In this document: positions 1 to 64,000 of the stretch, one piece after another
Position numbering within the stretch: position 1 is the first letter of the stretch
Layout of the letters: every line of letters begins with the position of its first letter
Assembly (NCBI RefSeq): GCF_001998865.1
Contig: NZ_CP019607.1
Coordinates: 3,162,001 to 3,226,000, forward strand
Direction of reading: 5' to 3'
Length of the DNA stretch: 64,000 bases
DNA from: Tessaracoccus flavescens
GTDB taxonomy: Bacteria; Actinomycetota; Actinomycetes; Propionibacteriales; Propionibacteriaceae
Program-made: the position numbers and the translations under genes
The notes under the pieces: generated by a model
The model's input: only the letters and a program-made list of their open reading frames with translations
The model's database searches: none
What the model was told of the DNA's origin: nothing

Positions 1-919
1 GATTCGTGTGCTCGGCGACCTCTTCATCGGTCGGCTCGCGGCCCTCCACCTCGGGGATCCGGACGTCGGCCTCGGTGATGGCCACCTTCAGGCCCAGGTC
101 GGCGAAGCGCTCGAGGTTGGCCTCGAGGCCGTTGTCGTAGTCGTACTGCAGGCTGAGGTGGGCCTGGGCGCCGAAGCCGTGCAGTGGCACGCCGTCGGCG
201 AGCAGGCGCTTGGCGAGGCCGTAGTAGGCGTCGGTCTTCTCGTTGATTCCCTCCGCGTTGTAGTCGTTGAGGAACAGCCGGGCCTTCGGGTCGGCCTTGT
301 GTGCCCACCGGAACGCGTCACCGATCAGGGCCTCGGGGTCGTCCGCGCACGCCTTCAGGAACGGATTGGAGTTGGTGCGCAGCCTGACGCCGCCGACGTC
401 CCAGGTGTCCTGGTAGATCTCGTTGGCCACGTCCCACTCGTAGATCTTGTTCTTGTAGCGGCCCACGACGGTGGTGATGTGGTCCTTGAGGACGGCGCGC
501 GCCTCGTCGCAGGTCCAGGTGGCGCTCGCCTCGGTGACCCATGCCGGGTTCTGGCTGTGCCACAGCAGCGTGTGGCCGCGAACCTGCTGACCGTTGCGCT
601 TGGCGAACTCCATCACGGCATCGGCGCCGCTGAAGTCGTAGACCCCCTCTTCCGGGTGGATCTCGGCCCACTTCATGTCGTTCTCGGGCGTGATCGAGTC
701 GAACTGGGCGCCGATCAGCTGCTGGTAGGTCGTCGGGTTCTTGCGGTCGTAGTCGATCAGGTCGCGCTGGCCCCACGCGGCGGTGCCGATGAGGGGGCGG
801 TCCGGGCCTGCGTCTCGCAGCGTCGCCTGATCCGCCCCTGCTGTCGGGGCGGAGAGGAGCAGCGTCGCGGAGGCGGCGAGCGTGAGGCCGCCGAGCAGTG
901 GACCTCTGATGGTTCGCAT
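1..919 (-). CDS. Secreted endo-1,4-beta-xylanase, GH10 (3' end cut by window)
   Basis: Hydrolyses internal beta-1,4 bonds of xylan outside the cell. The visible 306 residues start with a Sec-type signal peptide (basic MRTIRG, hydrophobic core, cleavage near residues 28-29) and continue as a GH10 barrel: ITPENDMKW at about 76-84, GHTLLWHSQ at 115-123, the acid/base glutamate in WDVANE (E167) and the nucleophile in ITEADVR (E283). The C-terminus lies beyond base 1, so any carbohydrate-binding module is unseen. The ATG at 919 has an AAGGAG Shine-Dalgarno 8 nt upstream. Two GTTTCGGAA repeats lie about 90-110 bp upstream and may be regulatory. Family assignment is firm; xylan as substrate follows from the family. 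Confidence 0.93.
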   Translation of the reverse strand, partial: MRTIRGPLLGGLTLAASATLLLSAPTAGADQATLRDAGPDRPLIGTAAWGQRDLIDYDRKNPTTYQQLIGAQFDSITPENDMKWAEIHPEEGVYDFSGADAVMEFAKRNGQQVRGHTLLWHSQNPAWVTEASATWTCDEARAVLKDHITTVVGRYKNKIYEWDVANEIYQDTWDVGGVRLRTNSNPFLKACADDPEALIGDAFRWAHKADPKARLFLNDYNAEGINEKTDAYYGLAKRLLADGVPLHGFGAQAHLSLQYDYDNGLEANLERFADLGLKVAITEADVRIPEVEGREPTDEEVAEHTN

Positions 920-1010
920 CTGGGGAACTCCTTTGTCTCGATGCGCCCTGTCTTTTGGTGTGTGACAGAACTAAACGGAGAATAGGCCGGGCGCGGGTCG
1001 TCCTGCATGC

Positions 1011-1040
1011 GTTTCGGAAATGTTTCGGAATCAAATTTCC
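1011..1040. promoter_or_regulatory. Candidate operator for the xylanase gene
   Basis: GTTTCGGAA occurs at 1011-1019 and again at 1022-1030, 11 bp apart (one helical turn), and GGAATCAAATTTCC at 1027-1040 forms an imperfect inverted repeat. CGGAAATGTTTCGG across both copies is itself nearly palindromic and resembles the CGAAA/TTTCG type of xylan-regulon site in other actinomycetes. It lies in the 206-bp gap between the divergent xylanase gene and the PNPOx-like gene. A regulatory role is inferred. Confidence 0.4.
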
Positions 1041-1125
1041 TGCCGGGTTCAGCGCCTACCCGGAACGGGTCATGACCCTTGACGTGCTGACGCGGAGAAA
1101 GGCCCGGGCGCGATAGGGTTGGCGC

Positions 1126-1542
1126 ATGACGAGTGAACCCGGCCAGGGCGTGACCTACTTCTCGAGGCTCGATGCCGACGAGTGTTGGGCCCTGCTGGCC
1201 GAAGCGGAGGTCGGACGGGTCGCATGGGCGCATGCCGGCGGCATCCTCGTGATCCCGGCCAACTACCGCATCCACGACCGGACCATCGAGTTCCAGACGA
1301 CCGAAGGGGGAGCTCTCTCCCGCCTCGTCGAGCCGACCGTCGTCGCCTTCGAGGTGGACGAGATCGACGCGGAGACCGCGATGGGTTGGTCGGTCCTCAT
1401 CCAGGGGCAGTCCGGTCCCGCCGCCGTCGACTCCGACGAGCGGGTCAGCTGGCTCGACGGTGAGCGGCCGGTGTGGGTCGCCATCACGCCCGGCCAGATC
1501 AGCGGCAGGGTCGTTTCCGGAACCAAGCGCGGAGGTAAGTGA
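1126..1542 (+). CDS. Pyridoxamine 5'-phosphate oxidase-like flavin-binding protein
   Basis: A 138-residue protein of the PNPOx-like split-barrel fold, related to small actinobacterial flavin/F420-binding proteins. The opening FSRLDADECWALLAEAEVGR followed by ILVIPANYRI is the usual first helix and beta-strand of this group. The exact substrate cannot be told. A TAGGGT -10 element at 1114-1119 ends 6 nt before the ATG and there is no Shine-Dalgarno, so the mRNA is probably leaderless. The stop overlaps the next start (TGATG), so it is translationally coupled to the universal stress protein, suggesting a role in redox or stress physiology. Confidence 0.8.
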   Translation: MTSEPGQGVTYFSRLDADECWALLAEAEVGRVAWAHAGGILVIPANYRIHDRTIEFQTTEGGALSRLVEPTVVAFEVDEIDAETAMGWSVLIQGQSGPAAVDSDERVSWLDGERPVWVAITPGQISGRVVSGTKRGGK

Positions 1543-2540
1543 TGACCGAGAACAACATCCCGATGGATGAGCAGACGCCTGCGCCGCAGGAGATCCACGA
1601 CGACGCGTACACAGCGCCCCAGGCAGACGGACAGGCCGCCGAGGCGAAGGCCCCGGACGCGGCGCAGGAACAGCGGCACGTGCCGCTGGTGGTCGTCGGC
1701 GTCGACGGCAGCGACGACGGCTTGCGCGCCGTGCGGTTCGGTGCCAACACCGTCATCCGCCATGGCGGCGAGCTCATGCTGATCAACGCGGTCGACGACA
1801 CCCTGATGGCCGGTGCCTGGGGCGTCGTCTACGACCCGGAGGTCCTTCAGGCCGCCGGCGTGACCGCGAACGAGCAGGCCAAGGCCCTCGCGCTCGAACT
1901 CGGACTGGCGCCCGACCGGCTCAAGACCGAGGTCGTGATGGGCTCGCCCGGTGGGGTGATGGCCCGCCTGAGTGAGGTCGCAGACCTCGTCGTAGTCGGT
2001 CGCCGGGCCGCCTCGGGCCTCGAGCGCATGTTCGTCGGCTCCACCTCGGTCGCCGTCGTGGCCAACGCCTCCTGCCCGGTGGTCGTCATCTCCGCCGCAG
2101 CCCACCCGACCCCGGTCGGCACGAAGGGTGTCGTCGGCGTCGGCCTGCAGACCTCGCCGGGTGGCGAGGCGACGCTCAAGGCGGCCTTCGAACAGGCGAA
2201 GCGGCTCGGGGCACACCTCGAGATCGTGCACGCCGTCCAGCCGCCGGTCGGTATCTTCTCGCGCAAGCTCAGCCCTGCCCAGCTCGACGAACAGCTCCGC
2301 TTCGCGCAGGGCGGCATCGAGGCCCTCGCCGAAGGGCTCGCGAAGAGCTTCCCCGAGGTCGAGTACGAGGTGCTCGTGGCCGCAGACAGCCCGATCAACG
2401 AGCTGGTCAGCCGAAGCGCCTCCTACGATCTGCTCGTGCTGGGCGTCGGCGAATCGTCGATCCCCGGGTTCGGGCTCGGCGGGCTCCTGCGTGGCCTCAT
2501 GGCCCACGCCGAGTGCCCGCTGTACATCACGCGCGGATGA
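1542..2540 (+). CDS. Universal stress protein with two UspA domains
   Basis: A 332-residue cytosolic protein with a disordered, Ala/Gln/Asp-rich N-terminal tail of about 45 residues and two tandem UspA domains. The first has VVVGVDGSDDG at its start and the ATP-binding GRRAASGLERMFVGSTS pattern near residues 155-171; the second (from GVVGVGLQTS) ends in a degenerate GVGESSIPGFGLGGLLRG, so the second site may not bind ATP canonically. The ATG at 1542 was chosen over the in-frame GTG at 1539 because GGAGG at 1531-1535 is better spaced. It overlaps both neighbours, linking it to the PNPOx-like gene and hrpA. Double-domain Usp proteins in actinomycetes are typically induced by hypoxia or stasis; no regulator site is seen here. 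Confidence 0.9.
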   Translation: MTENNIPMDEQTPAPQEIHDDAYTAPQADGQAAEAKAPDAAQEQRHVPLVVVGVDGSDDGLRAVRFGANTVIRHGGELMLINAVDDTLMAGAWGVVYDPEVLQAAGVTANEQAKALALELGLAPDRLKTEVVMGSPGGVMARLSEVADLVVVGRRAASGLERMFVGSTSVAVVANASCPVVVISAAAHPTPVGTKGVVGVGLQTSPGGEATLKAAFEQAKRLGAHLEIVHAVQPPVGIFSRKLSPAQLDEQLRFAQGGIEALAEGLAKSFPEVEYEVLVAADSPINELVSRSASYDLLVLGVGESSIPGFGLGGLLRGLMAHAECPLYITRG

Positions 2541-5500
2541 CCTCCAGCTCCCGACCGACAGTAGAGATCGAGCCGTCGCTTCCCATAGCGGCGGAGGCTG
2601 AACGCATCGCCGAACTCATCCGCGACAACCAGGTGGTCATCGTCGCGGGTGAGACCGGCTCCGGCAAGACGACCCAGCTGCCGAAGATCTGCCTCCTGGC
2701 AGGGCGGGAGCGCATCGCACACACGCAGCCGCGCCGGATCGCCGCGCGGACGGTAGCGCAGCGGATCGCTGTCGAGTGCGGGGTGGAGATCGGCGACTTC
2801 GTCGGCTACCAGGTCCGCTTCACCAGGAAGGTGTCGGCGCAGACCCGGATCAAGGTGATGACCGACGGCATCCTCCTCTCGGAGCTCACCCACGACCGGA
2901 TGCTGAGCCGCTACGACACGATCATCATCGACGAGGCCCACGAGCGAAGCCTCAACATCGACTTCCTGCTCGGCTACCTCAAGCAGCTCCTGCCGAAGCG
3001 CCCCGAGCTGCGGGTCATCGTCACCTCGGCCACGATCGACACCCAACGGTTCTCCGAGCACTTCGGCGGGGCCCCCATCGTGGAGGTCTCGGGCCGCACC
3101 TATCCGGTCGAGCTGCGCTACCGCGACCCCGTCGAAGGCGAGGACGAGATCGACGCCATCGTCGGTGCGGTCGAGGAGATCGTCACGGAGTCGAGCACGG
3201 GTGACATCCTGGTGTTCCTCAGCGGTGAGCGCGAGATTCGCGACACGGCGGACGCGATCGAGGCCCTCGGCACCGGACTCGAGGTGCTGCCGCTCTTCGC
3301 ACGACTGTCCTCAGCCGACCAGCAGCGGGTCTTCGCGCCGAAGGCGCGGCGAAGGATAGTGCTCGCCACCAACGTCGCGGAGACCTCGATCACGGTGCCG
3401 CGGATCCGCTACGTCGTCGACACCGGCACCGCGCGCATCTCGCGCTACTCGTCGCGGACAAAGGTGCAGCGCCTGCCGATCGAGCCCATCTCCCAGGCAT
3501 CGGCCAATCAGCGCGCCGGACGGTGTGGGCGCGTCGGTCCCGGCGTGGCCATCCGCCTGTTCTCGGAGGAGGACTTCGACTCCCGACCTGAGTTCTCCGA
3601 CCCTGAGATCCTGCGCACCAACCTCGCCACCGTCATCCTGCTGATGGCGCAGGCCGGCCTCGGCGACGTGGAGTCCTTCCCCTTCGTCGAGGCCCCTGTC
3701 GTCTCGCACATCAACGACGGCATCCGGGTGCTCAGCGAGCTCGGCGCGATTCATCCTCGCAAGCGCCACGACCGGCTCCGACTGACCAGGACCGGCCGGA
3801 TGCTGGCCAGGATGCCGGTCGACCCGAAGCTCGGGCGGATGCTGATCGAGGGCGCGCGTCGCAACAGCCTCGCGACGGTGCTCGTCCTCGTGGCCGGCCT
3901 CACCGTCCCGGATGTGCGGGAACGCCCCGCAGAGTTCCAGGCCCAGGCTGACCAGCTGCACCGCAGATTCTGGGGCGGGGTGCCGGGGGATGAGCCGGAG
4001 CTTGCCGACGCGTCGGGCGAGCCGAAGCGACACACAGCCCACACCGGAACGCGGCACCAGAGCGAGCAGAAGGTCTCCCTCCAGGGCGGCGACTTCGAGG
4101 TGCTGCTCAACATCTGGACCTACCTGCGGACGAAGCGTCGCGAACTCAGCGGAAGCGCGTTCCGCCGCATGTGCCGGGCCGAGTACCTCAACTTCGTGCG
4201 CTTCCGCGAATGGGAGGATCTGGTCTCCCAGCTGAAGGAGGCCACGCGCGAGCTGGACCTCGACACCTCCGGCCGCGGCACGATGCCCGAGATCCTCACC
4301 TGCCTGCTGACCGGCCTGCTCTCCAACGTCGGCCTCGCCGAGCAGGAGCGGGCGCAGCGGCAGCCCGGAAAACGGCGCCCGCTGACCGAGTACCAAGGGG
4401 CGCGGGGCGCCAGGTTCGCGATTCAGCCCGGGTCATCGATGGCGAAGTCGACCCCGCCGTTGGTGATGGCCTTCGAGCTCGTGGAGACCTCCCGGCTCTG
4501 GGCGCGCACCGTCGCCCCGATCACGGCGGAGATGGTGGAGCAGGTCGGCGGACACGTCATCACGCGGACGGTCTCCGAGCCCCACTGGTCGTCGCGTTCC
4601 GCCTCGGTCCAGGCGAACGAGCGGATCACGCTGTTCGGCGTGCCGATCGTCGCGGGACGCCGCACGAACTACGCCGCCGACCACCCCGTGGAGGCGCGCG
4701 AGATCTTCATCCGCAGCGCACTCGTCGAGGGGGAGTGGGAGACCCGCAACAAGCTCGTCACCGCGAACCGGGCCGTCATCGCGGATGCGGTCAAACTCAC
4801 CGACCGGATGCGCAGGCCGGACCTGTTGGCCTCCGACGACGCGCTCTACGCCTGGTACGACGCGCGGATACCTGCCGAGGTCGTCTCCGGTTCGACGTTC
4901 GACAAGTGGCTGCGCCGCACCCCCGCCGACCAGTGGCCGCGGCTGACCCGCGACGACGTGCTGGTCGATCCGACCGCGCTGCGGCCCTCCGACTTCCCGG
5001 ACCGGTGGAAGGTGGGGGAGCACAGGCTGCCCGTCAGCTACGTCTACGACCCTGGCGCGGGCTCCGACGGCGTCACCGTCACGGTCCGCCTCGAGCTGCT
5101 GAACCAGCTCGACGACGCCGCCTTCAGCTGGCAGGTACCCGGGCTGCGCCGCGAACTAGCCACCGAACTGATCCGTTCGCTGCCGAAACAGTTGCGGACC
5201 AACTTCGTGCCCGCCCCCGACTACTCGGCGCGGGCCCTCGGCTGGCTGAGCGAGAACCCGCAGGCCGGCTCGTTCACCGACGCGCTCGCCCGTGCGCTCA
5301 CCGCGCTGACCGGGACCGTCGTGCAAGGCTCCGACTTCCAGCCTGAGCAGCTCGGTTCCCACCTCAGGCCGACCTTCGTGGTCATCGACAACGGGCGCGA
5401 GATCGCGCGGTGCACAAGCCTCGATCACCTGTCGGAGAAACTGTCGCCGAAGGTCGCGGAGAAGCTGACCCGCTCCGCTGGCGGCCTCGCGGCCACCGGG

Positions 5501-6334
5501 CAGAAGGCGTGGACGTTCGGCGACATCCCCGCCGAGATCTCCGTCGCGAAGGGTGTCGTGGGATTCCCCGCGCTCGTCGACGAGGGCGCGAGCGTCGGGC
5601 TGTCGGTGCTCGACGAACGCGCCAAGGCCGACCGGTCCCACGTGCACGGGCTGCGGCGGCTCCTGACGCTGACCAATCCGGACCCGGTCAAGTGGGTGGT
5701 CTCGCGCCTGGGGCGGATGGAGAAGCTCTCGCTCGCCGACTCCGCCTACCCGACGGTGCCGGACCTGCTCGCCGACGCGTGGCTGAAGGCCTCCGAGCAG
5801 CTCGCCTCCGAGGCGGGGCCGATCGTCTCGGTCCGCAGCGCGGCGGCGTACGAGGCGACCGCGCTCGCGGTCCGGCAGGCGTGCCCTGGCCGGACCCTCC
5901 AGGTCGTCAACACCGCCGCCCATGCGCTGGCCGCCGTCACGGAGGCCCGGGTGCTGATCGGCTCGGCCACCACGCCGACGGCGAAGGACGTGAAGGGACA
6001 GCTCGACAACCTGTTCTTCAACCGCTTCATCTCCGCGACGCAGGACCCCTGGTTCTCCCACCTGCCCCGCTACGCGAAGGGGGCCGTGGCGCGACTGAGC
6101 GCCGCGCTGACCAATCCTGAGCGCGACCAGCGGCTGCAGGCCGAGGTCGACGAGATGGAGGACCTCTACGGCGAGCTGATCGACCGTCAGCCGCAGGGGC
6201 CGCTGAGCCCGAGGGTCGAGGAGATCGCGTTCCTGATCGAGGAGTTCCGGGTCAGCCTCTTCGCGCAGCAGTTGCGCACGGCCGTGCCCGTCTCGGCGAA
6301 ACGGATCAGGCAGGCGATCCGCCAGGCTGGCTAG
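2537..6334 (+). CDS. hrpA: ATP-dependent RNA helicase HrpA (DEAH box)
   Basis: A 1265-residue DEAH/RHA helicase, close to the roughly 1300 residues of Escherichia coli HrpA. Walker A GETGSGKTTQ lies at about 38-47, DEAH at about 132 (IIDEAHERS), motif III SATIDTQRF near 165 and motif VI QRAGRCGRVGPG near 330. The long C-terminal half carries the winged-helix, HA2, OB-fold and HrpA-specific DUF3418 regions. HrpA unwinds RNA and in E. coli resolves stalled ribosomes; that role here is by homology. The ATG at 2537 overlaps the preceding TGA (ATGA); an upstream in-frame start at 2513 would lie within the Usp gene and is less likely. Confidence 0.95.
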   Translation: MTSSSRPTVEIEPSLPIAAEAERIAELIRDNQVVIVAGETGSGKTTQLPKICLLAGRERIAHTQPRRIAARTVAQRIAVECGVEIGDFVGYQVRFTRKVSAQTRIKVMTDGILLSELTHDRMLSRYDTIIIDEAHERSLNIDFLLGYLKQLLPKRPELRVIVTSATIDTQRFSEHFGGAPIVEVSGRTYPVELRYRDPVEGEDEIDAIVGAVEEIVTESSTGDILVFLSGEREIRDTADAIEALGTGLEVLPLFARLSSADQQRVFAPKARRRIVLATNVAETSITVPRIRYVVDTGTARISRYSSRTKVQRLPIEPISQASANQRAGRCGRVGPGVAIRLFSEEDFDSRPEFSDPEILRTNLATVILLMAQAGLGDVESFPFVEAPVVSHINDGIRVLSELGAIHPRKRHDRLRLTRTGRMLARMPVDPKLGRMLIEGARRNSLATVLVLVAGLTVPDVRERPAEFQAQADQLHRRFWGGVPGDEPELADASGEPKRHTAHTGTRHQSEQKVSLQGGDFEVLLNIWTYLRTKRRELSGSAFRRMCRAEYLNFVRFREWEDLVSQLKEATRELDLDTSGRGTMPEILTCLLTGLLSNVGLAEQERAQRQPGKRRPLTEYQGARGARFAIQPGSSMAKSTPPLVMAFELVETSRLWARTVAPITAEMVEQVGGHVITRTVSEPHWSSRSASVQANERITLFGVPIVAGRRTNYAADHPVEAREIFIRSALVEGEWETRNKLVTANRAVIADAVKLTDRMRRPDLLASDDALYAWYDARIPAEVVSGSTFDKWLRRTPADQWPRLTRDDVLVDPTALRPSDFPDRWKVGEHRLPVSYVYDPGAGSDGVTVTVRLELLNQLDDAAFSWQVPGLRRELATELIRSLPKQLRTNFVPAPDYSARALGWLSENPQAGSFTDALARALTALTGTVVQGSDFQPEQLGSHLRPTFVVIDNGREIARCTSLDHLSEKLSPKVAEKLTRSAGGLAATGQKAWTFGDIPAEISVAKGVVGFPALVDEGASVGLSVLDERAKADRSHVHGLRRLLTLTNPDPVKWVVSRLGRMEKLSLADSAYPTVPDLLADAWLKASEQLASEAGPIVSVRSAAAYEATALAVRQACPGRTLQVVNTAAHALAAVTEARVLIGSATTPTAKDVKGQLDNLFFNRFISATQDPWFSHLPRYAKGAVARLSAALTNPERDQRLQAEVDEMEDLYGELIDRQPQGPLSPRVEEIAFLIEEFRVSLFAQQLRTAVPVSAKRIRQAIRQAG

Positions 6335-6363
6335 GGGCCCTTCCCGAGTGGTTGGATGGGCCC

Positions 6364-7203
6364 GTGCCGAAAGACGTGACCGAGCTGCTCTCCCTGTTCG
6401 ACCTCGAGCAGACGGGCGAGCTGACCTTCCGCGGACCGCAGCCGCAGACCCGCATGCAGCGGCTCTTCGGCGGGCAGGTGCTCGCGCAGACGCTGATCGC
6501 GGCGGCGCGCACCGTCGACCCCCTGCGGATCCCGCACTCGCTCAACGCGTACTTCCTGCGGCCAGGGGCCCCCGATCAGCCGCTCGACTTCGACATCGAG
6601 GTTATGCGCGACGGGAAGACCTTCAGCAACCGCCGGGTCATCGCGCGGCAGGGGGAGCGGGTCATCTTCGAGATGACGACGTCGTTCCAGTTCCCCGAGC
6701 CTGGGCTCGACCACTCGGCGAGCACCCCGACGGAGGTCTCGCCTCCCGATGCGTCGCCCGAACTCGCCGACGTCCTGGGGCGTAGGTTCGGCGCGGGCGT
6801 CGCGCTGATCTCGGAGTGGGACGCGTTGGAGGTGAGGCTCGCCGCGCGGCCTGCGCCCACCTCCAACGGTGGACGGATGCTCGCGTGGGTGCGGACCAAG
6901 GAGGAGATGCCCGACGATGCGCTGCTCAACACGGCGGTGCTCGCCTATCTGAGCGACATGACCCTGCTCAGCGTGACGACGGTCCCGCACGAGGTGGAGT
7001 TCCTGTCTCCGAAGCTGCAGGCCGCCTCGATCGACCACGCCATGTGGTTCCACCGCCCGGTCCACGTCGACCGCTGGCTGCTCTACGACATGATCTCGCC
7101 GTCTGCCTCGAACGCGCGCGGCTTCGCGATGGGACGCCTCTTCCAGGACGACGCCGCCGTCGCCTCGTGCGCCCAGGAGGGCCTGATCCGCGTTCTCGAC
7201 TGA
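6364..7203 (+). CDS. tesB: Acyl-CoA thioesterase II (TesB family)
   Basis: A double hot-dog thioesterase of 279 residues (E. coli TesB is 286) that cleaves acyl-CoA to fatty acid and CoA. FRGPQPQTRMQRLFGGQVLAQ near the N-terminus and SIDHAMWFHRPVHVDRWLLY in the second half are family hallmarks. The GTG at 6364 is preferred because a purine-rich GGATGGG precedes it; a TTG at 6352 would add four residues. It follows hrpA by 29 bp on the same strand and ends before a strong hairpin at 7214-7254, so it is the last gene of the run. Confidence 0.9.
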   Translation: MPKDVTELLSLFDLEQTGELTFRGPQPQTRMQRLFGGQVLAQTLIAAARTVDPLRIPHSLNAYFLRPGAPDQPLDFDIEVMRDGKTFSNRRVIARQGERVIFEMTTSFQFPEPGLDHSASTPTEVSPPDASPELADVLGRRFGAGVALISEWDALEVRLAARPAPTSNGGRMLAWVRTKEEMPDDALLNTAVLAYLSDMTLLSVTTVPHEVEFLSPKLQAASIDHAMWFHRPVHVDRWLLYDMISPSASNARGFAMGRLFQDDAAVASCAQEGLIRVLD

Positions 7204-7213
7204 GCCGCAACGC

Positions 7214-7254
7214 CGAGCGGCCCGTGTCTCCGGTGAGGAGACACGGGCCGCTCG
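7214..7254. terminator. Terminator between tesB and sigB
   Basis: A perfect 18-bp stem (CGAGCGGCCCGTGTCTCC and its complement) with a GGTGA loop, followed on the plus strand by GGTGTTTT. It lies between convergent genes and probably stops transcription from both sides. Confidence 0.85.
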
Positions 7255-7317
7255 GGTGTTTTCAGGTACGGCCCGCCACCCAGGGGGAGAGTTCGGGCGA
7301 ACCGTACCCGGCTTGGT

Positions 7318-8256
7318 TCAGGCCGCCACGCCCTGAGCTGCGCGCAGCTGGGCGAGGGCCTGACGTTCGATCTGGCGCACCCGCTCGGCGGTGATGCCCC
7401 AGTGGGTGCCGATGTCGGCCAGCTTGGCCTGGCGGCCGTCGAGGAGGCCGTAGCGGCGACGCACGACGTCCTGGGAACGCTCGTCCAGGTCGGAGAGCAT
7501 CTCCTCGAGGCGGGCGCGCTCCTCGGCGTCGAGCACCATCTCGTCGGGACCCGGTGCCGTCTCGCGGGCGATCAGGTCGCCGAGCGCGGTGTCACCGTCG
7601 GCCTCGACCGGAGCGTCGAGCGAGACATGGTCGCGGGAGTAGCGCAGCAGGTCGACGACCTTCGACTCCTCGAGGCCCAGTTCCTCGGCGATCTCGGCCA
7701 GTTCCGGCTCGCGGCCGAGCTGGCGCTCCAGGTTGCGGCGCACGGCGGAGACCTGGTTGACCTGTTCCGCGACGTGCACGGGGAGCCGCACGATGCGACC
7801 CTGCTGGGCGATGCCGCGCGAGATGGCCTGGCGGACCCACCAGGTCGCGTAGGTGGAGAACTTGAAGCCCTTGGCGTAGTCGAACTTCTCGACCGCGCGG
7901 ATCAGGCCGGTGTTGCCCTCCTGGACCAGGTCGAGCAGAGGCATCTGGGAACGGCCGTACTTCCGTGCGACGGAGACCACGAGCCGCAGGTTCGCCTGGA
8001 CGAACTGCTGCATGGCGCGCTCGCCCTCGGCCGCGATCTCCGCGAGCTCGTCGTCGGTGGCTTGGATGGACGAGGTAACCTCGCCATCGAGGATCTTCTG
8101 CGCAAAGAGCCCGGCTTCGATGGCACGAGCCAGTTCGACCTCGCCCACAGCTGTGAGCAGGGGCGTCTTGGCGATCGCGTCGAGGTAGAGCCCCACCGCG
8201 TCCTTGCCGTCGATTCCGTCGGTGCTTCGCATGCGAGCAGGAGTAAACATGTTCAA
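7318..8256 (-). CDS. sigB: Group 2 sigma-70 factor (SigB-like)
   Basis: A 312-residue primary-like sigma factor lacking a long N-terminal region 1.1. Region 1.2 is DAVGLYLDAIAKTPLL, region 2 contains [23 protein letters not shown] and [13 protein letters not shown], region 3 starts near HVAEQVNQV, and the region 4 helix-turn-helix has LADIGTHWGITAERVRQIE near the end. The divergent sigA gene is 255 bp away, a pairing reminiscent of sigA/sigB proximity in mycobacteria. Group 2 factors normally use promoters like those of SigA under stress or slow growth. The exact name is by homology; HrdA/C/D-like is the alternative label. Confidence 0.88.
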   Translation of the reverse strand: MNMFTPARMRSTDGIDGKDAVGLYLDAIAKTPLLTAVGEVELARAIEAGLFAQKILDGEVTSSIQATDDELAEIAAEGERAMQQFVQANLRLVVSVARKYGRSQMPLLDLVQEGNTGLIRAVEKFDYAKGFKFSTYATWWVRQAISRGIAQQGRIVRLPVHVAEQVNQVSAVRRNLERQLGREPELAEIAEELGLEESKVVDLLRYSRDHVSLDAPVEADGDTALGDLIARETAPGPDEMVLDAEERARLEEMLSDLDERSQDVVRRRYGLLDGRQAKLADIGTHWGITAERVRQIERQALAQLRAAQGVAA

Positions 8257-8407
8257 ATCAGACCTTTCGCCCGTTCGTCATCTAGTACAACGCGCGAAGG
8301 TCCCCACAGGTTCCATGTTTTTCTCGCTCAAAGCGAAATGGGCCCAGGGTCTGACCCGTCAGGGCGGCCGCCCTGACCGTGGTCGGGGGATACCCTGACG
8401 GCTGCGT

Positions 8408-8436
8408 TTGAGTGACGGCAGTACGCGTGCCAGAAT
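8408..8436 (+). promoter_or_regulatory. Candidate housekeeping promoter of sigA
   Basis: TTGAGT at 8408-8413 and CAGAAT at 8431-8436 are separated by exactly 17 bp and lie about 75 bp before the sigA start. This predicts a leader of about 70 nt. Confidence 0.5.
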
Positions 8437-8511
8437 GGACGCCGTGTCACCCTTGACGAAGACGGGGCGGCGCACGCGCAAAAGTCAGTCGTCTGGCTTG
8501 AGAGGACAACC

Positions 8512-9867
<1,356 letters not shown>

Positions 9868-9888
9868 GTCCGGCAGCAAGTCAGAAAG

Positions 9889-9919
9889 AGGCGCCCCCAC
9901 CGAATCGGTGGGGGCGCCT
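9889..9919. terminator. Terminator of sigA
   Basis: A perfect 13-bp stem (AGGCGCCCCCACC) with a GAATC loop, followed by TTCTGTGT. The convergent secreted-protein gene ends 19 bp further, so it may work in both directions. Confidence 0.85.
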
Positions 9920-9937
9920 TTCTGTGTGCCGACGTGG

Positions 9938-10918
9938 TCAGGCGAAGCGGACCATGTTGTTGAGGATCTCCTTGGTGACCCACTGGTACGTGCCGCCGCG
10001 GTACTCGATCACCTTTGCGGTGGCGTAGCTGCGGCAGCCGTTGCGGCCGGTGACGGCGGAGTCGCAGTCGGTGCGCCACTTGCGACCGTCAGCCGCGGTC
10101 CAGGTGCCCTTGTTGGCGAGCGGGTTCTTGCCCCAGGTGGAGCGGGGGATCGGGGCGTAGGTCAGGTTGTTGAACACCCAGCCGGTCGACTGGACGAAGC
10201 GGCCTGACTTATAGGAAACGGTGGTCGCCTGGATCTCGGTGCGGCAGCGCCTGGTCGTCGAGTACGGCTCGCACAACGTGCGCCAGGTTCGCCCGTTGAC
10301 GTGATGGGTGCCGGGAGTCAGGTAGATGTCGACGGTGGTGCCGCCGCCGGTGCCCGTGAAGCCACGGCACTGGTCTTCGGCGCTGCCGCGCACGACGTTG
10401 CGGCTGCCGGTCGGGGCGGGCCGGTTCTCCTTGCACTGGAGATTGCCGTTGACGGTGTTCGAGTTCACCGACTTGGCCCCGGCTGGGTTCTTGAAGAGCT
10501 GGATGTCGCCGTCGACGGTGTTGCTGCTCAGCGCGATGGCTGCGCGGCCCTCCTCGAGCTGGATGTTGCCGCCGACGCGGGTGCCGCTGACGGAGACCGA
10601 GGTGGAGGTGTACTTGGCCTGGAGGTCGCCGTCGATGCGCGAGTTGGTGACGGCGACAGCGCGGGCCGACTCGGCCTGGACGTTGCCCTCGACGGAGGCC
10701 CCCCGGAGCGTGACGCTCGCGCCGCTCGAGACCTTGACATCGCCGTCGACGGTTGTGGTGATGGTGCAGGTCGCGCCGGAGGGGACGACGACGGTGTCAC
10801 CGACGGGAGAGGAGAGGGTGCCTCGGCAGGTGACATCTGCTGCTGCCGTCGGGGCCGTGATGACTGCGCCGCTGAGCACGATGGCCGTCGCTGCGGCGAC
10901 GGTGAGGCTTCGCAACAT
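9938..10918 (-). CDS. Secreted beta-helix-like repeat protein with duplicated C-terminal module
   Basis: A 326-residue exported protein of unrecognised function. Residues 1-27 are a Sec signal peptide ending TAAA. Residues about 55-165 contain six imperfect repeats of about 20 residues, each opening with the pattern [VI]-x-G-[DN]-[VIL]-[QK] (VDGDVK, VEGNVQ, IDGDLQ, VGGNIQ, VDGDIQ, VNGNLQ), which is what a right-handed beta-helix or bactofilin-like stack looks like. Residues about 205-326 are two copies of a roughly 55-residue module containing GR-x-WRT-x-C, a second CR, then V-x-Y and NN. The two cysteines per copy may form disulfides. It sits alone between terminators. A cell-surface or polymer-forming role is inference. 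Confidence 0.75.
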   Translation of the reverse strand: MLRSLTVAAATAIVLSGAVITAPTAAADVTCRGTLSSPVGDTVVVPSGATCTITTTVDGDVKVSSGASVTLRGASVEGNVQAESARAVAVTNSRIDGDLQAKYTSTSVSVSGTRVGGNIQLEEGRAAIALSSNTVDGDIQLFKNPAGAKSVNSNTVNGNLQCKENRPAPTGSRNVVRGSAEDQCRGFTGTGGGTTVDIYLTPGTHHVNGRTWRTLCEPYSTTRRCRTEIQATTVSYKSGRFVQSTGWVFNNLTYAPIPRSTWGKNPLANKGTWTAADGRKWRTDCDSAVTGRNGCRSYATAKVIEYRGGTYQWVTKEILNNMVRFA

Positions 10919-10936
10919 GGTGATCCTTTCGGGAGG

Positions 10937-10965
10937 GTGTCAGCGGCACTCGTTGCCGCTGACAC
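10937..10965 (-). terminator. Hairpin after the amidotransferase gene
   Basis: A perfect 12-bp stem (GTGTCAGCGGCA) with a CTCGT loop lies between the amidotransferase stop and the secreted-protein start. No clear U-tract follows, so termination is likely but not certain. Confidence 0.65.
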
Positions 10966-10971
10966 GCTCAT

Positions 10972-11751
10972 TCAAGGGATCACTGATGAGTCTTCCAGGG
11001 GAGTTTCGATGAGAGACCTCTCACGAAGGCGTGCGATGCTCACGAAGTTGGTCAGCAGCCGGTGTACCTCCGGCGCGAGGACCGCGCCCCGCGCGAAGAC
11101 CACGAGCTCCTCGGTCGCCTCGGGCGGGAAGTAGCCTGCGGTGCTGTAGATCCGGATCCGCGTCGCCATGCCCTCCTGGTCGAGCTCCGGGTGGAACTGG
11201 GTCGCGTACACGTTGCGTCCGACCCTGAAGGCCTGGACAGGGCAGAGGTCGCCCGAGGCGAGCAGCACCGCGTCTGGGGCCAAGTCCCGCGACGCCTCCT
11301 TGTGCCCGACGAACGCCGTGAGCTGGTCGGGAACCCCGTCGAAGAGGGGGTCGGCGCGACCCTCGTCGGTGAGTCGCACCACGGCGACCCTGACCTCCTC
11401 CCCGTAGGTGCGGTCCACGCGGCCGCCCAACCTGCTGGAGAGGGCGCCGATGCCGTAGCAGAGTCCGAGGAACGGCAGGTCGCGTTCGACCACCTCGTCG
11501 ATGACGGTGCCGAGGTCGCGCTCCACGCGCAGTTGCAGGTCCGTCTTCGGGTCGTCACTCGCGTTGAACGGGCCCCCGCCCAGGAAGACGCCGGCGAACT
11601 TGTCCAGGTCGACGCGTGGCAGCGGTGCCTCCTCGACGCGCATCTGGACCACGTCCTCGTCCGTCAGACCCGACAGCCTGACGACGGCCTCGCGCTCGCC
11701 CTCCGCCGCGGCATCCTCGGGTCGCGTGCTCAGCAACAGGAAGGGCTTCAC
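10972..11751 (-). CDS. Class I glutamine amidotransferase domain protein
   Basis: A 259-residue stand-alone GATase1 protein of the GuaA-like group. The triad is visible: nucleophilic cysteine in FLGLCYGIG (C98), histidine and glutamate in QFHPE (H187, E189). Such enzymes release ammonia from glutamine for a partner synthase or, in the YfeJ/PuuD-like branch, hydrolyse gamma-glutamyl compounds. It starts with GTG overlapping the stop of the GCS2-type ligase (GTGA), so the two are translationally coupled; a linked gamma-glutamyl pathway is plausible but unproven. Confidence 0.82.
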   Translation of the reverse strand: MKPFLLLSTRPEDAAAEGEREAVVRLSGLTDEDVVQMRVEEAPLPRVDLDKFAGVFLGGGPFNASDDPKTDLQLRVERDLGTVIDEVVERDLPFLGLCYGIGALSSRLGGRVDRTYGEEVRVAVVRLTDEGRADPLFDGVPDQLTAFVGHKEASRDLAPDAVLLASGDLCPVQAFRVGRNVYATQFHPELDQEGMATRIRIYSTAGYFPPEATEELVVFARGAVLAPEVHRLLTNFVSIARLRERSLIETPLEDSSVIP

Positions 11752-12884
11752 CTGTTCTCCTTGAACGTCGGCGTACCCGCTCGCAGTTCGTCGACAAGCA
11801 GGCGGGTGGCGGCGACGGCGCCGCCGTCACCCGCGGCCCGTCGCTGTCGAAGATAGCTCGGTCCGCCGCGCACCAGGCGCCGGACGTCCTCCAGGTTCTC
11901 GGAGCAGCCGAGCTGTTCGGCGATCGGGGTGAGCTCGTCGACCCAGCGGATGATGCCGTCGCGCACATGGATGAGGTACTCCTCCTTGCGCGGGGTGATC
12001 ACATCGGCGGCCAGCCCGTATCGTGCCGCCCGCCACTTGTTCTCCCGCATGAACCAGTAGGGGAGCCGCTCGATCGGCTCGCCGACGGCGATCGCGCGCG
12101 ACATCCGCTCGACGAGGCACTGGCTGAATGCGGTGAGTGCTCCGATCTCCATCAGCGTCGGCACCGAGTCCATGATCCGGTTCTCGACGGTGCCCCACCC
12201 GGACGGCCTGACGTCCCACCGGATCTCGGAGGGGTTCTGGATCAGGCCGACCCCCTCGAGTTGGGAGGCGAACTTCTCCAGTTCGGCCCAGTTCTCCATG
12301 TGGTACGGAAGGCCGTTCGTGGGCAACTGCTGGAACATCATCGTGCGCTGCGAGGCGAACTGCGTGTCCTCACCCATCCAGAAGGGCGATGCCGCGGACA
12401 TCGCGATGAAGTACGGCGTGAAGCGCGCAATGCCGTCGACGATGGGAAGGGCCTTGTCACGGTGGTCGATGCCGGTGTGGATGTGCAGGCCGTTGATCGC
12501 CATCCGCCGACCCCACCATGCGTTGCGCTCGCTGACGCGCCGGTACTGCGGCTTGTCTCCGGGCTTCTGCAGGGTCGGGTCTCCGAACGGATGGGCACCC
12601 GCGCCCATCAGCGTGAGCCCCCTCGGCTCCAGCACGGAAAGCGACCGCTCCAGCAGCGCGCGCATCTCGTCCATCGCGGTGGGCACCGACTGGTGAACGC
12701 CCGTGACGAGTTCGATCATCGAGGTGAGGTACTCGCGCCGGATCGGCCCGTCGGTCGCGTCCTCGACGGTCTCCAGGAGGACCTCTGCCCCCGGGACCTG
12801 CTCGAGCGTGGCCGCGTCGACGACCGCCAGTTCCCACTCGATGCCGATGCTCGACTGGCGTGACTCACCGAAAGCGATCTTCAC
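11748..12884 (-). CDS. Carboxylate-amine ligase, GCS2/YbdK family
   Basis: A 378-residue member of the glutamate-cysteine ligase type 2 superfamily, the usual length of YbdK proteins. Recognisable segments are IGIEWELAVVD (15-25), REYLTSMIELVTG (about 51-63), NGLHIHTGID and WDVRPSGWGTVENRIMD. YbdK-type enzymes can join glutamate to cysteine or other amines using ATP, but actinomycetes make mycothiol rather than glutathione, so the natural substrate is unclear. GGGGAGG precedes the ATG by 2-3 nt. It is first in a two-gene operon with the glutamine amidotransferase. Confidence 0.88.
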   Translation of the reverse strand: MKIAFGESRQSSIGIEWELAVVDAATLEQVPGAEVLLETVEDATDGPIRREYLTSMIELVTGVHQSVPTAMDEMRALLERSLSVLEPRGLTLMGAGAHPFGDPTLQKPGDKPQYRRVSERNAWWGRRMAINGLHIHTGIDHRDKALPIVDGIARFTPYFIAMSAASPFWMGEDTQFASQRTMMFQQLPTNGLPYHMENWAELEKFASQLEGVGLIQNPSEIRWDVRPSGWGTVENRIMDSVPTLMEIGALTAFSQCLVERMSRAIAVGEPIERLPYWFMRENKWRAARYGLAADVITPRKEEYLIHVRDGIIRWVDELTPIAEQLGCSENLEDVRRLVRGGPSYLRQRRAAGDGGAVAATRLLVDELRAGTPTFKENR

Positions 12885-13026
12885 ATGACCTCCCCTGCGG
12901 TAGGAGCAAACCCTAACAAGGGCCTTCGTCCAGCAGGGGCCTGCCCAGCAAACGGCGTCGTGAACGGCACGAAGCGTTCGGGGCCTCGAGCACTAAGCTT
13001 TGCCACGAAAGAGAGGACACTCACCC

Positions 13027-14229
13027 ATGTCGCTGTTCGATCGCGCCGAACTCGCCCCCGCAGACCCCATCCTCGGACTCACCGAGGCCTACAACGCCGA
13101 CACCCGCCCGGAAAAGGTCAACCTCGGTGTCGGGGTCTACCTCGGCGAGGACGGCAAGCTGCCTCTGATGGAGGCCGTCCGCGCGGCCGAGGAGCGGATC
13201 ACGCAGCAGCGAAGGGCGAAGGCCTACCTCGGGATCGACGGCATGCCCGCCTACCGCGACGCCGTGCGCGAACTGATCTTCGGCGCCGACTCCTCGGCCC
13301 TTGCCGACGCACGTGTGGCGACGGTGCAGAGCCTCGGCGGCACCGGAGCCCTGAAGATCGGCGCCGACCTGCTGCGCCAGCTCAGCCCGGAGGCCACCGT
13401 GCTGATCTCGAACCCCAGCTGGGAGAACCACCGGGCGCTGTTCACCCGCGCGGGCTTCGACGTCGAGACCTACCGCTACTACGACGCCGGGATCAAGGGC
13501 ATCGACTTCGACGGCATGCTCGAGGATCTCCGTGCGGCCGAGCCGGGCACCGTCGTGGTGCTGCACGCCTGCTGCCACAACCCCACCGGTTACGACCTCG
13601 GCTCCGAGCAGTGGGACGCGGTGATCGAGGTGCTCGCCGAGCGTCAGCTGATCCCCTTCCTCGACATGGCCTACCAGGGCTTCGGCTTCGGGATCGAGGA
13701 GGACGGCGCCGTCGTGGCCAAGTTCGTCGACTCCGGGCTCAACTTCCTGCTCTCCACCTCGTATTCCAAGTCGTTCAGCCTGTACGGCGAGCGGATCGGA
13801 TCGCTTTCGGTCGTGCTCGACTCGGCCGAGTCGGCCAAGAAGGTGCTCTCGCAACTGAAGATCGTGATCCGCACCAACTACTCCAACCCGCCCACCGAGG
13901 GCGCGGCCCTTGTCACCACCGTGCTCACCGACCCCGACCTGCGGCAGAGCTGGGAGGACGAGCTCGGCGCCATGCGCGAACGGATCAAGGACCTGCGCAA
14001 GGGCCTCGTCGACGGCCTGGCCTCCCGCGGCATCACCGACATGGGCTTCATCGCCGAACAGCTCGGCATGTTCAGCTACTCGGGTCTGACGAAGGAGCAG
14101 ATGGTCGCGCTGCGCACCGAGCACGGCGTCTACGGCCTCGACTCCGGGCGCATGTGCGTGGCCGCTCTGAACACCGGAAACCTGGACTACGTGGCTGACG
14201 CCATCGCTGCGGTGCGCGCCTCCGCCTGA
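13027..14229 (+). CDS. Aspartate/aromatic amino acid aminotransferase
   Basis: A 400-residue PLP enzyme of the AspC/TyrB type (aminotransferase fold I), transferring amino groups between aspartate or aromatic amino acids and 2-oxoglutarate. SLFDRAELAPADPILGL opens the protein, NLGVGVYLGEDGKLPL binds substrate, LHACCHNPTG and the Schiff-base lysine in STSYSKSFSLYGER (K248) form the active site, and SNPPTEGA follows. The ATG at 13027 has AGAGAGGA upstream; a longer in-frame start at 13000 lacks support. A TAAGCT -10-like element at about 12992 lies upstream. It is a single-gene unit ended by a hairpin. Confidence 0.92.
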   Translation: MSLFDRAELAPADPILGLTEAYNADTRPEKVNLGVGVYLGEDGKLPLMEAVRAAEERITQQRRAKAYLGIDGMPAYRDAVRELIFGADSSALADARVATVQSLGGTGALKIGADLLRQLSPEATVLISNPSWENHRALFTRAGFDVETYRYYDAGIKGIDFDGMLEDLRAAEPGTVVVLHACCHNPTGYDLGSEQWDAVIEVLAERQLIPFLDMAYQGFGFGIEEDGAVVAKFVDSGLNFLLSTSYSKSFSLYGERIGSLSVVLDSAESAKKVLSQLKIVIRTNYSNPPTEGAALVTTVLTDPDLRQSWEDELGAMRERIKDLRKGLVDGLASRGITDMGFIAEQLGMFSYSGLTKEQMVALRTEHGVYGLDSGRMCVAALNTGNLDYVADAIAAVRASA

Positions 14230-14242
14230 GGATCAACTGAGG

Positions 14243-14279
14243 TGCGGGTGAGGATGCCAGATTCGCATCGTCACCCGCA
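14243..14279. terminator. Terminator of the aminotransferase gene
   Basis: TGCGGGTGA at the left pairs with TCACCCGCA at the right, followed on the plus strand by TTTTGTT. It lies in the 110-bp convergent gap with recD. Confidence 0.8.
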
Positions 14280-14339
14280 TTTTGTTGGGTAGCCGTCGAC
14301 GGCACCACACCACGCGGGTCGGGGGAGAGTAGGCACCGG

Positions 14340-16055
14340 TCAGCCCGGTTCAGGGCCGGCGAGGCCGCTTGCCCGGCGGGCAGGCGTGCCGACCGCCTCG
14401 GCCAGCGCCTCCCAGGTGCCGTAGAGGCGGACGCCCTCACGCGCCCTCGTCACCGCCGTGTACAGCAGTTCGCGGGTCAGTAGCGGGGAACCCTGCGGCG
14501 GAAGCACGACGGAGACGCGGTCGAACTGGCTGCCCTGGCTCTTGTGGATCGTCATGGCGTGCAGATCCGTCGCGTCGTCGAGCAGCGAGGGCGCGACCCA
14601 CAAGGCGCCCTCCGGGCGGTCGACGACAGCGACGAGCTCGTCGTCTGCCCTCCGCACCACGACTGCGGTGTCGCCGTTGCTGAACAGGTCGCTGTTGCGC
14701 TGGATGAGAAGAGGCTGGCCCGCGTAGTGCCGGGCGTCGAAGCCGTAGTCGTCGAGTTCGGTGCTCAGCCAGGCCCGCAGCGACCGCGCCCAGTGCGTGA
14801 CGCCGAAGGGGCCCTCGCGGTGCCCACACAGGACACGGTGCCTGTTGAGCGCTTTGTTGGCCGCGTCGCCCTCGCCATCGATGGCGTGCCCCCGCACCGA
14901 CGTGGCCGTGGCGAGAGAGTCGTGGCGAAGCGTCGGGAGGGTGGAGGGGTCCACCTCTGCGCTGAACACGACCAGTTCGATGGTCTCGGCCGACTCGACC
15001 GCAGCGCGGGCGGCCTCGGCGTCGCCCTCGAGGATGGCGTCGGCGAGGTAGTTGATCTCGGGGTTCGACCGGTAGTTGTTCTGCAGCCTGGCAAGGCTTC
15101 CTCCCGGCTCCATCACGAGGTCGTCGGCGCTCTCGATGTCGGCGAGCACCGCACCGGCCTCGACCGAGCGGAGCTGGTGCGGGTCGCCGAGCAGGATCAG
15201 GCGGGAGCGTTCGGAGAGGGCGGAGACAAGGGCGGTCATCAGTTCGAGCGAGACCATCGACGTCTCGTCGACGACGACCACGTCGTAGGGGAGCGGATTG
15301 TCGGGACCGAACTCGCTCCCGCTGGAGCGGGGACGCAGGCCGAGCAGCTTGTGCAGGGTGCCTCCCCAGGTGTGGCCCGTCGCCCCACCCACCTCCTGCA
15401 GCAGCCGGGCGGCGGCCTTGCCCGTCGGCGCGCAGAGAGCCACCCTCGGAGCGGTCGGTGCGAGAGCCTCGAGGATGCGCGCGACAATCGTCGTCTTGCC
15501 CGTGCCTGGGCCGCCGGTGATCACCGTCGTCAGGTGGGAAAGGGCGGCGGTGACGGCCGCGCGCTGGTGCTCATCGAGGCGTTCATCTGTGGCGAATTCC
15601 ACCTGGACCGGGTCGCTCCCGATGCCGCTGCGGGCCCGCAGCAGCTCCGCGAGGGCCCGCTCCTGCCGCCAGTACCGGTCGAGGTAGAGCAGCGACCCGT
15701 CCAGACGGAAGGGGGCCTCCACCTCTGGCGTGGTGGCGACGGTCGCGGACTCTGCGACCCGGCGCAGCCACGACTGCGCATCTGGCCACGGCAGTTCGAG
15801 CCAGGCGGCCTCGGTCGTACCGTCGTCCAGATCGGCCTCAGGCTGGAGCCGCTCGGCCGCGCTCGCGAGGTCGACGCAGACGGACCCGAGCCGGAGCTCC
15901 CGCACGGCCAACGCGCAGGCGAGGATCACTTCAGGGTCGGCCTCGCCGGTCAACTGGGCCAGCCTCCGAGCGAGGTGGAAGTCGATCAGGCGCAGCATGC
16001 CCGCCTCGCAGAACGTTCGCAGCGTCCCGGTGGCGGCGATGGGCAGTTCAGCCAC
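14340..16055 (-). CDS. recD: Exodeoxyribonuclease V alpha subunit RecD
   Basis: The 5'-3' helicase subunit of RecBCD, 571 residues (E. coli RecD is 608). Walker A GGPGTGKTTI is near residue 180, the DEAD-like VVVDETSMVS near 270, and the C-terminal helicase motif TIHKSQGSQFDRVSV near 515. The start is taken as the GTG at 16055 (MAELPIAAT) because GGGAGGT lies just upstream; it overlaps recB by 8 bp. Last gene of the recC-recB-recD operon. Confidence 0.93.
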   Translation of the reverse strand: MAELPIAATGTLRTFCEAGMLRLIDFHLARRLAQLTGEADPEVILACALAVRELRLGSVCVDLASAAERLQPEADLDDGTTEAAWLELPWPDAQSWLRRVAESATVATTPEVEAPFRLDGSLLYLDRYWRQERALAELLRARSGIGSDPVQVEFATDERLDEHQRAAVTAALSHLTTVITGGPGTGKTTIVARILEALAPTAPRVALCAPTGKAAARLLQEVGGATGHTWGGTLHKLLGLRPRSSGSEFGPDNPLPYDVVVVDETSMVSLELMTALVSALSERSRLILLGDPHQLRSVEAGAVLADIESADDLVMEPGGSLARLQNNYRSNPEINYLADAILEGDAEAARAAVESAETIELVVFSAEVDPSTLPTLRHDSLATATSVRGHAIDGEGDAANKALNRHRVLCGHREGPFGVTHWARSLRAWLSTELDDYGFDARHYAGQPLLIQRNSDLFSNGDTAVVVRRADDELVAVVDRPEGALWVAPSLLDDATDLHAMTIHKSQGSQFDRVSVVLPPQGSPLLTRELLYTAVTRAREGVRLYGTWEALAEAVGTPARRASGLAGPEPG

Positions 16056-19000
16056 GATGACCTCCCAGCAGTTCGGAGGCGGCAAGCACGAAGGCCGCAG
16101 GCGGGTACCAGCCGAACACCCCGCAGGTGGTGCCGTCTATGACGGGGGTGTCCGGCCCGGCCATGCCCCTGACGAAGAGGTACCCGACCCCGCCCAGGTG
16201 GGTCTCCGGGTCGTATCCGGGAAGGCGGAGGCTGAGGTGGCGGTGCAGCGCGACGCAGTAGAGGCTGGCCTGCAGCGGATAGTGGGCCTGCATCATCGCC
16301 TCGGCCATCGAGGGTGCGGTGTAGTGAGCCAAGGTGAGTGGATCGGAAGGTGAGGGACTGAGCCGGTTCGTCTTGTAGTCGACCACGACGAAGCGACCGT
16401 CTGCCAGGCGCAGCACGGCGTCGATCGACCCCGTCAGGAAACCGTTGAGCACGGCTGGCGCGGCCTCGGAGGAGGCGAGGCGTCGCGGATAGTCGGCGAG
16501 CGGGTCCTCCGGGGTCAGATGCTCGTCCATGAGCGCGGCAAGGTCGGCGAGGCTGGCCGGTGCGCCGGAGTCGGCCAGCGGGAGATCGAAGTCGAGCTCC
16601 GGCAGACGCGAGGAGGTGGGTAGATCGGACAGCGACTCGGTGGTCAGGGGGAGCAGTGGCGTCAGGCACACCTGTTCGAGGGCCGAGGCGAGCTGAGCCG
16701 ACTGTGCGGCGTCCAGCCCGTTGGCAGGGCCGAGCTCCGAGAGGAGCCTGGTGGCGCTCGCGGACAGGCGGGTCGGTGCCCAGTCAAGCTTCTCGAGCGC
16801 TTCGTGCACGAGGGTGCCGAAGCCGGCCCCAGCGGGTAGATCGGCCATCGGCGAGAGAGCCTGTAGCTCGGGTGGCACGTCGGTCACAGGGGTGAGGTCC
16901 AGATCTGCCGCCTCGTCGACGACGACCCGGAGGGCCGTCTCGTGGAGGCCCTGGGTGAGGCTGGAGTACGAGGTGCGGCGCCACGAGTGGTCGATGATCC
17001 TCGGCAATGTGGCGAGGGTGAGCGGGGCACCAGCATCCGGTACGACTGCGTCGACCTGGCCGGGGGGCGAGTCGTCGAGCAGCGAGTCGAAGACCGAGGC
17101 CAGCCGGATCAACCGGGTCTCGCCGTCCTTGCGGTGGCGCCATCCGTGCCGGGAGAGCAGTTGGCTGAGCGGGCCGTCGGAGCTGGCTCGTCGTGCGTCG
17201 CTGACGTGCCAGGCGACGGTGAGGTGGCAGGCGCGGGTCATCGCGACGTAGAGCAGGCGCAGCTCCTCCTCGATGTTCTGCCGGCTCACGTCCTTGGCCA
17301 GCTCGTCGCGCCAGTCGGGCCGCTCGCCGACGTAGAGGTGGCGGCGGTTGCCCTCGATGACTGAGAACGGCTGGTGGGTGCGGACCTGGCTGCCTCCCGT
17401 CTCGGGCAGCAGGACGACCGGGAACTCGAGCCCCTTCGCGGCATGCATGGTCATCACCCGGATGGCCTCGTCGTCGGACTCGATGCGGATGGAATCTGAC
17501 TCGTCCTCGTCGGACCCGCGCTCGGCGAGGACGGCGAGAAGGCCGGGCACCGTGTGGGCATCGCTCGCGTCGAGCAGTTCTGCGACGTGGAGCAGATCGG
17601 TGAGCCGGCGGGCGCCGTCGGCCTCGGCGAGGACGCGCGCGTCGAGGCCCGCGCCGCAACGCAGCACCGTGACGACGGCACCGATGCCGCCGGAGTCGAA
17701 GGCAAGGCTGAGCTCACGCACGAGCGTGCTCACCCGGGCCGGCTCCGGGCTGGAGTCGCCCAGAAGCTCTGCGAGCTGCGAGCCGATCAACGGGGTGAGC
17801 GCCGCGAGCCGGATGTGTGACTGGGTGGGGTCGGCCATCGCGCGCAGCAGCCGCTGCCAGTCGTCTGCGGCCTCCTGCTGCCAGACGGACTGGCTTCCGG
17901 TCAGCACCGCGGGCAGACCGGCGGCGGTGAGCACCGAGCGGATCTCCCTGGCCCGCGCGGTGGTGCGGGTCAGGACCGCGATGTCGCCGGGGCGAAGCGG
18001 AGCTCCGCCGTCGACGAAACGGGCGTGGCGCAGCAGCAGCCTGGCCTGGCGGACGAGATCGTGCTCGATCGCGGAGTCGGCGTCGACGCCGTCGCCCAGC
18101 TCATCGACCCCGCACCGGCGCAGCCACAGGCGCGATTCTCCAGGTACCGCCAGCCGCGTTGCGTGACTCGCGTCGACAGGGGTGACCTTCACCTCCGATG
18201 AGCCGAGCTCGGCATCGCCGAACAGCTCGATCACGCCCTGCACCAGCGGCCGGTCGGTGCGGTAGTTGGTGGCCAGCGTCTGCACGTCGGCGCGTTCCCT
18301 TGCCCTCAGGTAGCTGCCCAGGTCGGCGCCCCGGAATCCGTAGATCGACTGCTTGGGATCGCCGATCAGGATCGTCGGACGCTCGGCGGCGACGAATGCG
18401 CGCTCGATGATGTCCCACTGCTGCGGATCGGTGTCCTGGAACTCGTCGACGAGCACGACCGGGAACCGGGTGGCCAGCCTCTCGCGCACCAGGTCGCCGG
18501 TGCGGGGGTCGGTGAGGGCCGCCCGCAGCCGCTCGATCACATCGTCGAAGGTGCAGATGCCCTCGGTGACCTTCCTGGCGGCGTAGAGCTCGCGGACGGC
18601 CGCCGCGAAGTCGTGCCGGGGGCCGTCCTCCGGCAGCAGCGGCAGCGGCGTCTCGCAGGCCGCGATGCCGATGGTCATGGCGTCCTTCGCCGTGAAAGGC
18701 GGATCGGGCTCGTCGCGGTGGAAGCGGAGGTAGGTGTCGCTGGCGCACTGGCGGGCGAGCTCGCGGTCGTCTGGCCCGACGACCTCCGCCGGGTCCCAGT
18801 CGCCGAGCACGCCCAGCTCGCGCAGCATCGACTCGCAGAACGCGTGGGTGGTCAGGATCGTCGCCTCGTTGTAGCGCTCGAGGGCGGCCGCGATCCGGTC
18901 GCGATGCGTCTTCGCGTCTTTCGACATGAGAAGCCTGTCGACCGCATCCGCCTCCGTGGGGGTCGTTCCCGCGAGGTGCTGTTCCAGCTGCTGCAGCGTG

Positions 19001-19215
19001 TGGTGCAGCCGCTTGAAAACACGGCTGCGCAGCTCACCCGCGGCGTGGTTGCCGAAGGTGATCATCAGCAGCTGCGTGACATCGAGATCGGGCCGTTCGG
19101 CGAGGAACCTGGTGGCGAGGGCGGCGATCGCATAGGTCTTGCCCGTGCCCGCGCTGGCCTCAAGCAGCGTCGTGGTCGTGGGGAGCGGGCCGGTGAGATC
19201 GAAGGCGTGCATCAT
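16048..19215 (-). CDS. recB: Exodeoxyribonuclease V beta subunit RecB
   Basis: A 1055-residue UvrD-type 3'-5' helicase with a C-terminal nuclease. Walker A ASAGTGKT is at 20-27, motif II VDEFQDTDPQQW near 255, VMTMHAAKGLEFP near 590, and the PD-(D/E)XK nuclease core is at VVVDYKTNRLS near 943 with QASLYCVAL behind it. With RecC and RecD it processes double-strand breaks for RecA loading. The ATG at 19215 is preceded by GGAGGT and overlaps the recC stop (ATGA). Confidence 0.95.
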   Translation of the reverse strand: MMHAFDLTGPLPTTTTLLEASAGTGKTYAIAALATRFLAERPDLDVTQLLMITFGNHAAGELRSRVFKRLHHTLQQLEQHLAGTTPTEADAVDRLLMSKDAKTHRDRIAAALERYNEATILTTHAFCESMLRELGVLGDWDPAEVVGPDDRELARQCASDTYLRFHRDEPDPPFTAKDAMTIGIAACETPLPLLPEDGPRHDFAAAVRELYAARKVTEGICTFDDVIERLRAALTDPRTGDLVRERLATRFPVVLVDEFQDTDPQQWDIIERAFVAAERPTILIGDPKQSIYGFRGADLGSYLRARERADVQTLATNYRTDRPLVQGVIELFGDAELGSSEVKVTPVDASHATRLAVPGESRLWLRRCGVDELGDGVDADSAIEHDLVRQARLLLRHARFVDGGAPLRPGDIAVLTRTTARAREIRSVLTAAGLPAVLTGSQSVWQQEAADDWQRLLRAMADPTQSHIRLAALTPLIGSQLAELLGDSSPEPARVSTLVRELSLAFDSGGIGAVVTVLRCGAGLDARVLAEADGARRLTDLLHVAELLDASDAHTVPGLLAVLAERGSDEDESDSIRIESDDEAIRVMTMHAAKGLEFPVVLLPETGGSQVRTHQPFSVIEGNRRHLYVGERPDWRDELAKDVSRQNIEEELRLLYVAMTRACHLTVAWHVSDARRASSDGPLSQLLSRHGWRHRKDGETRLIRLASVFDSLLDDSPPGQVDAVVPDAGAPLTLATLPRIIDHSWRRTSYSSLTQGLHETALRVVVDEAADLDLTPVTDVPPELQALSPMADLPAGAGFGTLVHEALEKLDWAPTRLSASATRLLSELGPANGLDAAQSAQLASALEQVCLTPLLPLTTESLSDLPTSSRLPELDFDLPLADSGAPASLADLAALMDEHLTPEDPLADYPRRLASSEAAPAVLNGFLTGSIDAVLRLADGRFVVVDYKTNRLSPSPSDPLTLAHYTAPSMAEAMMQAHYPLQASLYCVALHRHLSLRLPGYDPETHLGGVGYLFVRGMAGPDTPVIDGTTCGVFGWYPPAAFVLAASELLGGHRG

Positions 19216-22199
19216 GACCTACCTCCGAGGATTCCGGTGTAGAGGGCGACGGACCAGGCGCCGAACGCGCTGGACTGGCCGTTGGACGGGTCGCCGGCCG
19301 CAGGCGGGTCGACGAAGAGTTCGGACACCTCATCGTCGTAGAACATGGCCCACGCAGGACCAACCGAACTCCACTTGTCGTGCCGGAAACCGGGCCGGCC
19401 CCGCCACTGACGTGGATCGAACCGGCCGCGAGCCACATCCTCGGCGTACGCGATGCCTGCCGTGGCAGGCACCGGCACCAGGCGATGCTGGCCGAGGGCG
19501 TAGGCGCGCAGCACCGTCGCGAGCCTCTCCCGAGCGGCCACCTGCTCGGGAACACCGAGGGAGCGGTCGTCGACCATCAACGACTTCCAGTCGCCCGGCA
19601 CCTGGACCAGCCGGAAGAACCGGGCCAGCGTCGGCGACCCGGCGGCAGTCAGGGCCAGCGACTCGAGCCATGGCGCGATCAGCTTGTCCGCCCCCTTGCT
19701 CGCGGTGACCGACACGGGTGAACCACCGCGGAGTCGGATCTCGTCCACGAGCCGGATCGAGCCGACCCCCGGGAGATCGAAGTCGAGGTCCACCGGCACG
19801 TCGGTGACGTCCTGCTGGTAGAGCGGACCGGCCTGACTCCAGAGCAACTCGGCCTGCGACTTGGCGCGCGAGAACTCGACGCGGCCGATCTCGTCGGGAG
19901 GGAGTTCCTCGTTGCTGCGCAGCGTGCGGATAACCGTCTCGAGTGGCGTGCCGCTCTTGAGCGCGTCGAGCAGGGTCGTGGTCACCTGCCAGTGGGCGAG
20001 CCCGTTCAGCTCAAGGGGCATCTCGTCGCTCAGCGCCGGTTCCGAGTAGAGGGGAAGGCTTGCGGCGGAGCGCAGGAACGCCTTGGCCGGGTCGGCGAGG
20101 AATCGTGCCAACTGGTCGAGCGAGACCTGCTGCGGCAGCTGGCCGACGGGGCGTGTGCGCGCCTGTTCCCGCCGCCGTGCCCGTGGCGTGCCCTCCGGCG
20201 CGGCGCTGCGCCGGGCGAGCGCTCCAGCATGGGCGGCGGCATCGAAGCTCGCTGGATCGTGGAAGTTGGCCTCCGACGTCGCCGTCGGCGGATGCCGGAC
20301 GGGTTCGGGGGTCGCGCCAAGTTCCTCGAGCAGCCAACTGACTGCCGCGGGCGGTGCCATCTCGTCGTTGGTGCGCTGGGAGTAGGCCTGGCGCACGATC
20401 AGCAGACGCTCGGCGGAGCGGGCGTGGCCAAGGAGATGGGCGAGCCGGCGCCTGCGGAGATCGGGCGCCAGATCGCCGAGGTCGAGGGCGTCGGGGGCCT
20501 GCCCGGAGGGGCCAGGGACGACGTCGTCGGTGACACCGAGCAGGGCGACGAGACGAAACTCCACATGGCGCAGTTCCCCGAGCGGCGCCACGAGCAGCGA
20601 CCCGTTGCCCGCGGCGACCCGTGCGCGGGGCGCGCGCTCGGTCGAGGCAAGCAGATGCGCGAACTCGCCCCTGGTGAGCAGAGTGGTCCCGCCGACATGG
20701 TCGGCCTCGAGCCGGGCGAGGACCGAGTGCGCGTGCAGCAGTTGCCATTCATCGTCGCGCGGCAGTCCGAGAAGTTCGGTGATGATGCTGCGGGTGCGGA
20801 CGACCCACTGCGTGATCGGCGCCGGGGTGGAGGTCTCGGCGATGAGCCGGCGCAGCCGCGAGACGATCTCACAGAGGGCGCCCACTGTCTCAAGATCGGA
20901 CGACTCGACGGCCTCGGTGCCCGCGAGCTGGACTCCGCCTTCATGCCCGTCGGCCACGGCGAGGCCGACCAGTAGCCGGTCCAGCCCGCGCATCCAGGTG
21001 TTCTGGGCGAGGCCCTCCAGGTGGAAGGCCGACCGGTGCTGGGCGTCCATGCCCCAGCGGACGCCCGCACCGCCGACGAGTTCGACGATGGCCTGCCGGT
21101 CGGACAGGCGCCACCGGTGGGCGATGGGCGAGCTGAGCAGCAGCTCGACCAACTGGGTGGCCGACGCCCGGAGCTCCCCGAGCCGCAGCAGCGTGGTGAG
21201 GACGCCGAGAACGGGGTTGTGCGCCTGGCCCGCCACCGCCTGGACACGCAGACCGCGGCCAGGGTGTCCACCGTCGACGGCCACCGTGAAGGCGGCGTCG
21301 AGCAGCGTGGCATAGCGCTCGGGCCTCGGACAGATGATGGCCACGTCTCGCGGTTCGAGAGTCGGGTCGGCCGCGAAGGCGCGGGTGAGTTCGTCGCGCA
21401 GCACCTCCACCTGTCGGGCCGGGCCGTGGGAGTCGTGCAACTGCACCGCGGGAACCGCGGCGGGCGGATCCGGCAGGTCGACGATCTCATCGGCCGCCTC
21501 CCAGGCGGCGCCGGGTGACTCGGCGGCCGCGAGCACGGTGAGTGACCCGAGCGCCTCGAGCACCGCCCGTTGTGGAACCGTCAGCTCGTCAACCGCGAAC
21601 AGCACCGTCGGCGTGGTGTCCAGGCGCGCCGACTCGACGAGGGACTCGAGGATCTCGACCGGATCCACCTCGAGCGAGGTGACCGCCGCACGCAGCAACG
21701 CAGGCTGCCAGGCCCACTGCGGTGGCAGTTCGGCGCCGTCGGGGCCGAGGTCGTCGCCCTCGAGCCACGACGCGAGGAGGTCAGGGGTCACGTCGACATA
21801 CCAGCGCAGCAGGCGCGCGAGCCTTGCAGAGGTCGCCCGCCTGCCTCCGACGCGTCGCGGGTCGACGGCGCGGGCCAGCACGGGGTACTCGCCGCTCAAC
21901 TCGTCGATCGCCTCCCACACGGCAAGTTCGAGCGGCGTCCCGAGCCATCGGGAACGGTCGCGCGCAACGCCTGCCCGCTCGGCCAGCTGGCTCATGAGCT
22001 GAGCCGGGGTCACGTAGTCGATCCCGGCCGAGATGCCGAGCCGTGCCGCCACCTCCTGCCCGACGATCCGGCCGGTGGCCGCCGACGACACCACGACGCG
22101 GGAGAACGCGAACGGATCGGTGTTGGAGGTGCGCAACTGGTCGGCGAGCCGGTCGAGCAGCCCCGCCCACCGGTGGCCGCGCACGAGGCTCACACCCAT
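19212..22199 (-). CDS. recC: Exodeoxyribonuclease V gamma subunit RecC
   Basis: A 995-residue subunit of RecBCD. RecC has a decayed helicase fold that holds the complex together and scans for Chi. The opening VRGHRWAGLLDRLADQL, the RVVVSSAATGRIVGQEVA segment and PRDVAIICPRPERYA are characteristic. The start is set at the ATG at 22199 (MGVSLVRGH), with AAGGGCAGGG upstream; an in-frame ATG nine codons further upstream is less likely. First gene of the operon, 113 bp from divergent uvrD2. Confidence 0.93.
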   Translation of the reverse strand: MGVSLVRGHRWAGLLDRLADQLRTSNTDPFAFSRVVVSSAATGRIVGQEVAARLGISAGIDYVTPAQLMSQLAERAGVARDRSRWLGTPLELAVWEAIDELSGEYPVLARAVDPRRVGGRRATSARLARLLRWYVDVTPDLLASWLEGDDLGPDGAELPPQWAWQPALLRAAVTSLEVDPVEILESLVESARLDTTPTVLFAVDELTVPQRAVLEALGSLTVLAAAESPGAAWEAADEIVDLPDPPAAVPAVQLHDSHGPARQVEVLRDELTRAFAADPTLEPRDVAIICPRPERYATLLDAAFTVAVDGGHPGRGLRVQAVAGQAHNPVLGVLTTLLRLGELRASATQLVELLLSSPIAHRWRLSDRQAIVELVGGAGVRWGMDAQHRSAFHLEGLAQNTWMRGLDRLLVGLAVADGHEGGVQLAGTEAVESSDLETVGALCEIVSRLRRLIAETSTPAPITQWVVRTRSIITELLGLPRDDEWQLLHAHSVLARLEADHVGGTTLLTRGEFAHLLASTERAPRARVAAGNGSLLVAPLGELRHVEFRLVALLGVTDDVVPGPSGQAPDALDLGDLAPDLRRRRLAHLLGHARSAERLLIVRQAYSQRTNDEMAPPAAVSWLLEELGATPEPVRHPPTATSEANFHDPASFDAAAHAGALARRSAAPEGTPRARRREQARTRPVGQLPQQVSLDQLARFLADPAKAFLRSAASLPLYSEPALSDEMPLELNGLAHWQVTTTLLDALKSGTPLETVIRTLRSNEELPPDEIGRVEFSRAKSQAELLWSQAGPLYQQDVTDVPVDLDFDLPGVGSIRLVDEIRLRGGSPVSVTASKGADKLIAPWLESLALTAAGSPTLARFFRLVQVPGDWKSLMVDDRSLGVPEQVAARERLATVLRAYALGQHRLVPVPATAGIAYAEDVARGRFDPRQWRGRPGFRHDKWSSVGPAWAMFYDDEVSELFVDPPAAGDPSNGQSSAFGAWSVALYTGILGGRS

Positions 22200-22312
22200 C
22201 GTCGACCCTGCCCTTCCTCGGCCCACCGGGCCACTCGAGAATCCTGAATCATCACCCTACTGGGAGGCTCGGACGGTTTCCGGTTGGCATTGTGTCAGTG
22301 GGCGCAACGACA

Positions 22313-24346
22313 ATGAAACGTGTGAGCGACCAGATACTCGATGCCCTCGACCCGGAACAGCGACGCGTGGCCACGATGCTTGAGCACCCGGTCGTGGTCC
22401 TTGCCGGGGCAGGGACGGGCAAGACGCGGGCGATCACGCACCGGATCGCCTACGCGGTGCGTGAGGGTCGCTACGACGCGGCAGGCACGCTCGCCGTCAC
22501 CTTCACCACGCGCGCCGCTGGCGAAATGCGCTCCCGGCTCGCCTCGCTCGGCGTGCGCGCCGCGCAGGCCCGCACCATCCACTCGGCCGCGCTCAGGCAG
22601 TGCCAGTTCTTCTGGCCGCAGGCCTACGGGGTCGACTTCCCGCGCGTCGCGGAGAACACCTTCGGTCTCGTTGCCCGGGCCGCGCACCAGGTCCTCGGGT
22701 CGTCCGATACGGCGTTGGTGCGCGACCTCGACTCCGAGATCTCCTGGGCGAAGACGAGCAACGTCAGCGCCGCCCGGTACCCAGACGTGGCGGGGGTGCG
22801 GTCGGTCAACGGGGCGACCCCGGCGCAGGTCTCCGCGGTGATGGCCCATTACGAGAAGCAGAAGCTGACCGAGGGATCAGTCGACTTCAACGACATCCTG
22901 ATGTGCAATGCCGTCCTGCTCAGCGAGCATCCGGAGATCGGCGAGCGGATCCGCGGCACCTACCGGCACTTCGTCGTCGACGAGTACCAGGACGTCTCAG
23001 CGCTGCAGCACCGGCTGATCTCACTGTGGGTCGACGGCCGCGACGACGTGTGCGTCGTCGGTGACCCCAACCAGGCCATCCACTCGTTCGCCGGGGCGGA
23101 CGCCGCCTACCTGCTCGGCTTCGCCTCGGACCATCCGGGGGCGCAGACCGTGCGGCTCGTCCGCAACTACCGGTCCTCCCCGGAGGTGATCTCCTCGGCG
23201 AACAAGGTGATGCGGATCCGTGAGGGTGGCCCCTCCGCGCTGCGCGCGACCAGGCACTCCGGGCCGCGGCCGAGCTTCCACGGGGAGCCTGATGAGCGCA
23301 CCGAGGCCGCAGGCATCGCGGCCTGGATGAAGGCCGCCCACGCCGAGGGCACGCCATGGTCCGAACTGGCGGTGCTCTACCGGATCAACGCGCAGTCGCC
23401 GGCCCTTGAGGCGGCGCTGACCGAGGCTGGCGTTCCCTACACCGTCCGCGGCACGGAGCGCTTCTACGACCGGGCCGAGGTGCGCCAGGCGGTGCTCGAG
23501 TTCGGTCGGGTGGCGTCGCGACAGCCGCAGTTGAGCCCAGGCGAGGTCATGGGCCAGGTGCTGGGCGGGCTCGGTTGGAGGCCGGACGCGCCGTCGGGGC
23601 AGGGGCGCCAGCGGGAACGCTGGGAGTCGCTCGACGCGGTGCGCACCATGGTGGGCGAGGAGGACGAAGCCCGCGACGGGTGGACAGGTGAGCAGGCCGC
23701 GGCCTGGCTCCAGGAGAGGGCAAGCTGGCAGGCGAGCCCGGTGGCATCTGCGGTCACCCTCTCGACGCTGCACGCCGCGAAAGGCCTCGAGTGGGACGCC
23801 GTCGCGATCATCGGAGTGCGCGAGGGGCTGATCCCCTTCGTGCTCAGCCAGGAGGAGCCTGCGCTGTCCGAGGAGCGCCGACTGCTCTACGTCGGCTTCA
23901 CCCGTGCCCGCAGAGAACTCAGGGTCAGTTGGGCCGCGTCGCGCGGCAACGCCACGCGTTCACGCTTCATCGCCGACCAGGTCACCGGCCCCGCCACCGT
24001 CAGCAGACAGACGAAGCGCGGATCATCCTCGTCGAAGTCTCGCGCGTGTCGTGTCTGCGGCAACCTCCTGCACACCGCGGCCGAGCGCAAGCTGAGCAGG
24101 CACGAGGACTGCGAGGTCACCTACGATGAGGCCCTCTTCGAGGCGTTGCGCGCCTGGCGGAAAGCCGAGGCCGACGGTGCGAGCGTTCCAGCGTTCGTCG
24201 TGTTCACCGACGCGACGCTGCTCGCGATCGCTGAGGCGGTGCCCACGTCCGAGCAGGATCTGCTGCGGCTCCCGGGGATCGGGCAGTCGAAGGTGAAGAA
24301 GTACGGCGGAGGGGTCCTCGGCGTCATCGAGGGGCATCGAGCCTGA
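22313..24346 (+). CDS. uvrD2: ATP-dependent DNA helicase UvrD2 with zinc motif and HRDC domain
   Basis: A 677-residue superfamily 1 helicase. Walker A AGAGTGKTRAI is at 31-41, motif II VVDEYQDVSALQ near 222, VTLSTLHAAKGLEWDAV near 480. After the helicase core a C-x2-C (CRVC) and an H-x2-C (HEDC) 15 residues later form a putative zinc site, corresponding to the tetracysteine motif of mycobacterial UvrD2 but with one ligand as histidine. An HRDC domain ends the protein (LLRLPGIGQSKVKKYG). Domain order matches M. tuberculosis UvrD2, an essential helicase there. The ATG at 22313 was chosen; a GTG at 22322 is possible. Confidence 0.92.
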   Translation: MKRVSDQILDALDPEQRRVATMLEHPVVVLAGAGTGKTRAITHRIAYAVREGRYDAAGTLAVTFTTRAAGEMRSRLASLGVRAAQARTIHSAALRQCQFFWPQAYGVDFPRVAENTFGLVARAAHQVLGSSDTALVRDLDSEISWAKTSNVSAARYPDVAGVRSVNGATPAQVSAVMAHYEKQKLTEGSVDFNDILMCNAVLLSEHPEIGERIRGTYRHFVVDEYQDVSALQHRLISLWVDGRDDVCVVGDPNQAIHSFAGADAAYLLGFASDHPGAQTVRLVRNYRSSPEVISSANKVMRIREGGPSALRATRHSGPRPSFHGEPDERTEAAGIAAWMKAAHAEGTPWSELAVLYRINAQSPALEAALTEAGVPYTVRGTERFYDRAEVRQAVLEFGRVASRQPQLSPGEVMGQVLGGLGWRPDAPSGQGRQRERWESLDAVRTMVGEEDEARDGWTGEQAAAWLQERASWQASPVASAVTLSTLHAAKGLEWDAVAIIGVREGLIPFVLSQEEPALSEERRLLYVGFTRARRELRVSWAASRGNATRSRFIADQVTGPATVSRQTKRGSSSSKSRACRVCGNLLHTAAERKLSRHEDCEVTYDEALFEALRAWRKAEADGASVPAFVVFTDATLLAIAEAVPTSEQDLLRLPGIGQSKVKKYGGGVLGVIEGHRA

Positions 24347-24878
24347 GCCCACCGCCGGTGATGGGCTCGGTGCGGGGCGTGGTGCAGCCGGAGACCGGGC
24401 AGTCGCCCTGCCGCGGCCAGAGTGCCAGTTCGAGCCCTGGGTGGGACAGATGCCAGCGCCAGCTCACGCCAATAAGTTCGCTGTGCATGGAGGCCCCCAT
24501 CGACAGGCACTGCAGCGCGGTCCACGCCCCCACCCAGGCGCCGAGCAGCGGCGCATCGCCACCCGTGGCCTGCGTCGTCGATCCGGCCAGGCAGCGGGGG
24601 CACGGACCCGATCCGGCGCCGAGGACGGGACCGATCTCGCCTCGTCGCGAGTCCCACCTGGCATAGAGCCCGGCCCCGGCGAAGGCCTCGGCCTCGAGGA
24701 CCGGCTGGGTTCCCGGCTCGAAGGCGAGCACCGTGACGTCAGCGCCGATGCCGGCGCCGGGGGAGCGGAGCGCCTGCGCGGGAGTCAGGTGCCGCACGAT
24801 CAGCGGCGAGCGTAACGCCCGGACGAGCACCCGGGCTGGCGAGGGTTCTGCGACGAGGTGGACACGGATGCCTGGCAT
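24324..24878 (-). CDS. Cyclodehydratase/ThiF-like conserved protein (orphan)
   Basis: A 184-residue protein resembling the C-terminal part of E1-like (ThiF) and TOMM cyclodehydratase proteins: the GPCPRCLAGST segment near residue 90 is the usual cysteine-containing turn, and two further cysteines lie near the end (GDCPVSGC), giving possible paired zinc ligands. It lacks the nucleotide-binding GxGxxG of full E1 enzymes. No precursor peptide or oxidase gene is near, so a peptide-modifying role is not supported; similar proteins sit beside uvrD2 in other actinomycetes. Its 3' end overlaps uvrD2 convergently by 23 bp. Confidence 0.6.
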   Translation of the reverse strand: MPGIRVHLVAEPSPARVLVRALRSPLIVRHLTPAQALRSPGAGIGADVTVLAFEPGTQPVLEAEAFAGAGLYARWDSRRGEIGPVLGAGSGPCPRCLAGSTTQATGGDAPLLGAWVGAWTALQCLSMGASMHSELIGVSWRWHLSHPGLELALWPRQGDCPVSGCTTPRTEPITGGGLRLDAPR

Positions 24879-24956
24879 GACGCAAAGCTCACCCCGGCTC
24901 CCGGTCGGGTAGGCGACCGGTCAGGCCTCGGACAACACCGTCCCCCGAGACGACAA

Positions 24957-24992
24957 CGACGGGTGTGGCGGATCGTTCCGCCACCCCCGTCG
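24957..24992 (-). terminator. Hairpin after the DUF5679 gene
   Basis: CGACGGGTGTGGCGGA pairs with TCCGCCACCCCCGTCG apart from one mismatch, with a four-base loop. It lies 20 bp after the DUF5679 stop. No U-run follows. Confidence 0.6.
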
Positions 24993-25012
24993 GAGTGCAG
25001 GGTCGGGCTGGC

Positions 25013-25174
25013 TCAGGCCTTGCCGAGAATGCGGTTCAGGTTGGTGCCGCACACGGGGCACTTGCCCTTGGCCATCTTGGTGCCCTTGTCGTTGACGACA
25101 ACCTCTCCCTTGGCGTCGCGCTTCTCCTTGCACTTGACGCAGTAGAAAGAACCTTCCCAGGTCTCCGTAGCCAT
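25013..25174 (-). CDS. DUF5679 zinc-ribbon protein
   Basis: A 53-residue basic protein with a C-x2-C pair (YCVKCKEKR) and a second C-x2-C (KCPVCGTNLNRILGKA), the standard DUF5679 pattern of a small zinc ribbon. Function is unknown. The ATG at 25174 has AGGAGG 5 nt upstream; a longer frame to 25264 lacks a ribosome binding site. It sits in the conserved neighbourhood between uvrD2 and the DUF2342 gene. Confidence 0.85.
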   Translation of the reverse strand: MATETWEGSFYCVKCKEKRDAKGEVVVNDKGTKMAKGKCPVCGTNLNRILGKA

Positions 25175-25387
25175 ATTTCCTCCTTGTGGGTGGCCGCCGA
25201 GGTTCAGCGGCCTTGTCAACTGTAACTGGGTGCCGAGCCACGCGTGCGTGACACTCCCAGACACGGCGGAGTCCCGGGTGCTCGATCCGCCTTCCCCTGC
25301 GAATTGAGCCTCCGGGACTCACGGGTACAAAGTCTTGCGTGCCGATGCGGGCACGTCAAGCGACTTTGCGGTAATCAGCCCGATTTC

Positions 25388-26704
25388 TCACTCTCCGAGC
25401 AGCTTGCGCAGCTCGGTGTCCAACTCGTCCTCGGCCGTGTCGGGGGCATCCTGGCCCGTCGCGAAGGACAGCGGGTCGGCGAGATGCGACTTCGTCGGTA
25501 GCAGGTCGGGGTGCCCCCAGACGGCGTCGCGGCCGGCCTGGCCTCGCTCATGCTCGACGGCGGCCCACAGGTTCCTCGCATCGCGCACGAGCCGCGGACG
25601 CAGATCGAGGCCGACCAGCTCCGAGAACACGCTGGTCACCGGGGTGGCGGAGGCGCGGCGCCGGTTCAGTACCTCACCGAGCTGGGCCGCGTGAGGCATC
25701 CACGGGGCCGTCGCCTTCGCCACGACATGGTCGACCCAGCCCTCGACGAGGGCGAGCAGAACCTCGAGTCGCTCGAGAATCTCCAGCTGGGTGGGGGTGC
25801 TTGCCGGCTGGAAGAAGGAGCCGCGCACCGACTCACCGACGGCCACGACGTCCTCGAGCGAGAGACCCTCGAAGTTCTCAGGCTGGAACTGGCCTGCGAT
25901 GGACTCGAAGTCGATGGTGATTTCGCGGGCGAAGTGCGCAAGCAGCGCACTGAGCTGAGGGGACAGCCAGCCGACGGAGTGGAAGAGGCGCTGCCGGGCG
26001 GCCTCACGCAGCAACAGGTACAGCACGAGGTCGGAGTCGTTCGCGTCGAGATCGCGGGTGAACTGGGCGACGTTGGTCGGCAGGAGCACGACATCGCTCG
26101 GGCCGAGCAGGTTGAACCCCAGCTCGGTCCCGGTCAGGATGTCTCCGGCCACATTGGCCAGTTCGCGCTTGAGCCGGTCACGGTAGATCAGCGAGGCGGA
26201 GCTCTTCATCATGGGAGCGAGCATCTGCTGCATTCCCTGCATGGCCTCGTCCTCGACGGCGCCTCCGCGCTGGAGCGCATCGGCGAGCCCGTCGATGATC
26301 GGCTCGATCACCGCGCGCCAGCCGTCACTTGTGGCGTCGAGCCACTCGCCCCGCGTCATGGCGCGGGCGGCACGGCCGGTCTCGGCGAACTCGGTCACGG
26401 GGGTCAGCCAGGACTGGGCGAGCCGCTCGGCGTCACGCACGGCGGAGATCTCGTCCTCCCGCAGCGACGGATCGCCGCCTGACTCGGCCGCCAACTGCTT
26501 CGCGGCGGTCAGGGTCGTGCGCCACGCCGCGTCTGGGTCGCGGTCGGCGTTGGTCATGCCGAACATGAACGGGCTGCCGGGCGCCTGCAGCTTGTTCACC
26601 TGCGCGATCAGTTCCTCAAGATCGAGATCCTCTGCGTCACCGAATCCGAGCTGCTCAAGCATCCTGCGCAGCTGTTCGAAGTCGAAGGGGTTGTTGCTGG
26701 ACAT
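25388..26704 (-). CDS. DUF2342 zinc-dependent metalloprotease-like protein
   Basis: A 438-residue member of the actinobacterial DUF2342 family (putative hydrolase, zincin-like). The N-terminus is the Asn/Phe/Leu-rich NNPFDFEQLRRMLEQLGF that is typical; the EGWVDHVV segment near residue 330 holds the glutamate/histidine pair conserved in the family. Catalysis has not been shown to my knowledge. The ATG at 26704 follows GAGGAGG; it is divergent from the Lon-like protease, the same arrangement as M. tuberculosis Rv3195/Rv3194c. Confidence 0.82.
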   Translation of the reverse strand: MSSNNPFDFEQLRRMLEQLGFGDAEDLDLEELIAQVNKLQAPGSPFMFGMTNADRDPDAAWRTTLTAAKQLAAESGGDPSLREDEISAVRDAERLAQSWLTPVTEFAETGRAARAMTRGEWLDATSDGWRAVIEPIIDGLADALQRGGAVEDEAMQGMQQMLAPMMKSSASLIYRDRLKRELANVAGDILTGTELGFNLLGPSDVVLLPTNVAQFTRDLDANDSDLVLYLLLREAARQRLFHSVGWLSPQLSALLAHFAREITIDFESIAGQFQPENFEGLSLEDVVAVGESVRGSFFQPASTPTQLEILERLEVLLALVEGWVDHVVAKATAPWMPHAAQLGEVLNRRRASATPVTSVFSELVGLDLRPRLVRDARNLWAAVEHERGQAGRDAVWGHPDLLPTKSHLADPLSFATGQDAPDTAEDELDTELRKLLGE

Positions 26705-26814
26705 CGGCTTACCTCCTCGCACCCATTCTTCCGCATCAGGCAAGGGCCGCGCGAGGCGCCATCTTGGCGGCGCTTGCTAGGGTGAGCGCATCATGTGCGC
26801 AGGAGGTGGCGGCT

Positions 26815-27858
26815 GTGTCGCGTAACGCGATGGCTATCGTTTCTTCGCTGCTGTTCGCCATCCTCGCGGCGCTGCTCGTCCTGATCCCAGTGCCCTATGT
26901 GGCGCGCAGGCCAGGCCAGACGATCGATGTGCTTGGCAGCAGCGACAAGGGCCCGGTGATCGACGTCAGCGAGGTGCCGACGTTCGACACGTCCGGACGT
27001 CTGCTGATGACCACCGTCTCGACCACCCGCGTCGACTCCACCCTCAGCCTTCCAGAGGCGATCTTCGTGTACCTGGGCTCCGATTCCGAGGCCATGCCGC
27101 GCGACGTGATCTACCCGCCGGGCAAGACAAATGAGCAGGTGGAGACGGAGTCTGCGCGCTCGATGGTCGATTCGAGGACACGCGCCACCGTCGCCGCGCT
27201 CCGAGCGGCCACCATCCAGGTCGAGGACAAGCCGATGGTGACCGCCGTGTCCATCTCGGGGCCCAGCGCCGACGTCCTGCAACCCGGTGACCTGATCCTC
27301 CAGGTCAACGGCCAACCTGTCAGCGACCGCGAGGAGGTCCGCCAGGTGATCGGCCAGAGTGACGTGGGACAGGTCGTCACGCTGCAGATCTCCCGCGGCG
27401 GTGAGGAGTTGACGGTCGAGATCACACTCGCGGCCAGCACGACCGAGGCCGACCGCCCCGTGATGGGCGTCGACATCGGTCCCGGGTACCGGTACACGCC
27501 GCGGGTCACCTTCGGGGTCGATCCGTCGGTGACCGGGCCGAGTGCCGGGCTGGTGTTCGCGCTCGGCATCTACGACCGGATCACCGAGGGGGACCTGATC
27601 CAGGATGAGGTCGTCGCGGGGACGGGCACGATCGACGCCGAGGGGAGCGTCGGCAACATCGGCGGGGCCCGCGAGAAGATCAAGGGAGCAGAGCGCGACG
27701 GGGCGAGCATCTTCCTCCTTCCCGAAGGCAACTGCCCCGACGTCGAGGGCATCAAGACATCGCTGACCTTGGTAAAGGTCGCGACGCTCAGGGACGCCAT
27801 CTCGGCCCTGCAGCTCATCAACGAAGGAAACACCGCGGAGGTGCCTACCTGTGGCTGA
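26815..27858 (+). CDS. Membrane-anchored PDZ/Lon-like serine protease
   Basis: A 347-residue protein with one N-terminal transmembrane helix (about 5-26), an extracytoplasmic PDZ domain (about 140-210, with LQPGDLILQVNGQPV) and a Lon (S16) proteolytic domain. The Ser-Lys dyad is visible: S243 in TGPSAG and K288 in GGAREK, 45 residues apart as in Lon. No AAA+ domain is present. The GTG at 26815 was chosen because AGGAGG lies 6 nt upstream. It overlaps the PPA1309 gene by 8 bp and is followed by UPF0182, a conserved trio. Confidence 0.88.
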   Translation: MSRNAMAIVSSLLFAILAALLVLIPVPYVARRPGQTIDVLGSSDKGPVIDVSEVPTFDTSGRLLMTTVSTTRVDSTLSLPEAIFVYLGSDSEAMPRDVIYPPGKTNEQVETESARSMVDSRTRATVAALRAATIQVEDKPMVTAVSISGPSADVLQPGDLILQVNGQPVSDREEVRQVIGQSDVGQVVTLQISRGGEELTVEITLAASTTEADRPVMGVDIGPGYRYTPRVTFGVDPSVTGPSAGLVFALGIYDRITEGDLIQDEVVAGTGTIDAEGSVGNIGGAREKIKGAERDGASIFLLPEGNCPDVEGIKTSLTLVKVATLRDAISALQLINEGNTAEVPTCG

Positions 27859-28369
27859 CACGTCACGCCTGATCGCCTGCCTGATGGACGTGGAACGTCA
27901 CGTCTCGTCCGCAGGCTGGGACCAGCCGACCCGACTGTTCGCGCTCGTCACGACGAGCACGCTGCTGGAGGTCGAACCCCAGCTGCGGGGGCGGGTCCCA
28001 GAGACCGCCCCGGACGCGCTGACCGCGATCGAGCAGGACGAGTTCACCGCGACCGACAACCTGTTCGAGCGCCTGAACTCGATCTTCTGGCCCGAGACGG
28101 TCGAGGGCTGCGCCATCGCGCTGGAGCGCGCCTTCCTTCCGCCGCAGTTCGAGGCGGATCTCCCCGAGGACCCGGACGAGGCGGCAGACTTCGTCGCGAA
28201 GCACCCGAACAAGACCGACGTGCGGGTCGTCGTCGGCGTCCTGCGCGACGGCACGAAGCACGGCCTCGCCCGCCTCGTGAGTGATCCAGACGACCTGCTC
28301 GGGGCCGAGGACCTCGTCCCCGGGCTCGCCGAAGGACTGTTCGACACCTTCCGGAGCGACGAATCATGA
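27851..28369 (+). CDS. PPA1309-family protein
   Basis: A 172-residue acidic soluble protein of the PPA1309 family, named from Cutibacterium acnes, with no known function. No signal peptide or membrane helix is seen. It starts with GTG inside the protease gene and its stop overlaps the UPF0182 start (ATGA), so the three genes are translationally coupled. Conserved segments include GWDQPTRLFALV near the start and VRVVVGVLRDGTKHGLAR near residue 120. Confidence 0.8.
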   Translation: MADTSRLIACLMDVERHVSSAGWDQPTRLFALVTTSTLLEVEPQLRGRVPETAPDALTAIEQDEFTATDNLFERLNSIFWPETVEGCAIALERAFLPPQFEADLPEDPDEAADFVAKHPNKTDVRVVVGVLRDGTKHGLARLVSDPDDLLGAEDLVPGLAEGLFDTFRSDES

Positions 28370-31245
28370 GCGCTGAGACCGCCGACCTCGACGAGCCGAC
28401 CCGCAGGAGCCCGTTGCTCTGGACCGTGCTGATCATCGGTGTGCTGGTGATCGGCACCGTGATCGCCTCCCGTGTTGGCACCGACTACCTGTGGTTCCGC
28501 AGCGTCGACTTCCAGGGCGTGTTCACCACCCGGCTCGCCGCCCAGGTGGGGCTGCTTGTCGGGTTCGGCCTGCTGATGTTCCTGGTCGTGTTCTTCTCGA
28601 TGGTGATCGCCTACCGGCTGCGCCCCAAGGTGCGCAGGGCCAACCTCGACTCCGAGTTCCTGGTGCAGATGCGCGACGTGCTCGACCAGCGTTCACGACT
28701 GTTGATGGCCGTGCCCGCCGGAGTGATCGCCCTGCTCGCCGGGCTGACGGCGTTGGGTCAGGCCGACACGTTCCTGGCCTGGTGGCACTCGACTGAGTTC
28801 GGTGAGAAGGACGCCTACTTCGGCGTCGACGCCAGCTTCTACGTGTTCGCGCTTCCGTGGCTGCAGTTCGTGGTCGGTTTCGTGTTGTTCGCCGTCACCG
28901 CGGGCGGCATAGCCGCGCTCTGCGTGCACTTCCTCACCGGGTCGCTGAACGCTTCCGCGCTTCGCGGCCGCGGCAACACCTCGGCGAGCGTTCCCGCGCA
29001 GCGCCAGCTGTCGATCACGCTGGGGATCGGCATCCTGCTCTTCGGCGTCAACATCGTCCTCGACCGGTTCGCGCTGAACGTCACCCAGTCGACCCTGTTC
29101 ACGGGCATGGGCTACACCGACTTCACCACCCGCGTTCCGGTCACCACGATCATCGCCGCCATCTGCGCCATCTGCGCGATCGCCTGCTTCGTCAACGCGT
29201 GGAAGGTGCGCTGGTCGGTGCCCGGCGCATCGATCGCGCTGCTGATCGTTTCGATGCTGCTCCTGTCGAGCCTGTACCCGTGGCTGATCCAGAACTTCCG
29301 GGTCACCCCGCAGGAACAGGACATGGAGGTGCCCTACATCGCCAACAACATCGCGGCGACCAGGTACGCCTACGACATCGACGACGTCGAGATCGAGGAT
29401 TACGAGGCGACCACCACGGCCTCGGCCGGCCAGCTGCGCGCCGACGCCGACGCGCTGCCCGCGATCCGCCTGATCGACCCCGCGGTCGTTCCCCGCACGT
29501 TCGAGCAGCTCCAGCAGGTGCGCGGCTACTACACGTTCCCCGAGACGCTGGACGTCGACCGGTACGTGATCGACGGAAAGGCCACTGACGCGGTGGTCGC
29601 CGTCCGCGAGCTCGACCTCGCGTCGGTGGACTCCGGGGACAATTGGAACAACCGACGAACCGTCTACACGCACGGCTACGGACTGGTCGCCGCCTACGGG
29701 AACCAGCGCGAGGCCAACGGCGAGCCGGTGTTCTTCTCCGGCGGGATCCCTACCACCGGCAGCCTCGAGGAGCACGAGCCGCGCATCTACTTCGGTGAGA
29801 AGAGCGACTACTACGTCGTCGTCGGCGCGCCAGAGGGGTCTGAGCCGGTCGAGCTCGACACGCCGTCCGGCGGTGAGGGGCGCTCCGAGTCGCTGTACAC
29901 CTACACCGGCAAGGGCGGGGTCCCGGTCGGCAACTTCCTGGCGAAGGCGGCGTTCGCGATCCGCTTCGGCGACATCAACCTGATGCTCTCGGACCGCGTG
30001 AACTCCGAGTCGCGCCTGATGCACGACCGTGTCCCGACGCAGCGCGTGCAGGAGGTCGCCCCCTGGCTGACGGTCGACTCCGATCCGTATCCGAGCGTCG
30101 TGGACGGCCGGATCGTGTGGATCGTCGACGCGTACACCACGTCCGACTCCTTCCCGAATGCGAACCGTGTCGACTGGACCCAGTCGATCTCCGACTCTCG
30201 CACCTCTGCCGACCGCACCCTGCTCGGGCAGCAGGTCAACTACGTGCGCAACTCCGTCAAGGCCGTCGTCGACGCCTATGACGGGTCGGTGAAACTGTAC
30301 GAGTGGGACGAAAACGATCCGATCCTCAAGACCTGGTCGAAGGTCTTCCCCGGCGCCGTCACCCCGAAGAGCGAGATTTCCGATGAGTTGCGCGAACACC
30401 TGCGCTATCCGCAGGACCTGTTCAAGGTGCAGCGCGAGGTGCTCGGCCGCTACCACACCGAGAACGCCAACACGTGGTTCCACCAGACCGACATCTGGCA
30501 GGTCCCGAACGACCCGGTCAGCGGGGAGAACAAGAAGGAGCCACCGTACTTCCTGACGATCCGGTGGCCGAAGGACGAGACTCCGCACTTCGCCAACACG
30601 ACCGTCTTCGTGCCGAAGGACCGCGAGAACCTCAGCGCGTACATGGCGATCAACTCCGACGCCACGAGTCCGGACTACGGCAAGAAACGGGTGTTGAAGC
30701 TCTCTGACGCCAAACAGATCGCGGGCCCGGGGCAGACGTACAACTTCATCTCGACCAACCCGCTCGTCGCGGAGAAGCTCCTGCCGTTCAACCGTGACGG
30801 CTCCAGCGCTTCGGCCATCTACGGCAACCTGCTGACCCTCCCGCTCGGAGGCGGCCTGCTGTACGTGCAGCCCATCTACACGCAGACCAAGACCACGGGT
30901 TCCTACCCGGCGCTGCGCTTCATTGTGGTGCGCTTCGGCGAGCAGATCGGCATCGGCGACACGCTGCAGTCGGCGCTCGACCAGGTGTTCCAGGGCGACG
31001 CTGGTGCGCAGACAGGCGAGGGCGACAACCCCAGCACGATCCCCGATCTGAACACGGAGGAGCCGGGCACTCCGTCGGACCAGACGGGAGTCGAGCGCGC
31101 CAGGGGACTGCTGGACGAGGCCGAGGCGCTGTTCAAGGGCGCGGACGAGGCGCTGAAGACCGGCGATCTCGCCGACTACCAGGCGAAGATGAAGTCCGCC
31201 GAGGACAAGATCGCCGAGGCCGCGAAGGCGCTCGACGAGGGCTGA
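28366..31245 (+). CDS. UPF0182 family large membrane protein
   Basis: A 959-residue integral membrane protein (COG1615/UPF0182). About seven hydrophobic helices occupy residues 20-320, followed by a very large extracytoplasmic domain and a charged, helical Glu/Asp/Lys-rich tail after residue 890. Function is unknown; the constant linkage to the PDZ/Lon-like protease suggests that one acts on or with the other. Length is typical for the family (about 950-1000). Confidence 0.88.
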   Translation: MSAETADLDEPTRRSPLLWTVLIIGVLVIGTVIASRVGTDYLWFRSVDFQGVFTTRLAAQVGLLVGFGLLMFLVVFFSMVIAYRLRPKVRRANLDSEFLVQMRDVLDQRSRLLMAVPAGVIALLAGLTALGQADTFLAWWHSTEFGEKDAYFGVDASFYVFALPWLQFVVGFVLFAVTAGGIAALCVHFLTGSLNASALRGRGNTSASVPAQRQLSITLGIGILLFGVNIVLDRFALNVTQSTLFTGMGYTDFTTRVPVTTIIAAICAICAIACFVNAWKVRWSVPGASIALLIVSMLLLSSLYPWLIQNFRVTPQEQDMEVPYIANNIAATRYAYDIDDVEIEDYEATTTASAGQLRADADALPAIRLIDPAVVPRTFEQLQQVRGYYTFPETLDVDRYVIDGKATDAVVAVRELDLASVDSGDNWNNRRTVYTHGYGLVAAYGNQREANGEPVFFSGGIPTTGSLEEHEPRIYFGEKSDYYVVVGAPEGSEPVELDTPSGGEGRSESLYTYTGKGGVPVGNFLAKAAFAIRFGDINLMLSDRVNSESRLMHDRVPTQRVQEVAPWLTVDSDPYPSVVDGRIVWIVDAYTTSDSFPNANRVDWTQSISDSRTSADRTLLGQQVNYVRNSVKAVVDAYDGSVKLYEWDENDPILKTWSKVFPGAVTPKSEISDELREHLRYPQDLFKVQREVLGRYHTENANTWFHQTDIWQVPNDPVSGENKKEPPYFLTIRWPKDETPHFANTTVFVPKDRENLSAYMAINSDATSPDYGKKRVLKLSDAKQIAGPGQTYNFISTNPLVAEKLLPFNRDGSSASAIYGNLLTLPLGGGLLYVQPIYTQTKTTGSYPALRFIVVRFGEQIGIGDTLQSALDQVFQGDAGAQTGEGDNPSTIPDLNTEEPGTPSDQTGVERARGLLDEAEALFKGADEALKTGDLADYQAKMKSAEDKIAEAAKALDEG

Positions 31246-31278
31246 CGCAGACGGCGCCGGCCCCGTGTGGTCGGCGCC

Positions 31279-32601
31279 TCAGGCCCTCAGATCGATCCGT
31301 TCCGGAGCCAGGCCGATGGCCTCCAACTGGGGGACGAGCACCTCGGCGTCTCCGGTGACGGAGACGCTGCACAGCTCGGGGCTGATGGCGGAGCGGTAGG
31401 CGGTGGTGGCCGCGTCCGCGCCCACCGTCGCCAGCGCCTCGAAGTGCCTTCCCATGTCCCCCGGGTCGAGCCCGGCGGCGGCGAGGGAGGACGACTGCGC
31501 GACGATGTCGGCCGAGGTCTCGTTGGCGAGCGGGGCGACCCCGATCAGGTACCGGCGCGCGTCGTCGACCTCGGCGTCGGTCAGCGGTTCGGCGAGTGCG
31601 AGCCCCTCGATGAGGCGGGCGACGGCATCGCCTGCCACCTCGTTGCGGACGCTACCGCCCACCGCGAACTGCCCCTCGGTGACGCCGGGGGAGAAGCCCC
31701 CGTTGATGCCGTAGGTGTAGCCGAGCCGCTCGCGCAGTTCCAGATTGAGCCGGCTGGCGAAGGCCCCGGCGAGGGCGTGCCCGGCGATCCGGAGCGCCGC
31801 CCAGCGCGGATCGTCGCGCGTGACGGTTCGGCTGCCGATGGTGAGCGTCGCCTGGACAGCCCCCGGCTGGTCGACCACCACGACGCGGGGAGGCAGGGCC
31901 GGGGCGCTGGAGGCCGGTGCAGGCGTCGGGGCTCCAGGTCGCCAGTCGGCGAAGTGGGCGATGACGTCGTCCGCGTCGACCGCGCCGGCGATCAGCAGCG
32001 TCGTGTGGTCGGGAACGAAGTGCGCGGCGTGCCAGGCGCGGACGCGGTCGGCGTCGATCGGGCTGAGCGTGGCAGGCGTTCCGGCCGCCGGACGGCCGTC
32101 GCGGTGCTGTTCGCCGAAGAGGGCACGGCGGAAGGCGAGGCCGTTGCTGCCCCCGGGTGAGGCGAGCGTCGAGTCGAAGCCCGCGATCTGGGCCTCGATG
32201 TGGTGCACGATGTCGCGTTCCGCATAGGCGGGCTCGGTGAGCACCTCCGTGAAGAGGTCGAGGACCGCTCCGAGGCGTCGCGACGGGGCCTGCCCGCCGA
32301 AGGTCGTGTGCCGGTACCGGGCGATGCCGTGCAGGGTGGCCCCGTTGCCCTCGAGGAGTTCGCCGATCCGTCCGTCCGGGTGGGTCAGCGTTCCTTCATC
32401 GATGGCGTGCAGCGCCACGGTCGCCACGCCCTCGACGTCGCGTGGCTCGCTGCTCAGCGCAGCGGGGAACACGGCCTCGAAGGTGGCGATGTGCTGGCCG
32501 GGCAGATGGAAGTGCCACACCGTCAGGCCGTTGGGCAGCCTGGTGATCGTCGGCGTCGGAAAGTGCCAGGGGGTGGCTAGCGTGACGTCAGGTCGGGTCA
32601 T
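31279..32601 (-). CDS. M16 family peptidase, subunit lacking the zinc motif
   Basis: A 440-residue pitrilysin/insulinase-like protein. The inverted zinc motif HxxEH expected near residue 50 is absent (the region reads VEGVATVALHAIDEGT), but the R/Y substrate-binding pair is present in RERLGYTYG near residue 290. This is the pattern of the non-catalytic partner in two-subunit M16B peptidases. It starts at an ATG overlapping the stop of the upstream catalytic subunit by 4 bp, so the two should be made in equal amounts. Confidence 0.85.
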   Translation of the reverse strand: MTRPDVTLATPWHFPTPTITRLPNGLTVWHFHLPGQHIATFEAVFPAALSSEPRDVEGVATVALHAIDEGTLTHPDGRIGELLEGNGATLHGIARYRHTTFGGQAPSRRLGAVLDLFTEVLTEPAYAERDIVHHIEAQIAGFDSTLASPGGSNGLAFRRALFGEQHRDGRPAAGTPATLSPIDADRVRAWHAAHFVPDHTTLLIAGAVDADDVIAHFADWRPGAPTPAPASSAPALPPRVVVVDQPGAVQATLTIGSRTVTRDDPRWAALRIAGHALAGAFASRLNLELRERLGYTYGINGGFSPGVTEGQFAVGGSVRNEVAGDAVARLIEGLALAEPLTDAEVDDARRYLIGVAPLANETSADIVAQSSSLAAAGLDPGDMGRHFEALATVGADAATTAYRSAISPELCSVSVTGDAEVLVPQLEAIGLAPERIDLRA

Positions 32602-33872
32602 CGGGCATTCTCCGCGAGGTAGTGGAGCTGGTGTGCGGCCGTGGGGGACAGCCAGGTTCGGGCAGCGCCTCGCACATCGTCTGGGGTCACGGACAGCACC
32701 TCCGCGAGGTGGGTGTTGATCCTGGCCGGGTCGCCGTGGACGAGCCAGGCGTCGTTGATCGCGTCGGCGCGACCGCTCGTCGTGGCGAGGTCCCAGAGCC
32801 AGTCGCGTTCGTACTGGGCGGCCGCGCGGGCGACCTCCTCCTCGGTTGGGCCCTCGTCGATGAAGCGGGCCAGCTCGTCGAGGATTCGTCCGCTCAGCGC
32901 ATCGGTCCCCACGCCGTCCGACGGACGTCCGAGGATGGTGGCCACCGAGGTGGAGGAGCGGTGGGGCAGCAGCGCGCTGTGCACCTCGTTGGCGATGTCG
33001 CCGTTGCGCACGAGCGCGCGGTGCAGCCGGGAGGAGTTGCCGTCGGCGAGGACCGACAGCGCCAGGTGGAGAGCTGGCTGGACGGGGTCTGCCGCGTCGG
33101 GCACCCCCCACGACAGGTAGGTCAGCGAGTGCGGGACGGCCCGGGTGACGGTCTCGATCAGCTCCGGCCTGGCCAGCGGTGCCTCGAAGCTTGCCCGCTG
33201 AGGCTTGGGGACGGCGGGAAGCGAGCCGAAGTAGGTCTCGGTGAGCGAGATGCCCTCGTCGGCGGTGACCGGCCCGCAGAGCACGAGGCGCAGGTTGCTC
33301 GCCGGGTACCAGGCCTCGAAGAACGAGGCCACGTCCTCCAGCGACGCGTCGTCCAGGTCCCTCATGGACCCGATGGTCAGGTGACCGTACGGATGCTCGG
33401 GCTGGAAGTGCTGCGCGATCAGCAGTTCGAGCAGGTCGCCGTAGGGCTGGTTGTCGTAGCGCTGACGCTTCTCCTCCTTCACGACCTGACGCTGGGTCTC
33501 GAAGTTCTCCCCGGTGATGGCGAGGCTCGCGAAGCGGTCCGCCTCGAGCCACATCGCCAGGTCGAGGGCGCCCCGGGGCACCGTCTCGAAGTAGTTGGTG
33601 CGGTCGCTGGAGGTGGTGGCGTTGACGGTTCCGCCGAGGGTCTCGACGGTCGCCATGTGCTCGCCGGAGGCCACCTGCCCGGAGCCCTGGAACATGAGGT
33701 GCTCGAACAGGTGGGCGAAGCCGGTCTTGCCCGGACGCTCATCCGCGGAGCCGACCTCGACCCAGAGGTTCACTGCGACGCCGGGAGCATCCGGATCGGG
33801 GGCCACGACCACCTCGAGTCCGTTGTCCAGGCGGTGCTTGGCCAGCTCGTAGTGCAGGTGGGCCTCGGTCAT
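32598..33872 (-). CDS. M16 family zinc peptidase, catalytic subunit
   Basis: A 424-residue M16 peptidase with the zinc motif HLFEH (GFAHLFEHLMFQG near residue 55) and the downstream glutamate region. With the next gene it should form a clam-shell heterodimer that degrades peptides. No signal peptide is seen, so it is probably cytosolic. The ATG at 33872 is preceded by TAGTGT (33886-33881) with 8 nt between and no Shine-Dalgarno, so the mRNA may be leaderless; an in-frame GTG at 33884 is an alternative. Confidence 0.88.
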   Translation of the reverse strand: MTEAHLHYELAKHRLDNGLEVVVAPDPDAPGVAVNLWVEVGSADERPGKTGFAHLFEHLMFQGSGQVASGEHMATVETLGGTVNATTSSDRTNYFETVPRGALDLAMWLEADRFASLAITGENFETQRQVVKEEKRQRYDNQPYGDLLELLIAQHFQPEHPYGHLTIGSMRDLDDASLEDVASFFEAWYPASNLRLVLCGPVTADEGISLTETYFGSLPAVPKPQRASFEAPLARPELIETVTRAVPHSLTYLSWGVPDAADPVQPALHLALSVLADGNSSRLHRALVRNGDIANEVHSALLPHRSSTSVATILGRPSDGVGTDALSGRILDELARFIDEGPTEEEVARAAAQYERDWLWDLATTSGRADAINDAWLVHGDPARINTHLAEVLSVTPDDVRGAARTWLSPTAAHQLHYLAENAR

Positions 33873-33907
33873 GTGCAGAGACACTAGCGCCTGCCCGGTG
33901 CGTCGCG

Positions 33908-34492
33908 TCAGTGCAGCGACGAGTCGGACGCGGTGAGGAACCACTCGTGGAATGTGACCACGAGGCCTGCCCTCGTGGGCGCCGCGGCGAGCGGGCCCGC
34001 GGCGGCCTCGGCCTCAGCCGGGAACGGGGCCACGCGCACGAGGGCCAGTTCGTCGCCGTCGAGGCCGGCGCGGACCGTCAGCGCGTCGCCCGACCGGGAG
34101 ACCCGCACCCGGACCCTCCGTCCCGCCCACGCATCCATCCTGGCCACGGACCAGTCGGAGTTCGGGTTGGTCACGACCGCGCCCAGCTGCGGGTGCCCGT
34201 CTGCGAACTCGACGCCCGCCTTCATCCAGCAGGTCTGGTCGGCGACCACGAAGATGCCTGCCTGGTCGAACTGCTGGTCGTAGTCGGTGGTGAAGGTGAC
34301 CTCCATCGCGCAGTCCTGCGGCAGCGGCCGCACGAGCCCGTGCTCGGACTCGTGGACGAAACCATACGAGGTGGTGCGCCACGCATCCGAGCCTTCGGCG
34401 CAGGTGACGATCAGGTCGCCGTCGCGCTCGACGGCGTCGACGGGCGGGTGGGTCCAGATCCCTTCTGACCAGGCGATGCGGGTGGTCTCCAT
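33908..34492 (-). CDS. DUF1349 (concanavalin-like) protein
   Basis: A 194-residue protein of the DUF1349 family, which has a concanavalin/glucanase-like fold. FDQAGIFVVADQTCWMKAGVEF and the FHEWFLTAS ending are typical. Relatives have been called regulators of enolase in yeast, but the biochemical role is not established. A TAGCGT -10 element at 34504-34499 ends 6 nt before the ATG, so the mRNA is probably leaderless; this promoter abuts the one of the divergent aldo/keto reductase. Confidence 0.82.
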   Translation of the reverse strand: METTRIAWSEGIWTHPPVDAVERDGDLIVTCAEGSDAWRTTSYGFVHESEHGLVRPLPQDCAMEVTFTTDYDQQFDQAGIFVVADQTCWMKAGVEFADGHPQLGAVVTNPNSDWSVARMDAWAGRRVRVRVSRSGDALTVRAGLDGDELALVRVAPFPAEAEAAAGPLAAAPTRAGLVVTFHEWFLTASDSSLH

Positions 34493-34498
34493 GGCGTA

Positions 34499-34516
34499 AC
34501 GCTAGCCGAGTAATGT
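34499..34516. promoter_or_regulatory. Back-to-back leaderless -10 elements
   Basis: TAGCGT (minus, 34504-34499) serves the DUF1349 gene and TAATGT (plus, 34511-34516) serves the aldo/keto reductase gene; only 6 bp separate them. Each lies 6-7 nt before its start codon. The two -35 regions must overlap the opposite gene's start, so polymerases would compete. Confidence 0.55.
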
Positions 34517-34523
34517 CGTGCCC

Positions 34524-35525
34524 ATGCAGTACCGCTATCTCGGAAATTCCGGACTCAAGATCACCGAAATCACCTACGGCAACTGGCTGACCCACGGGTC
34601 GCAGGTCGAAAACGACGCCGCAAAGGCCTGCGTCCGCGCGGCCCTCGATGCGGGCATCACCACCTTCGACACCGCAGACGTCTACGCCAACACCGTCGCA
34701 GAGGAGGTGCTCGCGGATGCGCTGAAGGGGGAGCGTCGCGAGTCGCTCGAGATCTTCACGAAGGTCTACTTCCCAGTCGGCCCGAAGGGCGCCAACGATG
34801 TCGGCCTGTCCCGCAAGCACATCATGGAGGGCATCAACGGGTCGCTGCGCCGCCTGCAGACCGACTACGTCGACCTCTATCAGGCGCACCGCTTCGACGT
34901 GGAGACCCCGCTCGAGGAGACCATGATCGCCTTCGCCGACGTGGTGCGGCAGGGCAAGGCGCTCTACATCGGCGTGTCCGAGTGGACCGCCGACCAGATC
35001 CGCGAGGGCGCGAAGCTGGCCAAGGAACTCAACATCCAGCTGATCTCCAACCAGCCGCAGTACTCGATGCTGTGGCGCGTGATCGAGGACCAGGTCGTGC
35101 CAGCCTCGGAGGAGGCAGGCATCTCGCAGATCGTGTGGTCTCCCGTCGCCCAGGGTGTCCTGACCGGCAAGTACCAGCCGGGTCAGGCCGCGCCCGAGGG
35201 TTCGCGGGCCACCGACACCAAGGGCGGCCAGAACATGATCAGCCGCTTCATGAACGACGACGTGCTGACCCGCGTGCAGAAGCTGCGCCCGATCGCAGAC
35301 GAGCTCGGCCTGACCATGGCTCAGCTCGCCGTCGCCTGGGTGCTGCAGAACCAGAACGTCGCAGCGGCCATCATCGGCGCCTCGCGCCCAGAGCAGATCA
35401 GCGAGAACGTCAAGGCCAGTGGGGTGGAGATTCCGGCCGAGCTGATGGCGAAGATCGACGAGGCGCTCGGCGACATCGTCGAGCGCGACCCGTCCCACAC
35501 CCGAGCACCTGAGTCGCGCCCGTAA
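34524..35525 (+). CDS. Aldo/keto reductase (Kv-beta-like)
   Basis: A 333-residue NADPH-dependent aldo/keto reductase of the potassium-channel beta-subunit-like branch. It opens with MQYRYLGNSGLKI; the catalytic Asp and Tyr lie in FDTADVYAN, the lysine in IFTKVYF and the histidine in YQAHRFD. The cofactor-binding IGASRPEQI is near residue 290. The physiological carbonyl substrate is unknown. TAATGT ends 7 nt before the ATG, indicating leaderless initiation; a GTG at 34518 is an alternative. Confidence 0.9.
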   Translation: MQYRYLGNSGLKITEITYGNWLTHGSQVENDAAKACVRAALDAGITTFDTADVYANTVAEEVLADALKGERRESLEIFTKVYFPVGPKGANDVGLSRKHIMEGINGSLRRLQTDYVDLYQAHRFDVETPLEETMIAFADVVRQGKALYIGVSEWTADQIREGAKLAKELNIQLISNQPQYSMLWRVIEDQVVPASEEAGISQIVWSPVAQGVLTGKYQPGQAAPEGSRATDTKGGQNMISRFMNDDVLTRVQKLRPIADELGLTMAQLAVAWVLQNQNVAAAIIGASRPEQISENVKASGVEIPAELMAKIDEALGDIVERDPSHTRAPESRP

Positions 35526-35546
35526 CGAGAGGGCGACGGCTTCGAT

Positions 35547-35575
35547 TTGTGCGTTCCAAAGAACCCCGCTAAAGT
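35547..35575 (+). promoter_or_regulatory. Promoter of tRNA-fMet
   Basis: TTGTGC at 35547-35552 and TAAAGT at 35570-35575 with a 17-bp spacer, ending 12 bp before the tRNA. Confidence 0.6.
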
Positions 35576-35587
35576 TGGTTTCACCGA

Positions 35588-35661
35588 CGCGGGGTGGAGC
35601 AGCTCGGTAGCTCGCTGGGCTCATAACCCAGAGGTCACAGGTTCAAATCCTGTCCCCGCTA
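35588..35661 (+). tRNA. Initiator tRNA-Met (CAT anticodon)
   Basis: A 74-nt cloverleaf with acceptor arm CGCGGGG/CCCCGCT, anticodon loop CTCATAA, and T arm ACAGG-TTCAAAT-CCTGT. Initiator identity is shown by the unpaired position 1-72 (C:T here) and three consecutive G:C pairs in the anticodon stem (CTGGG/CCCAG). The discriminator base is A; the CCA end is not encoded. Confidence 0.97.
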
Positions 35662-35666
35662 CGAGA

Positions 35667-35706
35667 AACAGCCCCTGATCAGGTGAAAACCAGGTCAGGG
35701 GCTGTT
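35667..35706. terminator. Perfect inverted repeat after tRNA-fMet
   Basis: AACAGCCCCTGA and its exact complement flank a 16-base loop. It starts 5 bp after the tRNA and most simply terminates it, although no U-run follows. Confidence 0.6.
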
Positions 35707-35915
35707 GGCTTCTCGGTGAAAAGTCCCGAACTACGCTCAAGCGATTCTGTCGGGAGCCCAGAGGCGATCTCCGTGGCCGTGAGGCAGTCGTGGATGGAGG
35801 CGGCCTCGGCCTCGGCCTCGGTGGCCGTGACCGCCCCAGTCGTCACCGTCACAGCGGCGGCGATGAGCGATGCGGCGAGCCTTCTGGCGCGCTTGCGTGT
35901 TGCGTGTGTGTTCAT
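35679..35915 (-). CDS. Small hypothetical secreted protein
   Basis: A possible 78-residue protein with an N-terminal signal peptide (basic TRKRARR followed by a hydrophobic ASLIAAAVTVTTG stretch) and then EASIHDCLTATEIASG. GGGGAGAG lies just before the ATG. It matches nothing I recognise, and its last codons run into the tRNA terminator hairpin, so it may be the truncated start of a longer gene lost at the tRNA boundary. Confidence 0.35.
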   Translation of the reverse strand: MNTHATRKRARRLAASLIAAAVTVTTGAVTATEAEAEAASIHDCLTATEIASGLPTESLERSSGLFTEKPTAPDLVFT

Positions 35916-36094
35916 CAACTCTCCCCGTGATGAGCGTCAACATTGGCGATGTCTTTCACCCTAAGCAGGATCTGATCGCTGTGGTTAGTGATGAGAAAGC
36001 TTCGCCATTGGCGAGATGGGAGAGCGTGATCCCGGCGGGTTGGGCCGCCGTGTCGGTGCCCCTGGAGCCGCGACCCTGGTGGCGATGGCGTTGG

Positions 36095-37012
36095 TCAGCG
36101 GCCCTCGACCCAGGCGGAGAACTCGTCGGCCGTGGCGTAAGAGCTCTGGGTCCCGCGGCCGGTCACGGAGTGAGCCGCGTAGGCATTGGCCCGTACGAGC
36201 GCGTCGCGCAGGGGCGTTGCGTGCGTGATCTCGTGCGCGAAGCAGCCGATGAAGGCGTCGCCGGCCCCGGTCGTGTCGACCGCCTCGACCGCGGTCGTCT
36301 GGGCGATCAGCTCCTCACCCTCGGCATCGACGAGGAGGACGCCCTTCGACCCGAGGGTGACGATGCCGTTGCGGCAGCCGCGCTCGACGAGGCTGCGGGC
36401 CGCGATGCTGACCTCCTCGAGCGTCGAGGTAGGCAGGCCGGTGAGGATGGCAAGCTCGGTCTCGTTCGGCACGAAGTACTCACACAAGGCGACGCGCTCG
36501 TAGTCGAGTCCCTCGGTGGCCGGGGCGGGGTTGAGCAGCACCGGCACGCCCGCCCTGCTGCCCAGCTCGATCGCCGCGTTGACCGTCGCAAGCGGGATCT
36601 CCAGTTGGAGCACGATCAGGCTGCAGCGGGCGATCTCGGCGGCAGCCGCCTCGACATCGTCGGGGGAGAGCGCCCCGTTGGCGCCCTTGACGATGATGAT
36701 CGAGTTGCGCGACTGCTCGTCGACGAAGATGGGGGCGACTCCGGACGTGCCGGGGGTCGGCAGCACGAAGGTGGTGTCGATCCCGTTGAGCTCGAAGTTG
36801 CGCACCGTGTTGGCCGCGAAGAGGTCGTCGCCGACGCGCGTGACCATCAGCACCTCGGAGCCGAGTCGGGACGCGGCGACGGCCTGGTTCGCGCCCTTGC
36901 CCCCGCAGCCGAGCGCGAAGTCAGGCGCCTCGATCGTCTCGCCCTCCTCGGGCATCCGGGTGATGTAGCTGATCAGGTCGACCATGTTCGAGCCGATGAC
37001 CGCGATGTCCAT
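36095..37012 (-). CDS. rbsK: Ribokinase (PfkB family)
   Basis: A 305-residue sugar kinase of the ribokinase branch, phosphorylating D-ribose or a similar sugar at C5. The N-terminal GCGGKGANQAVAASRLG at about 36-52 and the catalytic anion-hole motif DTTGAGDAFIG near residue 245 (base aspartate in GAGD) are diagnostic; the length is that of E. coli RbsK (309). GAGGAGG precedes the ATG. There is no ribose transporter or rbsD next to it, so the sugar could be another furanose. TAGGAT at 37054-37049 is a candidate -10. Confidence 0.85.
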   Translation of the reverse strand: MDIAVIGSNMVDLISYITRMPEEGETIEAPDFALGCGGKGANQAVAASRLGSEVLMVTRVGDDLFAANTVRNFELNGIDTTFVLPTPGTSGVAPIFVDEQSRNSIIIVKGANGALSPDDVEAAAAEIARCSLIVLQLEIPLATVNAAIELGSRAGVPVLLNPAPATEGLDYERVALCEYFVPNETELAILTGLPTSTLEEVSIAARSLVERGCRNGIVTLGSKGVLLVDAEGEELIAQTTAVEAVDTTGAGDAFIGCFAHEITHATPLRDALVRANAYAAHSVTGRGTQSSYATADEFSAWVEGR

Positions 37013-37067
37013 CCGTGCCTCCTCGCCGCGCTGCCGGTGGTGGTACCGATCCTAGGGGGCTGGATCG

Positions 37068-37688
37068 GTGATCCTGGTCTCATCGAAACAAACCGCAGCG
37101 CGCTACGAACGCGGCCGACCCGGCGAACTTGTCCACATGGACGTGAAGAAACTTGGCAAGATCCCGCCGGGAGGCGGCTGGCGCGCCTTCGGCCGTGGCG
37201 CCGGTAACCGGGACCGCAAAACCAAGATCGGCTACGACTATGTCCACTCGTTGGTCGATGACCACACCAGAATGGCCTACAGCGAGATCCCGCCCGATGA
37301 AAAGGGTCCGACCTGCGCCGCCTTCTTGGAGCGCGCAGCCGCGTACTTCGCCGGCAAAGGCATCAGCCGCATCGAGAGGGTCCTGACCGACAACGCGTTT
37401 GCGTACCGCTACTCCACCGACCTGAAGAATGTCTGCGCATCGCCGGGCGCTGTTCGGAAGTTCATTCGTCCTCACTGCCCGTGGCAAAACGGAAAGGTCG
37501 AACGACTCAACCGCACCCTCGCCACCGAATGGGCCTACCGTCAGGTCTTCACCAGCAACGAGCAGCGCGCAGCTGCACTTGCACCGTGGATCGAGTACTA
37601 CAACACTGAACGTCACCACAGCGCTTCATCACCATCATGCTGCGCTACCACGACTCCCTCCAAACAGTCGGCAGCCACCTCGTCCTGA
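37068..37688 (+). pseudogene. IS481-type transposase fragment, truncated at both ends
   Basis: The reading frame from about 37100 encodes the rve/DDE core of an IS481-family transposase: first aspartate in LVHMDVKKLG, second in RVLTDNAFAYRY, glutamate in WQNGKVERLNRTLATEW, ending in YYNTERHHSA. The N-terminal helix-turn-helix region of roughly 110 residues is missing, and after HHSA (near 37624) the frame leaves the family consensus and runs into unrelated sequence to 37688. No terminal inverted repeats were seen. An inactive remnant. Confidence 0.82.
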
Positions 37689-37837
37689 CCGGCCTGAGCG
37701 AACGCGTCCACGCGCAACTGCACAGGACCGGTGCCTTGGAACGCCTAGGACGCGGCAACATCTTCGCCGCCACACCCAGAATCGGCGAATCCCTCAAGGC
37801 CGGGCCACAGCGAGCACAGACCCTCCTCGGCCAGTGA
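37622..37837 (+). pseudogene. 3' remnant of a SulP anion permease (STAS domain)
   Basis: From 37622 a frame encodes RFITIMLRYHDSLQTVGSHL and then LSERVHAQLHRTGALERLG, GNIFAATPRIGESL, closing at TLLGQ with TAA/TGA at 37835-37837. This is the C-terminal STAS domain of a SulP-type transporter, about 70 residues; the membrane part of some 450 residues is absent. It begins exactly where the transposase similarity stops, so the junction near 37622 is a deletion or insertion scar. Confidence 0.6.
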
Positions 37838-38018
37838 CATCGCGGCCCTGGGCATTCTCCGCGACGGCACTGCAGGACACGCGCAGGTCCACCACCACTT
37901 CGCGCTGGCCCGGGCCTGCCCAAGAGAGTCCCGCGACCTCACCGAGAGTCGCCTGTCGTTCTCCCGCCGCTTGGAGCGCTCGCGTTCAGGCTGCCGGCAG
38001 TACGACGTAGGGAAGGAT

Positions 38019-38362
38019 TCAGAGCTGGGGGCACTCGGGCACTTCAATGAGGGAGGCAGGGCGGGGCAGCCGCGCCCGGTCGACCGGTCGCCTGACCAGC
38101 GCCACGAACTCGCCCAGGCTGACCCCCGCTTCGAGCGTGTGCCGCAGGTGAGCGTGGTGGGCGATTGGTAGCGGTTGCGCCGGCCTTCCTTGTCCTTGGT
38201 GACGTAGCCTTGGTTGACGAGTTCTCGGACGATCTGCTGCACCGCCCGCTCCGTGATTCCGACCATGTCAGCGATGTCGCGCATGCGCGCGTCCGGGTTC
38301 ATGGGCAGTGCGACGAGCACGTGTCCTTAGTTGGACAGAAAGGTCTAGCCGCCGTCGTTCAT
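38019..38362 (-). pseudogene. Winged-helix regulator with two nonsense codons and a frameshift
   Basis: Reading from the ATG at 38362, the frame gives MNDGG, then TAG (38347-38345) where TGG would be expected, TFLSN, then TAA (38329-38327) where CAA would fit, then GHVLVALPMNPDARMRDIAD and GITERAVQQIVRELVNQGYV, a clear winged helix-turn-helix. At 38166/38165, after RRNRYQ, one base is missing; the next frame continues LRHTLEAGVSLGEFVALV and ends EVPECPQL at a stop at 38019. Three separate lesions mean the gene is dead. It may once have controlled the adjacent SulP gene. Confidence 0.8.
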
Positions 38363-38579
38363 ACGAAGTAGGATACGCGAGTTACCCTTCTAATTCAGGA
38401 GGGTGACCGCCTCCACAGCCGCTGCAAGGGCAGAACTGGTCACAAGCATAACCAGTCGGCCGACTCCCGCAAGGCGGTTCTGCCCGTCGGCAACCCCTGA
38501 TCGCCGCGCGGGCGCAGGTCGGTAGATTCTCCAGCGACCTCGGCCTTCTCGACCAGCTGGCGAGACTCCCGCCGGAGAG

Positions 38580-39401
38580 TCAGTTCCCGAAAATCTTCCC
38601 CCAGCCCGGGATCTCCAGCTGGGCGAGCTGCTCTCCCACGCTACTGACGTCTTGGCTCAATCCGGCAATCTGGTCCGCTGCTCCGGCGGCGGCCTCAGTC
38701 GCCCCGCCAGCCAGGTCTGCGGCCCCCGTGGTCAGATCCTCGACACCGCTGGTGAAGCCTGCCAGATCGATTGAGCCCGCCAAGGCATCGAAATCGACGC
38801 CGGCGGCGAGGGCTTCACCGAGGAGCGGGGCGGCAACCGCTCTGAGTGCCGCGCCGCCGGCCACGGCGATCAGCAGCCCGCCGCCTGCACCCGCGGCGGC
38901 CGCTCCGAGCCCCTGCCCGGTCATGGCCGCGCCGGGGAGAGGGGTGCGCGCAAGAATCCCAGCTAGGATACCGGGCCGGGCGGCCTCGGCGCGGGTGGCG
39001 GTGCGGGCAAGATCCGCCGGCTGCGACGTGCGTGGGTGCTCTTCGGGGGGTAGTTCGGTGCGGAGTCGCGTGTGGAGCTGGTCGCGCTGTTCCGGGGTGA
39101 GCCGGGCGAACGCTTCCGCATGGATCCGCTCCAGCTGGGCGGGCTCCGCTGTCCGCAGCAGGTAGTCGTAGCGGGCCACTGCCGCACTGGCGGCCGGGTC
39201 GTCCTCCGACGCGGGGGTCGGTCCCACCGGTCGCGAGGCTGCTGCCGGGGGCGCGGCGGACGGGCGTGGGAGCCCCTCGACCGTGCCCCGCAGGGCGCTC
39301 GTCCAATCCGGAGTCTGGCCGCCAGCGGTCTTCGCCGGGGCGGCGGTCTTGTTGTTGAGGGCCTTGTAGGCCAGGCCGCTGAGGCGGTCGAACAGGTTCA
39401 T
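38580..39401 (-). CDS. Hypothetical Ala/Gly-rich protein downstream of terC
   Basis: A 273-residue protein not assigned to a family. It opens NLFDRLSGLAYKALNNK, has a proline/alanine-rich linker, then a helical ARYDYLLRTAEPAQLERIHAEAFARLTPEQRDQL segment (about 78-110), a hydrophobic Gly/Ala-rich stretch (about 148-195, one or two possible membrane segments) and an amphipathic tail with repeated AADLAGG/AAGAADQ. A similar YDYLLR-TPEQR segment occurs in small actinobacterial proteins annotated inconsistently. It follows terC on the same strand after 214 bp that hold nothing I recognise. Confidence 0.6.
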   Translation of the reverse strand: MNLFDRLSGLAYKALNNKTAAPAKTAGGQTPDWTSALRGTVEGLPRPSAAPPAAASRPVGPTPASEDDPAASAAVARYDYLLRTAEPAQLERIHAEAFARLTPEQRDQLHTRLRTELPPEEHPRTSQPADLARTATRAEAARPGILAGILARTPLPGAAMTGQGLGAAAAGAGGGLLIAVAGGAALRAVAAPLLGEALAAGVDFDALAGSIDLAGFTSGVEDLTTGAADLAGGATEAAAGAADQIAGLSQDVSSVGEQLAQLEIPGWGKIFGN

Positions 39402-39615
39402 GAGCGTTCCCTTCGGGGTGTGCGGTGGTACTGATCAGAGCGTGCCGGGTCCGCCGGGTGTGCGCTCCAGGCTCAGTCCGGAGGGCGGCGGACGGTCGTC
39501 GAAAGGCCTTCCGACCCGTTCTCGCCCCGGCGGACCACAGCGTCGGAACGGCCGACGGACGGGTTGTCCGTCGCCGTTGGGGTGGCTCCTCTATCGCGGT
39601 CGGCAGGTGTACCTG

Positions 39616-40662
39616 TCAGCCGCCGGAGCGACCGTTCCCCGTCCCCGCGGGCACAGGTGAGCGACGGCCGAAGACGGGCTCGACCGCAGCGAGCTCCTCG
39701 TCGGTGGCGATCCGGAAGGCCCCTGCCGACTCGGCCTGTACTTCGCGTCGACCTTGACCGCGGGTGGCGCGGAGACTGGCGACGATGGACACGGTGATGA
39801 TGCTGGCGACGACGGCGAGGCTGATCGTGGTCGGGATGTAGAGCACGTCCAGCAGCAGCATCTTGATGCCCACCCAGATCAGGACGAACGAGAGCCCGAC
39901 CTTGAGGTAGACGAACCGGTGGATCAGGTCAGCGAGGAGGAAGTACATGGCTCGCAGGCCGAGGATCGCGAACGCGTTGGCGGTGAAGACGAGGAACGGT
40001 TCGCTCGTCACGGCGAAGATCGCCGGGATCGAGTCGACGGCGAAGATGATGTCAGTGATCTCCACCAGCACCAGCACCGCTAGTAGCGGCGTCGCCACCA
40101 CAAGCCCCGCCTTGCGGACCAGGAACTTCTGCCCGTGGTACGCGTCTGTCATCGGCACGAACCTGCGGAACACCTTGAGGATGCGGGACTTCTCAGGATG
40201 GACGTGCTCGTTGCGTGAGCGGAACATCCGCCAGCCGGTGTAGATCAGGAACGCCGCGAAGACATAAAGGACCCACGAGAAGTTCTCGATCAGCGCGGCG
40301 CCGGCGGCGATGAAGATCCCGCGGAAGACCAGCGCACCGAGGACGCCGAGGAACAGCACCCGGTGTTGAAGCTCGCGGGGGACCGCGAAGGCGGCGAAGA
40401 TGATCGCCCAGATGAACACGTTGTCGACGGCGAGGGATTTCTCGATCAGATAACCGGCGAAGTACTGCTGCCCGAATTCCGCGCCCCACAGCGTCCACAC
40501 CAGCACACCGAACGCGACACCGATCGTCACCCACACGATCGACCAGGCGGCGGCTTCCCGAACCCCGATCACGTGGGCCGTGCGGTGGGCGATGAGGTCG
40601 ACGACGAGCATCACCAGGATCACACCCAGGACGGCGAACCAGGCCCAGAGAGGAACAGTCAT
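39616..40662 (-). CDS. TerC/Alx-type membrane protein (likely manganese exporter)
   Basis: A 348-residue polytopic membrane protein with about eight or nine helices. The TerC signatures are present: SLAVDNVFIWAIIF near residue 70 and VEITDIIFAVDSIPAI near residue 200, with acidic residues inside the helices. Members such as E. coli Alx and B. subtilis MeeF/YceF help export manganese. The start is the ATG at 40662 (MTVPLWAWF), with GGAGG 8 nt upstream. A manganese riboswitch precedes the gene, which supports the function independently. The C-terminus has an unusual charged, Gly/Arg-rich tail of about 45 residues. Confidence 0.9.
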   Translation of the reverse strand: MTVPLWAWFAVLGVILVMLVVDLIAHRTAHVIGVREAAAWSIVWVTIGVAFGVLVWTLWGAEFGQQYFAGYLIEKSLAVDNVFIWAIIFAAFAVPRELQHRVLFLGVLGALVFRGIFIAAGAALIENFSWVLYVFAAFLIYTGWRMFRSRNEHVHPEKSRILKVFRRFVPMTDAYHGQKFLVRKAGLVVATPLLAVLVLVEITDIIFAVDSIPAIFAVTSEPFLVFTANAFAILGLRAMYFLLADLIHRFVYLKVGLSFVLIWVGIKMLLLDVLYIPTTISLAVVASIITVSIVASLRATRGQGRREVQAESAGAFRIATDEELAAVEPVFGRRSPVPAGTGNGRSGG

Positions 40663-40670
40663 GACAAAAA

Positions 40671-40773
40671 CCTCCACGAATATCGTGAAGGTCTCATCGG
40701 CCCTCAGGGCCCTGCGCACCGGGTCCCGCAGCGGGACCGTATTGACGATGCGTAGCGAGGATTACTCCCCTTC
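40671..40773 (-). promoter_or_regulatory. yybP-ykoY manganese riboswitch of terC
   Basis: The aptamer spans 40773-40687. On the RNA strand P1 pairs GAAGG (40773-40769) with CCUUC (40691-40687); the conserved loop GGGGAGUA follows the 5' strand, CGUCAAUACGG sits in the other arm, a GUCCCGC/GCGGGAC helix caps it, and GAUGAGACCUUC closes it. These are the hallmark elements of the Mn2+-sensing yybP-ykoY class. Downstream, CCUUCACGA (40691-40683) can pair with UCGUGGAGG (40679-40671), which includes the terC Shine-Dalgarno. Without metal this hairpin would hide the ribosome binding site; metal-stabilised P1 would free it. Confidence 0.88.
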
Positions 40774-40915
40774 GGATCCAATGAGACAGGAATAGTGCCT
40801 CCACGTCAAGTCAGCCAGGTCGGGGCCGCTGAGAAGACCTGTCACAGGACACCCGCAGCGTCGACGCCCTCGTCGGCCAGTGCGTTGCCGGTTTGCCCCG
40901 GACGTTCGGGAAGCC

Positions 40916-41539
40916 TCAGCCGGTGTTCTGCAGGCCGGCTGCAGCCCCCTTCACCGTGAGTAGCAGAACCTTCGCCCACTGCTGCCGGGTTTGGGGGTCC
41001 GAGGTGTCGTCGGTCTCGGTGCCTTTGTTGCGCAGCAGTCGTTGGCTCCAGTCCCGCACCCATTCGGGAAGACGGACCCTTTCGGGGACAGGCCCGGTGA
41101 GCTGCTGCAACTCCTCGACGGTGACGCTGCCGCCGGAGCGCTTGAGGAAGCGCGCCCGGACGACAGCATGGGCGTGGATGCGGCCTCCCGCACGGAAGGT
41201 CTGCTCGACGTAGGCGGCCTTGTCGTCGAAGCCGAGGACGCGGGTGACCAGGTCGAACCTCTGGAGCGGGTTCAGCGAGCGACGGTAGGTGATCGTCTGC
41301 GCGACCACCACGGGGAACCAGCCCCTCCTGTTGAGTTCGGCCCACAGGCCCGCCCTGACCATCAGGTCGACGCGACCCTGGTCCATGAGCGAGAGGTACC
41401 TGCCGTTGTTCATGTGCCACAGCAGGTCGAGGTCGTTGGGCAGCACCCGCATCGGTGTCACCGCCTGGTCCCAGATCGAGATCGGCCCCCGTCGGCGGTG
41501 GCTCAGCAGCAGCCACACCAGTCGCACCAGCAGATTCAC
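40916..41539 (-). CDS. Thioesterase-like hot-dog protein (4HBT)
   Basis: A 207-residue single hot-dog protein of the THEM6/FcbC-like thioesterase group. PNDLDLLWHMNNGRYLSLMD at about 34-53 is the catalytic segment (Asp within DxDLxxHMNN), followed by TITYRRSLNPLQRFDLVTRV. It should hydrolyse an acyl-CoA; the acyl group is unknown. The GTG at 41539 follows GAGGAGG. A TAGGCT -10-like element lies about 35 nt upstream of the start. Confidence 0.82.
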   Translation of the reverse strand: MNLLVRLVWLLLSHRRRGPISIWDQAVTPMRVLPNDLDLLWHMNNGRYLSLMDQGRVDLMVRAGLWAELNRRGWFPVVVAQTITYRRSLNPLQRFDLVTRVLGFDDKAAYVEQTFRAGGRIHAHAVVRARFLKRSGGSVTVEELQQLTGPVPERVRLPEWVRDWSQRLLRNKGTETDDTSDPQTRQQWAKVLLLTVKGAAAGLQNTG

Positions 41540-41630
41540 GCGGGCCTCCTCGCCTTGTCCCAGCGCCCGAGCCTAGCCGAATCCGGACGCGCGCCCGCCT
41601 CCCGCTGCGCACTGCTAGCCGTCTCGTGAG

Positions 41631-42512
41631 ATGAACGAAGTCCCGACCGAGCCGGCGCCTGACAAGCGCATGAAGTTGCGCTACGCGGGGTCCTGTCGGC
41701 TGTGCGGCACAGAGCTTCCGGCACGGATCGAAGCCGTGTATGAGCGCGCCACCAAGACGGTGCGTTGCGTGGAGTGCCCGGCCGGCGACGCGGCTCCCGT
41801 CGAGGCAGTCAATGACACGGAGCCACGCAACTCTCCCGTGCCGACATCGAATCCCGATGGCGATGGCACCCTCAAGAGCGTCGCGGGCGCCTCAGCGCGT
41901 CGGGAGTACGAGAGGCGCCGGCTGAAGGATGAGCAGGGCGTCCGCGAGAGGTGGGGGCGCCTCGCCCCCGTCGCACTCTTTCTCCGGGACGAGAAGCAGA
42001 CCACAGCTGCCTGGGATCGGGGTGCAGTCGGTGAGGAGGCGCTCGGCGCATCGCTCGACAAGTTGGAAAGCGAGTCGTGGCGCACACTTCACGACCGACT
42101 GATGCCGCAGAGCAGAGCGAACATCGACCATCTGGTCATCACACCCTCCGGGGTCTGGGTGATTGACGCCAAGCGCTACAAGGGCAGACCCGAACTCAAG
42201 ATCGAGGGCGGAATCCTGCGGCCCGTCACGAAACGACTCGTGATCGCGCGACGAGATGGAACCCGTCTGGTGGACGGCGTGAAGCGTCAGGTCGCTGCCG
42301 TCCGTGGCGTGGTGGGCGAGAGCGTTCCCGTTGTCGGAGTGCTGTGCTTCATCGACGCGGACTGGCCCCTGATCGGCGGCGCGATTCAGATTGACGGTGT
42401 CCACGCCCTGTGGCCGAAGGCGACGAGGGCGATGATGCTCAAGGCGTCGTCGTGCGATGTGGATGTCGCAGAGGTCCACCGACTTCTCGCGCACGCGTTC
42501 CCGCGGGCCTGA
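41631..42512 (+). CDS. NERD-domain protein with N-terminal zinc ribbon
   Basis: A 293-residue protein with a four-cysteine zinc ribbon at residues 22-49 (CRLC and CVEC) and a NERD (nuclease-related) domain at about 125-260. NERD core residues are visible: GAVGEEALG, IDHLVITPSGVWVIDAKRYKG, where the D-x(n)-D-A-K forms the PD-(D/E)XK-like active site with lysine retained. A long acidic and basic linker separates the domains. Nuclease activity is plausible but unproven; NERD proteins are often accessory. No helicase partner is adjacent. Confidence 0.82.
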   Translation: MNEVPTEPAPDKRMKLRYAGSCRLCGTELPARIEAVYERATKTVRCVECPAGDAAPVEAVNDTEPRNSPVPTSNPDGDGTLKSVAGASARREYERRRLKDEQGVRERWGRLAPVALFLRDEKQTTAAWDRGAVGEEALGASLDKLESESWRTLHDRLMPQSRANIDHLVITPSGVWVIDAKRYKGRPELKIEGGILRPVTKRLVIARRDGTRLVDGVKRQVAAVRGVVGESVPVVGVLCFIDADWPLIGGAIQIDGVHALWPKATRAMMLKASSCDVDVAEVHRLLAHAFPRA

Positions 42513-42577
42513 CACGAGACACGCGACGAGCAACGTGTCGGATCGATAACAATCGACCAGGAAACGCGGCGCGGTCG

Positions 42578-42630
42578 TTGACACCGGGGAAGTGGCCGGA
42601 TTAGGTGGGCGCAGCGCTTTGACCGATCAA
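42578..42630 (+). promoter_or_regulatory. Promoter and self-operator of the lacI-type gene
   Basis: TTGACA (42578-42583), a 17-bp spacer and TTAGGT (42601-42606) form a near-consensus promoter. TTGACCGATCAA at 42619-42630, one change from a perfect LacI-family palindrome, lies just after the predicted transcription start and 10 bp before the ATG, so binding would block the gene's own transcription. A second perfect repeat TCGAT-AACA-ATCGA lies at 42543-42556. Confidence 0.6.
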
Positions 42631-42640
42631 TGGGGGTGCG

Positions 42641-43642
42641 ATGAACCAGCCGACACTGGCCAGTCTGGCAGCTGAACTCCAGGTGTCGAGACAGACCGTG
42701 TCCAACGTTCTGAACTTCCCCGACCGCGTCCGCCCCGAGACCCGTGCCCGCGTGATGGAGGCCATCGAGCGCTCCGGTTACCGACCTTCCGCCGCAGCAC
42801 GGGCGCTGCGCAACCAGAAGTCGATGGCGCTCGGTCTGAGGCTGAGCCAGCACCGCAACGGCATCTCCGGGACCATCGTCGACGGCTTCATGCATGCGCT
42901 GGTCAAGCGGGCCGACCAGCGTGGGTACCGGATCGTCCTCTTCCCCGCCTCCACCAATGACGAGGAGGTCGACAAGCTCGTCGGGCTGCGCCGCAGCCTC
43001 GCCATCGACGCCTGCATCCTCACCGACACCTGGTACGGCGATTCACGCCCGGCCGACCTGCAGAGGGAGGGAGTCGCCTTCGCGTCCTTCGGACGGCCCT
43101 GGGACGGCGACGACCACGGCCGTTGGGTCGACGTCGACGGTCGTTTCGGCGCGATGGAGGCCGCGGGATACCTGCGTGGCCTCGGCCACGACCGGATCGG
43201 GTTCATCGGCTGGGACGACGGATCGCCCGTCGGCAGGGACCGTCGCGAGGGCTGGGCGGAGGCTCTGGACCTGAGCGATGCCGATGCGGACCTCCTCACG
43301 GTGGAGGGCGAGGACTCGGTCCTCGGGGGTGCAGAGGCGATGGCGGCGCTGCTCGAGCGCGGGGCAGACGCGGCGGTCTGCGCGAGCGACTCGTTGTCGC
43401 TCGGCGCGTTCACCGAGGCGCGCAGACACAATCGCAGGGGAGTCAGCCTGGTCGGCTTCGACGACACCCCGATCTCGCGCACCCTCGGCCTGACCTCGGT
43501 GCGGCAGCCGGTCGACGAGGCGGCGCGCGTCGTGCTCGACATGGTGCTGGCCCAACTCGCCGAACCCGAGACGCAGTTCTCGGGCGTGCTGGTCCAGCCG
43601 GACCTCGTCACCCACGAGCCGCCCGACTTCCTGACCGACTGA
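42641..43642 (+). CDS. LacI-family transcriptional regulator
   Basis: A 333-residue sugar-type repressor. The helix-turn-helix is TLASLAAELQVSRQTVSNVLN (residues 5-25) with the hinge helix RPSAAARALR; a periplasmic-binding-protein-like effector domain follows, ending with LVGFDDTPISRTLGLTSVRQP. The effector cannot be predicted. TTGACCGATCAA immediately upstream suggests autorepression. The neighbouring ABC importer operon is 1.3 kb away across a minus-strand gene, and no copy of the same palindrome was seen ahead of it, so it is not shown to be a target. Confidence 0.9.
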   Translation: MNQPTLASLAAELQVSRQTVSNVLNFPDRVRPETRARVMEAIERSGYRPSAAARALRNQKSMALGLRLSQHRNGISGTIVDGFMHALVKRADQRGYRIVLFPASTNDEEVDKLVGLRRSLAIDACILTDTWYGDSRPADLQREGVAFASFGRPWDGDDHGRWVDVDGRFGAMEAAGYLRGLGHDRIGFIGWDDGSPVGRDRREGWAEALDLSDADADLLTVEGEDSVLGGAEAMAALLERGADAAVCASDSLSLGAFTEARRHNRRGVSLVGFDDTPISRTLGLTSVRQPVDEAARVVLDMVLAQLAEPETQFSGVLVQPDLVTHEPPDFLTD

Positions 43643-43673
43643 GCCGGAGGAGTCTGCTCCGCGGCCGGCTCAG
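43639..43673. terminator. Hairpin joining two convergent stop codons
   Basis: CTGAGCCGG and CCGGCTCAG form a perfect 9-bp outer stem with an inner GGAG/CTCC pair. The stem contains the lacI-type gene stop and closes at the FUSC-gene stop, so it can serve both genes. No U-run. Confidence 0.55.
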
Positions 43674-44833
43674 TCCATGTCGGGGACGCTGTCGCGGGCG
43701 TCGGTGTACTCCTCACCGCACAGCTCCATCAGGTCGACCAGCATCGAACGCACCTGAGCGAGCAGCACCATCGACGACAGGCTGGCCTCCATGCCGACGC
43801 TCGAGGTCCGCGCGGCCAGTTCATGCAGCCGCGGCAGTTGCGAGTCGGGCCGGCGGCGGGCGAACAGCTCGCTCGAGCAGTCGTCGATGGCCTGGGCCAG
43901 TTCGCCCAGCAGTCCGAGCAACGGCTCGGGGACCGTTTCGTGCCGGTAGGTCGCGATCGTGGCCCGGCGGGCCAGCACCCGCAGGTTGCGGATGAAGCGG
44001 TCGAGCGGAACCACGAAGTCGGAGACCTCCAGGACCGACTCGCGGTGGCGGCGCAGGAAGGGGGACGTGCGCACGACGGCCATTCCCTCGTTCGATGCCG
44101 TGAGCAGCCGCGACAGCTCGGACTCGGTGGCGCGGGCCCGCTCGAGGATCTGCTCGGTCTCGTCGAGGTCCTGTGCCCTGACCGCCGCGACGATCGCCCT
44201 GACGGTGCCCGCAGCCTCCTGCAGGACCTTGGCAGCGAGCATCCTCGGCCGGTTGATCGGCGAGGTCGGCGCGACGGTCGCGAAGAGCAGGGCGACGGTG
44301 CACCCGACAAGGGCGTCCTGCCAGCGGGAGATGCCCTGGTCGACACCGGGGAAGACCGTGAGCACTGTCGCGGCCTGGACGGCGGACTGCGTGACCATGA
44401 GGGTCCTCGCGCCGAGCCAGGTGGTCACCGACATGGCGATGCCGATCACCAGCATGATCTGCCACACCCCGGTGCCGAAGAAGTGCACGAAGACATCGCC
44501 GATGAACACGCCGACCGTGACCCCGACGGCGACCTCGACCACCCGCCACAGGCGTTGCCCGAACGAGAAGCCAAGGCAGATGATGGCGGCCACCGTCGCG
44601 AGGAAGGGTGAAGGGTGCTTCAGCACGTAGTGGGCGAAGCCCCAGGAAACGCCTGCGGCGATGGAGATCTGGACGATCATGAACAGGCGGGAACGCCACC
44701 TGCTGACCCGCAGCCGCTGGGAACGCCAGCCCGCCCGTGCGGTGCGTTCCGACAGGTCGAAGGCACGGAGCGAGGCCCGGTGCAGCGAACGCCTCGTGGC
44801 CGACCACGAGATGCGACGGTTCCCATCAGTCAT
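43670..44833 (-). CDS. FUSC-family / aromatic acid exporter-like membrane protein
   Basis: A 387-residue protein with a short basic N-terminus, about six tightly packed membrane helices at residues 50-185 (IAAGVSWGFAHYVLKH, AAIICLGFSFGQRLWRVVEV, VGVFIGDVFVHFFG) and a helical cytoplasmic C-terminal half. This is the FUSC/ArAE architecture found in efflux proteins such as AaeB, here with a single membrane block. The substrate is unknown. The ATG at 44833 was chosen; the frame stays open far upstream but that stretch is antisense to the ABC binding-protein gene. Confidence 0.82.
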   Translation of the reverse strand: MTDGNRRISWSATRRSLHRASLRAFDLSERTARAGWRSQRLRVSRWRSRLFMIVQISIAAGVSWGFAHYVLKHPSPFLATVAAIICLGFSFGQRLWRVVEVAVGVTVGVFIGDVFVHFFGTGVWQIMLVIGIAMSVTTWLGARTLMVTQSAVQAATVLTVFPGVDQGISRWQDALVGCTVALLFATVAPTSPINRPRMLAAKVLQEAAGTVRAIVAAVRAQDLDETEQILERARATESELSRLLTASNEGMAVVRTSPFLRRHRESVLEVSDFVVPLDRFIRNLRVLARRATIATYRHETVPEPLLGLLGELAQAIDDCSSELFARRRPDSQLPRLHELAARTSSVGMEASLSSMVLLAQVRSMLVDLMELCGEEYTDARDSVPDMD

Positions 44834-44962
44834 GATGCCATCCTGCCGCCCGATTGCGCCGTGCGCGAAGTGTGCCGGTTCGCCGGTCGCGCCCCCGGAC
44901 CGGCGAGGGGCAATCCGGTTACACTGTCCACGCTGTCGTCTCCCCGAAGGGACTAACCGAAT

Positions 44963-46468
44963 ATGCGCCGAACCCGATCCTGGGTGGGCATCGTCCTGGC
45001 CCTCGTGACCACTCTGACGCTTGCCGCCTGCACCCGGCCGACGCCACCCGACGTGGACGCCGGGCGAGAGCTCAACGTCGGCGCCACGGCGGAGCCCGAC
45101 GGCCTGGATCCGATCACCGTCTCGGGAGCCGGCACGTCGTTCGTGCTGCTGTACAACGTGTACGAGACGCTCGTGAAGATCGACAGCGAAGGCGCCATCC
45201 GCCCACTGCTCGCGACTGACTGGACCATCTCGGACGACCGCCTGACCTACACCTTCACGCTTGAGTCGCGCGCCCGCTTCGCCTCCGGAGCCCCGGTCAA
45301 CGCCGACGCCGTGGTCAAGAGCTTCGACCGGGCCCGCGGCGAGGGCGCCACCGATCAGATCAGGGCCCAGTGGGCCGCGGTCGAGAGCGTCGAGGCGACG
45401 GGGGACCACACCGTCGAGGTGAAGCTGAGCACCCCGTCGAACATGTGGCTCTACAACATCACCGGGCCCGCGGGGCTGATCAGCGATCCCACCGCTACCG
45501 GCGATCTCAACGCGACCCCGGCCGGGTCCGGGCCGTACAAGTTCAAGCGGTGGGACCAGGGCTCGCTGGTGCAGCTCGAGGCGAACTCCGGGTACTGGGG
45601 CACCCCCGCCAGGTTCAGCCCTGTGAACTTCCGCTTCTACACGGACCCCAACACGATGACCACGGCGATGCTCTCGGGGCAGCTCGACATCATCTCGAAC
45701 CTGACCACCCCGCAGGCCATCGACCAGTTCAGCGACACCTCTAAGTACACCATCCACGAGGGAACCACACAGGGCGAGGTCGTGCTCGGCTTCAACCACG
45801 CGACCCCGGCGCTGGCCGACCTGTTGGTGCGCCAGGCCATCAACCACGCCATCGACCGCGAGGCCCTCGTGAAGTCGGCCTGGGGTGGAAAGGGCCAACT
45901 GATCGGCTCCATGGTCCCGCCTACCGATCCCTGGTACGAGGACCTGTCCCAGGCGTATCCGTTCGACCAGGCGAAGGCCAAGCAGCTGCTGTCCGAGGCG
46001 GGCAAGGCGAGCGGGCTGAACCTACGGCTGCGCGTCCCCAACCTTCCCTACGCGACGGCGTCCGCCCGGGTCATCGCGGCCCAGCTCGCGGAGGTCGGGA
46101 TCACCGCGAAGGTCGAGGAACTGGAGTTCCCCACCTGGCTCGACCAGGTCTACGCGAAGCACGACTATGACATGACGATCGTCGCCCACGTGGAGCCGCG
46201 CGACATCGTCGCGTTCGGCGTGGAGGGCAACTACTGGGGCTTCAACAACCCTGAGTTCAACGCGCTGCTCGCCTCTGCGGACGAGGGCACACAAGAGGAG
46301 CAGGTGAGCGACCTGAAGGCCGCGGCGAGGCTGCTGTCCGACCAGGCAGCCGCCGACTGGCTCTTCCTGCTGCCCAACATCATCGTGACCACCCCGGAGA
46401 TCTCCGGGGTGCAGGAGAACGCGACCAGCCTGTCGTTCGATCTGACCACCCTGGCCGCCAGGAGCTGA
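44963..46468 (+). CDS. ABC importer substrate-binding lipoprotein (SBP family 5)
   Basis: A 501-residue solute-binding protein of the peptide/nickel/opine cluster. A lipoprotein signal peptide ends in the lipobox LAAC (C23). GATAEPDGLDPITVSGAG opens the mature domain and RQAINHAIDREALV near residue 290 is the family signature. It captures an oligopeptide or similar solute outside the membrane for the permeases encoded next. TACACT at 44920-44925 is a candidate -10 about 37 nt before the ATG, with GAAGGGA nearer. First of five genes. Confidence 0.92.
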   Translation: MRRTRSWVGIVLALVTTLTLAACTRPTPPDVDAGRELNVGATAEPDGLDPITVSGAGTSFVLLYNVYETLVKIDSEGAIRPLLATDWTISDDRLTYTFTLESRARFASGAPVNADAVVKSFDRARGEGATDQIRAQWAAVESVEATGDHTVEVKLSTPSNMWLYNITGPAGLISDPTATGDLNATPAGSGPYKFKRWDQGSLVQLEANSGYWGTPARFSPVNFRFYTDPNTMTTAMLSGQLDIISNLTTPQAIDQFSDTSKYTIHEGTTQGEVVLGFNHATPALADLLVRQAINHAIDREALVKSAWGGKGQLIGSMVPPTDPWYEDLSQAYPFDQAKAKQLLSEAGKASGLNLRLRVPNLPYATASARVIAAQLAEVGITAKVEELEFPTWLDQVYAKHDYDMTIVAHVEPRDIVAFGVEGNYWGFNNPEFNALLASADEGTQEEQVSDLKAAARLLSDQAAADWLFLLPNIIVTTPEISGVQENATSLSFDLTTLAARS

Positions 46469-46475
46469 CCCGGCC

Positions 46476-47438
46476 ATGACCGTCCTGCGTCGGGTCGGCG
46501 TGCGCGTGGCATGGCTGCTCTGCAGCCTGCTGCTCGCGTCCTTCCTGATCTTCCTGATCACGAACCGGTTGCCCGGCGACATCGCGCAGTACCTGCTCGG
46601 CACCAACGCCCGCCCCGGCGAGGTCGACGCGCTTCGCGAACAGCTCGGGCTGAACCGCCGGTTCCTGGTGCGCTACGGCGAGTGGCTCGGGGGAGTTGTC
46701 CGCCTCGACTTCGGCAACTCCTACATCACGCAGCAGCCGATCGCGCCGCTGATCGCCCACCGGTTCGAGGTCACCGCGTCGCTCGTCCTGATGGGCATGG
46801 CGCTCGCGGTGCTGATCGCGATCCCGGTCGGCTCCTACGCCGCGGTCAGGCGGCGGCACGCCGACGGGGTCGTCGTCTCGGCGCTGTCGCAGGTCGCGCT
46901 CGCCGTCCCCTCCTTCTGGGCGGGTATCTGGCTCGTGATCATCTTCGCGGTCAAGCTCCGCTGGCTGCCCGCCGGGGGATACGTGTCCTACTGGGACTCC
47001 TTCGGCGGCTGGCTACTGCACCTGATCCTGCCCGTCCTCTCGCTCGCGGTGGTCCAGGCCTCAGTGATCTCGCGGTACGTGCGCAGCGCCGTCATCGACG
47101 TGCTCAGCGAGGACTACTTCCGCACGGCCCGCGCCGTCGGCTGGTCCCGGATCGGGGCGCTGTGGCGCCACGGCCTGCGCAACATCGGCATCTCGCTGCT
47201 CACCGTCATCGGTCTCCAGCTCGCGACCCTGCTCGTCGGCGCCATCATCATCGAGCAGGTCTTCACGCTCAACGGTCTCGGCTCCACGCTGCTGTGGGCC
47301 GTCTCCCGGCGTGACCTCGGCACCGTCCAGGCCATCGTGCTCGTGCTCGTCTGGTCGGTGCTGCTGATCAACTTCCTCGTCGACGTCGCCTACCAGATCG
47401 TCGACCCGAGGCTGCGGCGACGGGCGGAGTCGGCATGA
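46476..47438 (+). CDS. ABC importer permease (DppB/OppB type)
   Basis: A 320-residue inner-membrane permease with six helices. The N-terminus (RVAWLLCSLLLASFLIFLI), the LNRRFLVRYGEWLGGVV segment and the coupling-helix EAA-like region YVRSAVIDVLSEDYFRTARA with DYFRTARAVG are typical of DppB. It starts 7 bp after the binding-protein gene and its stop overlaps the next permease start by 4 bp. Confidence 0.92.
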   Translation: MTVLRRVGVRVAWLLCSLLLASFLIFLITNRLPGDIAQYLLGTNARPGEVDALREQLGLNRRFLVRYGEWLGGVVRLDFGNSYITQQPIAPLIAHRFEVTASLVLMGMALAVLIAIPVGSYAAVRRRHADGVVVSALSQVALAVPSFWAGIWLVIIFAVKLRWLPAGGYVSYWDSFGGWLLHLILPVLSLAVVQASVISRYVRSAVIDVLSEDYFRTARAVGWSRIGALWRHGLRNIGISLLTVIGLQLATLLVGAIIIEQVFTLNGLGSTLLWAVSRRDLGTVQAIVLVLVWSVLLINFLVDVAYQIVDPRLRRRAESA

Positions 47439-48244
47439 AGCGCGGCACCCTGGTGCTCAGCCTCCTCATGATCGGCCTCGTCGTCTCGATGGCGCTCATC
47501 GGGCTGGTCTGGACGCCCTTCGACCCCGGTCGGATCTCGGGAGTCCCACTGGAGGGCCCCGGGTGGCCTCATCTGCTTGGCACCGACTCCGCGGGCATGG
47601 ACGTGCTCAGCCGCCTCATGGTCGGGGCGCGCGTCTGCCTGCTCGTGGGCATCGTCTCGGTGGCGGGCGCCGCCCTGATCGGCGTGCCCGTCGGCATCTT
47701 CTCCGGCATGACGCGGGGTTGGGTGAGCGACCTGCCTGCCCGGCTCTCCGACATCCTGTACGGCTTCCCTGCGCTGCTGCTCGCCATCCTGATCGCCGCC
47801 GCCCGCGGCGGATCGGTCTGGACGGCGATGACGGCGATCGCTATCGCCTCCATCCCGGCCTTCGTCCGGATCGCGCGGGCCGCCACCTACCAGGTGATGA
47901 GTCTCGGCTACATCGAGGCGGCGCGGGTCTCGGGCACATCGACCTTCGAGATCGCCCGCCGCCACGTGCTGCCGAACATCGCCCCGGCTATCGGGGTGCA
48001 GGCCTCGGTGAGCTTCGGCATCGCGATCCTCGCGGAGGCCGGCCTGAGCTACCTCGGCCTTGGTGCCGACCAGTCGATGCCCACCTGGGGACGCATGCTG
48101 CGCGAGGCACAGAGCGAGATCTTCAGCGAACCGATCCTCGCGCTGTGGCCGGGACTCGCGATCGCGATCGCGACCATGGGGTTCAACCTGCTTGGCGACG
48201 GCCTGCGCGACCTGCTCGACCCTAGACTGAGGGAGGTCACATGA
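47435..48244 (+). CDS. ABC importer permease (DppC/OppC type)
   Basis: A 269-residue permease pairing with the preceding one. LLGTDSAGMDVLSRLMVGAR and YIEAARVSGTSTFEIARRHV (the EAA loop that docks the ATPases) are diagnostic; AGLSYLGLGADQSMPTWG follows. It begins at an ATG overlapping the previous stop (ATGA). Confidence 0.92.
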   Translation: MKRGTLVLSLLMIGLVVSMALIGLVWTPFDPGRISGVPLEGPGWPHLLGTDSAGMDVLSRLMVGARVCLLVGIVSVAGAALIGVPVGIFSGMTRGWVSDLPARLSDILYGFPALLLAILIAAARGGSVWTAMTAIAIASIPAFVRIARAATYQVMSLGYIEAARVSGTSTFEIARRHVLPNIAPAIGVQASVSFGIAILAEAGLSYLGLGADQSMPTWGRMLREAQSEIFSEPILALWPGLAIAIATMGFNLLGDGLRDLLDPRLREVT

Positions 48245-49065
48245 GCCTGCTCGAGGTGAGTGACCTCACCGTCCGGTTCGGCCGAAGCGGCACCCTCGCC
48301 GTCGACTCGATCAGTTTCAGCGTCGATTCCGAGGAGCGTCTCGGCATCATCGGCCAGTCGGGCTCCGGCAAGTCCGTCACGGCGCTTGCCATCATGGGCC
48401 TGCTGCCCGAGCATGCGCAGGTCACCGGGTCGATCCGGTTCAACGGTCGCGAACTGGTCGGCCTGCCGGAGCGCGACTACCGCAGGCTCCGCGGGGACGA
48501 GATCTCCATGATCTTCCAGGAACCGATGACCGCCCTCGACCCCACCATGCGCGTCGGCAGGCAGCTGGGCGAGGTCGTCGCCCTGCACCACGAGGAGCAC
48601 CGCGGATCCATCCGTGGCGAGGTGCTCGACTGGCTCGGAAAGGTCGGCATCGCAGAGCCCGAGCGGATCGCGGACTCCTATCCGCACGAGCTCTCCGGCG
48701 GGCAGCGCCAGCGCGCGTTGATCGCCATGGCGTTGGCCAACCACCCCGAGCTCGTCCTGTGCGACGAGCCGACGACGGCCCTCGACGTGCTCGTACAGCG
48801 CCAGATCCTAAACCTCCTCGCCGACCAGTTGCGCGACAGGGCGACGGTGTTCGTCTCACACGACCTCGCCGTCGTGCGCGAGGTGTGCCCCAGGGTCGCC
48901 GTCATGCTGGACGGGCGGATCGTGGAGGAGGGCGACATCGAGCAGATCATCGCCGACCCCAGGCATCCCTACACCCAGGGACTGATCGCCTCCGCCCGGA
49001 TCGACCGGGTCGCACCGGGCGAACCGCTGCCAAGCGTCGCGGACTACTACCGGGAGGACGGATGA
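48241..49065 (+). CDS. ABC importer ATPase (DppD type)
   Basis: A 274-residue ATPase. Walker A GQSGSGKS, signature [15 protein letters not shown], Walker B VLCDEPTTALDV and the switch histidine in [10 protein letters not shown] are all intact. It ends soon after HPYTQGL, shorter than the usual 320-330 residues, lacking most of the C-terminal oligopeptide-transporter extension and its cysteines. Overlaps both neighbours by 4 bp. Confidence 0.9.
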   Translation: MSLLEVSDLTVRFGRSGTLAVDSISFSVDSEERLGIIGQSGSGKSVTALAIMGLLPEHAQVTGSIRFNGRELVGLPERDYRRLRGDEISMIFQEPMTALDPTMRVGRQLGEVVALHHEEHRGSIRGEVLDWLGKVGIAEPERIADSYPHELSGGQRQRALIAMALANHPELVLCDEPTTALDVLVQRQILNLLADQLRDRATVFVSHDLAVVREVCPRVAVMLDGRIVEEGDIEQIIADPRHPYTQGLIASARIDRVAPGEPLPSVADYYREDG

Positions 49066-49835
49066 GCCTGGTCTCCATGAGCGGAGCCACCGCCTCCTAC
49101 CGCAGGTCGGGGCAGGAGTTCGTCGCGCTGCGCGACGTGGACCTCGAGATCGAGCCGGGGGAGCGGATCGGCATCGTCGGCGGCTCGGGTTCCGGGAAGA
49201 CGACCCTCGCCCGGCTGATGCTCGGCCTGTTGCGACCCTCCGCGGGCACCGTGAGGTTCCAGGACCGCTCCATCGTCGGCCTCCCCGAGCGGAGGCTCGG
49301 CTGGCTGCGCGCGTCCGCGTCGATGGTCTTCCAGGACCCGAACTCCAGCCTCAACCCCCGGATGACGCTGCGCGAGATCATCGCGGAACCGCTCCGGGCG
49401 CGGGTGCTGCGCAACCGGGAGGGCATCCCGGCGCCGACGCCGGAGGTCCTTGCGGACGCGATGCGGGGCGTCGGCCTCGACCCCGACCTGCTGGACAGAT
49501 ACCCGCACCAACTCTCGGGAGGCCAGCGGCAGCGAACGGCCATCGCCCGCGCCCTGATCAACGACCCGGCCCTTCTCGTGGCCGACGAGCCCGTCTCGGC
49601 CCTCGACGTCTCCGTCCGGGCCCAGGTGCTCAACCTGCTCACCGCCGAGGCGCGGGAGCGCAACCTCGCCCTCGTACTCGTCTCGCACGACCTCGCGGTC
49701 GTCCGGCACCTGTGCCAGCGGGTCGTGGTGATCGAGAAGGGTGTGATCGTCGAGCGCGGCCCGGTCGACGAGGTGCTCAACGCCCCGCAGCACCCCTACA
49801 CCCGGGCCCTCGTCGACGCGACCCTCAGCCTCTGA
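49062..49835 (+). CDS. ABC importer ATPase (DppF type)
   Basis: A 257-residue second ATPase with Walker [10 protein letters not shown], signature [15 protein letters not shown], Walker [15 protein letters not shown] and LVSHDLAVV. It too stops right after HPYTRALV and lacks the usual C-terminal extension. Final gene of the operon; the following 97 bp contain no clear hairpin. Confidence 0.9.
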
Positions 49836-49932
49836 TCCTGCGCGGGCGGTCCCTGGCGGCGCTGAGGGTGTGCATCCGTAGGGGAGTAGCAAGTGGTTGC
49901 ATCCTGCTCGGCTGTCTTCTGAGGTTCCCCGT

Positions 49933-50940
49933 CTACTCCCATCCGTGGACGACGACCTTGCCGACCGTGCGCCCGCTCTCGACCAACCCGTGGGCCTCGC
50001 GCAGTGTGGCCGAGGAGATCGGCGCAAGCGTCGTCGTGACCGTCGCAGTGATGCGGCCCTCATCCACCAGATCGGCGACGACGTTGAGGAGCCGGTGCTG
50101 CTCGATCATGTCGGGGGTCTTGTGGAGTGGGCGGGTGAACATGAATTCCCAGTGCCAGGCGATGCTCTTGCCCTTGAGCGGGGACACGTCGCGGGGGCCG
50201 TCGTCGATGGCGACGATGTGTCCGAAAGGGCGCACGATCCGCGCATAGGTCTCGACCTGCCCCTCTGAATGCGCCGTGAACAGCCAGTCCAAGCCGTCCG
50301 GGGCGATGGCGGGCACCTGTGCGGTCAGGTCCTCGTGATGATTCACGACGTACTCCGCTCCGAGGCTCCGCACCCAGGCGGTGCGTTCATCGTCGGAGGC
50401 TGTGGCGATCACGGTGACGTTCGGCAGCAGTGCTTCGGCCAGTTGCACCATGATCGACCCGACGCCGCCGGTCGCGCCGACCACCAACAGCGTTCCGGTG
50501 GAGTCCTCGGTGAGGGCGAGTCGGTCGAACAGGGTTTCCCAGGCGGTGATCGCGGTCAGCGGCAGCGCGGCGGCGTCTGCGAACGACAGCGCCTGCGGCT
50601 TGCGCCCGGTGATCCGTTCGTCCACGACATGCAGGCGTTGATTCGTGCCTGGGCGGTCGATGCTCCCGGCGTAGAACACCTCGTCACCTGGAGCGAACAG
50701 TGTCACCGCCGAGCCGACCTCGCGCACCGTGCCTGCGGCGTCGAAGCCGAGCACCCTGAATCCGTCAGCAGGAGCGCTTGCCCGCAGCTTCACATCGACG
50801 GGGTTGACCGATACCGCTTCGACCTCGACCAACAGGTCATGCGGCGCGAGTTCGGGTAGCTCGACCTCGCGGGCGGTCAACGCCCCGGTGTCGGTGGCGG
50901 GGAGGTTCTTCTCGTATCCGATGGCAGTCGTAGTCGTCAT
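49933..50940 (-). CDS. Zinc-type alcohol dehydrogenase-like / quinone oxidoreductase
   Basis: A 335-residue MDR-superfamily enzyme of the zinc-binding alcohol dehydrogenase-like group (NADPH:quinone reductase relatives). VEAVSVNPVDVKLRAS is the typical N-terminal segment, and the NADPH-binding LVVGATGGVGSIMVQLAE is near residue 155. The cysteine and histidine ligands of the catalytic zinc are missing, so it likely acts as a zinc-free reductase. The ATG at 50940 was taken over an upstream in-frame ATG. A divergent HxlR-type regulator, now broken, lies 69 bp away and probably once repressed it. Confidence 0.85.
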   Translation of the reverse strand: MTTTTAIGYEKNLPATDTGALTAREVELPELAPHDLLVEVEAVSVNPVDVKLRASAPADGFRVLGFDAAGTVREVGSAVTLFAPGDEVFYAGSIDRPGTNQRLHVVDERITGRKPQALSFADAAALPLTAITAWETLFDRLALTEDSTGTLLVVGATGGVGSIMVQLAEALLPNVTVIATASDDERTAWVRSLGAEYVVNHHEDLTAQVPAIAPDGLDWLFTAHSEGQVETYARIVRPFGHIVAIDDGPRDVSPLKGKSIAWHWEFMFTRPLHKTPDMIEQHRLLNVVADLVDEGRITATVTTTLAPISSATLREAHGLVESGRTVGKVVVHGWE

Positions 50941-50956
50941 GTCACCATGGTTGCCC

Positions 50957-50969
50957 AACCGTACTGGTT
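50957..50969. promoter_or_regulatory. Candidate HxlR operator
   Basis: AACC-GTACT-GGTT is a short inverted repeat in the 69-bp gap between the oxidoreductase gene and the broken HxlR gene, the normal place for such an operator. Only the position supports it. Confidence 0.3.
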
Positions 50970-51009
50970 ACCGTCAAGGCCCCCTGGACCTATCGGATAC
51001 CGTGACGGC

Positions 51010-51350
51010 GTGAGTGAAGTCAGTGACGAGTGCGGCCGCAACGACGTGTACGCAGCCATGTGCCCGTGCCGCGACATGCTCGACCTGCCCGCGAACAAGT
51101 GGAGCGCCCTGGCCATCGGCGCACTGGAAGCCGGGTCGCAACGCGACGGGCAGCTCAAACGACGCCTGGACGGGATCAGCCCCAAGGTGTTATCCACAGA
51201 CGCTCATACGTCTCGAAGCCCACGGGCTGATCACCCGCAGCGTCTATCCAGAGTTTCCTGCCCGCGTGGAGTACGAAACTCACCGATCTCGGGCAGAGCG
51301 CCGCCGCACCGTTGAAACAGCTGCGTGACTGGGTCGAGCACAACGTCGGA
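51010..51350 (+). pseudogene. HxlR-family regulator broken by two single-base insertions
   Basis: The first frame (GTG at 51010) encodes CPCRDMLDLPANKWSALAIG and LKRRLDGISPKVLS. An extra A at 51196 shifts to a second frame reading QTLIRLEAHGLITRSVYPEF and RVEYE, and an extra A at 51276-51278 shifts to a third reading LTDLGQSAAAPLKQLRDWVE. Joined, they form a normal HxlR winged helix with the N-terminal cysteine. No in-frame stop is found in the third frame before the serA terminator, so the true end is unclear; 51350 is the limit of clear similarity. Confidence 0.82.
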
Positions 51351-51412
51351 GCCGACGGGTCACGAGGCGCCTTCCTCGCGGCCAGCGGCGCGTCCTTCCG
51401 GCACGGCATGAC

Positions 51413-51443
51413 GACGCCCCTGGCCCTCAGGCCAGGGGGCGTC
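51413..51443 (-). terminator. Terminator of serA
   Basis: GACGCCCCTGGCC and GGCCAGGGGGCGTC pair with one bulged base around a CTCA loop, 10 bp after the serA stop. Confidence 0.75.
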
Positions 51444-51452
51444 GACGACTCA

Positions 51453-52646
51453 TCAGAGGACGCGGACCCGGATCGTCTCGTCGAGATCCTGCAGCTGGGC
51501 GAGCAGGCCCTCGTACCCGTCGCCGCTCACATCGGTGATCGCATATCCCTGATGCCCCTTCGTGGCGAGCGTCTGGGAGCCGATGTTCATGTTGTGCTCG
51601 GCGAGCACCGAGTTCAGCCGTGCCATCACGCCGGGGACGTTCTGGTGCAGGTGGACGATGCGCGCGTCTGCGACCTTCGGACCGGCCGCGACCTCAGGCA
51701 GGTTCACCGCCATGGAGGTCGAGCCGAGATCCTCGTAGTCGGCCAGCTTGCCTGCCACGTAGCGGCCGATGTCGACCTGGGCCTCGAGGGTCGACCCACC
51801 GACGTGCGGGGTCAGGATGACGTTTGGCACGTTCTGCAGCTTGGAGACGAAGGGCTCGTCCTTCGACTTCGGCTCAGTGGGGTAGACGTCGATCGCTGCT
51901 CCGGCGATGTGACCGCTGACGAGGTTCTCATACAGGGCGTCGAGGTCGACGACCGGGCCTCGGCACAGATTCAGGAACAGCGCGCGGGGGCGCATCTTGG
52001 CGAACTCGGCCGCACCGAACAGGTTCTTGTTCTCTGCGCGTCCGTCGACGTGCAGGGAGATCGTCTCGGCCTGCTCGAGGAGCTCATCGAGGCTGTCCAC
52101 GCGTCGGGCGTTGCCGAGCGCGAGCCGGTCGACCACGTCGTAGAAGATGACCCGCATGCCGAGCGACTCGGCGACGACGGAGAGCTGCGAACCAATGTTG
52201 CCGTAGCCGACGATGCCGAGCGTGCGGCCGCGCACCTCGTGCGAGCCGATGGCCGACTTGTCCCAGCGACCCTCGTGCATGTCGCGGTTGCGGTCGGTGA
52301 GGCGTCGGGCCATCGAGATGATCTCGGCGATCGCGAGCTCGACGACCGAGCGGGTGTTGGAGTACGGGGCGTTGAACACGGCCACGCCTGCCTCGGTGGC
52401 GGCGTCGAGATCGATCTGGTTCGTTCCGATGCAAAAGGCCCCGATAGCCTGCAGGTGCGGCGCGGACTCGACGACCTTGCGGGTGACGAAGGTGCGCGAT
52501 CGGATGCCGAGATAGTCGACCCCTTCGAGGGCCGCGATCAGGTCGTCCTCATTGAGGGCGCCGGGGCGGGTCTCGACCTCGAAGCCGCGGTTACGCAGGG
52601 CCTTCTCGGCGTCGGCGTGGATGTTCTCGAGTAGCAGTGCCTTCAC
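51453..52646 (-). CDS. serA: D-3-phosphoglycerate dehydrogenase SerA
   Basis: First enzyme of serine synthesis, oxidising 3-phosphoglycerate with NAD. The 397 residues match the E. coli-type enzyme (410) with a C-terminal ACT domain. The nucleotide motif is GIVGYGNIGSQ; catalytic Arg, Glu and His are in NLCRGPVVD, VYPTEP and LTPHVGGST; the ACT domain (HLHQNVPGVMARLNSVL) would bind serine. The GTG at 52646 is preceded by TAGACT (52660-52655) with 8 nt between and no Shine-Dalgarno, so translation is probably leaderless. Confidence 0.94.
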   Translation of the reverse strand: MKALLLENIHADAEKALRNRGFEVETRPGALNEDDLIAALEGVDYLGIRSRTFVTRKVVESAPHLQAIGAFCIGTNQIDLDAATEAGVAVFNAPYSNTRSVVELAIAEIISMARRLTDRNRDMHEGRWDKSAIGSHEVRGRTLGIVGYGNIGSQLSVVAESLGMRVIFYDVVDRLALGNARRVDSLDELLEQAETISLHVDGRAENKNLFGAAEFAKMRPRALFLNLCRGPVVDLDALYENLVSGHIAGAAIDVYPTEPKSKDEPFVSKLQNVPNVILTPHVGGSTLEAQVDIGRYVAGKLADYEDLGSTSMAVNLPEVAAGPKVADARIVHLHQNVPGVMARLNSVLAEHNMNIGSQTLATKGHQGYAITDVSGDGYEGLLAQLQDLDETIRVRVL

Positions 52647-52723
52647 GGGGGCCGAGTCTACTTCGATCCAGACCGTCGTCCGCGCACGTTCCATCCCGCT
52701 GTGAGCGAACCGCCCGCAGGCGA

Positions 52724-53512
52724 TCAGTTGAGGTAGCCGAGCACCGCGTCGTGGAGCCTGCCGTTGGTCGCGAGGGCGCCGGGGCCCTTCACGCCGTCCT
52801 CGCCGGAGAGGTTGGTGAAGCGCCCACCTGCCTCGCGGACGATGACGTCGAGGGCTGCCATGTCGTAGAGCTCGAGTTCTGGCTCGCAGGCGATGTCGAC
52901 CGATCCCTCGGCGACGAGCATGTAGCTCCAGAAGTCGCCGTAGGCGCGGCTGCGCCACGACTCCCGCATCAGGTCGATGAATCCCTGGCCCCGGCCCGAC
53001 TCGACCCATTCGGCGATCTCCGAGTAGGACAGGGACGCGTCCTCGATCTGTTCGACGTTGCTGACCCGCAGTTCGGTGGCGTTGAGGATGGAGCGGCCTG
53101 TGTAGGCGCCGCCACCCTCGCTGGCCCACCAGCGCCGGCCGAGCGCGGGCGCGGAGACGACGGAGGCCACGATCCGGCCCTCGACCTCGAGCGCGATCAG
53201 GGTCGCCCAGACGGGAACCCCGCGGAGATAGTTCTTGGTGCCGTCGATCGGGTCGATGATCCAGCGCCGAGGGGACTCACCGGTGTCGCTGAATTCCTCG
53301 CCGTGGACGGCGTCGCGCGGCCGCGTCCGGGCAAGGGTCCTGCGGATCGACTCCTCGACGGCGGTGTCGGCCTCGGTGACCGGCGTGTTGTCAGGCTTGG
53401 ACGTGAACTGCAGATCCATGGCCTTGAACCGGTTCATCGAGAGCGAGTCGGCATCGTCTGCCATCAGGTGCGCGAGGCGCACGTCGTCGGTGAGGTCCTT
53501 GGATCGAGACAT
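52724..53512 (-). CDS. hisN: Inositol monophosphatase-family phosphatase, HisN-like
   Basis: A 262-residue Mg-dependent phosphatase. Metal-binding motifs are GEEF and WIIDPIDGTKNYLRG (about 80-94) and the C-terminal ELELYDMAALDVIVREAGG. Similarity is closest to actinobacterial histidinol-phosphate phosphatase HisN, although inositol-1-phosphatase activity cannot be excluded from sequence. TAGATT (53524-53519) lies 6 nt before the ATG, indicating a leaderless transcript. Confidence 0.82.
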   Translation of the reverse strand: MSRSKDLTDDVRLAHLMADDADSLSMNRFKAMDLQFTSKPDNTPVTEADTAVEESIRRTLARTRPRDAVHGEEFSDTGESPRRWIIDPIDGTKNYLRGVPVWATLIALEVEGRIVASVVSAPALGRRWWASEGGGAYTGRSILNATELRVSNVEQIEDASLSYSEIAEWVESGRGQGFIDLMRESWRSRAYGDFWSYMLVAEGSVDIACEPELELYDMAALDVIVREAGGRFTNLSGEDGVKGPGALATNGRLHDAVLGYLN

Positions 53513-53618
53513 GGCTTCAATCTAGCGAAGTGTGCCCGGCGACGCCCGCGTGACCCGCTGGACGAAAGTGAGTGCGGCGCGCTGCGGTCGGGACGGACGG
53601 GGGAATTATGATGCAGGC

Positions 53619-54731
53619 GTGCTGACCCGCCCGCCGCGTTCGCTACTCGGCGCCTACCTCGGATTCCTCACCGCCAAGCTCGGTTTTCTGCTGCTGCTCG
53701 TGGTCGAGACCGGTCCGCGTTGGTTGTGGCACCTCGGCCGGTTCGACGCCGGCTGGTATCTGACGATCATCCAGGACGGGTATCAGGCCACCGAACCGGG
53801 CACCCGCTCCAATCTGGCCTTCTTCCCGCTGTTGCCGACGCTGGCCGGGATGGTCAGCTCCGTCGGGATCCCGCCGCCGGTCGCTCTGCTTGTCGTGGCC
53901 TGGTGCGGTTCCCTCGCCGCGGTCGCGGGGATCTGGGCGCTCGGACGGGAGGTCGCCGACGGCAGGGTCGGCATGTGGATGGTGCTCCTGTGGGCGGTGG
54001 CGCCAAGGGCCCACGTGCAGGTGATGGGGTACTCGGAGGGACCGTTCACCGCGCTCGTGGCGTTCTGCCTGCTCGGGGTGATCCAGCGGCGGTGGGTGCT
54101 TGCCGGGGTCACCGGCGTGCTCGCCGCGTTGACGCGTCCGTCCGTCGCTCCGCTGATCCTGACCATGGGCGTCGTGTGGCTCGTGGGCGTCGTGCGTGCC
54201 CGAAGGCGGGGCGAGGGATGGAGGGAGAGCCTCGTCACCCCGCCACTTGTGGTCACCCTGCTCTCGGGATTCGCCATGGTCTCGGTGATGGCCTTCGTCG
54301 CCATCCACACCGGCTCACCTGCCGGGTACTTCGCCGTCCAGGCAGAGTGGAACCAGCACCTGGGTACACCCCTGCAGACGCTGAGCTTCTTCCTCACGGA
54401 GGTTGTGCCAAACCCCCGCGCCTGGCCCTACTTCGGGATCGTCGGGCTCTTCACGGCCGGCTACCTGGTGCTGTTCTGGTGGATGGTGATCCGCAGGGAG
54501 CGGTGGGAACTGCTCGTGTTCACCGGGCTCAGCCTGCTGCTGGTGCTCTGCCAGCAGAACTACTACGCCAGTTACGCGCGGTTCCTGCTGCCGCTCTTCC
54601 CGCTCTGGCTGCCTGTGGCGAGGATCGTCGCACGGCGGCCCCTGCTCCCGATGCTCCTGGTGTGGTCCGTCATCATGGTCGCGGGCGCCCTCGCCGGAAC
54701 GTGGGGGATCCAGCTGCGCCACTCGCCCTGA
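53619..54731 (+). CDS. PIG-V-like integral membrane mannosyltransferase
   Basis: A 370-residue membrane protein with about nine helices of the COG5542 (PIG-V-related) GT-C class, which use polyprenyl-phosphate mannose. The hallmark aspartate is in the first outside loop, GRFDAGWYLTIIQDGY (about 43-58), and FFPLLPTLAGM follows. The acceptor is unknown. TATGAT at 53607-53612 lies 6 nt before the GTG at 53619, a strong leaderless -10; an upstream in-frame ATG at 53532 is rejected for that reason. Confidence 0.82.
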   Translation: MLTRPPRSLLGAYLGFLTAKLGFLLLLVVETGPRWLWHLGRFDAGWYLTIIQDGYQATEPGTRSNLAFFPLLPTLAGMVSSVGIPPPVALLVVAWCGSLAAVAGIWALGREVADGRVGMWMVLLWAVAPRAHVQVMGYSEGPFTALVAFCLLGVIQRRWVLAGVTGVLAALTRPSVAPLILTMGVVWLVGVVRARRRGEGWRESLVTPPLVVTLLSGFAMVSVMAFVAIHTGSPAGYFAVQAEWNQHLGTPLQTLSFFLTEVVPNPRAWPYFGIVGLFTAGYLVLFWWMVIRRERWELLVFTGLSLLLVLCQQNYYASYARFLLPLFPLWLPVARIVARRPLLPMLLVWSVIMVAGALAGTWGIQLRHSP

Positions 54732-54737
54732 GCGCGG

Positions 54738-55706
54738 TCAGGAGAAGGCGCGCTCCATTCGGCGGAACGACGCCAGGCGTTCCTCGCTCAGGCGTCCGTC
54801 GGCGACGGCCTCGTCGAGCGCACAGTCCACGGCGCCCGTCTGGTGTCTGCAGCCGCGCGGGCAGTCCTCGGCGTACTCGGCGAGGTCGGGGAACGCACCG
54901 AGGATCGACTCCGGGCGCACGTGGCTGATCCCGAAGGACCGCACACCCGGGGTGTCGATGATCCAGCCGCCGTCGGGTAGCTCCATGGCGAGCGCGGAGG
55001 TGGACGTGTGCCGTCCCTTGCCCGTCAGCTCGCTCACCTCGGCCGTCGCGCGGTTCGCGTCCGGTACGAGCCGGTTGACCAGCGTCGACTTGCCGACCCC
55101 GGAGTGGCCGACGAAGACCGTGACGTGGTCGGTGAGGATGTCGACGACGTCGGCCAGGTCGGACCCGGGCTCGGTGACGAGGATCGGCACGCCGAGCGGC
55201 TCGTAGGCCGCGCGCAGTTCGTCCGGGCTCGCGAGGTCGGCCTTCGTCAGGCAGAGCATCGGCTCGATGCCCGCGTCATAGGCGGCAACCAGGATGCGGT
55301 CGATCATGCCGACGCGTGGGGGAGGGTCGGCGAGCGCGGTCACGATGAACAACTGGTCTGCGTTGGCGACGATGGGTCGCTCGAAGGTGTCGGCATCGTC
55401 CGCGCTGCGGCGCAGCATGGTGGAGCGGTCGAGGACCTCGACCACGCGGGCGAGCGTCCCCTCCTCGGCGCTGGTGTCACCGTCGAGCCGCACGCGGTCG
55501 CCGACGATGATCCCCTTGCGGGCGATCAGCCGTCCGCGGACCGCCGTGACGATTCTGCCGTCGAGCAGGCAGCGGTAGCGCCCCCTGTCGATAGAGACGA
55601 CGCGCGCCTCAGGCTTGCTCGAGTAGTCGGGGCGGTCCTTCGTCCGAGGACGGCTGCGCTTCCGCGGACGGTCGAACCCTGTGTGGTCGTCCTCGTGGAT
55701 GCTCAT
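54738..55706 (-). CDS. rsgA: Ribosome small subunit-dependent GTPase RsgA
   Basis: A 322-residue circularly permuted GTPase acting in late 30S maturation. It has a basic N-terminal tail, an OB fold (SIDRGRYRCLL), the G4 motif LTKADL before the G1 motif GHSGVGKSTLVNRL (permuted order), G3 DTPGV and a C-terminal zinc site in CPRGCRHQTGAVDC. Its ATG overlaps the aroA stop by 4 bp; the aroA-rsgA pair is conserved in M. tuberculosis (Rv3227-Rv3228). Confidence 0.95.
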   Translation of the reverse strand: MSIHEDDHTGFDRPRKRSRPRTKDRPDYSSKPEARVVSIDRGRYRCLLDGRIVTAVRGRLIARKGIIVGDRVRLDGDTSAEEGTLARVVEVLDRSTMLRRSADDADTFERPIVANADQLFIVTALADPPPRVGMIDRILVAAYDAGIEPMLCLTKADLASPDELRAAYEPLGVPILVTEPGSDLADVVDILTDHVTVFVGHSGVGKSTLVNRLVPDANRATAEVSELTGKGRHTSTSALAMELPDGGWIIDTPGVRSFGISHVRPESILGAFPDLAEYAEDCPRGCRHQTGAVDCALDEAVADGRLSEERLASFRRMERAFS

Positions 55707-56959
55707 CCGATGAGACCGGCCCAGTCCTGCGGGAACCGCGGCATGGTCTTGGACGTGCAGGCGATGTCGTCGATCCCGACCCCACGCACGCGCAGGGCAA
55801 GCAGTGCGGCGAAGTGCGCCATCCTGTGATCGGCATAAGCGTGCAGGATCGCTGGGCGGAGGTCGGCCGATCCGGTGATGCGCAGGCCGTCGTCGGTCTC
55901 CTCGGCCGCACAGCCGACGCGGTGCAGTTCGGTGCGCAACGCGGCGAGCCGGTCGGTCTCATGCCCCCGGATGTGGGCGACGCCCGAGATGGTGGTCGTC
56001 CCCTCGGCGAGCGCGCCGAGAGCCGCGACGACCGGCGTCAGTTCGGACGCCTTCGTGAGGTCGACGTCGACTCCGCGCAGGGAACCGTCCCCGCTGACCT
56101 TCACCGATCCGCGTCCATGTGTCACGGTCGCGCCCATCCGCTCGACCACGTCGAGGAACATCGCCCCCGGCTGGAGGCTGCGTGCCGGCCACCCCGGGAC
56201 GGTGACCGACCCGCCGGTGATCGCCGCGGCCGCGAGGAACACCGACGCGTTGGTCAGGTCGGGCTCGATCCTGGTGTCCGCGGCGCCGATCGGCCCGTGC
56301 GAGACGCGCCAGGTGCGATCGTCCGGCTCGGCGACCTGCACGCCGCGTTCGCGCAGCATAGAGGTCGTCATCTCGATGTGTGGGCGGGAGGGGAGCCGCT
56401 TACCCGTGTGGCGCAGGGTCAGGCCCTCGGGGAGGCGGGCGCCGATCAGCAGAAGGCCCGAGATGAACTGGCTCGAGCCCGAGGCGTCGATCGAAACGCT
56501 CGCCCGGTAGTCGGCCGGGGGAGAGATCCGGAACGGGAGCCGGTCGCCCGTGACGACGGCGCCGAGCTGACGCAACCCGTCGAGCAGCGGGCCCATCGGG
56601 CGCTCGCTCGCATGGGGGTCACCGACGAAACCGGTCGCGCCGTCGGCCAGCATGGCGATCGGCGGAACGAACCGCATCACGGTGCCCGCGAGGCCGCAGT
56701 CGATGGAGTGGGCCCCGGTGTAGCGCACCGGGGGATTGACGCGCACCGATGCCCCGTTGCGCTCGATCGAGACGCCAAGGGCGTGCAGCGCGTCCATCAT
56801 CAAGGTGGTGTCGCGCGACTCGAGGGTCCCCTCGAGGACGCTCGGCCCGTCCGCGAGTGCGGCGAGCACGAGTGCCCGGTTCGTCTCGGACTTGGAGCCC
56901 GGGACGTTGACCTCCCCGACGACCGGGGCCTTTGCGTAGGGAAGCGGCGTCGGCGTCAC
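55703..56959 (-). CDS. aroA: EPSP synthase AroA
   Basis: 3-phosphoshikimate 1-carboxyvinyltransferase of the shikimate pathway, 418 residues. Active-site segments are VPGSKSETNRALVLAAL (residues 16-32, substrate lysine), GLAGTVMRFVPP, SERPMGPLLDGL, SGSSQFISGLLL and ADHRMAHF. The GTG at 56959 overlaps the doxX stop (GTGA), so expression is coupled with doxX and rsgA. Confidence 0.95.
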   Translation of the reverse strand: MTPTPLPYAKAPVVGEVNVPGSKSETNRALVLAALADGPSVLEGTLESRDTTLMMDALHALGVSIERNGASVRVNPPVRYTGAHSIDCGLAGTVMRFVPPIAMLADGATGFVGDPHASERPMGPLLDGLRQLGAVVTGDRLPFRISPPADYRASVSIDASGSSQFISGLLLIGARLPEGLTLRHTGKRLPSRPHIEMTTSMLRERGVQVAEPDDRTWRVSHGPIGAADTRIEPDLTNASVFLAAAAITGGSVTVPGWPARSLQPGAMFLDVVERMGATVTHGRGSVKVSGDGSLRGVDVDLTKASELTPVVAALGALAEGTTTISGVAHIRGHETDRLAALRTELHRVGCAAEETDDGLRITGSADLRPAILHAYADHRMAHFAALLALRVRGVGIDDIACTSKTMPRFPQDWAGLIG

Positions 56960-57570
56960 GACGTGGCGGAATCGATCTTCTTGCCGATGGTCTTGGCCTG
57001 CTTGCGAGCCTTCTTCGCGAGCTTCTTCGCCTTCTTCTGGGTGCGCTTCGCTGCGGAACGAGCCGACTTCGACACGTCCTCGCCGAGGGCGGCCGCCTTC
57101 TTCTCGGTCGCCTTCGCCGCGTGGTCTGCGCGCCAGGCAAGGCTCGGCTTGCCCTGGGTGTCCTGGACGGCGAGCAGGGAGGCGCCGAGCAGCGCGACCC
57201 CACGCAGGACGTCCGGACGTGCGGCCTCCTTGGCCGCCTTCGGGGCGTCCTTGCCCGGCAGCGCGATCGCGATGTTCAGGATGGAGGCCTTCGTCAGCAG
57301 GAGCGCACCGAGCCGGCGGCCGATGCCGGTGGCGAACATGGCTCCGCCGGCGATCTGGGCGACGCCGACGACCCGGACCCACGTCTCTGCCTTCTCCGGC
57401 ACATAGGACGAGAGGTCGGCAGGAACCGCGCGCTGGATGAGCGGCGTCACCTTGCTGGTGAAGGCCTCGGCATCCGGGGCGATGTCGGCGGGCTTCGTGA
57501 CCGCCTTGACACCCTCCCCGACGAAGTAGCTGGCGAAAAGGCTGCGGGCTAGAAATCGCATGAGACTCAT
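56956..57570 (-). CDS. DoxX-family membrane protein with a lysine-rich tail
   Basis: A 204-residue protein with a four-helix DoxX domain over residues 1-130 (RSLFASYFVGEGVKAV, VRVVGVAQIAGGAMFATGIGR, GVALLGASLLAVQ). Residues about 155-204 are a Lys/Ala-rich helix with KKAKKLAKKARKQAKTIGKK, resembling histone H1-like or Mycobacterium Hup tails. The tail may bind anionic lipid or DNA; its role is unknown. First gene before aroA and rsgA; GCAGTCACCC separates it from the divergent SRAP gene. Confidence 0.82.
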   Translation of the reverse strand: MSLMRFLARSLFASYFVGEGVKAVTKPADIAPDAEAFTSKVTPLIQRAVPADLSSYVPEKAETWVRVVGVAQIAGGAMFATGIGRRLGALLLTKASILNIAIALPGKDAPKAAKEAARPDVLRGVALLGASLLAVQDTQGKPSLAWRADHAAKATEKKAAALGEDVSKSARSAAKRTQKKAKKLAKKARKQAKTIGKKIDSATS

Positions 57571-57595
57571 GCAGTCACCCTACTAGTCTTGCGGC

Positions 57596-58291
57596 ATGTG
57601 CGGACGCTACGCGGCAACGGCGAATCCCGACGAGCTGGTCGAGGAGTTCGAGATCTCCTTCGTCGACGAGGAGATGGCCGAGGTATGCCGCCCCCGGTTC
57701 AACATCGCGCCCACCGACACCGTGGCCGCCGTCGTCGAACGGCTCAAGGACGACGAGACGACCCGCAAGCTCGTCCCTCTGCGCTGGGGGCTCGTGCCCA
57801 GTTGGGCCAAGGCGCCGACCGCGACCATGATCAACGCCCGCGTCGAGACCGTCACGCAGAAGCCTGCCTTCCGCAAGGCGGCCTCCGCCCGTCGCTGCCT
57901 GCTTCCCGCGATCGGCTACTACGAGTGGCGCAAGGAAGAGGTGGAGGGATCGGCGAAGCCGATCAAGCAGCCGTACTTCCTGAGCCCGGAGGGTGGGCCG
58001 CTCGTGATGGCCGGCCTCTACGAGTTCTGGAAGGGCCCCGGCGGGTGGGTCTCGTCGACCACCATCATCACCACAGAGGCGAGCGACGAACTCGGCTGGG
58101 TGCACGACCGGATGCCGATGACGGTGCCGCCCGACTCGTGGGACGACTGGCTCGATCCGCGGCTCACGGACGCCAAGGTCGCCGTCTCCATGCTGCAGGC
58201 GCCGGTGGCCATGGCGCCGCGCAAGGTCTCGCGCGCCGTCAGCCACGTGGGCACCGACGGCCCGGAACTGATCGAGCCGCTCGGGGAATAA
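57596..58291 (+). CDS. SOS response-associated peptidase (SRAP, YedK/HMCES)
   Basis: A 231-residue SRAP protein that crosslinks to abasic sites in single-stranded DNA through its N-terminal cysteine. The mature start CGRYAAT (C2), RFNIAPTD, LRWGLVPSWAK, INARVETV and CLLPAIGYYEWRK (glutamate) match the active site, as does the histidine in VHDRMPMTVP. TAGTCT (57584-57589) lies 6 nt before the ATG, predicting leaderless translation, which keeps the start codon directly next to C2. The sigH promoter overlaps its stop codon. Confidence 0.93.
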   Translation: MCGRYAATANPDELVEEFEISFVDEEMAEVCRPRFNIAPTDTVAAVVERLKDDETTRKLVPLRWGLVPSWAKAPTATMINARVETVTQKPAFRKAASARRCLLPAIGYYEWRKEEVEGSAKPIKQPYFLSPEGGPLVMAGLYEFWKGPGGWVSSTTIITTEASDELGWVHDRMPMTVPPDSWDDWLDPRLTDAKVAVSMLQAPVAMAPRKVSRAVSHVGTDGPELIEPLGE

Positions 58292-58310
58292 CGCCACGCC
58301 CGGGCGCGTT
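58284..58310 (+). promoter_or_regulatory. SigH-type promoter directly ahead of sigH
   Basis: GGGAAT (58284-58289) and CGTT (58307-58310) are 17 bp apart, matching the GGAAT/CGTT pattern of M. tuberculosis SigH and Streptomyces SigR promoters. Transcription would start near 58317, at or just before the sigH ATG. It implies positive autoregulation. Confidence 0.72.
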
Positions 58311-58318
58311 TACCTGGC

Positions 58319-59020
58319 ATGACGCTCACCCAGGACACTGCAGTCGTGACCCGTGCAGAGTCCATCGTGCGGACGGCGCTATTGTCGTACCTGATGGAAG
58401 AACAGGATCTGGCAGAAGCGGCGGCCGACGCCACTCTCGACGACGCGGAAGCCGCGGCGTTCGAGGAGGAGGCGCTGAGCCATCTTGACCGGCTCTACGC
58501 GGCTGCGCTGCGAATGACGCGCAACCCGGCAGACGCCGAGGACGTGGTGCAGGACACCTACGCGAAGGCGTTCGCGTCGCGCCACACCTTCACGCCTGGG
58601 ACCAACCTCAGGGCGTGGCTGTACCGCATCCTCACCAACACCTACATCAACTCGTACCGGAAGGCCCAGCGCACGCCGCAGACCAGCGGAGACGAGAACG
58701 TCACCGACTGGCAGCTCGCGAAGGCCGCCTCGCACGATTCGGCCGGGCTGCGCAGCGCCGAGATGGAGGCGCTCGACCAGACGCCGGACGCCGCCGTCGC
58801 CCATGCCATCGCCCAGCTGCCCGAGAACTTCCGCACCGCCGTCCTGCTGAGTGACGTCGACGGGTTCTCCTACAAGGAGATCGCCGAGATCATGGGCACA
58901 CCGATCGGCACCGTGATGAGTCGGCTCAACCGAGGTCGGGCCCAGCTACGAGAACTCCTGGCCGACTACGCGGAGGAACAGGGAATCGGACGCAGGGACC
59001 GCACGGAGGGAGGACGCTGA
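58319..59020 (+). CDS. sigH: ECF sigma factor SigH/SigR (thiol-oxidative stress)
   Basis: A 233-residue ECF sigma factor with an acidic, Ala-rich N-terminal extension of about 50 residues. Region 2 holds [20 protein letters not shown] and [17 protein letters not shown]; region 4 holds [20 protein letters not shown] and [19 protein letters not shown]. Pairing with the zinc anti-sigma gene and the flanking genes places it as the SigH/SigR orthologue controlling thioredoxin, mycothiol and heat-shock genes. The ATG at 58319 follows the SigH-type promoter by 8 nt; the extension of about 15 residues before RAESIV could be skipped by later starts. Confidence 0.9.
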
Positions 59021-59280
59021 TGAGCGCCATGTCGCACGAACACGATGAGATGGACGAGTGCGTCCAGGCACTTGCGAGGGTGCACGCCTTCCTGCACAAC
59101 GAGCTGGTCGAGGCCGACGCGGACGTCATCCGCATCCACCTGCACGCCTGCGAGCGATGTATGGAGAACTTCGAGATCGAGTCGACGATCACGGAGATGA
59201 TCACCCGCAGCCAGCCTGTCCACCACGCACCCACCACGTTGGCTGCCCGGATCCAGACGATGCGCATCGCGCGCCGCTGA
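59020..59280 (+). CDS. Zinc anti-sigma factor RsrA/RshA
   Basis: An 86-residue ZAS-type anti-sigma factor. The redox-sensing motif H-x3-C-x2-C is H40, C44, C47 in RIHLHACERC, and C14 corresponds to the N-terminal cysteine that forms the trigger disulfide in RsrA. When reduced and zinc-bound it should hold SigH; oxidation releases it. The ATG at 59020 overlaps the sigH stop (TGATG) with GGAGG upstream, giving balanced synthesis. Confidence 0.92.
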   Translation: MSAMSHEHDEMDECVQALARVHAFLHNELVEADADVIRIHLHACERCMENFEIESTITEMITRSQPVHHAPTTLAARIQTMRIARR

Positions 59281-59296
59281 TCCACGGCAACGACAA

Positions 59297-59321
59297 AGCC
59301 CCCGCAGAAATTGCGGGGGCT
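59297..59321. terminator. Bidirectional terminator between rsrA and bL37
   Basis: AGCCCCCGCA and TGCGGGGGCT form a perfect 10-bp stem around GAAAT, with an AAAA-type run on the left (ACAAAG) and TCATCT on the right. Confidence 0.75.
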
Positions 59322-59341
59322 CATCTGTGTCCAGCCTCGGC

Positions 59342-59416
59342 TCAGGCGTTGGGACGCTTGCCGTGGTTGGCCTTGTTCTTGCGACGTGCGCGGCGCTTGC
59401 GGCCGGTCTTACCCAT
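59342..59416 (-). CDS. Ribosomal protein bL37
   Basis: A 24-residue, highly basic peptide beginning MGKTGRKRRARRKNKA and ending NHGKRPNA. It is the actinobacterial large-subunit protein bL37 first seen in mycobacterial ribosome structures; the NHGKRPNA ending is the recognisable part. GAGGAG lies 7 nt before the ATG. The position between rsrA and pdtaS is shared with mycobacteria. Genes this short are often missed. Confidence 0.88.
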   Translation of the reverse strand: MGKTGRKRRARRKNKANHGKRPNA

Positions 59417-59505
59417 GGGGTACTCCTCGAGAGTGGAACTGTGGACACCACATTGTGCCAGATGCCCGTGCGGCATGAGAAAGCCTGACATGGCAGTCTT
59501 GTCCC

Positions 59506-60945
59506 GTGGCACGTGTTGTGGATCAGATGACCGACGACGAATGGCTCGACGCCTTCGTCTCCCAATGGCACCTTCTCGCGGACCTGAGCTTCTCGGATCT
59601 AGTCCTCTGGAAGGCGCTCGGCGAGGAGGGCGACGTCTTCGAGTGCACCGCTCAGATCCGCCCCGTCACCGGCCCGACGGCCCTCGAGGACGACATCGTG
59701 GGGGAGCGGATCGAGTACGACCCTGAGCACCAGGTCACCGTCGCCTACATGACTCATGAGATCGCGGAGACGAGCAACAACGCGCTCAGCGCGGGCATCC
59801 CCGTCGACGTGTGGGCCATCCCTGTGCTGCGTAACGACCGGCCGATCGCCGTGATCGAACGGCACACGAACCAGATGGGGATGCGCGCCACCGGCGCCCT
59901 CGAGGAGAACTTTCTCGAGGCCGCGGAGATCCTGACCCAGATGCTGATGCGCGGTGAGTTCCCGCTCGTGCCCCCGTCGGACAAGGCGCTTGCGCCCCGC
60001 CCAGCCGACGGTGTGCTGCGGATCCAGCCTGACGGGGTGATCTCCTACGCGAGTCCGAACGCGATCACCGGGTACCGCAGGCTCGGTGCCTCCGGCGACA
60101 TCGAGGGCGAACACTTCCGGGAACTCACCCGACAGTTGCGCGAGGGTGTCGAGGCCGTCGGCCAGACCGTCAACGCCGACATCGACGGCCGCCTGACGCT
60201 CGAGTTCGACGTTGAGACGCGCGGCGCGTCGATGCGCTTCGTGGTGCTTCCGCTGTGGTTCGAGACCACCTCGGCAGGGATGCTGGTGCTCTGCCGCGAC
60301 ACCACGGATCTGCGTCGCCGCGACCGGATGCTGGTCACCAAGGACGCCACCATCCGCGAGATCCACCACAGGGTCAAGAACAACCTGCAGACGGTCGCCG
60401 CCCTGTTGCGCATGCAGTCGCGCCGGCTCGAGTCCCCGGAGGGCAAGGAGGCGCTGCGCGACGCGATGCGCCGCGTCTCCTCGATCGCGATGGTGCACGA
60501 GACGCTGTCCTACAGCCTCGTCGAGGCGGTCGCCTTCGACGAGGTGTGCGACAAGATCCTCGACATGGTGGGGGATCTCGCCGCCTCGCACGGCACAGTG
60601 CGCGCGGTGCGCCGGGGCAGTTTCGGGGTGATCCCCGCCGACATGGCGACCTCGCTGTCGATGGTCGTCACCGAGCTGTGTCAGAACGCCATCGAGCACG
60701 GGCTGGACAGTTCGTCGGGGGAGGTGGAGGTTGTCCCGACCCGGACTCCCGACCAGTTGATGATCGAGATCCTCGACGCGGGCCGTGGCCTGCCGGAGGA
60801 CTTCAAGCTCGCCAACCAGAAGTCGCTCGGGCTCTCCATCATCTCGACGCTGATCCACGACCTGCACGGCTCACTGTCGATCGAGAACCGTCAGGACGGA
60901 CCGGGGACTGTCGCCACCATCGTGATCCCCGTCCCCAAGGTCTGA
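59506..60945 (+). CDS. pdtaS: Sensor histidine kinase PdtaS
   Basis: A 479-residue cytosolic kinase with GAF (about 10-150) and PAS (about 165-275) sensor domains, a HisKA_2 dimerisation domain with phosphoacceptor histidine near 288 in EIHHRVKNNLQT, and an HATPase domain (VVTELCQNAIEHGLD, DAGRGLPEDF, SLGLSIISTL). It should phosphorylate the ANTAR-type RNA-binding regulator PdtaR, which is not in this window; PdtaS/PdtaR act orphan-wise in M. tuberculosis too. GTG start at 59506. Confidence 0.92.
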   Translation: MARVVDQMTDDEWLDAFVSQWHLLADLSFSDLVLWKALGEEGDVFECTAQIRPVTGPTALEDDIVGERIEYDPEHQVTVAYMTHEIAETSNNALSAGIPVDVWAIPVLRNDRPIAVIERHTNQMGMRATGALEENFLEAAEILTQMLMRGEFPLVPPSDKALAPRPADGVLRIQPDGVISYASPNAITGYRRLGASGDIEGEHFRELTRQLREGVEAVGQTVNADIDGRLTLEFDVETRGASMRFVVLPLWFETTSAGMLVLCRDTTDLRRRDRMLVTKDATIREIHHRVKNNLQTVAALLRMQSRRLESPEGKEALRDAMRRVSSIAMVHETLSYSLVEAVAFDEVCDKILDMVGDLAASHGTVRAVRRGSFGVIPADMATSLSMVVTELCQNAIEHGLDSSSGEVEVVPTRTPDQLMIEILDAGRGLPEDFKLANQKSLGLSIISTLIHDLHGSLSIENRQDGPGTVATIVIPVPKV

Positions 60946-61009
60946 CCGACCCTAGGGGGTCGCGCGGCGCGTCGCTGTGTCCTTCGGGGCACGAGGGCGC
61001 TGCCCGGAG

Positions 61010-61024
61010 TGTTACACCGTAACA
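61010..61024. repeat. Perfect inverted repeat in the pdtaS/whiB1 gap
   Basis: TGTTAC-ACC-GTAACA has two perfect 6-bp arms. It lies in a 184-bp gap between convergent genes, away from any promoter I can see. Looks like a protein-binding site; no target gene is evident. Confidence 0.4.
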
Positions 61025-61068
61025 AACGCGTTCACGGCGCCGGACGCACGGAGTCGACCCGCTCAGGC

Positions 61069-61105
61069 AGCAGCCCCGCGGCGCACAGGTCGCAGCGGGG
61101 CTGCT
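61069..61105 (-). terminator. Terminator of whiB1
   Basis: AGCAGCCCCGC and GCGGGGCTGCT form a perfect 11-bp stem with a 15-base loop, 25 bp after the whiB1 stop. Confidence 0.65.
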
Positions 61106-61129
61106 TGCGCACACGGGGTGCGCTGTAGA

Positions 61130-61381
61130 TCAGGAGTTGCGCAGCCGGGAACGGGCGGCGCGGCGCTTGATCGCGCGGCGCTCATCCTCGCTCAGCCCGC
61201 CCCAGACGCCGTGGTCCTGGCCTGCCTCGAGGGCCCAGGCGAGGCACTGCTCGCGGACGACACAGCGCGCGCAGATCTTCTTGGCTTCTTCGATCTGTTG
61301 TAGGGCAGGGCCAGTGTTGCCAACTGGAAAGAACAACTCCGGATCCTCAGTGAGGCAGGCAGCCTTGTGGCGCCAATCCAT
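61130..61381 (-). CDS. whiB1: Iron-sulfur transcription factor WhiB1
   Basis: An 83-residue Wbl protein with cluster ligands C9, C37, C40 and C46 (AACL, CARC, EQCLAWAL), the GVWGG turn and a basic C-terminal RRAIKRRAARSRLR tail. WhiB1 carries an NO-sensitive [4Fe-4S] cluster, binds region 4 of SigA and is essential in mycobacteria. AAGGAG lies before the ATG. A well-formed promoter is visible upstream. The pdtaS-whiB1 neighbourhood matches M. tuberculosis Rv3220c-Rv3219. Confidence 0.95.
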   Translation of the reverse strand: MDWRHKAACLTEDPELFFPVGNTGPALQQIEEAKKICARCVVREQCLAWALEAGQDHGVWGGLSEDERRAIKRRAARSRLRNS

Positions 61382-61428
61382 AGTTGAACTCCTTCTGTTA
61401 CAGCAATACGGGCCGCGGAACATCCGCA

Positions 61429-61456
61429 AGCCTATGCAGGTTACCCCTGAGTTCAA
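61429..61456 (-). promoter_or_regulatory. Promoter of whiB1
   Basis: On the minus strand TTGAAC (61456-61451), a 16-bp spacer and TAGGCT (61434-61429), giving a leader of about 40 nt. Close to the SigA consensus. Confidence 0.7.
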
Positions 61457-61602
61457 CGATAGGCAATAGCTGCCCGCCTCGGGAGATAACGCGTGAGAAA
61501 AAGTGTCAGCTCCGCGGTGTCGCCGCACGCAATGAGCGCCAGTGTGTCTCACGGGGACGAGGTCGACTTGATGAACGTCGCCAGCCTTGGCAGGCTCTAC
61601 GC

Positions 61603-62004
61603 GTGACGTCCCGAGTGCTCCGCCGACCTCTGCTCGCCGTGTGCGTGATCCTCACCGCCCTCACGGGGCTGGTCATGATCGGCATCGGCGTCGGCGCCGT
61701 GGCCGCCAACTCGCAGCGCTTCGGCTGGGGGGTCGCCACCTGGCTGTTCATCTACGGCGCGGCGCAGCTGGCCATCGCCTGGTTCGTCACCCGGGGCAGC
61801 TCACTCGCGCTCGGGCTGATCGTCGCGTCCTCGCTGCTGCATGCGTGCGCCGTCGGCAGCTTCCTGACCACTCCCGACAGGTCGCAGTTCGTGGGCATGC
61901 TGATCGTCGCGCCCTTCGTGCTGGCGACGGTCGTCACCTCGGTGCTCGCCGTCGGACGGCGCGAGCTCGACAAGGTCAAGCAGCCCTCCGACGCCTCGGC
62001 CTAG
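61603..62004 (+). CDS. Small four-helix membrane protein
   Basis: A 133-residue protein with four predicted membrane helices (LLAVCVILTALTGLVMIGIG, WGVATWLFIYGAAQLAIAWF, LALGLIVASSLLHACAVG, GMLIVAPFVLATVVTSVLAV) and a short charged tail. No family recognised. The GTG at 61603 is uncertain; the frame stays open 219 bp upstream, into the whiB1 promoter region. Its stop and that of convergent galK share CTAG. Confidence 0.65.
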   Translation: MTSRVLRRPLLAVCVILTALTGLVMIGIGVGAVAANSQRFGWGVATWLFIYGAAQLAIAWFVTRGSSLALGLIVASSLLHACAVGSFLTTPDRSQFVGMLIVAPFVLATVVTSVLAVGRRELDKVKQPSDASA

Positions 62005-63143
62005 GCGAGGCGGCCCGCTCCGGCGGCGGGGAGCACGCTGAACCACTCTGGGGCCCCGTGGCCCGCCTCGGCGAAGGCCGCGGCGATCTCCTGACCGATC
62101 CGGTCACCTTCCCCAGCGGGGATGAGCGCGATGATGCAGCCACCGAAGCCGCCGCCGGTCATCCTCGCGCCAAGTGCACCCGAGCGTCGTGCCTGCGCGA
62201 CGGCGAGGTCGACCGTTGGCACGGTGATCTCGTAGTCGTCGCGCATCGACTCGTGGGACGCGTCGAGCAGCGGTGCGAGGGAGCGCAGTTCGCCCGCCTT
62301 CGCGACCTCGAGCGCCTCGAGCACCCGCTCGTTCTCTGTGACGACGTGCCGAACCCTCCGGCGCATCGTCTCGTCCGGGAGCTGGGCCAGGGCCGCGTCG
62401 AGGTCGGTGACGTCACGCAGCGCGGGGACGCCGAGGATGGCCGCAGCCTCCTCGCAGCTCCTGCGGCGGTCGCCGTACTCGCCGTCGACGTGGCTGTGCG
62501 GGGTCTTCGTGTCCAGCACGAGAATCTCCAGCCCCTGCTCCGCGAGGGGCAGCGGCACCTGCCGGGTCTCGAGGCTGCGGCAGTCGAGGAACAGCCCCGC
62601 CTCCGCCTCACAGAGCGTGCTCGCCGCCTGGTCGAGCAGGCCGGTCGGGGCGCCGACGTAGGCGTTCTCGGCCACCTGCGCCAGCTTCGCGCGGTCCATG
62701 GGTGGGATCTCAAGATCGTAGAGCCCCATCAGGGCCGAAACCGTCGCGCACTCGATGGCCGCCGAGCTGGAGAGCCCGGCCCCGAGCGGAACGTCAGAGC
62801 TCATCACGAGGTTCGCGCCTCCGATCTGGTGGCCCGCCTCGCGCAGCGCCCATGCGACACCCGCGAGGTATGCAGACCAGCCCTCCTGGCCGGGGGCCAG
62901 GGCGTCGAGCGACAGGCGAACCTCGTCGTCCAGTTCGAGCGAGACGAGAACGAGATCGTCGTCGTCGCGACGACCTGCGGCGATGCCCGCCTTGCGCTCG
63001 AGCGCGAACGGCAGCACGAAGCCGTCGTTGTAGTCGGTGTGCTCGCCGATCAGGTTGACCCGCCCGGGCGCGAACCAGAGGCCCTCCGGCTCACTTCCCG
63101 TCACCTGCAGGTAACGCTGCCGAAGGGCGTCGAGATCGAGCAT
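62001..63143 (-). CDS. galK: Galactokinase
   Basis: Phosphorylates alpha-D-galactose at C1 in the Leloir pathway; 380 residues as usual for a GHMP kinase. The galactokinase signature FAPGRVNLIGEHTDYNDGFV is at about 24-43, the ATP motif GAGLSSSAAIE near 125, and the third GHMP motif MTGGGFGGCIIALIP near 335. GAGGAGG precedes the ATG, which directly follows the DUF6104 stop. galT and galE are not in the window; linkage to kgd is unusual for galK. Confidence 0.94.
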   Translation of the reverse strand: MLDLDALRQRYLQVTGSEPEGLWFAPGRVNLIGEHTDYNDGFVLPFALERKAGIAAGRRDDDDLVLVSLELDDEVRLSLDALAPGQEGWSAYLAGVAWALREAGHQIGGANLVMSSDVPLGAGLSSSAAIECATVSALMGLYDLEIPPMDRAKLAQVAENAYVGAPTGLLDQAASTLCEAEAGLFLDCRSLETRQVPLPLAEQGLEILVLDTKTPHSHVDGEYGDRRRSCEEAAAILGVPALRDVTDLDAALAQLPDETMRRRVRHVVTENERVLEALEVAKAGELRSLAPLLDASHESMRDDYEITVPTVDLAVAQARRSGALGARMTGGGFGGCIIALIPAGEGDRIGQEIAAAFAEAGHGAPEWFSVLPAAGAGRLA

Positions 63144-63320
63144 TCAGTCCTCCTCGTCGTCGAGGCGTGCGAGCCAGGAGGCCAGCCGCTCGATCGGGGT
63201 TTCAAACTCCGGGTTGAGATCCACGAAAGTACGCAGCTGATCGGCGAGCCACTCGAAGGAGACCTCCTCGTGGCCGCGCCGATCGACGAGCTCTTCGAGC
63301 CCGCGGTCGGTGAAGTACAT
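63144..63320 (-). CDS. DUF6104 small acidic protein
   Basis: A 58-residue acidic protein opening YFTDRGLEELVDRRG, with EVSFEWLADQLRTFVDLNPE and an EDEED-type tail. It matches DUF6104, normally found right after kgd in actinomycetes. Function unknown; a role with the 2-oxoglutarate complex is suggested only by linkage. The ATG at 63320 is 4 bp after the kgd stop; the overlapping TAGGGT could also act as a -10 for a leaderless message. Confidence 0.82.
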   Translation of the reverse strand: MYFTDRGLEELVDRRGHEEVSFEWLADQLRTFVDLNPEFETPIERLASWLARLDDEED

Positions 63321-63324
63321 CGCC

Positions 63325-64000
63325 TTACCCTAGCGCCGCGGTGAGGAGCTCTTGCTCCTGGGTCTTGTGGACCTTGAGCGAGCCGACCGACGGCGCAGAG
63401 GACCACTCACGCGAGATGAGCTGCATCTTCAGGTCGTAGTCGGGCAGATACCGCTTGACCTCGCCCGGGAGCGCGGCCGACAGGAACGGCCACGCGCCCT
63501 GGTTCTCGGGCTCGTCCTGGACGAACCGGATGTCGGTGACATGGCCGTAGCGCTGCAGCACCTTTGCGAGCTCCTCGCCCGGCAGCGGGTAGAGCCGCTC
63601 CAGCGCGACGATCGCGATGCTTCCGTCGTGGCCGTTCTTCTCGCGCTGCGCCACGAGGTCCCAGCGGACCTTCCCGGAGCAGAGCAGCACGCGGGTGACC
63701 TTGCTGGGATCCTCGATGGTCGGGTCGTCGAGCGCCGGACGCCATTGGCCGGAGGTGAAGTCGGAAGGCATCGACGTGGCCAGCTTGTTGCGCAGCATGG
63801 ACTTCGGCGTGGCGATGACCACCGGACGGTGGTAGTTCACGTAGGCGTGCTGGCGCAGCAGGTGGAAGTAGCTGGCCGGGGTCGACGGCTGGCACACGGC
63901 GAGAGCGTTCTCGGCGCACAGCTGCAGCCACCGCTCCAGGCGGGCCGAGCTGTGGTCCGGGCCCTGACCCTCGTAGCCGTGTGGCAACAGCAGGACGACA
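63325..64000 (-). CDS. kgd: 2-oxoglutarate decarboxylase/dehydrogenase Kgd, C-terminal part
   Basis: The C-terminal 225 residues of the thiamine-diphosphate E1 component (SucA/Kgd). LPHGYEGQGPDHSSARLERW holds the HGYEGQGPEHSSAR-type catalytic loop; PKSMLRNKLATS, LLCSGKVRWDL and FVQDEPENQGAWPF are strongly conserved, ending SLKVHKTQEQELL. In actinomycetes the protein has a fused N-terminal succinyltransferase domain, which lies outside the window. First gene of a kgd-DUF6104-galK run. Confidence 0.95.
   Translation of the reverse strand, partial: VVLLLPHGYEGQGPDHSSARLERWLQLCAENALAVCQPSTPASYFHLLRQHAYVNYHRPVVIATPKSMLRNKLATSMPSDFTSGQWRPALDDPTIEDPSKVTRVLLCSGKVRWDLVAQREKNGHDGSIAIVALERLYPLPGEELAKVLQRYGHVTDIRFVQDEPENQGAWPFLSAALPGEVKRYLPDYDLKMQLISREWSSAPSVGSLKVHKTQEQELLTAALG

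Follow-up and report, generated by a model that had tools for sequence, protein, structure and literature searches.

A P2-less yybP-ykoY-type riboswitch aptamer and a competing Shine-Dalgarno hairpin ahead of a TerC/Alx gene in Tessaracoccus flavescens

The terC gene and the parts of its leader

The stretch of DNA analysed here (the window, 64,000 nucleotides of contig NZ_CP019607.1 of Tessaracoccus flavescens) carries on its minus strand, at 39616-40662, a terC gene coding for a 348-amino-acid Alx-type TerC protein (PF03741, E 2.4e-54; TIGR03718, E 2e-123). The best NCBIfam match of this protein is R_switched_Alx with 411.7 bits, at a cut-off of 246.4. On the same strand, 214 nt past the terC stop codon, there is a gene for a 273-amino-acid protein (38580-39401). 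Ahead of terC the minus strand from 40776 to 40684 has the letters and predicted helices of a yybP-ykoY-type (Mn2+) riboswitch aptamer, an assignment supported by the comparisons described below. The letters and coordinates given for this leader in a first-pass annotation, which had been made from the DNA sequence, all proved correct, and its three hallmark strings GGGGAGUA, CGUCAAUACGG and GAUGAGACCUUC were found on the minus strand. The positions of the RNA elements are given below in the 5' to 3' direction of that strand.

The aptamer begins with the 5' strand of P1.1, GAAGG (40773-40769), which, by letter-by-letter checking, pairs with its 3' strand CCUUC at 40691-40687. It is followed by the 5' strand of L1, GGAGUA (40768-40763), invariant in 15 of 15 relatives, and by the 5' strand of P1.2, AUC (40762-40760), which pairs with GAU at 40698-40696; three of the four P1.2 pairs show changes on both sides among the relatives. 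The 5' strand of P3.1, CGCAUCG (40752-40746), pairs with CGGUGCG at 40721-40715, as indicated by the fold and by the covariation of this helix (helix 3). L3, UCAAUAC (40745-40739), overlaps the CGUCA that is invariant in 15 of 15 relatives. The P3.2 hairpin GGUCCCG-CUG-CGGGACC (40738-40722) and the P4 hairpin GGCCC-UGA-GGGCC (40711-40699) were found by folding, and both covary (helices 4 and 6). The 3' strand of L1, GAGA (40695-40692, with AGA invariant in 15 of 15), leads into CCUUC, the putative switching strand, which is common to both alternative helices. In the solved yybP-ykoY aptamers N7 of the invariable L3 adenosine is described as contacting Mn2+ (PMC6754395), and by homology of position A40743 is likely to be the metal-contacting adenosine of L3.

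Downstream of the aptamer lies the Shine-Dalgarno sequence, read as GGAGG (40675-40671), 8 nt ahead of the ATG of terC. A weakly terminator-like run of five U (40670-40666) can be read right behind the hairpin in which the Shine-Dalgarno sequence takes part. An in-frame GTG at 40719 was ruled out as the start of terC, because it falls within P3.1.

A possible promoter, TTGACG (40809-40804) and TCTCAT (40786-40781) separated by 17 nt, precedes the aptamer; similar hexamers were seen by eye in four close relatives, and a strict promoter scan found no promoter at this site. The transcript would start around 40774, so that the terC mRNA would have the aptamer directly at its 5' end or close to it. 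Imperfect inverted repeats (GAAG..CTTC, ACGAA..TTCGT) can be seen by eye between the promoter-like hexamers (40803-40787 in the window) and at the same place in loci L004-L006, L018-L020 and L022; they are weakest in the window. Perhaps these repeats serve as an operator, which would constitute a second level of control.

Conservation, covariation and membership of the yybP-ykoY class

Relatives were gathered by searches with the leader itself and with TerC. The alignment A1 consists of 15 relatives and contains neither the window nor a near-twin that is 98% identical to it; two short leader matches of 28 and 21 bases (L009 and L010) were not used. GGGGAGUA, CGUCA and AGACCU are invariant in all 15. 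The structure made up of P1.1, P1.2, P3.1, P3.2 and P4 fits A1 with 89.2% paired cells, and the pairing collapses once the structure is shifted by one column. There are 40 cells changed on both sides, against a mean of 15.5 in shuffled alignments (none of 500 shuffles was as high), and the covariation score is 0.361 vs. 0.209 in the shuffled controls. In P1.1 one pair is A-U in five and G-C in ten of the 15 relatives, a compensatory change. It must be noted that with A1 only three of five covariation measures exceeded the shuffles: the number of pairs with both-side changes (10) was equalled in 72 of 500 and that of further pair types (21) in 495 of 500. With the larger alignment A3 (42 loci), which was fitted to the structure of the R1 model described next, 171 both-side cells were counted vs. 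48.4 in the shuffled alignments, and each of the five measures was reached by at most one of 500 shuffles.

Two covariance models were built, R1 from the 15 relatives of A1, hence without the window and its near-twin, and R2 from 42 loci, all from outside the order of the window. R1 finds the aptamer in the window with 87.5 bits (E 2e-22; next match in the window E 0.11) and R2 with 72.4 bits (E 1.6e-16; next match E 0.18), the E-values of both models being rough due to a shortened calibration. The E. coli alx leader was found by both R1 (40.0 bits) and R2 (43.2 bits). Because no E. coli or Rfam sequence was used to build the models, this match links the leader in the window with a member of the class whose function has been tested. 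The other tested E. coli member, mntP (L041), was listed by neither model. Of the fetched loci, 12 have a TerC with 68% identity or more and all of these carry the motif upstream of terC, a count that leaves out one further gene at or above this identity (G026:C1); R1 finds the motif in seven of 18 loci with more distant TerC (L023-L040).

The leader thus has the P1.1-L1-P1.2, P3.1-L3-P3.2 and P4 architecture with covariation, L1 (GGGGAGUA with GAGA) between P1.1 and P1.2, L3 with the invariable adenosine between P3.1 and P3.2, a place ahead of a manganese homeostasis gene, and a P1.1 3' strand common to the expression platform. The P2 helix and the four-way junction, reported from crystal structures of yybP-ykoY aptamers (PMC6754395), are missing: in the window AGUA is separated from CGUCA by 15 nt, which is too few for P1.2, P2 and P3.1, so P2 must be absent and the junction three-way. 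The distance from AGUA to GUCA could be measured in 121 of 133 R1 matches and did not exceed 26 nt in 119, which cannot be taken as an independent count since R1 itself prefers short spacing. The lack of P2 is not novel, and we did not treat P2 as a requirement of the class, because the alx aptamer too seems to be P2-less and the Streptococcus pneumoniae mgtA aptamer shares the three-way form. The pneumococcal one, described as a three-way-junction yybP-ykoY aptamer (PMC9495176), differs from that of the window in controlling a Mn2+/Ca2+ ATPase transporter and in being described as acting by transcription activation. A literature search on yybP-ykoY or manganese riboswitches in actinobacteria gave, among the matches listed, no paper on a P2-less actinobacterial branch as such, which is a weak negative.

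The first-pass annotation had proposed a match to the Rfam model RF00080 as a check, and had named its absence as a reason to give up the class assignment. No such match was obtained: cmscan with Rfam 15 and the gathering score as threshold gave none in the window, and at E ≤10 none appeared in 341 bases round the site or in 15 loci whose terC leaders are related. Over the whole genome RF00080 had a single match of 8.4 bits, at another place, and a match of another model (sn3071) at the site, with 15.1 bits far below its cut-off of 40, was dismissed as chance. We did not keep RF00080 as the deciding test, because it proved insensitive. At E ≤1 the alx leader of E. coli K-12 was missing from its matches, E. 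coli mntP scored 41.6 bits, below the cut-off of 45, and among eight loci with the exact motif it listed three (Paenibacillus, Bacillus and Lederbergia), all under the cut-off, and missed five (two Listeria, one Bacillus, one Shewanella and one tenericute). In its printed alignments the paired positions are those of P2, P3 and one further helix; the GGGGAGUA end is unpaired and P1.1 is not modelled. A model that misses tested and exact-motif members and does not describe P1.1 gives only weak evidence by its silence, so the missing match does not refute the class. The element of the window is ordinary for its class, yet it shows how little a missing RF00080 match says. A described counterpart is the cg2157 leader of Corynebacterium glutamicum, likewise an actinobacterial yybP-ykoY element ahead of terC, with a reported RF00080 score of 49.13 bits in the Rfam version of that paper and a 5' end mapped by RNAseq at a distance of 6 nt from the Rfam start (PMC3890552); the model of that time reached cg2157, while that of Rfam 15 reaches neither the window nor the 15 related leaders.

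The competing hairpin and the probable mode of switching

As the first-pass annotation had proposed, CCUUCACGA (40691-40683) can form nine consecutive pairs with UCGUGGAGG (40679-40671) around a 3-nt loop (40682-40680), the sole G:U pair being U40688:G40674. A tenth pair, A40692:U40670, lengthens the stem, and the resulting 10-bp hairpin ACCUUCACGA-UAU-UCGUGGAGGU (40692-40670), also obtained by folding, covers the Shine-Dalgarno sequence. The annotation's description of CCUUCACGA as the 3' strand of P1 needed correction: CCUUC (40691-40687) does form the 5-bp P1.1 with GAAGG, and the remaining ACGA is linker.

The hairpin recurs in related leaders with letters changed on both strands. When each leader's own arm and tail were used, a competing stem of at least eight consecutive pairs was found in 72 of 132 leaders (the 133 R1 matches less one without a usable anchor), while the arms combined with the tails of other leaders reached this length in 425 of 2640 cases (16%) and with shuffled tails in 154 of 2640 (6%). 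The stem therefore looks selected, although these counts cannot be read as probabilities, because the leaders are related by descent. A second match in L015 (25.6 bits) was omitted from the stem and spacing counts. The other 60 leaders stayed below eight consecutive pairs, and some of them, e.g. L014, have bulged stems. An ATG, GTG or TTG lies 4-20 nt past the stem in 58 of the 72 leaders, an uncontrolled figure, as chance alone would give many. With the recurrence of the stem, the covariation and the R1 and R2 matches, the comparative tests bore out what had first been said of the class, of TerC as the regulated gene and of the competing stem.

Taken together, the terC leader most probably acts as an ON-switch of translation that responds to Mn2+ and belongs to the yybP-ykoY class. 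By analogy with the known aptamers, Mn2+ (with Mg2+) would dock L1 (GGAGUA/GAGA) onto L3 (UCAAUAC) and thereby hold the 5-bp P1.1. In the metal-bound RNA CCUUC would be kept paired with GAAGG, GGAGG would be free and terC would be translated. In metal-free RNA the nascent GUGGAGG would invade before transcription had gone on by more than about 17 nt; CCUUC would move into the Shine-Dalgarno hairpin, and initiation at terC would be blocked. The TerC/Alx protein would then export Mn2+ or pass it to exported enzymes. The choice would probably be a kinetic one. When folding of a growing chain was simulated, P1.1 was part of the best structure with the 3' end at 40684-40676 and was lost at 40672. 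In the best fold of the full leader CCUUC is in the Shine-Dalgarno hairpin (-64.7 kcal/mol, vs. -47.8 kcal/mol with P1.1 and P1.2 forced), a difference of about 17 kcal/mol by nearest-neighbour energies. With the masked state so strongly favoured in silico, the switch could stick in the OFF position unless tertiary contacts or kinetics give large help.

It is useful to compare this arrangement with that of E. coli alx, which behaved as a manganese-activated yybP-ykoY riboswitch in reporter assays (PMC9603457). The two leaders have in common GGGGAGUA in L1, GUCAUUACG in L3 and GUGAGACCUU, they precede genes of the same TerC/Alx protein family, alx also seems to be P2-less, and the 3' strand of its P1.1 also takes part in a hairpin farther downstream, GACCUUGCC-GGAA-GGCGAGGUC. 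However, alx has a long P4 and about 80 nt more leader before the start codon, whereas the hairpin of the window sits directly on the Shine-Dalgarno sequence. For E. coli mntP the ribosome binding site was reported to be inaccessible without manganese (PMC11647493). Sharing of the 3' segment of the P1.1 switch helix with an OFF hairpin is also described for Lactococcus lactis yoaB (PMC11087558), which differs from the window in its four-way junction (PMC6754395) and in that its OFF hairpin is an intrinsic terminator.

The last example suggests another reading, namely that intrinsic termination is the main role of the window's hairpin, or a second one, the 10-bp stem being followed by UUUUUG and Mn2+ causing antitermination as in Lactococcus. 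The five U directly behind the Shine-Dalgarno strand are consistent with this, as is the strand sharing, since in L. lactis without Mn2+ the 3' segment of P1.1 is reported to enter the terminator (PMC11087558); moreover, five U are also found in L007 and L008, and L123 has a similar hairpin with five U well before its Shine-Dalgarno sequence. Yet a scan for terminators found none, three close relatives have UCUUU instead of the five U, at least five T within 8 nt past the stem occur in 10 of the 72 leaders (seven of them, the window included, from the order of the window), and the stem overlies the Shine-Dalgarno sequence itself. For the variation in the relatives, the lack of a scan call and the few T-rich tails we put translation first and termination second; a terminator as the main platform is disfavoured by the scan and the T counts, and a terminating role of this hairpin is on the whole unlikely. 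We had also considered that the U-run is kept by pairing with GAGA of L1; this pairing exists in the window, but 51 of the 72 leaders have no such outward extension of the stem, and as GAGA is nearly invariant, the mismatch control cannot judge it. A bolder combination, which we regard as rather improbable, would make the one hairpin both a terminator and a mask of the ribosome site, with Mn2+ gating transcription as well as translation of terC by way of one strand, within a large P2-less actinobacterial branch that is unseen by the current Rfam model, possibly has a metal preference of its own and has a regulon including an uncharacterised protein family.

It is very doubtful that the same fold serves another physiological ligand, either a different divalent ion such as Ca2+ or Mn2+ together with pH, given that UCA of L3 and L1 are intact and the gene families behind related matches are those linked to manganese. 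What could speak for it is that Ca2+ is mentioned as a further ligand of the three-way S. pneumoniae mgtA aptamer (PMC9495176, citing Martin 2019) and that alx is reported to respond to alkaline pH as well (PMC9603457). That the aptamer has decayed, leaving a fixed hairpin that masks the Shine-Dalgarno sequence without any switching, would agree with the far greater stability of the masked state in silico, but is scarcely credible with the L1 and L3 letters intact, the aptamer helices covarying and the motif kept upstream of every fetched terC of high identity. A translational ON-switch responding to Mn2+ accounts best for these observations.

Distribution of related aptamers and the genes behind them

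R1 at E 0.001 had matches in at least 90 of 396 sampled Actinomycetota genomes, and RF00080 at E 0.01 in at least 10 of 246, one of them above the cut-off; both figures are lower bounds, because the surveys used stricter filters and limited candidates. Only one genome (G296) was positive with both models, which indicates that R1, tuned to P2-less aptamers, and RF00080 see different parts of the class. The exact gapped pattern was found in at least 119 stretches of named genomes, the genera including Streptomyces, Microbacterium, Arthrobacter, Paenibacillus, Bacillus, Listeria and Shewanella. A better joint model covering P2-less and P2-bearing aptamers would add many manganese-controlled genes to the annotation of Actinomycetota.

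Genes were assigned by same-strand tblastn within 700 nt behind 109 fetched R1 matches, five weak matches (G188, G329, G362, G431 and G572) being excluded. They code for TerC (57), GDT1 (18), P-type ATPases (16), M48/HtpX (3) and M50 (2) proteins; 13 loci could not be assigned. A protein family scan of the downstream open reading frames, possible at 106 of the 109 loci, gave TerC 41, P-type ATPase 15, GDT1 12, M48 3, M50 2 and sodium/calcium exchanger 2, but undercounts TerC, as 16 TerC loci were taken in the wrong frame; the tblastn recount covers all 109. TerC, GDT1 and PMR1-type ATPases make up the usual manganese regulon. In a subgroup of the loci (L082, L096, L097, L140, L145, L146, L161 and others) L3 is UCGACAUAC or a near variant; these have GDT1-type genes behind the aptamer, and their leader runs on past the hairpin.

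The R1 matches also point to proteins so far without a manganese link. The 273-amino-acid protein encoded behind terC has no Pfam or NCBIfam family above the cut-off, and six loci from outside the order of the window (L066, L074, L182, L200, L205 and L253, including two Microbacterium and one Leucobacter) have a homologue whose start follows the same aptamer at a distance of 45-234 nt, a count that is biased, since the loci were chosen for carrying the aptamer. Several homologues are named cation-transporting ATPase in the databases; no ATPase domain was found in six scanned homologues. The AlphaFold model of the protein has a confident five-helix part (residues ~69-151) and is otherwise of low confidence (mean pLDDT 66.7), and fold comparison gave no PDB match at E 0.001. 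Genes for membrane metalloproteases, HtpX (M48) in L123 (253-1104), L136 (1502-2401) and L139 (1501-2382) and M50 in L059 and L065, stand directly behind R1 matches, a position that is suggestive because HtpX was reported to co-purify with a Bacillus subtilis TerC protein (PMC10550928).
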